Positions 1 through 23,443 of a DNA stretch of 23,443 nt are shown here, piece by piece. The translations under genes and the position numbers were made by a program. Under the pieces are notes generated by a model, which saw only the letters and a list, made by a program, of their open reading frames with translations, was not told where the DNA came from and made no database searches. The stretch spans positions 1-23,443 of IMG/VR virus record IMGVR_UViG_3300046006_002980. One strand, 5' to 3'. This stretch comes from a virus. The stretch's first letter is position 1, and every line of letters starts with the position of its first letter.

Positions 1-2346
1 ATGAGTACCTAACGGGTTCGGCTGTCTAAGATATAAAAACTTAATCTTATCCCCTTCCTGTATAGGTTGATATTTTTTTTCTAATCCTTTACTAGCAATT
101 AAATGATTATATATCAAAGCGCCCCTAACATGGATAGGAGTACCTTTTCTAAATATAGAGCTGGAATCGCTATACTCCTTAAGACCGTTAATACCTCTAG
201 GGAATGCGATATCTTCAGGGTTTAGTTTATGCCACTTCTCTTCTAGGTCTTGTACGTAAGCTTTAAGAGTAGCTTCATCTTTTGTTAGCGCAATACTTAC
301 AGCTTCTTTCAACGCAACACGAACTGGTGCAGGTGTAGATGATCTAACGATCTCCATACCTAAGATCTTAAGCTTAGGAGGATCGTAGGTAACACCCTCG
401 GCGTTATAAACGTTCAAAGCATATCGTTTCTTAGCAATCCAGATACCACGATCAGCAATTACCTCTCGCTTAAAACTTATCTTAGGTGTATATACGTTTA
501 AGTACTCAGATAGATCTTCACAACATTCGTTAATAACCGGTTCGATACTTGTAGTACAATAATTATCTAAACGATCAACTGTCTGTAACCTAGTCTCAGT
601 CTTTAGAGTTTCTTTATCTAGATTACCAAGTGTAATGTATGTCGAGTCAGTATCTGAATAGAAAGAGTAATCGATATCTTTAGTCTTACATTCACTATTA
701 ATAAAGTTATTAAGTTTCTTAGCTACCGATCTAATAATCAGTTGACCAGTCATCGTAATACCTTCAGCAATTCGAATATCGTAGTATCTAAAGTAGACGT
801 TACCCATTGCACCGTAAAGTGAGTTCATTAAAATCTTAGCTGCCATCTGCTTAGAGTTAAGACTAGAAATTAACCCTAGGTATTTTTTATCCTTTGTCTC
901 CTCATACTTACTCTGAGCCTCGATCATTAACTTCTTAGCTTTTTGTCTTTCACTAAAGTAGAACTCAATTAGCTCTGGAAAGATACCCTTCTTATCTTTC
1001 CTAAAGCATTGGCCATTAGCCGTCATAGTCATTTCTTCATCATGTATGTTCTGAGTATTAAACTCTTTATCAATTAGACGTTGAATACTACGCTCGTCAT
1101 CAGCCAGGTACTTCTGCCCATTGACTAACGTCTCAGGAGACATATTCCAGGTCATAATAATAGAAGGGTACAGAGACGTAGCATCGAATGATACAACCCA
1201 ATCGTACTGACTAGGTTTAGGTTCTTTAACAAATGCACCCATAATCTGTCTATCAGACTCTAAGTCTACCGTAGGCGGATTATGAACAATAATATTCTCT
1301 TTAAGTAGTTTGTTATAGAGAATACAATCCCAGGTTCTTACCGAAGAGAAGATATCTGTATAATTACATTTAGCATCATACGCCATAGTAAGAATGAGAT
1401 TAATAATACGCATCTTATCTTCTAACTGGTCAACTAGTTCAACGTCGACAATATTATAATCAACGAATAACTCCCAATCATTTGTATAAAACTCTTTGAA
1501 TGAGTTATAAGGAAACTTTAACTTTTCTTTACCTAGTTCTTCTTTAGCTACTGTATCTAGTTTATAATTCTCTACCATCTTATAAGAGAACTTCTTATAC
1601 AGATCCATGAAGTCTAAGATGGAAATACCGTGCCATGAATAAGCTAGCTGGGTACGCCCTCTGGCATAAGGTACTTCAGTAGTAGAGTATACACCCCACG
1701 GTGAACATTCTTTAACTGCATCTTGACCAAGTACTCTATCAATTCTAGCTGATAAGTACGCGATATCGAATAGCTGAACATTCCAACCAGTTATAACATC
1801 AGGGTAATCTTCTTTATGAAAGGTAATAAACTTTCGAAGAAGATCAAACTCATCTTTACACTGAAAGTACTTAACGTTAGCTTGCTTAGGTAGATACGGA
1901 CCACAACCAAAGGTAGTAATTTGCTTAGTGTTAAAGTCCTGGACCGATATTAGTTGAATCTGCTCTTGAGCATCCCTAACATCAGGAAATCCATATTCAG
2001 TAGTAGTCTCGATATCGATAGTTACTATTTTCATTAATGATATATCGAATTCAATATCGTTTGGAAATAGCTTACTGATAAACTGATAGGCGAAGTTATA
2101 GTTCCCGTATATCGGAAAGTTACTTACCTCTTTATAGGTTTTAAGAAATTGGCGAGCCTGATCAATGGACTCAAATTTCTTCTTTTCGAGCTTCTCACCT
2201 AGTAAAGATTTATATGGGGTCTCTTTACCTGTGCGTAGATAAAGAACTGGTTGAAATGGTACCTTTTCATTAACCCGTTTGCCGTCTTTGAAACCGCGAA
2301 AATAGATGTTATTACCGCGGGTATAAATATTAGTATAGAAAAGCAT
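1..2346 (-). CDS. 43: T4-like DNA polymerase gp43 (family B), C-terminus cut by window edge
   Basis: Replicative family B DNA polymerase with 3'-5' proofreading, the catalytic core of the T4-type replisome. The frame is open for all 782 codons from 2346 to base 1, so about 100 C-terminal residues are missing compared with T4 gp43 (898 aa). Visible motifs in order: Exo I DIE at residues 111-113, Exo II GWNVQLFD, Exo III YNIVD, polymerase motif A DATSLYPSII, motif B KILMNSLYG, motif C YSDTDS and the KKRYALNVY segment. The N-terminus MLFYTNIYTRGNNI lines up with the starts of T4-like polymerases, which supports the ATG at 2346. An in-frame ATG at about 2406 lies within a hairpin and is less likely. 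The Shine-Dalgarno sequence is weak (TGAG). In T4 this gene directly follows regA. Here it is more than 10 kb downstream of it. Identity is near certain. Confidence 0.97.
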   Translation of the reverse strand, partial: MLFYTNIYTRGNNIYFRGFKDGKRVNEKVPFQPVLYLRTGKETPYKSLLGEKLEKKKFESIDQARQFLKTYKEVSNFPIYGNYNFAYQFISKLFPNDIEFDISLMKIVTIDIETTTEYGFPDVRDAQEQIQLISVQDFNTKQITTFGCGPYLPKQANVKYFQCKDEFDLLRKFITFHKEDYPDVITGWNVQLFDIAYLSARIDRVLGQDAVKECSPWGVYSTTEVPYARGRTQLAYSWHGISILDFMDLYKKFSYKMVENYKLDTVAKEELGKEKLKFPYNSFKEFYTNDWELFVDYNIVDVELVDQLEDKMRIINLILTMAYDAKCNYTDIFSSVRTWDCILYNKLLKENIIVHNPPTVDLESDRQIMGAFVKEPKPSQYDWVVSFDATSLYPSIIMTWNMSPETLVNGQKYLADDERSIQRLIDKEFNTQNIHDEEMTMTANGQCFRKDKKGIFPELIEFYFSERQKAKKLMIEAQSKYEETKDKKYLGLISSLNSKQMAAKILMNSLYGAMGNVYFRYYDIRIAEGITMTGQLIIRSVAKKLNNFINSECKTKDIDYSFYSDTDSTYITLGNLDKETLKTETRLQTVDRLDNYCTTSIEPVINECCEDLSEYLNVYTPKISFKREVIADRGIWIAKKRYALNVYNAEGVTYDPPKLKILGMEIVRSSTPAPVRVALKEAVSIALTKDEATLKAYVQDLEEKWHKLNPEDIAFPRGINGLKEYSDSSSIFRKGTPIHVRGALIYNHLIASKGLEKKYQPIQEGDKIKFLYLRQPNPLGTH
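2332..2339 (+). promoter_or_regulatory. T4-type late promoter motif TATAAATA
   Basis: This is an exact match to the T4 late promoter box TATAAATA on the plus strand, 108 bases before the start of the first plus-strand gene (2448). It lies antisense within codons 3-5 of gene 43. It is one of only two exact copies I found, and both stand upstream of a gene group in the right orientation. T4 late transcription uses gp55 with gp33 and gp45. Neither gp55 nor gp33 is in this window, so the function is inferred from the motif and its position. The A+T-rich sequence makes chance matches possible. Confidence 0.5.
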
Positions 2347-2393
2347 AGGGTACTCATAAATAACAGGATAACATAGTATATATGACTTTGCCT

Positions 2394-2410
2394 GAGTATG
2401 CCACATACTC
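2394..2410. promoter_or_regulatory. Perfect 7-bp hairpin in the gp43/plus-gene divergent spacer
   Basis: GAGTATG and CATACTC flank a 3-base loop (CCA) between the divergent starts of gene 43 and the gene at 2448. On the gene 43 mRNA the hairpin lies about 47 bases before the start codon. Its 3' arm (TACTCA) could instead pair with TGAGTA just upstream of the gene 43 ATG (plus-strand 2351-2356). T4 and RB69 gp43 repress their own translation through a leader hairpin, so an autogenous operator is possible. It could also be a DNA-level operator. The structure is seen; the role is inference. Confidence 0.4.
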
Positions 2411-2447
2411 CTGACCTTTCGTTATTATAACTTAAAGGAAAAAGTAA

Positions 2448-2984
2448 ATGGCTGAAGCAAAACCCCCCTCGAGAAGCGAACGCGAAGCACATATTAAGGA
2501 TAAAGCCGGCTGGGTAATTACAGTTCTTGCTGCTTTATTAGCGATTAATACCCTAGTCGGTGGTAGCAACAGTAGTAAGATACTTAATAACACTATTGCA
2601 GCTAATGATACTTGGTCTTTCTATCAAGCTAAGAGCATTAAGCAAACTGCCTACGATCTAGCATCTCAACAAACAACTAATAAAGAACTTTCCAAAAAAT
2701 GGAAAGAAAAAGCTGACTCTTACGAATCTGATCCTAAAACAGGTGAGGGTAAAAAAGAGTTAATGGAAAAAGCTAGAAAATTAGAGGCGGAACGAGCAGA
2801 AGCAAAAGCTCGATCCCCGTGGTATACGTATGCTGGTTCGTTATTACAGATCGCCATCGTTCTGTTAACTGCTAGTATCCTTGCTGTTAATATGGTTTTA
2901 TTCTGGGCAAGTATTGGTGTGGGTAGTACAGCTATCCTTCTCATGACCCAAGCACTATGGTTATGGGTCCCGTTTATGAGGTAA
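2448..2984 (+). CDS. DUF4337-like membrane protein
   Basis: Membrane protein of 178 aa with one N-terminal transmembrane segment (about residues 21-38), a charged helical middle region and two closely spaced transmembrane segments at the C-terminus (about 125-150 and 155-175). The segment ANDTWSFYQAKSIK (about 52-65) matches my memory of the DUF4337 family, whose members carry a similar D-x-W-x-x-Y-Q-A-K-x-I-K stretch between membrane helices. Molecular function is unknown. A good Shine-Dalgarno (AAAGGA) precedes the ATG. The next gene begins 3 bases after the stop, so the two are probably co-translated. The gene heads the only plus-strand group, downstream of the late-promoter motif at 2332. 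A host-envelope or lysis-timing role is possible but unproven. Confidence 0.8.
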   Translation: MAEAKPPSRSEREAHIKDKAGWVITVLAALLAINTLVGGSNSSKILNNTIAANDTWSFYQAKSIKQTAYDLASQQTTNKELSKKWKEKADSYESDPKTGEGKKELMEKARKLEAERAEAKARSPWYTYAGSLLQIAIVLLTASILAVNMVLFWASIGVGSTAILLMTQALWLWVPFMR

Positions 2985-2987
2985 TAA

Positions 2988-3647
2988 ATGGATCCAATCA
3001 CAGCCTTTGCCATGGCGCAAGGGGCTCTGAAAGCAATTAGATCTGGTGTAGAATTTTATAAGGAGTGTCAAGCAGCAGCGGCAGATGTATCAGAAGTTAC
3101 TACAGAAATTTCTGGCCATATAGGTAAGTTTCTTGACGCAAAAACAGTTGTTCAAGATGCAGCCGCTAAAGCTAAACAAGATAGCGAAGATCCAAGTAAT
3201 GCAGGGAACATAAACTCCCAGGCACTCAATAATGTTATGATGCAAATGCAACTCGAAAATGCAGAAAAAGAGTTGCGGGAAATGCTTGTGTATCAGACTC
3301 CCGGTCTAGGTGCAGTATGGTCAAGATTTGAAGATGAGAGAAATAGACTTAGTGCTATACAAGAAGCTCATAAAGAAAGAGAAAGACTACACCAAGAACA
3401 ATTGCGCCATATAGCTGCAAAGAAAGCAGCTGCGCGTAAAAGAGCTATAATGCAATTATGGCATGACGCTCACTGGGTTCTAATCGTTATATCAGTAATA
3501 CTAATGTTCGGGGGCTGTATGTATTTAATTGTTCGGGATAGAGCTGAACAGTACCCAGAATTAGGTAGATGTTTTATACCTAAAGGATCCCCGGGGTATG
3601 AATTTTATAATAACCTCAGGTGGGTTGATTGCACAATACCAGTTTAA
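2988..3647 (+). CDS. Coiled-coil protein with C-terminal membrane anchor
   Basis: Protein of 219 aa with no signal peptide. The N-terminal part is Ala-rich and helical (residues 1-100). A long Lys/Glu/Ala-rich region with coiled-coil character follows (about 100-160), containing the AHKERERLHQEQ and KKAAARKRA stretches. One transmembrane helix lies near the C-terminus (about 163-183, HWVLIVISVILMFGGCMYLI), and about 35 residues with two cysteines follow it. The start is supported by GAGG six bases before the ATG and by the 3-base gap to the previous stop. I recognise the architecture from hypothetical proteins of marine T4-like phages, but know no function. The long coiled coil plus membrane anchor would suit a tether or spanin-like bridge, which is inference only. 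Confidence 0.75.
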   Translation: MDPITAFAMAQGALKAIRSGVEFYKECQAAAADVSEVTTEISGHIGKFLDAKTVVQDAAAKAKQDSEDPSNAGNINSQALNNVMMQMQLENAEKELREMLVYQTPGLGAVWSRFEDERNRLSAIQEAHKERERLHQEQLRHIAAKKAAARKRAIMQLWHDAHWVLIVISVILMFGGCMYLIVRDRAEQYPELGRCFIPKGSPGYEFYNNLRWVDCTIPV

Positions 3648-3663
3648 TTTTTTAGAGATTAAA

Positions 3664-4128
3664 ATGAAAAAATTTTTAATATTAATTTTATGTTTGTTTA
3701 CTATTACAACAGCGTATGCCGATTCCTTTAGGCTTAATATTATTACCGATGTGGAAAAAGATAAGTATGTAATTTATGATGCTGATGATTGGATTTTTGT
3801 AAAATCTCAAAACAATTTTGATCTATACTTAAATAAGGGGGAACTTGAAAAGTCCTCTGAAGGATCATACCTAATACATACTATGACGCTCTTTAAAGAA
3901 GGTAGGAAGTATGAGCAAATGGATACTATAACTACAAATATTTTTAGTTACGGTATTCTAGAGTGCGGATCGGCGAAATTATATTTATTAGGAAATATTT
4001 TTACTGATCATACCTACAAAGCTAATTGGATACAAACTTTTGATCATGGGGCGTACGTATCTGATATGACAACAGAAGGTACTGCTCGGGAAGCTATATA
4101 CTTAAAAGTTTGTAATACAGATACTTAG
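3664..4128 (+). CDS. Secreted protein of unknown function
   Basis: Protein of 154 aa with a clear signal peptide, MKKFLILILCLFTITTAYA, and probable cleavage before Asp20. The mature part is rich in aromatic residues and beta-strand-like segments, with two cysteines (in ILECGS and at the C-terminal LKVC) that could form a disulfide. The overall pattern (WIFVKS near the N-terminus, a late Cys, and a terminal Cys) loosely recalls bacterial surface-adhesin E-like proteins, but I would not assign it. The reading frame is open further upstream, to 3598. The ATG at 3664 is chosen because the signal peptide begins there. Its initiation region is TTAAAATGAA, shared with four other genes here. Its stop overlaps the converging peptidase stop by four bases, leaving no room for a terminator. 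Confidence 0.7.
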   Translation: MKKFLILILCLFTITTAYADSFRLNIITDVEKDKYVIYDADDWIFVKSQNNFDLYLNKGELEKSSEGSYLIHTMTLFKEGRKYEQMDTITTNIFSYGILECGSAKLYLLGNIFTDHTYKANWIQTFDHGAYVSDMTTEGTAREAIYLKVCNTDT

Positions 4129-4841
4129 CTAGGTATATTTTCTATAATTTGACGAGCTTCGGGTATTCTTGTTTTACCATTACGGCTACCTAGGAGGACA
4201 ATAATACGTTCTCCTATAGCTGTGTCTAACATCATAACCAAACAACCACCTGCAGCATGAGTAGTACCCGTTTTACTAACTAAGAAATCATGTCTAGATT
4301 GAATGATAGGATTAGTATTTTTATATACGTATACTCTTTTTTTAACCTTAATAGAACCAAAGCTTGTATTACTTGCTTTAACAATAGGTGTATATTGTTT
4401 AGCTGCTCTTACTATCTTAATTAAATCAATAACCGTACTTACATTATCTGGGCTGATACCAGATGCTTCTACATACCTAGTATCAATCATACCGAGGTAC
4501 CTAGCCTTCTCATTCATTGCTCTAACACAGGCAGGGGTACCACCTACATATTTTCTACAAAGTAAATTTGCAGATGCATTATCAGATTTTACCAAGGCTA
4601 ATTGAATATGTTGTTCACGAGTAAAGCGACCTATTTTTTCATTAAGATCTTGCCTACTATCTAATACAACTATAACAGTCATTAGCTTAGTTATACTTGC
4701 AATTGATCTAATTGAACCTATACCACTACCTTGAATTATATCTCCATTACCGTCAGATACAGCCCAGCTTTTAGCAGTTAAATCAGTAGAAAAAGCGAAT
4801 CCACATACCCCTAAACAGAGTACTGCAAGAAATCTAACCAT
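4125..4841 (-). CDS. Secreted S11-type D-alanyl-D-alanine peptidase (PBP7-like)
   Basis: Serine peptidase of the penicillin-binding S11 family (238 aa) expected to cut D-Ala-containing peptidoglycan bonds in the periplasm. All three catalytic motifs are present: SxxK as SITK (Ser49, Lys52), SxN as SDN (86-88) and KTG (190-192, followed by TTHAAGG). The N-terminus (about residues 1-18) is a signal peptide. It lacks the C-terminal extension of DacA-type carboxypeptidases and is closer in size to PBP7-type endopeptidases. It starts two bases after the stop of the small lipoprotein gene at 4844, so the two probably form a pair. In a phage it could loosen the wall for lysis or remodel it during infection. 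Which bond it cuts cannot be told from sequence. Confidence 0.88.
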   Translation of the reverse strand: MVRFLAVLCLGVCGFAFSTDLTAKSWAVSDGNGDIIQGSGIGSIRSIASITKLMTVIVVLDSRQDLNEKIGRFTREQHIQLALVKSDNASANLLCRKYVGGTPACVRAMNEKARYLGMIDTRYVEASGISPDNVSTVIDLIKIVRAAKQYTPIVKASNTSFGSIKVKKRVYVYKNTNPIIQSRHDFLVSKTGTTHAAGGCLVMMLDTAIGERIIVLLGSRNGKTRIPEARQIIENIPS

Positions 4842-4843
4842 GA

Positions 4844-5155
4844 TTAGATACCAGTATTTTTGTACTTAACTGAATTAAGTTTAGTTACTGTAAAAGAGGT
4901 ACCTGAGCCAAGCAGACAAGCCATATCTTTATTAAACTCAATCAAAGACCATGTACTTGTTTCTTCATTAACTGTTAATACAATATCTGATTTAATATTG
5001 TCTTGTTTAAATAATATAAAGGGTTGCTCTTTAAACTGCTCTCTAATGTTCTTAAATGCAGTATCGGCTGCAGTACACTCTACAGGCTTTCTAAATTCTT
5101 CACCTATAACCGAGCAGGCGGTTAACAAAAGAACGATAGCTACTAATTTTTTCAT
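4844..5155 (-). CDS. Small lipoprotein
   Basis: Protein of 103 aa with a lipoprotein signal: MKKLVAIVLLLTAC, with lipobox LTAC and the acylated Cys at residue 14. The mature domain has the segments NEETSTWSLIEFN and MACLLGSGTSF, a pattern I associate with short exported proteins of marine phages and bacteria. No function is known to me. It precedes the S11 peptidase gene with a 2-base gap, so it is likely co-expressed with it and may act in the same compartment. A GGGG stretch lies about 8 bases before the ATG. It begins about 40 bases downstream of the tRNA at 5196. Confidence 0.75.
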   Translation of the reverse strand: MKKLVAIVLLLTACSVIGEEFRKPVECTAADTAFKNIREQFKEQPFILFKQDNIKSDIVLTVNEETSTWSLIEFNKDMACLLGSGTSFTVTKLNSVKYKNTGI

Positions 5156-5195
5156 TAGTTATACCCCAATACTATGTTGTAAGGTATTTCGTGAT

Positions 5196-5270
5196 TGGTT
5201 GCGGGGGATGGAGTCGCACCATCGACCTCTGGATTATGAGTCCAGCGCTCCACTACTGAGCTACCCCGCG
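5196..5270 (-). tRNA. tRNA with CAU anticodon (Met-type, initiator-like end)
   Basis: The minus strand folds into a complete 75-nt cloverleaf with an encoded CCA: acceptor CGCGGGG/CCCCGCA, D stem GCTC/GAGC, anticodon stem CTGGA/TCCAG with loop CTCATAA (anticodon CAU), T stem GATGG/CCATC. The first acceptor pair is a C1-A72 mismatch, the hallmark of bacterial initiator tRNA. However, the anticodon stem does not have the usual three G-C pairs next to the loop (it has GGA/UCC). The D loop (AGTAGTG) lacks the standard GG, and the T loop is TGCGACT with G in place of U55, so the elbow is atypical. It could be an initiator, an elongator, an Ile2 tRNA or a decaying gene. Its 5' ten bases overlap the end of the cupin gene, whose TAG stop is tRNA bases 8-10. 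Confidence 0.88.
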
Positions 5271-5629
5271 TCTGTTTTTTGACTGTCACCTGGGAGGACT
5301 CTAAAATTATCTTCGACTGAATCTGCTGTTGAGACTTCAATTATAGTTCCCCCTTCAATACAAATAAGTTGATGTGGTAGTAATGGCTTATTATGCCATG
5401 TATCCCCTTGATACAATTGAACGAATTTCTCTGAAGCATCTGTTGTGTCAATCCAACGAACTTCAAATCTACCCGATAGCACATACCACGTTTCGTCTTT
5501 CTGTGCATGAAAGTGCATAGAAAATCTAGCACCAGTATTAAAGTTAAGAAGCTTACCACAGTATTTATCGTTACTAGCCCATATTAATTCTGAACCCCAA
5601 CCCTTGTCAACTTTACCTTGTAACCTCAT
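5261..5629 (-). CDS. Single-domain cupin protein
   Basis: Small beta-barrel cupin of 122 aa. Likely metal ligands are visible: H39 and H41 in MHFHAQKDETW, E46, and H86 in LLPHQL. The GKLLNF...FSMHFH...YVLSGRFEV pattern resembles the cupin half of type II mannose-6-phosphate isomerases and sugar-isomerase-like cupins. The substrate is unknown. Its place at the end of a heptose gene group suggests work on a sugar or sugar phosphate. The ATG at 5629 has a good Shine-Dalgarno (AAGGAA) and is preferred over the longer frame from 5698. The first 17 bases overlap the kinase gene, and the last 10 bases overlap the tRNA. Confidence 0.82.
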   Translation of the reverse strand: MRLQGKVDKGWGSELIWASNDKYCGKLLNFNTGARFSMHFHAQKDETWYVLSGRFEVRWIDTTDASEKFVQLYQGDTWHNKPLLPHQLICIEGGTIIEVSTADSVEDNFRVLPGDSQKTDAG

Positions 5630-6371
5630 ATATTTCCTTAAGTGTAGGTGAATAGGTACCCAGATGTTGAACAGTAATTGAACTAGCTTTATTAGCAAAT
5701 GGTATAGCTTGTGTAATATTCCCGATATCGAGATGAAAGTATACTAAAGAAGCTAGGAAGGTATCACCCGCGCCACATACGTCGCTAACTTCTACCTCTT
5801 GAGTAGGGTATATAAAATCTTGATACTCTGCGCCTTTACTACCAATCGTAACAATTAAGTTAGTATTTACGGAGGTAACTTTGTTACGTTCATTTTCGTT
5901 AATCTTTATGAAACAACCTTCTAGTCTAGCTAGATCTGTCTTCTTTGTATCTACATAGACCGGGCCCATGTATCTCTTTAAAATATGCTGAATTGTTTCG
6001 TAACTTACACTACCTTTATCATAGTCAGAGATAACAACAGCATCTATATCGCGCATATCATCATTATATATAACCGGCTCTTTACTATAATTATCTTGAT
6101 CAATACGCATGAGATGTTGTTTCGTTCTACTATCGATTAATCTAATTTTTTTAGATTGACAATTAGTAATAAACGTTACATCACACCCCAGCGCTTCTAA
6201 GTTATCTCTAACGTTAGATCCCATACCTAATCTTGTTTCACTATACAGGTAGTTAAAAACCGGTACGGGTGCTTCAGGGCTGATTCTATCTACAGTACCA
6301 TACTGATACTCATCAATACAATCATCCCCTATCAATAATATCTTGTATTTTCTTTGTGGATGAATACTCAT
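5613..6371 (-). CDS. PfkB-family kinase, HldA-like (heptose-7-phosphate kinase type)
   Basis: Ribokinase/PfkB-family sugar kinase of 252 aa, closest by motif to the N-terminal kinase domain of HldE, which phosphorylates D-glycero-D-manno-heptose 7-phosphate at C1. Visible: ILLIGDDCIDEYQYG at the start, the HldE-like ISPEAPVPV segment, a GMGSNVRDNLEALG sugar-binding region, VVISDYDKG, and the PfkB signature DVCGAGDTF, which holds the catalytic Asp. It is about 60 residues shorter than the usual HldA domain. By eye the losses fall after the TFITN segment and after NENERNK, so it looks streamlined. In HldE the kinase is fused ahead of the nucleotidyltransferase. Here they are separate genes in reverse order, overlapping by 50 bases. 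The exact sugar is inferred from context. Confidence 0.85.
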   Translation of the reverse strand: MSIHPQRKYKILLIGDDCIDEYQYGTVDRISPEAPVPVFNYLYSETRLGMGSNVRDNLEALGCDVTFITNCQSKKIRLIDSRTKQHLMRIDQDNYSKEPVIYNDDMRDIDAVVISDYDKGSVSYETIQHILKRYMGPVYVDTKKTDLARLEGCFIKINENERNKVTSVNTNLIVTIGSKGAEYQDFIYPTQEVEVSDVCGAGDTFLASLVYFHLDIGNITQAIPFANKASSITVQHLGTYSPTLKEIYEVTR

Positions 6372-6726
6372 TTATTCTTTCAAAAAAGATGCAGCTTTTA
6401 GCATATTCAGAACCTATTACTTTTCTATTCCTATAATCCCCACCTACTACCATTATGTCTGGTTCAATTTGTTTAATCCACATAATTAGTTCTTCGTCGC
6501 TATCAAATACTTCTACTTCATCTACCGCCTTGAGATTTTGTAGAAGTAATTTACGCTCGTAGACACTATTAATAGGTCTGGTAGGACCTTTAAAGTCTTT
6601 AACTCTTTCATCGCTATCAATTGCTACAAATAGTCTACTACCTAAGCTCTTAGCAAAATTTAAAAGAGCAATATGACCTGGGTGTAGTACGTCGAATGTA
6701 CCATTAACGAAAATTGATTTAGACAC
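6322..6726 (-). CDS. HldE C-terminal-like nucleotidyltransferase (HldC type)
   Basis: Cytidylyltransferase-fold enzyme of 134 aa, matching the C-terminal half of HldE, which adds AMP to heptose 1-phosphate to make ADP-heptose. Motifs: NGTFDVLHPGH (HxGH, residues 8-18), a DSDERVKDFKGPTRPIN segment, and IMVVGGDYRNRKVIGSEYAK near the C-terminus, all collinear with HldE. The start is GTG at 6726, overlapping the epimerase stop by 8 bases. Its last 50 bases overlap the start of the kinase gene in another frame. A CTP- or other NTP-dependent relative (glycerol or ethanolamine type) cannot be excluded, but the neighbouring HldD and HldA homologues favour ADP-heptose. Confidence 0.87.
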   Translation of the reverse strand: MSKSIFVNGTFDVLHPGHIALLNFAKSLGSRLFVAIDSDERVKDFKGPTRPINSVYERKLLLQNLKAVDEVEVFDSDEELIMWIKQIEPDIMVVGGDYRNRKVIGSEYAKSCIFFERINEYSSTKKIQDIIDRG

Positions 6727-7501
6727 CTGAGAAGGCCGCGTTAAAGTTTGTCATATCCGCACAAGTATATTGTTGGTAGGAGTGTTTAAGATTTTCAGGC
6801 ATTGGTATAATCTCAATATCCGCATCATATATTTTAGCAATTTGGCTAGCTACTTCAAGAAACGATTTAGCCTTACCAGTACCTACATTCCAAATACCAC
6901 TATTGCTTAATTTCATAAAACGAACATGAGCATCAATAACAGTTTCAACAGGTACAAAATCTCTTAAAAAATACTCACTATTTTCAAATACTTTAATTAT
7001 ACCGGTCTTTTGTGCTTGTTCTGTAAACTGGTGATAAGGGCTAGCCTGTGTACCTTTATGGTCTTCGTGCGGACCATATACATTGAAGTATCTAAACCCT
7101 TGAACGGGTATAGTAGGGTGTAGGGTTTTATTCTGAGCATACAACTCAAACATATACTTTGACCACGCGTAAGGGGTTCTTGGATCTACAGGAGATGTTT
7201 CAGTGAATTGTTGATTTAAGCCATACACCGAGGCAGAACTCGAATACTGAAATGGTACTTCATACATTATACAAAGATCAAGCAAGCTACAACTGAATTT
7301 ATAATTTTGAGCAATAACTTTTTCTACATTACGTTCAGTCGTTGAAGAAATAGCCCCGAGGTGAATAACCCGATCGTAATCCTGTATCTCAGGTAACATT
7401 TCACCCCATTCAAACCCTGTCACGGCATGACCTAGGCGCTCAAGATGAGCTACCATGTTCTGACCAATAAAGCCCTTATGACCGGTTACAAGAATATTCA
7501 T
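6719..7501 (-). CDS. hldD: HldD-like ADP-heptose 6-epimerase
   Basis: Extended short-chain dehydrogenase of 260 aa that closely follows HldD (RfaD), which interconverts ADP-D-glycero- and ADP-L-glycero-D-manno-heptose. Seen: nucleotide-binding GHKGFIG (7-13), SSSASVYG (87-94), the catalytic YAWSK (Tyr111, Lys115), then FRYFNVYGPHEDHKG, LRDFVPVETV and GIWNVGTGKAKSF, each with a direct counterpart in E. coli HldD. The protein stops soon after the Q-x-x-T-x-A-D-M-T-N segment. About 25 C-terminal residues found in E. coli HldD (310 aa) are missing, and other parts are slightly shorter. Start and stop junctions overlap the neighbouring genes (ATGA at the start, 8 bases at the end), so the group is one translation-coupled unit. 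Confidence 0.9.
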   Translation of the reverse strand: MNILVTGHKGFIGQNMVAHLERLGHAVTGFEWGEMLPEIQDYDRVIHLGAISSTTERNVEKVIAQNYKFSCSLLDLCIMYEVPFQYSSSASVYGLNQQFTETSPVDPRTPYAWSKYMFELYAQNKTLHPTIPVQGFRYFNVYGPHEDHKGTQASPYHQFTEQAQKTGIIKVFENSEYFLRDFVPVETVIDAHVRFMKLSNSGIWNVGTGKAKSFLEVASQIAKIYDADIEIIPMPENLKHSYQQYTCADMTNFNAAFSGV

Positions 7502-8229
7502 TTTAATTGTTCAAGCCAAGGTAGTTTATTATTAAAGTGCTCTAAGGTTTTTTTATTACCTTCAATAAAAAAATCAGCTTGTACAGAACCTTCATTACCA
7601 CCTAGCCTATAATTAAGGGTATGTAGATTGGTACAACCATAATTTTTATGATTAATTTGATCTTTGACTATAGTATAGAAACGTCGATCGCCGCCCCAAC
7701 CAAAGTCCCATATGTGACCAACCATACGGATAAAACTTTGGGAGAAGCAATAAGAGCTAGAATCAATTAAGTATGAATTTTTATCTACCCATACCGGCCA
7801 TCGACCTAAAGATTCACAATTATCTTCGCAGATAAAATTACCATCTTTATCCACAATCTTTCTTAGACTATAAGCCCATTCGAATTTATACTTCTCACAT
7901 TCACTGACCAGCGACTCCACATGATTAGTATCGAACCAGTTATCTTGATCTAGAAATAAAATATAGTCATAGTTAACCAGATGGCTAAAAGCAGCCATAA
8001 TTCGATGGCCGTAATACCCCCCGCCGCCAGTGTTAAACGGAAGATAGCATTCGAAAACATTTGTCTTATCTTTAAAATCATTTAATATCCTTTTAGTACG
8101 TTCTTTAAATTCTGCACCGTCGCATACTATTAAATGGTCAACTGATATTGATTGATTATTTACAGACCTTATCGCCTCTGCTAACTCTGGTGCACCCGTA
8201 GTAGGTGTTATGACGATTGCTTTTGCCAT
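7498..8229 (-). CDS. Family 2-like glycosyltransferase
   Basis: GT-A fold glycosyltransferase of 243 aa. The N-terminus AIVITPTTGAPELAEAIRSV is a typical GT2 opening, followed by HLIVCDGAE, a GGGGYYGHRI glycine-rich turn (68-77) and the acidic LFLDQDNWFD (DQD at 94-96), which would bind the metal-nucleotide sugar. The C-terminal half (WGGDRRFYTIVKD) probably contributes the acceptor site. It precedes hldD with an ATGA overlap and so may use the heptose nucleotide made by the cassette. Acceptor and donor are not determined by sequence. No signal peptide or membrane helix is present, so it should be cytoplasmic. Its first 22 bases overlap the end of the small gene at 8208. Confidence 0.85.
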   Translation of the reverse strand: MAKAIVITPTTGAPELAEAIRSVNNQSISVDHLIVCDGAEFKERTKRILNDFKDKTNVFECYLPFNTGGGGYYGHRIMAAFSHLVNYDYILFLDQDNWFDTNHVESLVSECEKYKFEWAYSLRKIVDKDGNFICEDNCESLGRWPVWVDKNSYLIDSSSYCFSQSFIRMVGHIWDFGWGGDRRFYTIVKDQINHKNYGCTNLHTLNYRLGGNEGSVQADFFIEGNKKTLEHFNNKLPWLEQLK

Positions 8230-8384
8230 TCTAACTTTACATTTTCTGCATCTTGTTTAGAGGATACTTGCCTTGTACGAACTACTGTACCTTGATCATT
8301 ATACTCTCTAACCACATATTTTTCAACTGCTCCGTCAACTATTTCGTTTAGAAATGTTGTAATACGAATATCATTAGTGTTCAT
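8208..8384 (-). CDS. Small conserved-type protein, 58 aa
   Basis: Short acidic/basic protein beginning MNTNDIRITTFLNE and ending in a Lys/Gln-rich helix. I do not recognise a family. The pattern KYVVREYNDQGTVVRTR suggests a small beta-sheet followed by a helix. The ATG at 8384 is chosen over the longer frame at 8417 because it starts one base after the stop of the preceding gene (TAA-A-ATG) and carries the TTAAAATGAA initiation box shared with other genes of this window. It overlaps the glycosyltransferase start by 22 bases. Confidence 0.6.
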   Translation of the reverse strand: MNTNDIRITTFLNEIVDGAVEKYVVREYNDQGTVVRTRQVSSKQDAENVKLEWQKQSS

Positions 8385-8385
8385 T

Positions 8386-9036
8386 TTAATCCCAAAGCCC
8401 TCTAAAATATTTACCAAATAAAATTAACCCTTTACCGATACGTTCGTTATGCTTATTGTAGCCGTCTACATCAAAATTACTTGTATCGTTAGGACCTTTC
8501 TCCCAAGAGAACATAGTTGGTTTACCGTCCTCATCCCACTCACAAGGTGTACTTACTCTGTCAAAGTTACCTGTATGGTATTGTTTATCCCATTCAGAAT
8601 TTAATTGCTCAAAAGTCCAAATCATTTCACTTAGCACCCAGTCCCAACGCTTATGCCAATTATCATCTGCATCCCAATCATTTTCTTTTGGTGGTGCATC
8701 TGTAGATCGAAGAGTTAGTTCTTCTGGTACATCTTCATCATCCACACACGCTGATCCTTGTTTAGTAGCTTGAAGCTGCTTAAGCATGGGTAATATAATC
8801 ATAGCTAATGTGCTATCCATACTCCAAGTATCCCACTTATCAATTTTTACATAATCGATCTTAGGATGAATAAAGTCTAATACTGCTTGTATACCTTTAG
8901 CAATAGGTAAGAGCAGGTCGCTTAGCTTTTCAATAATAGGTTCGTCATAATCGATCTCACGCCAAAAAAATACTTTTTCAAGTACCTTATAAGGGCTAAT
9001 CCAATGGTAGCGGTATTTGCTTAGGTAAACTTTCAC
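8386..9036 (-). CDS. Conserved phage protein of unknown function (about 216 aa)
   Basis: Soluble, Trp- and Asp-rich protein. Recognisable blocks are KVYLSKYRYHWISPY at the N-terminus, STLAMIILPMLKQL, VDDEDVPEEL, and a WHKRWDWVLSEMIWTFEQ segment near residue 140. I remember this combination from hypothetical proteins of many T4-like and other tailed phages, where no function is established. The start is non-ATG: GTG at 9036 (GGA six bases upstream) is preferred over TTG at 9042, because homologues as I recall begin just before KVY. It overlaps the upstream gene by 41 bases. Intact length and conserved-looking motifs make it a real gene. Confidence 0.78.
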   Translation of the reverse strand: MKVYLSKYRYHWISPYKVLEKVFFWREIDYDEPIIEKLSDLLLPIAKGIQAVLDFIHPKIDYVKIDKWDTWSMDSTLAMIILPMLKQLQATKQGSACVDDEDVPEELTLRSTDAPPKENDWDADDNWHKRWDWVLSEMIWTFEQLNSEWDKQYHTGNFDRVSTPCEWDEDGKPTMFSWEKGPNDTSNFDVDGYNKHNERIGKGLILFGKYFRGLWD

Positions 9037-9205
9037 GTTCAATCCAATCTATATTTTTTAGTACAAGTTCGTTATTTACAACTTCCATATGAATCCGATC
9101 ACCCTCTCTCCAATCTTCATCCCGTATAAACTCTTCCGGGAATTGAAGAATACCATCTCCAGTTCCATCGTCAGCTTCAAGTATTGTAGTAGTAAATGAT
9201 TTCAT
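8996..9205 (-). CDS. SpoVT/AbrB-like small DNA-binding-type protein
   Basis: Protein of 69 aa whose core, GDGILQFPEEFIRDEDWREGDRIHMEVVNNELVLKN in outline, follows the swapped-hairpin AbrB/MazE pattern: a strand, a Pro-Glu-Glu helix, W-x-x-G-D, then two strands. Such domains bind DNA or act as antitoxins. Similar orphan proteins are common in marine T4-like phages, with no known target. No toxin gene is adjacent, so I do not call it an antitoxin. It lies between the tRNA at 9218 and the gene at 8386, which begins inside it. Confidence 0.65.
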   Translation of the reverse strand: MKSFTTTILEADDGTGDGILQFPEEFIRDEDWREGDRIHMEVVNNELVLKNIDWIERESLPKQIPLPLD

Positions 9206-9217
9206 ATTTGCTTTGTT

Positions 9218-9295
9218 TGGTGGGCCTCCCGTGAGTCGAACACGGCACCAACGAATTATGAGTTCGCTGCTCTAACCAACATGAGCTAGAGGCCC
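9218..9295 (-). tRNA. tRNA with CAU anticodon (Ile2 or elongator Met)
   Basis: The minus strand gives a complete 78-nt cloverleaf with encoded CCA: acceptor GGGCCTC/GAGGCCC (7 perfect pairs), D stem GCTC/GAGC with a GG-containing loop, anticodon stem GCGAA/TTCGT with loop CTCATAA (CAU), variable loop TGGTG and T arm CCGTG/CACGG with loop TTCGACT. All consensus elbow bases are present, so this copy looks fully functional. The GG-rich acceptor and the GAGCAG...TTGGT context resemble bacterial Ile2 tRNAs, whose C34 is modified to lysidine to read AUA. Elongator Met cannot be excluded without a classifier. Confidence 0.93.
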
Positions 9296-9301
9296 TATTA
9301 A

Positions 9302-9859
9302 CTATTTACCTTCGTCTAGTTCTTTCAACCGATCTTCACGGGTCTGTTTAATATTAGTACTATTAAAAGTTAACCGACGACCTTCTTCTAATGAGAGTTT
9401 TAACATAACGTATGCGCGATAGTAACTACCCTCTCGCAGTACTTTAATATGCTCTCGACGATAGAAACCAATCTTTTGATCCGTACGCGATTTCGATACT
9501 CGATCAATTTCACGCTCAACATCTTTAACACCATAACCAGACTCTAAAGCTGATTCTCGAGTAAGAGAGTTTACATTAGTCCCTAACTTCTGAGCTAGTT
9601 GCACCTTAGCATTAAGGGTAGCCTTATCGATAGCAAATTGCATATCCTTTGAGGTATCAGTTGCAGTTACCGTTAAGTTTGCACCATCATCTACTTCTTT
9701 TTCTAGAAACCAGGCTGGAATCTCATCCGTCTTAGCAGACTTAGGTATATCTACCATCTTATCATCCTTATTGCCAAAACCTGGAACACTAGGCAATGAA
9801 GAGCACCCGAAAGAAATAACACCTACCGCGCATGCTATCATCCATGTAAACATTCTCAT
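9302..9859 (-). CDS. LPP20-family-like lipoprotein
   Basis: Exported lipoprotein of 185 aa. A hydrophobic signal leads to Cys19 (ISFGCSS), a slightly irregular lipobox. The mature domain has IPAWFLEK followed by a strand-helix region (NLTVTATDTSKDMQFAIDKATLNAKVQLAQKL) and a late AYVMLKLS strand, the layout of LPP20/LpoB-like outer-membrane lipoproteins. Such proteins often sit beside DUF4384 or CsgG-type envelope proteins, and the next gene upstream is DUF4384-like. The ATG at 9859 has a good GGAG and overlaps the upstream stop (ATGA). Function in the phage is unknown; outer-membrane location is predicted from the signal. Confidence 0.72.
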   Translation of the reverse strand: MRMFTWMIACAVGVISFGCSSLPSVPGFGNKDDKMVDIPKSAKTDEIPAWFLEKEVDDGANLTVTATDTSKDMQFAIDKATLNAKVQLAQKLGTNVNSLTRESALESGYGVKDVEREIDRVSKSRTDQKIGFYRREHIKVLREGSYYRAYVMLKLSLEEGRRLTFNSTNIKQTREDRLKELDEGK

Positions 9860-10593
9860 CTTTCACTCCGTTTAATAATAAAGTTATGCTCAATCAATCT
9901 CTTATCAAAATTAGGTATAGATTTCAATAAGTCTTTCAAATTATCCTTACTTACATCTCTCGTATCGATATCTTGTCTACGCTTAGTAAATAAAAATAAT
10001 AAAGTTTCATTAGATAGTTTTTCATTCTTATCTAACGTAGCTAATACGGTAAAATCTTTACTAGGAAAAACAAACCGATCATCTATAAGTGCATTCTTAT
10101 TATAATCGTTAGGGAAGATAACATCCACCCCTTTCTTGTGTAAATTGAAAATATACAAGTAGAGAGGTTCCCCGGTAGTAACAGTAAATTCAATACTGTC
10201 ATTTACAAAATAAATTCTTTTAGACTTTACATCAGCATTTAGTTGCCTAGCTTTTTCAATCTCTGCTTTAATCTCAACAATACAAGTATCTTTCTCGACT
10301 CGCTGTACCCGTTCTATTACTGAACGAACAGTACCTGCTGTTGCAGAGTCTACTTCTTTAATATAGTTACAGTACGCATGCTCCTTAGTATCTACGCAAA
10401 ACGTTTCTTGATTAACTTGAAACTCTTTGCCTGCATACTTAAGTAACGCATCTTCGATAGCTTTATTTTCAGCTAACACACACGCCTGTCTTTTTTCTTT
10501 TGCTGAAGAGAATTTACTTTCTCCAGTACCGTAAGCTACCTCCATAGCGTTGACGGAAGAAGCACACGCAAGTAGTAGTAGGAGTTTTTTCAC
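9856..10593 (-). CDS. Secreted DUF4384-like protein
   Basis: Protein of 245 aa with signal peptide MKKLLLLLACASSVNA. The start is GTG at 10593, overlapping the upstream TGA as GTGA with GGG seven bases before. The longer TTG frame at 10620 would bury the signal. The N-terminal part (residues 20-120) is helical with four Cys and resembles the LPP20-like 'ENKAIEDALLKYAGKEF' pattern. The C-terminal part holds GEPLYLYIFNLHKKGVDVIFPND, matching the strand pattern of DUF4384 (Y-L-Y-I-x-N...G-x-V-x-x-I-F-P). In bacteria such domains occur with kinases and curli/CsgG-type envelope modules. It is translation-coupled with the LPP20-like gene. Exact function unknown. Confidence 0.7.
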   Translation of the reverse strand: MKKLLLLLACASSVNAMEVAYGTGESKFSSAKEKRQACVLAENKAIEDALLKYAGKEFQVNQETFCVDTKEHAYCNYIKEVDSATAGTVRSVIERVQRVEKDTCIVEIKAEIEKARQLNADVKSKRIYFVNDSIEFTVTTGEPLYLYIFNLHKKGVDVIFPNDYNKNALIDDRFVFPSKDFTVLATLDKNEKLSNETLLFLFTKRRQDIDTRDVSKDNLKDLLKSIPNFDKRLIEHNFIIKRSER

Positions 10594-10802
10594 ATTCGAC
10601 CCATAAAGACGTTGTAACAATATAACTCTTGAGAGATATTATCCTCGACTAAAAACCCTTGTCTAGCAACTGTAACATATTCACACACCTGTTGATAAAC
10701 AGGCCTGGCTTGTTGTATTGGTTGAACAGGGATAGGTACCGGGGTAACGCTAGCCGCAGCTACTACAACTGCCGCGGCTGCTTTTGCGATCACGAAAGGC
10801 AT
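10590..10802 (-). CDS. Small exported protein, Ala/Val-rich signal, 70 aa
   Basis: Starts MPFVIAKAAAAVVVAAASVTPVP, an Ala/Val-rich hydrophobic stretch that would serve as a signal peptide or membrane anchor, then a Pro/Gln-rich linker and a short tail with two cysteines (QVCEYV, LYCYN). No family recognised. It lies 6 bases after the gene at 10809 and overlaps the DUF4384-like start, so it belongs to the same exported-protein operon. A similar two-cysteine tail pattern (NCLVPV...MTCTR) is seen in its upstream neighbour, which hints at a related fold. Confidence 0.6.
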   Translation of the reverse strand: MPFVIAKAAAAVVVAAASVTPVPIPVQPIQQARPVYQQVCEYVTVARQGFLVEDNISQELYCYNVFMGRM

Positions 10803-10808
10803 ATTAAA

Positions 10809-11093
10809 TTACCGCGTACAGGTCATTACTTCATTGCGTATGACACCGGTGTACTGATCGCGCACTGGTACTAAGCAATTATAGTATTCCCTGAAAAGAG
10901 GATTAGGGTTATATATCGGGGGCTGATTTATAATGATCGGCTGATTAGGATACCCATTATATACATTCGGGTTAGGTCTATTAAGGACTGATCCAATAAT
11001 CACACCACCGATAAGAGGTGCAATCCAATCATTAGCTACTGCTGGCGTTACGGTTACAGCAGTAAGAACAACAGCAACAATAAGTTTTTTCAT
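10809..11093 (-). CDS. Small secreted Asn/Pro-rich protein, 94 aa
   Basis: Signal peptide MKKLIVAVVLTAVTVTPAVA with cleavage before Asn21, then a glycine-rich hydrophobic stretch (APLIGGVIIGSVL), a low-complexity Asn/Pro/Tyr/Ile-rich linker, and a C-terminal two-cysteine segment (YYNCLVPVRD...EVMTCTR). Shine-Dalgarno AGGAG is six bases before the ATG. It is the first gene after the promoter-like sequence at 11118 and the hairpin at 11147. The Gly-rich helix recalls proteins that sit in or on the outer membrane, but no function can be given. Confidence 0.65.
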   Translation of the reverse strand: MKKLIVAVVLTAVTVTPAVANDWIAPLIGGVIIGSVLNRPNPNVYNGYPNQPIIINQPPIYNPNPLFREYYNCLVPVRDQYTGVIRNEVMTCTR

Positions 11094-11117
11094 CTCGTTC
11101 TCCTATTCAATGAGTAT

Positions 11118-11123
11118 ATTATA
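11118..11123 (-). promoter_or_regulatory. Possible -10 box of a promoter for the exported-protein operon
   Basis: TATAAT is present on the minus strand 25 bases before the start of the gene at 11093, right after a terminator-like hairpin. No good -35 is seen at 17 bases; the region reads TGGCTA. A phage-modified or activator-dependent promoter would fit. The assignment rests on the exact hexamer and on the position at a gene-group boundary. Confidence 0.35.
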
Positions 11124-11146
11124 TATGTTGCTGTCCAAAATAGCCA

Positions 11147-11170
11147 GCGTTACGTTAACTTACGTAACGC
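11147..11170 (-). terminator. 9-bp hairpin at the end of the small-gene group
   Basis: GCGTTACGT and ACGTAACGC form a perfect nine-pair stem around a 6-base loop. On the minus strand it spans the stop codon of the gene at 11150 and is followed by TGGCTATTTT. The short, imperfect T run makes it a weak intrinsic terminator at best. It might instead protect the mRNA 3' end. Its place between two gene groups supports a boundary role. Confidence 0.45.
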
Positions 11171-11428
11171 ATCCTTACGCATTAGGTGGGTTCTGTTAGG
11201 AGTACTCTCTTTGTAAACGGTAATATACTCTACCCCGTCTACAGAGTGAATGTCGTTTACGTTACTACACCACCAAATTTCTTGATTAAGTGGGTTTGTA
11301 AGTATAGATGGAGTTACAGGCTTCTTAGTCATTTTCTTACTAAAAATTAAATTCCAGTTATTCTCGAACTGATCACCAGTTACAGAGAGCGGTCTAGATT
11401 TTGAGCCTTTTCCTGCTTCTCGGCTCAT
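11150..11428 (-). CDS. Conserved phage protein of unknown function, 92 aa
   Basis: Basic protein beginning MSREAGKGSKSRPLSV, a motif (GKGxKxRPLSV followed by F-x-N-x-W-x-x-I-F) that I recall from hypothetical proteins of T4-like and other marine phages. The C-terminal half has a WWCSN segment and ends in a Lys/Arg-rich helix. No enzymatic motif is visible. The basic N-terminus suggests nucleic-acid contact, an inference. It starts one base inside the upstream stop (TAATG), so it is translation-coupled with the LSm-like gene. Confidence 0.7.
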   Translation of the reverse strand: MSREAGKGSKSRPLSVTGDQFENNWNLIFSKKMTKKPVTPSILTNPLNQEIWWCSNVNDIHSVDGVEYITVYKESTPNRTHLMRKDALRKLT

Positions 11429-11703
11429 TATACAATAATACCTGTACCAAAGATTTTATTATATTGATTATAAATTTCTTTAATAGGTTTTTCGTGCCAG
11501 ATGACACTTTCTAGCTCGACCGTAACGCAGTGATCTTCTGTATAAGGTGCGTAAGGAACTAGAGCCATCATCGGCTGGTTATCGTTAGCGTTGGAGGATA
11601 CGATTTGGAGAATACATGGTTTATTGATCTTTACATTACCATCTTTAAAGTCAACATCTCCAATAATTTCTTCACCGGTTAATAATTTTAGAATTGTAAT
11701 CAT
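11428..11703 (-). CDS. LSm-like small protein
   Basis: Protein of 91 aa with the opening ITILKLLTGEEIIGDVDFKDG, which matches the Sm1-like pattern (hydrophobic strand, T-G-E, I-x-G-x-V) of LSm/Hfq-fold proteins. A second stretch, VTVELESVIWHEKP, could form the later strands. Such short LSm-like proteins occur in many marine T4-like phages. RNA binding is a reasonable inference but is untested, and the second Sm motif is weak. If it is an RNA chaperone, the structured RNA at 12740-12865 in the same gene group is a natural candidate partner. Confidence 0.62.
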   Translation of the reverse strand: MITILKLLTGEEIIGDVDFKDGNVKINKPCILQIVSSNANDNQPMMALVPYAPYTEDHCVTVELESVIWHEKPIKEIYNQYNKIFGTGIIV

Positions 11704-11875
11704 TTTTTAACATTCTTTCAATATAAGTATGAGCTTCTTCTTCACAATAAAATATACCAACATCACATCTCATTGTATATTCATTATACATAAAAATCAA
11801 CATTTGTTCGTCGAGGATACTGGCCTTAATTAGCCAGTCTCCTCTTCGTACCGATTCCAATGTTACAAGTTTCAT
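11672..11875 (-). CDS. Small hypothetical protein, 67 aa
   Basis: Starts MKLVTLESVRRGDWLIKASI and ends in a Cys/Glu-rich segment and a basic helix. No family recognised. The ATG at 11875 is chosen because it carries the TTAAAATGAA initiation box seen at four other genes; an in-frame ATG at 11887 (adding four residues) is possible. The last 32 bases overlap the LSm-like gene start. The coding nature is supported by tight packing between hsp20 and the LSm-like gene. Confidence 0.5.
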   Translation of the reverse strand: MKLVTLESVRRGDWLIKASILDEQMLIFMYNEYTMRCDVGIFYCEEEAHTYIERMLKNDYNSKIINR

Positions 11876-11895
11876 TTTAATCGGCATCTACTGCT

Positions 11896-12414
11896 CTATT
11901 TTGATGAACTCTCAGTCAATAGTTGACGTGTAGCTTTAGTTGCCTTTACATCTGGTGTATCAGCATCTCGTACATCTATTTTCTTCGGTTTCTTATGCTC
12001 CGGAATAATACGTTCAAGAGCGATTTGTAGCATACCATTAAACAATCCAGCATCCTTGATCTCAATTTGATCATTAAGTGCAAATGTACGTGTAAATGCC
12101 CTATTAGCAATACCCTTGAAGAGATAATCATCACCCGCATCGTCTTTGGTATTACCTTTAACAATTAATTTGTCTTCAGCAAACTCAATTTCAATATCTT
12201 GCTTGGCAAAACCTGCAACTGCCATTTCAATAACATAAGTATACTCACCTGTCTTCTTAATGTTATAAGGAGGGTAGTTTGGAATATTCTTTGTTACATC
12301 ATTGTGCAATTGAGATAGCCGAGTAAACTGCTCGTCAAATCCAACAAAAAACTTCTCAACATCCTTGAAATGAGTACCAAAAGATTCAGGGACAAATTGT
12401 TTTACATTTAGCAT
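11896..12414 (-). CDS. hsp20: Hsp20/IbpA-type small heat-shock protein
   Basis: Alpha-crystallin-domain chaperone of 172 aa that holds unfolding proteins. The N-terminal arm has a GFDEQFTRL segment as in IbpA. The core begins with NYPPYNIKKTGEYTYVIEMAVAGF, then DIEIEFAEDKLIVKG and GIANRAFTRTFAL, which is the IbpA-type 'I-A-x-R-x-F-x-R-x-F' signature, followed by NGMLQIALER. The C-terminal tail is unusually Lys/Thr/Asp-rich. Hsp20 is a standard gene of marine cyanophages and related T4-like phages and often lies between regA and 43, as here. A good Shine-Dalgarno (AAGGA) is present. It lies just after the 98-aa gene (4-base gap), so both may come from the late promoter at 12871. Confidence 0.94.
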   Translation of the reverse strand: MLNVKQFVPESFGTHFKDVEKFFVGFDEQFTRLSQLHNDVTKNIPNYPPYNIKKTGEYTYVIEMAVAGFAKQDIEIEFAEDKLIVKGNTKDDAGDDYLFKGIANRAFTRTFALNDQIEIKDAGLFNGMLQIALERIIPEHKKPKKIDVRDADTPDVKATKATRQLLTESSSK

Positions 12415-12418
12415 AGTA

Positions 12419-12715
12419 TTAATCCTTAAATGGTTTAGCTTTAGTTGCTGGCTGTTCTAACCAAGCTTTCATTCCTGCTTGTACCCAATCAATGTTGAAA
12501 GGGTTAATCATTTCTTCGACTTTACTCTGCGTCACTTTTTTATTAATGAAGCCAAGCGAGTCTTTTACTGAAGAAACAACAGCATGGGAGAATACTGTTT
12601 GTGCGTCCACAAAATCGTTTAGTGGTTTTGCAAGTTCAGGGGTTGTTACATACTTAGAGATGAATTGGCGTTTGCCATTTTGAATTGTGTCGATAAAAAT
12701 ATCGGCTGTAATCAT
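12419..12715 (-). CDS. Unrecognised helical protein, 98 aa
   Basis: Mostly helical, charged protein: IFIDTIQNGKRQFISKYVTTPELAKPLNDFVDAQTVFSHAVVSSV in outline, then a Lys-rich middle and an Ala/Lys-rich end. The Q-x-x-F...A-x-x-x-A pattern faintly recalls phasin-like amphipathic helices, but I would not assign it. It is the first gene after the structured leader, with a good AGGAG before its ATG. If the leader acts as an attenuator, this gene and hsp20 are its targets. No signal peptide or membrane segment is present. Confidence 0.7.
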   Translation of the reverse strand: MITADIFIDTIQNGKRQFISKYVTTPELAKPLNDFVDAQTVFSHAVVSSVKDSLGFINKKVTQSKVEEMINPFNIDWVQAGMKAWLEQPATKAKPFKD

Positions 12716-12739
12716 AAGTGCTCCTATTAAGCGAGTTTT

Positions 12740-12762
12740 AAAATACTACCCCGAAGGCGTAG
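12740..12762 (-). terminator. UUCG-tetraloop hairpin, intrinsic terminator-like
   Basis: On the minus strand CTACGCC-TTCG-GGGTAG forms six pairs with one bulged G, capped by the very stable C(UUCG)G tetraloop, and is followed by TATTTT. T4 is known for CUUCGG hairpins at transcript and processing boundaries. It lies 25 bases before the start codon of the gene at 12715. The T run is short, so read-through is likely. The 5' arm competes with the closing helix of the upstream RNA fold. Confidence 0.55.
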
Positions 12763-12865
12763 CGGTCCCAGCTTACCTTATACTGGCTCGAACTAACGTG
12801 TCGAGGGTGTAATTACACGGACGCCTTATACCGTAGCATCAAACAGCCCTAAGGAAGGGTCTAGT
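12740..12865 (-). ncRNA. Structured leader or small RNA between late promoter and gene at 12715
   Basis: From the predicted late start (about 12865), a transcript of about 126 nt would run to a UUCG hairpin. By eye it folds with AAGGCGT (12821-12827) pairing to ACGCCTT (12754-12760), seven perfect pairs. This encloses three small hairpins: GTGT-AATT-ACAC (12807-12818), CTCGA/TCGAG with a 9-base loop (12787-12805), and CCAG/CTGG with an 11-base loop (12768-12786). No ORF of note covers it. The 3' strand of the closing helix is also the 5' arm of the terminator hairpin, so the two are mutually exclusive. It resembles no RNA family I can name. Whether it is a free small RNA or a cis-acting leader is open. 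Confidence 0.5.
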
Positions 12866-12870
12866 AAATT

Positions 12871-12878
12871 TATTTATA
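12871..12878 (-). promoter_or_regulatory. T4-type late promoter motif TATAAATA
   Basis: Exact TATAAATA on the minus strand, starting 4 bases after the regA stop codon. By T4 geometry, transcription would start at about 12865, giving a 150-base leader before the gene at 12715. It would supply late expression to the 98-aa gene, hsp20 and the following small genes, separate from the replication genes upstream. It is inferred from the motif match and its location. Confidence 0.55.
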
Positions 12879-12881
12879 ATC

Positions 12882-13313
12882 TTAATCGTAGTAGTCGTGC
12901 TTCTTTTTACCAATATTATATTTAGTTTGTAGATCCCACTCGTCTTTATCTTTAAATGCAATAACTTTAATTTGAGATAGAGGAGCTAAATCTTTAATAA
13001 TATCTGGATTTACAACCTTAACTAAACCCCAATCCGACAGCAGTTTAGCAATTGTATTTCTACGTTCAATATCATTATCTGAGAGATCAGCTTGTTTACC
13101 GTCTAGAGCAAAGAGCTCTTTAAAATGTACGATAAAGTAATTACCTTGTTTATGTAGTATATGGCAAGATTGATATAATATCTTTTCTTTTCTAGAAGCT
13201 ACCCCTATTCTAGTTAATGTTTCTCTTACCTTTAAAAAATCGTCTGGTTGTGCTAATGTAACTTCTAACGGAATGTACCCCGGTAAGTTAACTTTGAAGA
13301 ACTCGTTTGACAT
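12882..13313 (-). CDS. regA: RegA translational repressor
   Basis: Homologue of T4 RegA (143 aa versus 122), which binds early mRNAs over their start codons and blocks ribosome loading. Strong collinearity with T4: EVTLAQPDDFLKVRETLTRIGVA, the YQSCHILHKQGNYFIVHFKELF block, DGKQADLSDNDIERRNTIAKLL, DWGLVKVV and a closing FKDKDEW...KYNIG segment. The extra length is at both ends: an N-terminal MSNEFFKVNLPGYIPL and a C-terminal basic/His/Tyr tail. The start at 13313 has AGGTGGGG six bases upstream; a GTG at 13325 is less likely. It overlaps the end of gene 62 by 26 bases. Its targets may include the genes sharing the TTAAAATGAA start box. Confidence 0.95.
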   Translation of the reverse strand: MSNEFFKVNLPGYIPLEVTLAQPDDFLKVRETLTRIGVASRKEKILYQSCHILHKQGNYFIVHFKELFALDGKQADLSDNDIERRNTIAKLLSDWGLVKVVNPDIIKDLAPLSQIKVIAFKDKDEWDLQTKYNIGKKKHDYYD

Positions 13314-13758
13314 TACTAACCCCACCTTTTTCTAATTTTTGTTTTAAGTAGTCAATTTTAGATTGATCAAGAAGGGGCAGAACTTGGCGTGCTTTTTCTG
13401 TGCTATAGCCATAGTATTTTTTAATAACTTCTATCGATTCAATCTTCTCCACTTTGATCCATTTATTGAATCTCTTACGTGGTCTTATGTTATTTATTAG
13501 AAATTGAAACTGGAGCTTTTTGTCTAGATGTGCACGGGAATTCATCTCATTCGCAGGTATTACCGTATCTGCTCCATACGATAAACCCTTATTAATTATA
13601 TAAGGAACATACTGCTTTTCAGACCAATCATCTACGATAAGATCAGTCTTGTTAAAGGTAATAGCATTAATAAAATCAAAAGGCGATATTGCTGGTTCTT
13701 TAAATACCGGCTCCTCCACTACTTCTACTGCTTGACCAAAAACATCATTTATATCCAT
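13288..13758 (-). CDS. 62: Clamp loader small subunit gp62
   Basis: Protein of 156 aa (T4 gp62 has 187) that joins a gp44 tetramer to load the gp45 clamp onto DNA. Recognisable blocks are SPFDFINAITFNK, YVPYIINKGLSYGADTVIPANEMN, a HLDKKLQFQFLINNIRPRKRF run and a terminal YYGYSTEKARQVLPLL segment, which are standard for gp62 of T4-like phages. The N-terminal MDINDVFGQAVEVVEEP extension is typical of marine T4-like versions as I recall. It overlaps the upstream membrane-protein gene by 10 bases and regA by 26, so the 44-TM-62-regA genes are translation-coupled. Confidence 0.94.
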   Translation of the reverse strand: MDINDVFGQAVEVVEEPVFKEPAISPFDFINAITFNKTDLIVDDWSEKQYVPYIINKGLSYGADTVIPANEMNSRAHLDKKLQFQFLINNIRPRKRFNKWIKVEKIESIEVIKKYYGYSTEKARQVLPLLDQSKIDYLKQKLEKGGVSNVKRVLQS

Positions 13759-14039
13759 AACATTCTCACTAAACCTATAGAGTCAATGGTTACCAACAAC
13801 CCGTAATTAGCCAGCATGCCAAATGATTTCCTAGAATAAGCAGCCCAGCCATAGAGGCAACAACCGCTAATCCAAATAGGGTAGAGTACAATAAGGGGAG
13901 GGTAAGGTGCGGTGAGCGCCATAGTAATCGAGCAACCAATGCTGATACCCCAAGCCAAAAGCTCGATAATAAAACGAAGAGGATAATTAATGTAATCATC
14001 TTTAATCCATTTAAAAGTATTTAAGAATATATCGTTCAT
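13749..14039 (-). CDS. Small membrane protein inside the clamp-loader operon
   Basis: Protein of 96 aa with three predicted transmembrane helices (about residues 21-44, 47-69, 73-95), containing FIIELLAWGISIGCSITMALT, then YPIWISGCCLYGWAAYS and SFGMLANYGLL. It has no counterpart between 44 and 62 in T4. I remember similar short membrane proteins in marine T4-like phages, without known function. The ATG at 14039 forms an ATGA overlap with the gp44 stop and has the TTAAAATGAA box. The longer frame from 14075 is rejected because it lies within gene 44. Possible roles include tethering the replisome to the membrane, but nothing in the sequence shows this. Confidence 0.8.
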   Translation of the reverse strand: MNDIFLNTFKWIKDDYINYPLRFIIELLAWGISIGCSITMALTAPYPPLIVLYPIWISGCCLYGWAAYSRKSFGMLANYGLLVTIDSIGLVRMLWI

Positions 14040-14968
14040 TTTAACTCTACCGATGCCATAATCTCTGTTAAACAAGCTACCAGGTTAATTTCCTGATCGG
14101 ATACAAATGCAGATTTATATTGATAGTCTGCAATCGTTAATACTAACTGCGGTACTTGATTAGTTAATGGTACAAAGGTATCATAAATTTTACGAAAGAG
14201 AGATACCGGATCATTATCTAGATTACTCACAACCCATGTACGCATCTTCTTCCAATCTTTATCTTTTACTGAATCTACTAACTCTTTCATATTGGTTTCA
14301 CCAATACTAATTAAGATGCCCTCATCAATTGAACCTGCTTGAGAGTAACGCTGCAGCTCATTCAACGTTCGACGAAAATCCGGGAAGTACTTCTCTACTA
14401 CTCTAGCTAAAACCTTAGGGTCAAAGGGTACATTTTCTAATTTAAGAATATCGGAAACGCGATTATAAAACGCATTAGCGATCTTAGGCTTCTCTGACTT
14501 AGCAATCTTAAATTCAATTACAGCACACCTACTATGCAACGGTGCAATAATACGGTTCTTAAAATTACACGTAAATATAAATCTACAGTTGGAAGCAAAC
14601 TCCTCGATAAAGCCACGGAGAGCAGGCTGCGTAGAATTAGGATTTAAGTAGTCAGCTTCGTCTAGAATAACTACTTTAGTATTACCAGAGAATGATACGG
14701 TAGAGGCAAACTGCTTAATTTTAGTCCGTAGTACATCAATACCTGATTCTTCTGAACCATTAATTACAAGGTAATCAGTATTAAGTTCTTCACATAAAGC
14801 TCGAGCAACAGTCGTCTTACCAGTACCTGCAGTACCGCATAACAACATATTTTGAATCTCGCCTTTATCTACTAACTGCTGGAAATACTCTTTTTGTTCT
14901 TTAGGTAAAATACAATCTTCAATTTTGCGAGGACGATATTTCTCTACAAAGAGAAAATGCTCATTCAT
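14036..14968 (-). CDS. 44: Clamp loader large subunit gp44 (AAA+ ATPase)
   Basis: AAA+ ATPase of 310 aa that drives loading of the sliding clamp. Motifs: FVEKYRPRKIEDCILP at the N-terminus, Walker A CGTAGTGKTT (44-53), Walker B VVILDEADYL (99-108), sensor 1 IFTCNFKNRI, and the SRC arginine-finger motif HSRCAVIEF (145-153). Length is close to T4 gp44 (319 aa). A PDFRRTLNELQRYS segment marks the sensor 2 region. It begins 16 bases after the gp45 stop and ends in ATGA with the membrane-protein gene. Identity certain. Confidence 0.97.
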   Translation of the reverse strand: MNEHFLFVEKYRPRKIEDCILPKEQKEYFQQLVDKGEIQNMLLCGTAGTGKTTVARALCEELNTDYLVINGSEESGIDVLRTKIKQFASTVSFSGNTKVVILDEADYLNPNSTQPALRGFIEEFASNCRFIFTCNFKNRIIAPLHSRCAVIEFKIAKSEKPKIANAFYNRVSDILKLENVPFDPKVLARVVEKYFPDFRRTLNELQRYSQAGSIDEGILISIGETNMKELVDSVKDKDWKKMRTWVVSNLDNDPVSLFRKIYDTFVPLTNQVPQLVLTIADYQYKSAFVSDQEINLVACLTEIMASVELK

Positions 14969-14984
14969 AATATAATCTCTCTAT

Positions 14985-15656
14985 TTAAACAGTTGAACCA
15001 GGCTCTGCAGCAATCCAATATTGAAGCTGTCGCGACTCATGTTTAAAATGGAGAAATTTAGCTTTACCGTTAGGGGTCTTAGCTACAGATACTTCGTATG
15101 CATCAGGAATCACTTTTAAGTTCTCAACAGCAATATAAACGTCAAAGCTATCTAAGGAAGTACCTAGTTGCTTTCTAAAGTTAGCTGCAGTATCGTTTTT
15201 ACGATCACTTACCGATAGAGTAACTGCTTGCTCTTTACAGGTAACAGATATAGTCGGAGCACCAGTAATAGCGGCAGCTTTCATAATCATCTGAACGTCT
15301 TCTGATGTAAGCTTAAACTTATAAACATCTACGTGTTCAATTTCTCCATCAGGAGCAGCTGTAACTACTTCAGGATTCGAATAATAATACTCAAATTTAC
15401 CTGCAGGGCTAGTTACCATAAGACATTTATCACCAAAATCAATGTCCTGATTATCCATTAACGTAATCATCGATAGCATAGAGTTCAATTCATAGATAGC
15501 GAACTCATTAGGAATAATTTCCTTGATAGTAGCTTTTGCAAATATATTACGTGCATTCGAGATTGTACTAACAGTGTCTCCAGCCTTAAAGACAATATTT
15601 GTATTAATAGATGCAAAGTTCTTTAACAGCGATATAGTTTCAGTACCAAATTTCAT
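14985..15656 (-). CDS. 45: Sliding clamp gp45
   Basis: Trimeric DNA clamp of 223 aa (T4 gp45 has 228), tethering polymerase to DNA and, in T4, acting as the activator of late promoters. Key stretches are MKFGTETISLLKNFASIN, TVSTISNARNIFAKA, an EFAIYELNSMLSMI run and LTSEDVQMIMKAAAI, with the C-terminal QLQYWIAAEP motif. The ATG at 15656 (AAAGGTG just upstream) is preferred over GTG at 15662. It is the first gene of the replication group, following a sigma70-like promoter sequence. The presence of gp45 fits with the TATAAATA late promoters found here. Confidence 0.96.
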   Translation of the reverse strand: MKFGTETISLLKNFASINTNIVFKAGDTVSTISNARNIFAKATIKEIIPNEFAIYELNSMLSMITLMDNQDIDFGDKCLMVTSPAGKFEYYYSNPEVVTAAPDGEIEHVDVYKFKLTSEDVQMIMKAAAITGAPTISVTCKEQAVTLSVSDRKNDTAANFRKQLGTSLDSFDVYIAVENLKVIPDAYEVSVAKTPNGKAKFLHFKHESRQLQYWIAAEPGSTV

Positions 15657-15669
15657 ATTCACCTTTCAT

Positions 15670-15698
15670 AATATAACATATTATATAATTATTTCCAA
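15670..15698 (-). promoter_or_regulatory. Sigma70-like promoter before gene 45
   Basis: On the minus strand, TTGGAA (15693-15698) and TATATT (15670-15675) are separated by exactly 17 bases, close to the host sigma70 consensus. The predicted start falls just before the Shine-Dalgarno of gene 45, giving a very short leader. The spacer also holds the inverted repeat TAATAT-AAC-ATATTA (15668-15682 on the plus strand). A+T-rich sequence raises the chance of a false match. Confidence 0.4.
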
Positions 15699-16426
15699 CT
15701 CAATGCTACTTCTTTCGGTGGCATACCTGCTTTATATTTGTCGACACAATACTGCCGCTCTTTTGCATCTAACTCCATAAACTTTGGATCCCGAAAAGCC
15801 GAGGACGTATGTTCTCTAAAGCAAACTAATACATCGTTAATAATAATAGGGTCTCCATGGTAGAAGTACGACCTGTAAAAGTACTCCCCGTCTACTATCC
15901 AAAGTAAAATATCATCCATTTCTAAAGCACCCTCTCTTCTTACTGCATAGTTAGAAGGGTTACCTGTTGTATTATCACCATTTACGTATTTGTTACCATA
16001 CCAAGGTAATTTTGTATTAAAGAATTGAGTACGATCTTCGTTACTATGAGTAAAGCCAGCAATCAACCACTTACCTGGATTAGTATCAAAAGCATCACTA
16101 ATTTTTTGTAAAGCATTCTGGTCTACAAAAAAGTCATCCATGTAAAGTAATTTAATTATATCACCAGTAGCGTTCCTAACAGCGTTGTTAACGTTATTAG
16201 CGGCATTTTTAATACCACTGGTATTTTTAAAATACTTAATGTCTAAGACGTAGGCAAAAACATCACATATAGATTTTAGATTAGTTTCTTCACTTTGATC
16301 TGAAACTACAATGTCGAAATCTTTAAAGCTTTGATACATTAAGTGCGAGAAAAATTCTACTAGAAACTTTTCTGCGGTTTTATCCTTCATCGTATAGACA
16401 GGTACACAAATAGATATCTTAGACAT
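15689..16426 (-). CDS. Family 2 glycosyltransferase
   Basis: GT-A fold enzyme of 245 aa. The opening SKISICVPVYTMKD, then FDIVVSDQSEET, a GIKNAANNVNNAV acceptor-loop-like stretch and the acidic LLYMDDFFVD (DD as metal-binding site) are characteristic GT2 elements. After this come GKWLIAGFTHSN and a WIVDGEYFYRSYFYHG segment near the active-site lid. The donor sugar is not determined. The ATG at 16426 is preferred; an in-frame GTG at 16435 adds three residues. It overlaps the GDPD-like gene by 8 bases. It is the last gene of the glycan cluster before gene 45. Confidence 0.88.
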   Translation of the reverse strand: MSKISICVPVYTMKDKTAEKFLVEFFSHLMYQSFKDFDIVVSDQSEETNLKSICDVFAYVLDIKYFKNTSGIKNAANNVNNAVRNATGDIIKLLYMDDFFVDQNALQKISDAFDTNPGKWLIAGFTHSNEDRTQFFNTKLPWYGNKYVNGDNTTGNPSNYAVRREGALEMDDILLWIVDGEYFYRSYFYHGDPIIINDVLVCFREHTSSAFRDPKFMELDAKERQYCVDKYKAGMPPKEVALSWK

Positions 16427-16859
16427 AGTCGACACATACTCCGTAAATACCTAGTAGTTTATATTTGTCAAAGTCGACTTTAGGTCCAAAGTCTAAAAGG
16501 ACTTGGTTATAAGAAAATACATTTTGAGGCTTAGGGTACGTCCAAACATATCCCTGAGATGTTAATGTATAATCATCTTTGTCGTGTAAAAAATAATTAA
16601 AGTCCCTGAGCCGGTACAGCTCTGTACTTGCTTGAAGATTCTTACAATGTATCCAGAGTCTTGTTTTTAATGTTACCAAATAATCCATTACAATAGGGTA
16701 AGTCGGTTCATTATGACCAAGATACAGATCGTTATTATGAACCCATAGGTCTATCTCTACATCATATCCTTCTCGAATACAATAATCAATTACCTCTGGT
16801 TTGTTCTCATTATCTGGATCAGGTCCAAATGTATTACCGCGATGACAAATAATTTTCAT
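16419..16859 (-). CDS. Short GDPD-like phosphodiesterase domain protein
   Basis: Protein of 146 aa with the front half of a glycerophosphodiester phosphodiesterase barrel: ICHRGNTFGPD (His6, Arg7), then GYDVEIDLWVHNNDLYLGHNEP, containing the metal-ligand pair Glu35/Asp37 and the catalytic-type His49 of the family, and a second part with WIHCKNL and FLHDKDDY. Usual GDPD domains are about 240 aa, so this is a reduced version that may lack the full barrel, but all early catalytic residues are kept. Homologous short forms occur in capsule/LPS gene clusters in my memory. It starts with TAATG from the SDR gene. It may remove or transfer a glycerol-phosphate or similar group; the substrate is unknown. 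Confidence 0.72.
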   Translation of the reverse strand: MKIICHRGNTFGPDPDNENKPEVIDYCIREGYDVEIDLWVHNNDLYLGHNEPTYPIVMDYLVTLKTRLWIHCKNLQASTELYRLRDFNYFLHDKDDYTLTSQGYVWTYPKPQNVFSYNQVLLDFGPKVDFDKYKLLGIYGVCVDYV

Positions 16860-17515
16860 TAGATTAGTTTAGGTGCACCAAGTGGTTGTACGTTGAGATA
16901 TTTTTTCCAAGGTTGCCCTTTATCAACTCGCTTAAGTTTTGTAAAACCTCTTTTACGTATAATAATATTATCACCAGGCTCATACTTACCATCAATACAT
17001 TCTTTTACTATTTCAGCTACCTGTAATGTAGACAACCTGGTTCGCTTATCTTCCCCAGGGTAATCGTTCTCGCGCATCTTGGTATCTACACGACCAGGGC
17101 TTACAGAATAAGCATGATAGCCTTCAAACCCTAGAGACTGTACGAAAGAAATAACACCAGACTTAGATGCTGAATAACCACTATGCTCTGGTTTACCATA
17201 CATACCAGCAACTGAGGCAATAAAGATCATTTTCTTAACATTATAGGTAATAGCTGCTCGAGCAATCAAGTAACTACCAATTAAGTTAACTTCAATCTCT
17301 TCTTGCCAATGCGTAATATTAGAATCTTTTATTACCTGTACGTGGGAGATACCAGCGCAGTTAACAATCGCGTCAGGTTTGTACTTTTCCAACGTCGCAC
17401 AAATCTGATTATAGTCTCTTACGTCACATTCTTCTTTCGGAATATTAACCGTGTCGGGGTAAAGTTGTTTAATACCTTCGCCTATATCACTCTTACCAAA
17501 AATTAAAACTTTCAT
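16859..17515 (-). CDS. Short-chain dehydrogenase/reductase
   Basis: NAD(P)-dependent SDR of 218 aa. Seen: cofactor loop GKSDIGEGI (7-15), a variant of the usual TGxxxGIG, NCAG (52-55), Ser101 in IASVAGMYG, and the catalytic YSASK (Tyr114, Lys118), followed by YSVSPGRVDTKM. The C-terminal segment is basic and extends to GKYEPGDNIIIRKRGF, as in sugar-modifying SDRs. It would oxidise, reduce or epimerise a sugar or polyol nucleotide in this cluster. It overlaps the nucleotidyltransferase stop (ATGA) and the GDPD-like start (TAATG), so these three genes are one unit. Confidence 0.87.
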   Translation of the reverse strand: MKVLIFGKSDIGEGIKQLYPDTVNIPKEECDVRDYNQICATLEKYKPDAIVNCAGISHVQVIKDSNITHWQEEIEVNLIGSYLIARAAITYNVKKMIFIASVAGMYGKPEHSGYSASKSGVISFVQSLGFEGYHAYSVSPGRVDTKMRENDYPGEDKRTRLSTLQVAEIVKECIDGKYEPGDNIIIRKRGFTKLKRVDKGQPWKKYLNVQPLGAPKLI

Positions 17516-18237
17516 AATACAACATCTCCGTTATCTACTTTATCTAAAAAGATCTCTAATTCGTAAGGAGTACCTAGCATATGTTTTTTATTAACATCGA
17601 CTTCATATACTGATACATCACCTAGACCTGCAATCAACTCGTTGTATGCAGGAGCAATATAGAATTCATTATTGGTTCTAATATTTTTAGCAATCATCAT
17701 GATTACACTCTCAATATAATCACTACCGTGGCGAAAATAATAAATTCCTGCGCAGGCTCTGTCGGAAATAACAACTTTTTCTGCCACCTCCACAACTTTA
17801 CCTTTTTTAACTTTTGCATAACTGTGATGTGGGTTAGTGGAATTAAATACTACTAAAGAACCATCACGATCTTTAGACTGCTCTAAGAAGTCATCAAAAT
17901 TCCATTCCAAATATTGATCACAGTTGGCAATAACTAACGGCTTTGAGTTATTGATGTAGGGTAGAGCCATTAATGTAGTACACGCAGCCCCCTCAGTAAC
18001 AATATCTAAAGGAATAATTGTACCTTGTTGCTCGAGAAATTCTTGAAGACCATTATCAAGATGCTCTTTTAGAGCGATAAAAATAAAATTACATTGACTG
18101 TGTTTTGAGGTAAGAGAATCAATAACTCTCTTAATCATCGGTACACCAACAACATCAATCATTGGTTTAGGTTTATCGTAACCACTTTCAACAAATCGCT
18201 GACCCTTACCAGCCATCGGAATAACTACATTAATCAT
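17512..18237 (-). CDS. Sugar-phosphate nucleotidyltransferase
   Basis: NTP-transferase of 241 aa that would activate a sugar (or polyol) 1-phosphate. It has the signature NVVIPMAGKGQRF (GxGxRF) and KPKPMIDVVGVPMI (active-site Lys), the central VTEGAACTTLMAL base-binding region, and LVIANCDQYLEW (Asp107, metal ligand). The length and the TEGAA motif resemble HddC/RfbA-like transferases of capsule and LPS clusters rather than the long GlmU type. The ATG follows AAGGA. The stop overlaps the SDR start by ATGA. The sugar is unknown. Together with the SDR and GDPD-like genes it could make an unusual polyol- or glycerol-type nucleotide. Confidence 0.88.
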   Translation of the reverse strand: MINVVIPMAGKGQRFVESGYDKPKPMIDVVGVPMIKRVIDSLTSKHSQCNFIFIALKEHLDNGLQEFLEQQGTIIPLDIVTEGAACTTLMALPYINNSKPLVIANCDQYLEWNFDDFLEQSKDRDGSLVVFNSTNPHHSYAKVKKGKVVEVAEKVVISDRACAGIYYFRHGSDYIESVIMMIAKNIRTNNEFYIAPAYNELIAGLGDVSVYEVDVNKKHMLGTPYELEIFLDKVDNGDVVL

Positions 18238-18252
18238 TTTTTATCCTTATTA

Positions 18253-18918
18253 TTATGGAAACCGCGCTAGAATTTCTTCATTGATCGGTATTTTATTACG
18301 TAATCTATCGGTGTAGTCTCTTGTACAACAATTCGTTAACAAATGACCGCTCAATTGATGCTCTTCACTCATAAAATGTATATTTTGTTCACCCATAATA
18401 GGGGCAAGAATAGAATAAAAATTATGCATGTGATTAGGGTCGTATTTAGCTAGATCTGAGAACCCCTGTATAACCTGATCGTGCAGCCGACTAGGCCACG
18501 CGTAAAATGTATCCCCAACAAACTGTTCCCTTTCCCAATGACCATTACCCTCCCGAGAAGTAAAATTAAACTTATCCCAGTCTATGTTAAAATCTTCTAA
18601 ACTCTTATTATAGTGAACATCAAATCTAGTCATGAAATAAAAATCAATATCATCACCTGATGTTAGAGATAAAGAAATTGCTCGAGTAGGATTTTGCCTA
18701 CTACCTTCAAAAGGAATTGAAGCTAGTTTTTTAGGGTTAAGAAGTTTAGTTACTTCATCCATTCTATCGTTATCATACGTCATAACATAGGTTGTTACAT
18801 TATAATGCCGACGTAGGGGTTCAATTAAATTACGATTTATGTTAGGAAAACAATGATTAAAGTCTCTATCCGATTTATGTCCAAACGATATTCCAGCAAA
18901 AATAATTCCTACATTCAT
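18253..18918 (-). CDS. Putative glycosyltransferase-like protein
   Basis: Soluble protein of 221 aa, start ATG 18918 with GAGG six bases before it; a TTG start four codons earlier is rejected. The N-terminus NVGIIFAGISFG and the region FYFMTRFDVHYNKSL (an R-F-D acidic motif after a strand) resemble the nucleotide-sugar part of GT-A enzymes that act on capsule or LPS. SREGNGHWEREQFVGDTFYAWPS and SEEHQLSGHL are further blocks. I do not recognise a named family. The gene sits among glycosyltransferases with tight spacing (16 bases), which supports a role in glycan building. Confidence 0.65.
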   Translation of the reverse strand: MNVGIIFAGISFGHKSDRDFNHCFPNINRNLIEPLRRHYNVTTYVMTYDNDRMDEVTKLLNPKKLASIPFEGSRQNPTRAISLSLTSGDDIDFYFMTRFDVHYNKSLEDFNIDWDKFNFTSREGNGHWEREQFVGDTFYAWPSRLHDQVIQGFSDLAKYDPNHMHNFYSILAPIMGEQNIHFMSEEHQLSGHLLTNCCTRDYTDRLRNKIPINEEILARFP

Positions 18919-18934
18919 ATTTGACCTCAAATAT

Positions 18935-19657
18935 TTAATTTAATAATAGTACTTTAGAAAGGTCTCGGCTTAGGGTAGCTAATTTTTGATGCGTCTCAAT
19001 TAAGTTACCTTCGTTGACAATATGCTCTCTACCGAACCCTCTAGCGATATCAGTAGCAGGTATTCGAGTTTGAATTTGCAATTTTCTTTTAATTACGTCA
19101 AAGTTAAAAGGAGACCAACCATACCATAGAACCGTAAGAGCTTCGGTAGTATGTTCTCTATCGAAATGCCTACCTAGAGGATACATAAAATAATTTTTAT
19201 TATGTATCATTCTAGGGCGTCTAATATTAGTACCGCCTTCATTATAGTGAATACCAAATGTCTTTTGAGATACCAACGGTCTGTCTAAAGAAGGTAAATT
19301 TGCAGTATCAGTATCTACCATTACACAACAGGGAATAATAAACTCTTTCGTATCTAAGGTATCCAGTACCTTATAATCCCCTACTAAAAATTCTGTTGTG
19401 TTTAAACAAATCTTCCAACCAGTTACTGTACTTTCAATATCTGATACTTCTTCATCAGCCAGTTTAGCATCGAACTGAGAATTACGAGAATCAATAATTG
19501 TCCAGTCTGGGCATATCTCTTTAATTATCTCAACCGAACGATCAGTAGAAGCATAGTTAATTAATACCCCGTGATCGAAATATTGTTTATGGTGATTTAA
19601 CCACCATGGTAGTAAATACTCTTCATTAAAGAAGTGTGTTATAATAGTTTTACGCAT
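18935..19657 (-). CDS. Glycosyltransferase, GT2-4-like
   Basis: Protein of 240 aa starting KTIITHFFNEEYLLPWWLNHH, then FDHGVLINYASTDRSVEIIKE, which matches the opening of Glyco_tranf_2_4-type enzymes (N-E-x-x-x-x-W-x-x-H-H, then a Ser/Thr-Asp-x-S dyad). The acidic VMVDTD stretch (about 112-117) is the likely metal-binding DxD. A GIHYNEGG and IHNKNY segment follows. The first bases overlap the end of the fusion gene by 8. Its donor and acceptor are unknown. Together with its neighbours it would add one residue of a phage-directed glycan. Confidence 0.82.
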   Translation of the reverse strand: MRKTIITHFFNEEYLLPWWLNHHKQYFDHGVLINYASTDRSVEIIKEICPDWTIIDSRNSQFDAKLADEEVSDIESTVTGWKICLNTTEFLVGDYKVLDTLDTKEFIIPCCVMVDTDTANLPSLDRPLVSQKTFGIHYNEGGTNIRRPRMIHNKNYFMYPLGRHFDREHTTEALTVLWYGWSPFNFDVIKRKLQIQTRIPATDIARGFGREHIVNEGNLIETHQKLATLSRDLSKVLLLN

Positions 19658-21566
19658 CGGTCAAAACAACCTCAGGGAAGTATTTTAAAAAACTTACATT
19701 ATTATTTTTTATATCAAGTACCTTACACCTTATCTCATCAAAGAAGTTCCATGCAAGTGGTACTACACAAATTTGCCCTGTCTCTTCTCTTAATTGCTCT
19801 GGAGACAAGATAGGTATCTTAGATCCAGGGCTGAAAAGATTTTGTTTAAGTTCATTATTATCTACAATGTAGTCTAATTTAAACTTAGAGAAGTTAAGAA
19901 ATGTATTACCTTTAGCAGCTGCACCATATCCAACTACTTTAATTCCTTGCGCTTGAAGCTTTTCAATTGCTTGCTTACACTCAGTAGCAATTCGCTTGCA
20001 CTTAATTGCATACTGAAGCATGGTACGGTACGTCAGTGTTTCCTCTTGTTCGATAAACTTATTTGATTGATCTTCTTTATTCTTAGACAGAACAAATACA
20101 AAGCTAGTTCCATGAATCGGGGTTCTAATAACATCAATAACGTTTAACCCGGCTCTAGCTGCTAACGCACAAAAAGACTTTACACTAAAAAAGGAAATAT
20201 GCTCATGGTAAATAGTATCAAATTGATTGTTCTTTACCATATCAGCTTGCGACGTTTGAATAAAAATACAACCATCATCGCTCAATGACTCTTTACAGGC
20301 AACAAGAAAGTCTCTAGGGTATGCATTATGAGCAAATACGTTTTGTGCAGTAATGATATCGAACTTTGTTTTAAATTGCTCCGAAGTAATAAAGTAGTCA
20401 CATACTATATTATGATTTACAGAACTAATAGGGTAAAGGTTTTCAGCAGGATCGATACCATAAGTATTGTATCCTTTTGCTTTATAGGAGTCTAGTTGAG
20501 TACCATCATTACAGGCAATATCTAGTACGTTTTTACCCTTAGTATAATTACTAGTAAGATCTACAAACCAATCAAAATAATCTTTTAACGTTTGGGTTGT
20601 ACCGCTAACGTACAGGTAATGCTTAAATAACTTATCAGGATCTACGACGTGTGTAAGCTGAATGTGTGTGCAATCCATACAGTAGTTAATACCTAACGGA
20701 TATGTAAACTCTGTTTCGTTAGCGGTACTTAAATAACTATTGGCTAGAGGTTGATTATTAAGATCTAAAATACTTTCTAAGTTACTGCTGTCACAACATA
20801 GACACTTAGCTAGCTGTCTATAACTACTATAGTCTAAAGTAAGAACATCTTGAATTTCTTTTTTAGAATTATCATTCCATCGACGATGCGATCCGGCTAC
20901 GTAATGTACCCCCATCATAGTACCGTACTCATCTTTAAAGTAACAATTACCATAGCTGTTAGCGTCAGTCTTCCAGCTTTCTGTTTTTATTTTATTCTCA
21001 AGGATATGTTTACGAATTCTAAATCCTACTTCAACAAACCCAGTAGACCTATTTTGATCTACTTCCTCTCTAGTAATTATCCAAGAGTTTGAAGTAGCTA
21101 ATTCTCGATCGTAGTAGGCACCAAAGCAGCAAGGGATGTCTTTAAAGTTATCCGGGTTAATATCGACCCAGCTCTTAGTATCTTTACCGTCATTATACTC
21201 GCACCCTACTGCCTTATATCCCTCTTTAAATTTAGAGTAAACATAGCTATGAATATTATCATTTAAGATAAAAAAGTCGGAGTCAATAATAGATACTATA
21301 TCTGAGGTACAGTGTTTAAGACCTTCGTCGATAGCTCGACCATGCGAAACCCCGTCATGAGTCATTTGACTACTAAGTAGCACAAACTTATCAATGACGG
21401 GATCCATATCTATTTTTCTTTTTTGAGAATCAATTGTATTATCTACTACAATTAACCTATAATCTTTTTTAGGTAATCTTTTTTTAAAGTTCTCAACCTG
21501 CAGATCAAGAAGATCATAATTACCGAAAATAACTATTACATAATCAATCATATTGGAAGTATTCAT
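19650..21566 (-). CDS. Fusion: GT2 domain plus C-methyltransferase (NDP-sugar type)
   Basis: A 638-aa two-part enzyme in one unbroken frame. Residues 1-240 are a GT2-type domain (DYVIVIFGNYDLL, IVVDNT, IIDSDFFI with DSD at 95-97, HYVAGSHRRW). Residues 250-638 match the NDP-4-keto-6-deoxyhexose C-methyltransferase family: a zinc-type head with Cys255/Cys258 and Cys296/Cys299, the SAM-binding VLDIACNDGTQL (347-358), the YHEHISFF block (453-460), and a C-terminal GYGAAAKGNTFLNF (547-560) with IVDNNELKQ. All three methyltransferase subdomains are present. The fusion is unusual because these two activities are normally separate genes. An internal ATG at 21551 is an alternative start. Confidence 0.88.
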   Translation of the reverse strand: MNTSNMIDYVIVIFGNYDLLDLQVENFKKRLPKKDYRLIVVDNTIDSQKRKIDMDPVIDKFVLLSSQMTHDGVSHGRAIDEGLKHCTSDIVSIIDSDFFILNDNIHSYVYSKFKEGYKAVGCEYNDGKDTKSWVDINPDNFKDIPCCFGAYYDRELATSNSWIITREEVDQNRSTGFVEVGFRIRKHILENKIKTESWKTDANSYGNCYFKDEYGTMMGVHYVAGSHRRWNDNSKKEIQDVLTLDYSSYRQLAKCLCCDSSNLESILDLNNQPLANSYLSTANETEFTYPLGINYCMDCTHIQLTHVVDPDKLFKHYLYVSGTTQTLKDYFDWFVDLTSNYTKGKNVLDIACNDGTQLDSYKAKGYNTYGIDPAENLYPISSVNHNIVCDYFITSEQFKTKFDIITAQNVFAHNAYPRDFLVACKESLSDDGCIFIQTSQADMVKNNQFDTIYHEHISFFSVKSFCALAARAGLNVIDVIRTPIHGTSFVFVLSKNKEDQSNKFIEQEETLTYRTMLQYAIKCKRIATECKQAIEKLQAQGIKVVGYGAAAKGNTFLNFSKFKLDYIVDNNELKQNLFSPGSKIPILSPEQLREETGQICVVPLAWNFFDEIRCKVLDIKNNNVSFLKYFPEVVLTDA

Positions 21567-22428
21567 TTCGTATAACTACATTAGGGTTAGTTTTAGTATA
21601 GCAGTTGATGACATCATCAACCGTAGATGATATAGTCTCTTTAAAATTAAATCTATAGTAATTGGTAAACTTATAGTTATCTATTTCAAAATTATAAACC
21701 CCTGGTGTATCACCTTTATCGATAATTTCAACCCCGGTCTTTAGTTGAACTTCTTTAGAAATTTCATCTACCGTTGAATTAAAAGATGCTAAGTTGTAAT
21801 GACCAGATCTAAAGACTTTATTTAATAATACCTCTTTTACAGCTAATGCCAGATCTTTGAGAGCAAGAATAGGTCTATTAATATGCTTATTTGTAATAAC
21901 TATCTTACCTTCGTTAAGAGCTGTATAGACCATAGAGTTAATCATCAGGTCACGTCTGATAACAGGTGATCCCCCATTAACAGTACCGAATCTTAGTCCC
22001 ATAATATATCTATTATGAGCAATGTATTTTTGAGCTACTAAGTCGAGTGTAACTTTTGTTAGATCATAGTTGTTAACAAAATCTAATGACATATCCCCTT
22101 CAGTATATTTCTTTTCATTTGTATCACCGTACACCGAAGCACTACTAGCATATATAATTTTAGTTTCTATGGATGTCTTTTCTACAAGGTTAATAAAGTT
22201 TCTTACGTTATTTAACCAGGCGGATCTTAAAGGACCATTACACATCTGTACACTTGAGTGACCAGCTAAAAGAATAATATGGCTGAACTGTTGTAAATAC
22301 TTTATATCAATATCATTATAATCTTTTGATCTGTTACCGTAGCTCTCAACATAGATACCACTGTTCCATAACTCTTCTTTAAGATAGGAACCAACATAAC
22401 CCTTACCACCAATAATTAAAATTTTCAT
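21544..22428 (-). CDS. NAD-dependent epimerase/dehydratase
   Basis: Extended SDR of 294 aa acting on a nucleotide sugar. Motifs: cofactor loop GGKGYVG (7-13), LLAGHSSV, YASSASVYG (93-101) and the catalytic YDLTK (Tyr121, Lys125). The C-terminal half has GLRFGTVNGGSP and NRPILALKDLA, typical of sugar-binding regions. Which epimerase, reductase or dehydratase reaction it does is not clear. It is followed directly by the fusion gene (last 23 bases overlap) and preceded one base after the aminotransferase stop, so the three probably act on the same sugar: aminotransfer, 4-keto chemistry and C-methylation. Confidence 0.88.
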   Translation of the reverse strand: MKILIIGGKGYVGSYLKEELWNSGIYVESYGNRSKDYNDIDIKYLQQFSHIILLAGHSSVQMCNGPLRSAWLNNVRNFINLVEKTSIETKIIYASSASVYGDTNEKKYTEGDMSLDFVNNYDLTKVTLDLVAQKYIAHNRYIMGLRFGTVNGGSPVIRRDLMINSMVYTALNEGKIVITNKHINRPILALKDLALAVKEVLLNKVFRSGHYNLASFNSTVDEISKEVQLKTGVEIIDKGDTPGVYNFEIDNYKFTNYYRFNFKETISSTVDDVINCYTKTNPNVVIRNEYFQYD

Positions 22429-22429
22429 A

Positions 22430-23443
22430 TTAATACTCGTTTAGTACTCGAATAATTTTAGTCTTATCTGCTTCTGTTAACCACCACCCATTAGGAATAC
22501 ATACCTGGGTTTCTGTAAACTTATCTACCCCAGGTAGCTTTTTCTCACTAAACATAATTGTACTATCATACTGATCGTTTCTAAAGTGTACTGGGCTATT
22601 GGCAATACCATTATCAGTAAGGTATTGCATAAACTTATCTTTGGTACCATCTAATACATGCATACTAAAAAGCCAATAAGAACATGTATAATCAATTTCA
22701 GGTAACCCTAATTTAGGGTTAGAGACGTTATTGATAATAAAGATAGAGTTATGTCGACTAGCTTCTACAGATATTTTTGCTTCGTCAATATTAGATAGAC
22801 CGATTGCAGCGTTAATATCATTCATATGGTATTTAAATCCAACCTGAGTAATATTTTGCGTACATCTAAATGATTCGTTTTTAGTTCTATCTAAACCATA
22901 CCAACGAAGAATACGAGCATCATTTTCTTTTTCTTCTGGACATACTAGTATACCACCATCACCAGTGGTCAAGAATTTAATAGCCTGAAAACTATAACAA
23001 ATATAATCCCCACGATCCACATCTCTATCTAAAGTTACATCCCAGGTATGAGCAGCATCTTCGATTACAGGTATATTAAAAGACTTTAGCGATGTGAAGT
23101 CACAAAACTTACCAGCCCAGTTAACAGCAATAATCGCTTTTGTTTTAGGGGTAATTAATTTAGCAACAGATGCAGGATCCATAAGCCCTGTATTTGGATC
23201 AATATCGGCCCACCTAATCCGCGCGCCACGATGAAGAGCTCCAACGTTAGAAGCAAAACATGTTTGAGGGCTCGATATAACTTCATCCCATTGACCAACA
23301 CCAATTAACTCTAAGGCAAGATCAATAGCAGCCGTACACGAGTTAACAGTTACAGGTCGTGTCTTACTCCTAAGTACCTCGTGTAGTTTATTTTCAAAAT
23401 CTTCTACTACCTGACCTTGACCAATAAAACCTGACTCTAATAT
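22430..23443 (-). CDS. DegT/DnrJ/EryC1-type sugar aminotransferase, N-terminus cut by window edge
   Basis: PLP-dependent aminotransferase of nucleotide sugars. The frame is open to base 23443, and only roughly 15-20 N-terminal residues are missing. Seen in the visible part: ESGFIGQGQVVEDFE, the VNSCTAAIDLAL substrate and cofactor strand, SSPQTCFASNVGAL, RIRWADIDPNTG, IEDAAHTW (Asp-Ala-Ala-His pair), and SFQAIKFLTTGDGG, whose Lys is the PLP-linked residue. The ATG at 23182 is internal and not the start. It would convert a 4- or 3-keto sugar nucleotide to an amino sugar. With the following epimerase and methyltransferase it suggests a branched or amino-deoxy sugar. Confidence 0.93.
   Translation of the reverse strand: MLESGFIGQGQVVEDFENKLHEVLRSKTRPVTVNSCTAAIDLALELIGVGQWDEVISSPQTCFASNVGALHRGARIRWADIDPNTGLMDPASVAKLITPKTKAIIAVNWAGKFCDFTSLKSFNIPVIEDAAHTWDVTLDRDVDRGDYICYSFQAIKFLTTGDGGILVCPEEKENDARILRWYGLDRTKNESFRCTQNITQVGFKYHMNDINAAIGLSNIDEAKISVEASRHNSIFIINNVSNPKLGLPEIDYTCSYWLFSMHVLDGTKDKFMQYLTDNGIANSPVHFRNDQYDSTIMFSEKKLPGVDKFTETQVCIPNGWWLTEADKTKIIRVLNEY

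Follow-up and report, generated by a model that had tools for sequence, protein, structure and literature searches.

The window analysed here, the whole stretch of 23,443 nucleotides, is a 23.4-kb IMG/VR fragment of an uncultured virus whose gene content indicates a T4-like phage. On its minus strand, gp45, gp44, gp62 and regA are followed by an intergenic stretch, a 98-aa gene, hsp20 and the gene for an LSm-like protein, and an ORF at the other end of the window was read by eye as the DNA polymerase gp43. The RNA leader studied here also lies entirely on the minus strand, so that its coordinates fall from 5' to 3'. The gene upstream of it, regA (12882 to 13325; Pfam Translat_reg, E 1.6e-48), encodes a translational repressor and closes the replication operon gp45-gp44-gp62-regA. 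Downstream, the 98-aa gene (12419 to 12715, ATG at 12715) is the first of an operon, its stop codon lying 4 nt upstream of the start of hsp20 (11896 to 12414), a small heat-shock protein gene matching Pfam HSP20 (E 3e-16) and PHROG 432 (E 2.6e-43). The 98-aa gene has no match in Pfam or PHROG; relatives of 71 to 76 aa are present in many phages. In marine T4-like cyanophages, hsp20 is a core gene (PMC3037559). An LSm-like protein had been predicted nearby from the letters alone, and its gene (11428 to 11703) indeed matches PDB 3by7 (E 1e-7) as well as TIP60 chains, making it a possible RNA-binding partner. The window also holds a phage-encoded Peptidase_S11 (D-Ala-D-Ala carboxypeptidase) gene at 4125 to 4841.

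The intergenic stretch opens with a T4-type late promoter element, TATAAATA, read from 12878 to 12871. By itself the octamer is not significant, with 2 occurrences in the window against 6.1 expected. Among relatives, 52 of 100 distinct leaders have a late-promoter match in the 250 nt upstream, versus 61 of 540 control stretches (11%); this enrichment bears out the late promoter named in the original prediction. Late transcription would begin about 6 to 7 nt downstream of TATAAATA, near 12865.

Since single-sequence signals are at chance level (RNAfold gives the window RNA alone a fold z of -0.81), the decision on structure rests on relatives. A regA-based search returned 80 loci, several with related leaders; the exact P3 pattern CCAGTATNNGGTAAGCTGG occurs in at least 119 viral contigs; and a second pattern, which leaves P1, P2 and P3 free, returned the same loci together with new variants. 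All but ten of the P3-pattern contigs carry the same element of about 100 nt, which we call class A (P1, PM, a GUGU-ACAC hairpin, P2, P3). With few exceptions, a UUCG-type hairpin comes next, and then CUCGCUUAA..AGGAG with a start codon. The other classes share P2 and P3 and differ in the middle. Altogether, more than 100 aquatic T4-like phages, all uncultured, carry the leader between a late promoter and the hsp20 operon; ten long contigs (38 to 164 kb) have one copy of the element each.

Read in this alignment, the 5' domain of the window is a row of local hairpins. P1 (12847 to 12859) pairs in the CCCU/AGGG register around a conserved CCUUA and shows two double-change pairs in alignment A1. 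PM (12820 to 12840, GAUGCU/GGCGUC) is paired in 94% of cells and has compensatory GAUGU/AUAUC variants, which lend the predicted hairpin modest support. It is followed by the palindromic GUGU-AAUU-ACAC hairpin (12807 to 12818), nearly invariant in class A; a stem without variation yields no covariation evidence. P2 (12787 to 12805), with ACGnnA in its loop, and P3 (12768 to 12786), CCAGU-AUAAGGUAA-GCUGG, directly adjoin with no spacer, and they are the best-supported part. P2 has double changes at every pair and covaries across classes, and the P3 stem is swapped between CCAGU/GCUGG, CCUGU/GCAGG, GCUGG/CCAGC, GCCGU/ACGGC and others. Across 41 distinct sequences from all classes, 99.8% of P2-P3 cells are paired and the covariation score is 0.860 versus 0.223 in shuffles, with all slid registers far lower. 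The loops are kept where the stems have diverged: ACGnnA in most P2 hairpins and an invariant GUAA at the end of the P3 loop. For the whole class-A local structure (54 distinct sequences), 97.1% of cells are paired, ten pairs show double changes, and covariation reaches 0.181 versus 0.105 in shuffles. A kissing contact between the P1 and P3 loops (ACCUUA with UAAGGU) was considered and rejected: it is invariant in class A, only 3 to 4 bp are possible in most other leaders, and CCUUAGG stays conserved where the contact shrinks to this length. Rfam returned nothing for the 5' domain on 12650 to 12950 at E up to 10, and nothing over the 5' element of nine relatives at E up to 1. Judged by comparison, the 5' domain is a widespread, covariation-supported RNA fold that is absent from Rfam. 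The original prediction of a late-promoter-driven structured RNA outside the named families has therefore held up, and the conservation check it proposed shows that related phages preserve P2, P3 and the UUCG hairpin through compensatory changes.

The same comparison bears on the switch that had been proposed for this RNA, a riboswitch or protein-responsive attenuator in which a closing helix around three hairpins and a terminator exclude each other. In the window, AAGGCGU (12827-12821) is indeed complementary to ACGCCUU (12760-12754), so that the two helices share bases, and the fold with this closing helix (12754 to 12827) is the window's MFE at 37 C, with a probability of 0.92. However, the helix has a covariation of 0.111 versus 0.111 in shuffles and not one double-change pair, its outer extension is likewise at shuffle level, and the number of relatives in which partition functions prefer it is only 2 to 5 out of 32, varying with temperature; in the window itself it is favored only when warm and not preferred at 15 C. 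The arms of the UUCG hairpin covary with each other only and vary without matching change in the core. The 5' strand assigned to the closing helix has its local partner in PM. Thus, the quoted letters and the three hairpins are present, but the arrangement that would enclose them is not conserved; compensatory changes, expected in both alternative helices, are seen in the UUCG hairpin and not in the closing helix. With a closing helix that does not covary and is rare in relatives, the switch is not a conserved feature, and we regard a riboswitch or attenuator of this design as highly improbable.

The link to hsp20 is close. The class-A element precedes hsp20 or a small ORF in 110 of the 113 loci with enough sequence; hsp20 follows directly in 81 of them, a small ORF related to the 98-aa gene and then hsp20 in 28, and a small ORF only in 1. 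Further class-A rows outside the 113 are truncated loci or a chance word match. An independent search with the class-C P3 hairpin placed 77 of 82 occurrences before hsp20, and 3 more are truncated leaders of the same kind. In three loci (L109, 2502-2599; L197; L204, 1904-2001) the core occurs without hairpin I, the Shine-Dalgarno (SD) hairpin and hsp20, and precedes other genes, among them a carbamoyltransferase-like and a metallophosphatase-like ORF (identified by eye); P2-P3-like or P3-like hairpins also stand directly before tRNA genes in L104 (802-820) and L377 (6820-6838). These three class-A loci and two copies before tRNA genes indicate that the 5' domain is not bound to hsp20 alone. 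The class-A domain is about 90% identical (core median 0.91, a value inflated by the retrieval of class A with exact words) between phages whose Hsp20 proteins are at 32 to 50% identity, which may reflect strong selection or module exchange. The P3 19-mer is absent from 84,980 prokaryote genomes, and a host origin of the element was rejected on this ground. BLAST against isolated phages found no core of class A, class B or the L239 type, and for class C only chance-level matches of about 25 nt. In some phages (L109, L154, L257 and others), pqqA, the gene of the PQQ precursor peptide, lies directly before the leader; three of these peptides match Pfam PF08042 (E 9e-9 to 2e-12), which suggests PQQ-using hosts such as methylotrophs.

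Behind the 5' domain, hairpin I (12745 to 12763; GCUAC, bulged G, CC-UUCG-GG, GUAGU) covaries at 0.452 versus 0.152 in shuffles and is followed by a U-rich tract, UAUUUU (12740 to 12745). With a promoter at the 5' end and a hairpin plus U tract at the 3' end, the locus could release a late small RNA of about 120 nt as a free transcript, hsp20 being reached by read-through only. Such an RNA would also fit the at least 5 T in 8 found after the hairpin in 46 of 83 relatives, and both the P2-P3 copies before tRNA genes and the cores of L109, L197 and L204 suggest an autonomous unit. However, a terminator scan of the window has no hit at the UUCG hairpin, whose tail AUUUUAAA has only four consecutive T, too short a tract. 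Cultured cyanophages retain hairpin I in their hsp20 leaders with no U tract behind it, and the gene upstream of the leader is divergent in S-RIM2 and P-SSM3, leaving nothing for hairpin I to terminate. In the simplest leaders (L258, L270, L273, L301), hairpin I stands directly behind the late promoter, at the extreme 5' end of the transcript, where no useful RNA would be terminated. The near-constant position of the element before hsp20 also speaks against a free RNA, which we consider unlikely. Hairpin I is thus probably a weak terminator in the window and not mainly a terminator, with some termination possible there and in about half of the relatives; of the UUCG terminator originally predicted, the covarying hairpin and its UAUUUU are real.

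The best functional clue is a Shine-Dalgarno hairpin that adjoins the originally described stretch on its downstream side and had been missed. Here CUCGCUUAAUAGGAG, at 12735-12721, would form hairpin II (CUC, bulged G, CU, loop UAAU, AGGAG), in which a UYGCU strand containing a bulged G lies opposite the Shine-Dalgarno sequence AGGAG (12721 to 12725) of the 98-aa gene, 5 nt before its ATG at 12715. Across phages, the final leader element is YUYGCU, a few nt and AGGAG, and its conservation before hsp20 is the evidence for hairpin II. Among hsp20 genes, 124 of 175 have the UYGCU-SD motif at the SD, as do 52 of 55 small-ORF genes; for other SD-bearing genes the figure is 27 of 818. In 49 of the remaining 51 hsp20 genes, it lies 40 to 420 nt upstream (control rate, 17/751); of the last two, one has a truncated leader and the other the single-letter variant CUCGCGUAAAGGAG. 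Overall, the motif precedes 173 of the 174 phage hsp20 genes whose leaders are uncut, including those behind a coupled small ORF. UUUGCU strings before hsp20 behind the small ORF were considered as a second thermometer and rejected, since they apparently belong to the coding end of the ORF.

Cultured phages share this design. All 11 cultured marine phage hsp20 leaders checked (S-RIM2, Syn19, P-SSM2, P-SSM3, Syn1, S-RIM44, S-SKS1, S-MbCM7, ACG-2014f, C48C1 and Melnitz) have the motif and the two-hairpin architecture, and for several of them the RNAfold MFE at the SD is the bulged-G stem, (((.(((....)))))). For the window, where RNAfold alone prefers the neighboring register GCUU/GAGC, we infer the bulged-G stem; the arms of hairpin II are nearly invariant, which places it outside what covariation can test. 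RNAfold from 5 to 45 C gave no melting trend for the window, using energy models that leave out the non-canonical ROSE pairs. In ROSE thermometers, U(U/C)GCU pairs imperfectly with the SD and contains a bulged G, and the short Pseudomonas type consists of a stable hairpin I and then an SD hairpin II before ibpA (PMC11342760, PMC3669281). Of 10 cultured-phage loci, 7 gave an Rfam match to ROSE_3 (RF02523) precisely at the SD hairpin (best E 6e-4, 34.1 bits), and in the window leader ROSE_3 is the only Rfam match, a very weak one at 10.5 bits. No phage leader reaches the gathering cut-off of 43 bits, so we call these leaders ROSE-like and not members of RF02523. Outside the T4-like phages, the jumbo Pseudomonas phage PA5oct (L321) has a similar hsp20 leader, with a GCC..GGG hairpin and, at the SD, CUUGCGUAAAGGAG.

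What separates the promoter from hairpin I differs from phage to phage: some leaders have no element there, and others carry a UCCC..GGGAUGGGA hairpin, the P1-P3 domain, H-type pseudoknots or several of these together. In sister leaders, both stems of the pseudoknots vary in step, and folds scored as pseudoknots occur behind the first hairpin in 21 of 43 distinct sequences versus 0.9 expected in shuffles; in the window leader, no H-type pseudoknot was seen. A conserved module, AAGTCTACTGCAATTGCGCTCCCTA..CTAGGTGATCAAGCAGTGTGCGAA, with a pseudoknot-like look lies upstream of P1 in L090, L098, L106, L142, L181 and L200.

Two further readings concern the 5' domain only and overlap with the explanation that we prefer. 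According to one, a phage protein binds the 5' domain or a pseudoknot as an autogenous operator and represses or stabilizes the message, the candidates being Hsp20 itself, a single-stranded DNA-binding protein like gp32, RegA and the LSm-like protein. In T4, gp32 acts through a 5' pseudoknot of its own gene 32 message, which the pseudoknots near the 5' end of sister leaders resemble (PMC535899). The invariant ACGnnA and GUAA loops on diverged stems look like a recognition site, and the LSm-like protein is encoded nearby. Against this, some phages retain hairpins I and II yet lack the modules, and binding is putative, no particular protein being linked to the loops. An operator of this kind, whichever candidate acts, seems to us rather doubtful; it can coexist with the preferred explanation, within which it would give the 5' domain its role. 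The other reading, by analogy, is a standby device with which the 30S subunit loads despite a folded ribosome binding site (RBS), as on the tisB mRNA, where the RBS is sequestered and standby loading proceeds via a 5' pseudoknot (PMC7708055). The tisB layout of a sequestered RBS with an upstream 5' pseudoknot or compact fold has a counterpart in the order of the window: 5' fold, hairpin I, A/U-rich single strand, SD hairpin. However, with about 10 nt the single-stranded stretch is short, and a role of S1 or the 30S subunit is purely putative, so that we view standby loading as quite unlikely.

Sequence comparison across phages shows the late-promoter match, the P1, PM, P2 and P3 folds, the UUCG hairpin I, the order of these parts, the anti-SD motif and the linkage to hsp20. 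We favor, as the probable explanation, a cis-acting mRNA leader of a late hsp20 operon that ends in a thermometer-type SD hairpin. By analogy with the ROSE family, hairpin II, with UYGCU and its bulged G against AGGAG, would hold the ribosome off and be loosened by warmth, unfolding stress or ribosome recruitment, and hairpin I would be the stable, non-melting neighbor known from short ROSE thermometers. More tentatively, the late transcript may owe a folded 5' end to the exchangeable 5' domain, where a protein or the 30S subunit would dock and so tune translation or message lifetime; the domain would not work by a switch between terminator and closing helix. The leader is likely a way for water-dwelling phages to control a chaperone late in infection, and the motifs of its 3' half mark a new ROSE variant, one carried by phages. 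Our literature search, whose coverage left out most subscription journals, found no RNA thermometer described in a phage hsp20 leader and no account of phage hsp20 control. If the explanation is right, thermometer-type control of a late chaperone would tie infection to water temperature and protein-folding stress. Conceivably, though with less than even confidence, P1-PM-P2-P3 in addition defines a regulatory RNA class that is new and recognizes one specific partner (phage or host protein, ribosome or small molecule), a module exchanged with pseudoknots ahead of a ROSE-type thermometer and forming a two-input leader; if so, the late chaperone gene of phages of freshwater and marine bacteria would respond to temperature and a second signal.

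Set beside known systems, the leader shares features with several. Type III toxin-antitoxin loci (ToxIN) are ordered as promoter, pseudoknot RNA, terminator and protein gene, and on paper our locus has the same order of parts. However, a small heat-shock protein is not a ToxN-type toxin, there is no repeat array, and no homology is claimed; this reading was rejected because the gene is hsp20. The comparisons with the gene 32 operator and tisB are analogies, not memberships. Like the T4/RB69 gene 32 operator, the leader is a folded 5' element upstream of the RBS in a T4-like phage mRNA, with H-type pseudoknots at that place in sister leaders and not in the window; unlike it, the leader belongs to another gene, has a hairpin domain in the window and a folded instead of unstructured SD, and its partner is only putative, whereas the operator has gp32. 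With the tisB standby leader, it shares a 5' structure and a sequestered RBS; the two are not homologous, and standby loading would apply here by analogy only. Phage Melnitz, a phage of streamlined aquatic bacteria, has a glutamine riboswitch and a tmRNA (PMC9004378), another instance of regulatory RNA in such phages. That riboswitch is a different RNA, since Rfam finds no glutamine riboswitch in our leader, and Melnitz has its own plain ROSE-like hsp20 leader. Compared with ROSE_3, the phage leaders are phage-encoded, stand behind a T4-type late promoter, carry an extra conserved 5' domain or pseudoknots and score below the Rfam cut-off, and their temperature response is putative. Like ROSE_3 and the Pseudomonas ibpA leader, they precede a small heat-shock gene (in the window, via the 98-aa gene) and present, in the same order, a stable hairpin I and then a U(U/C)GCU hairpin II that faces the SD.
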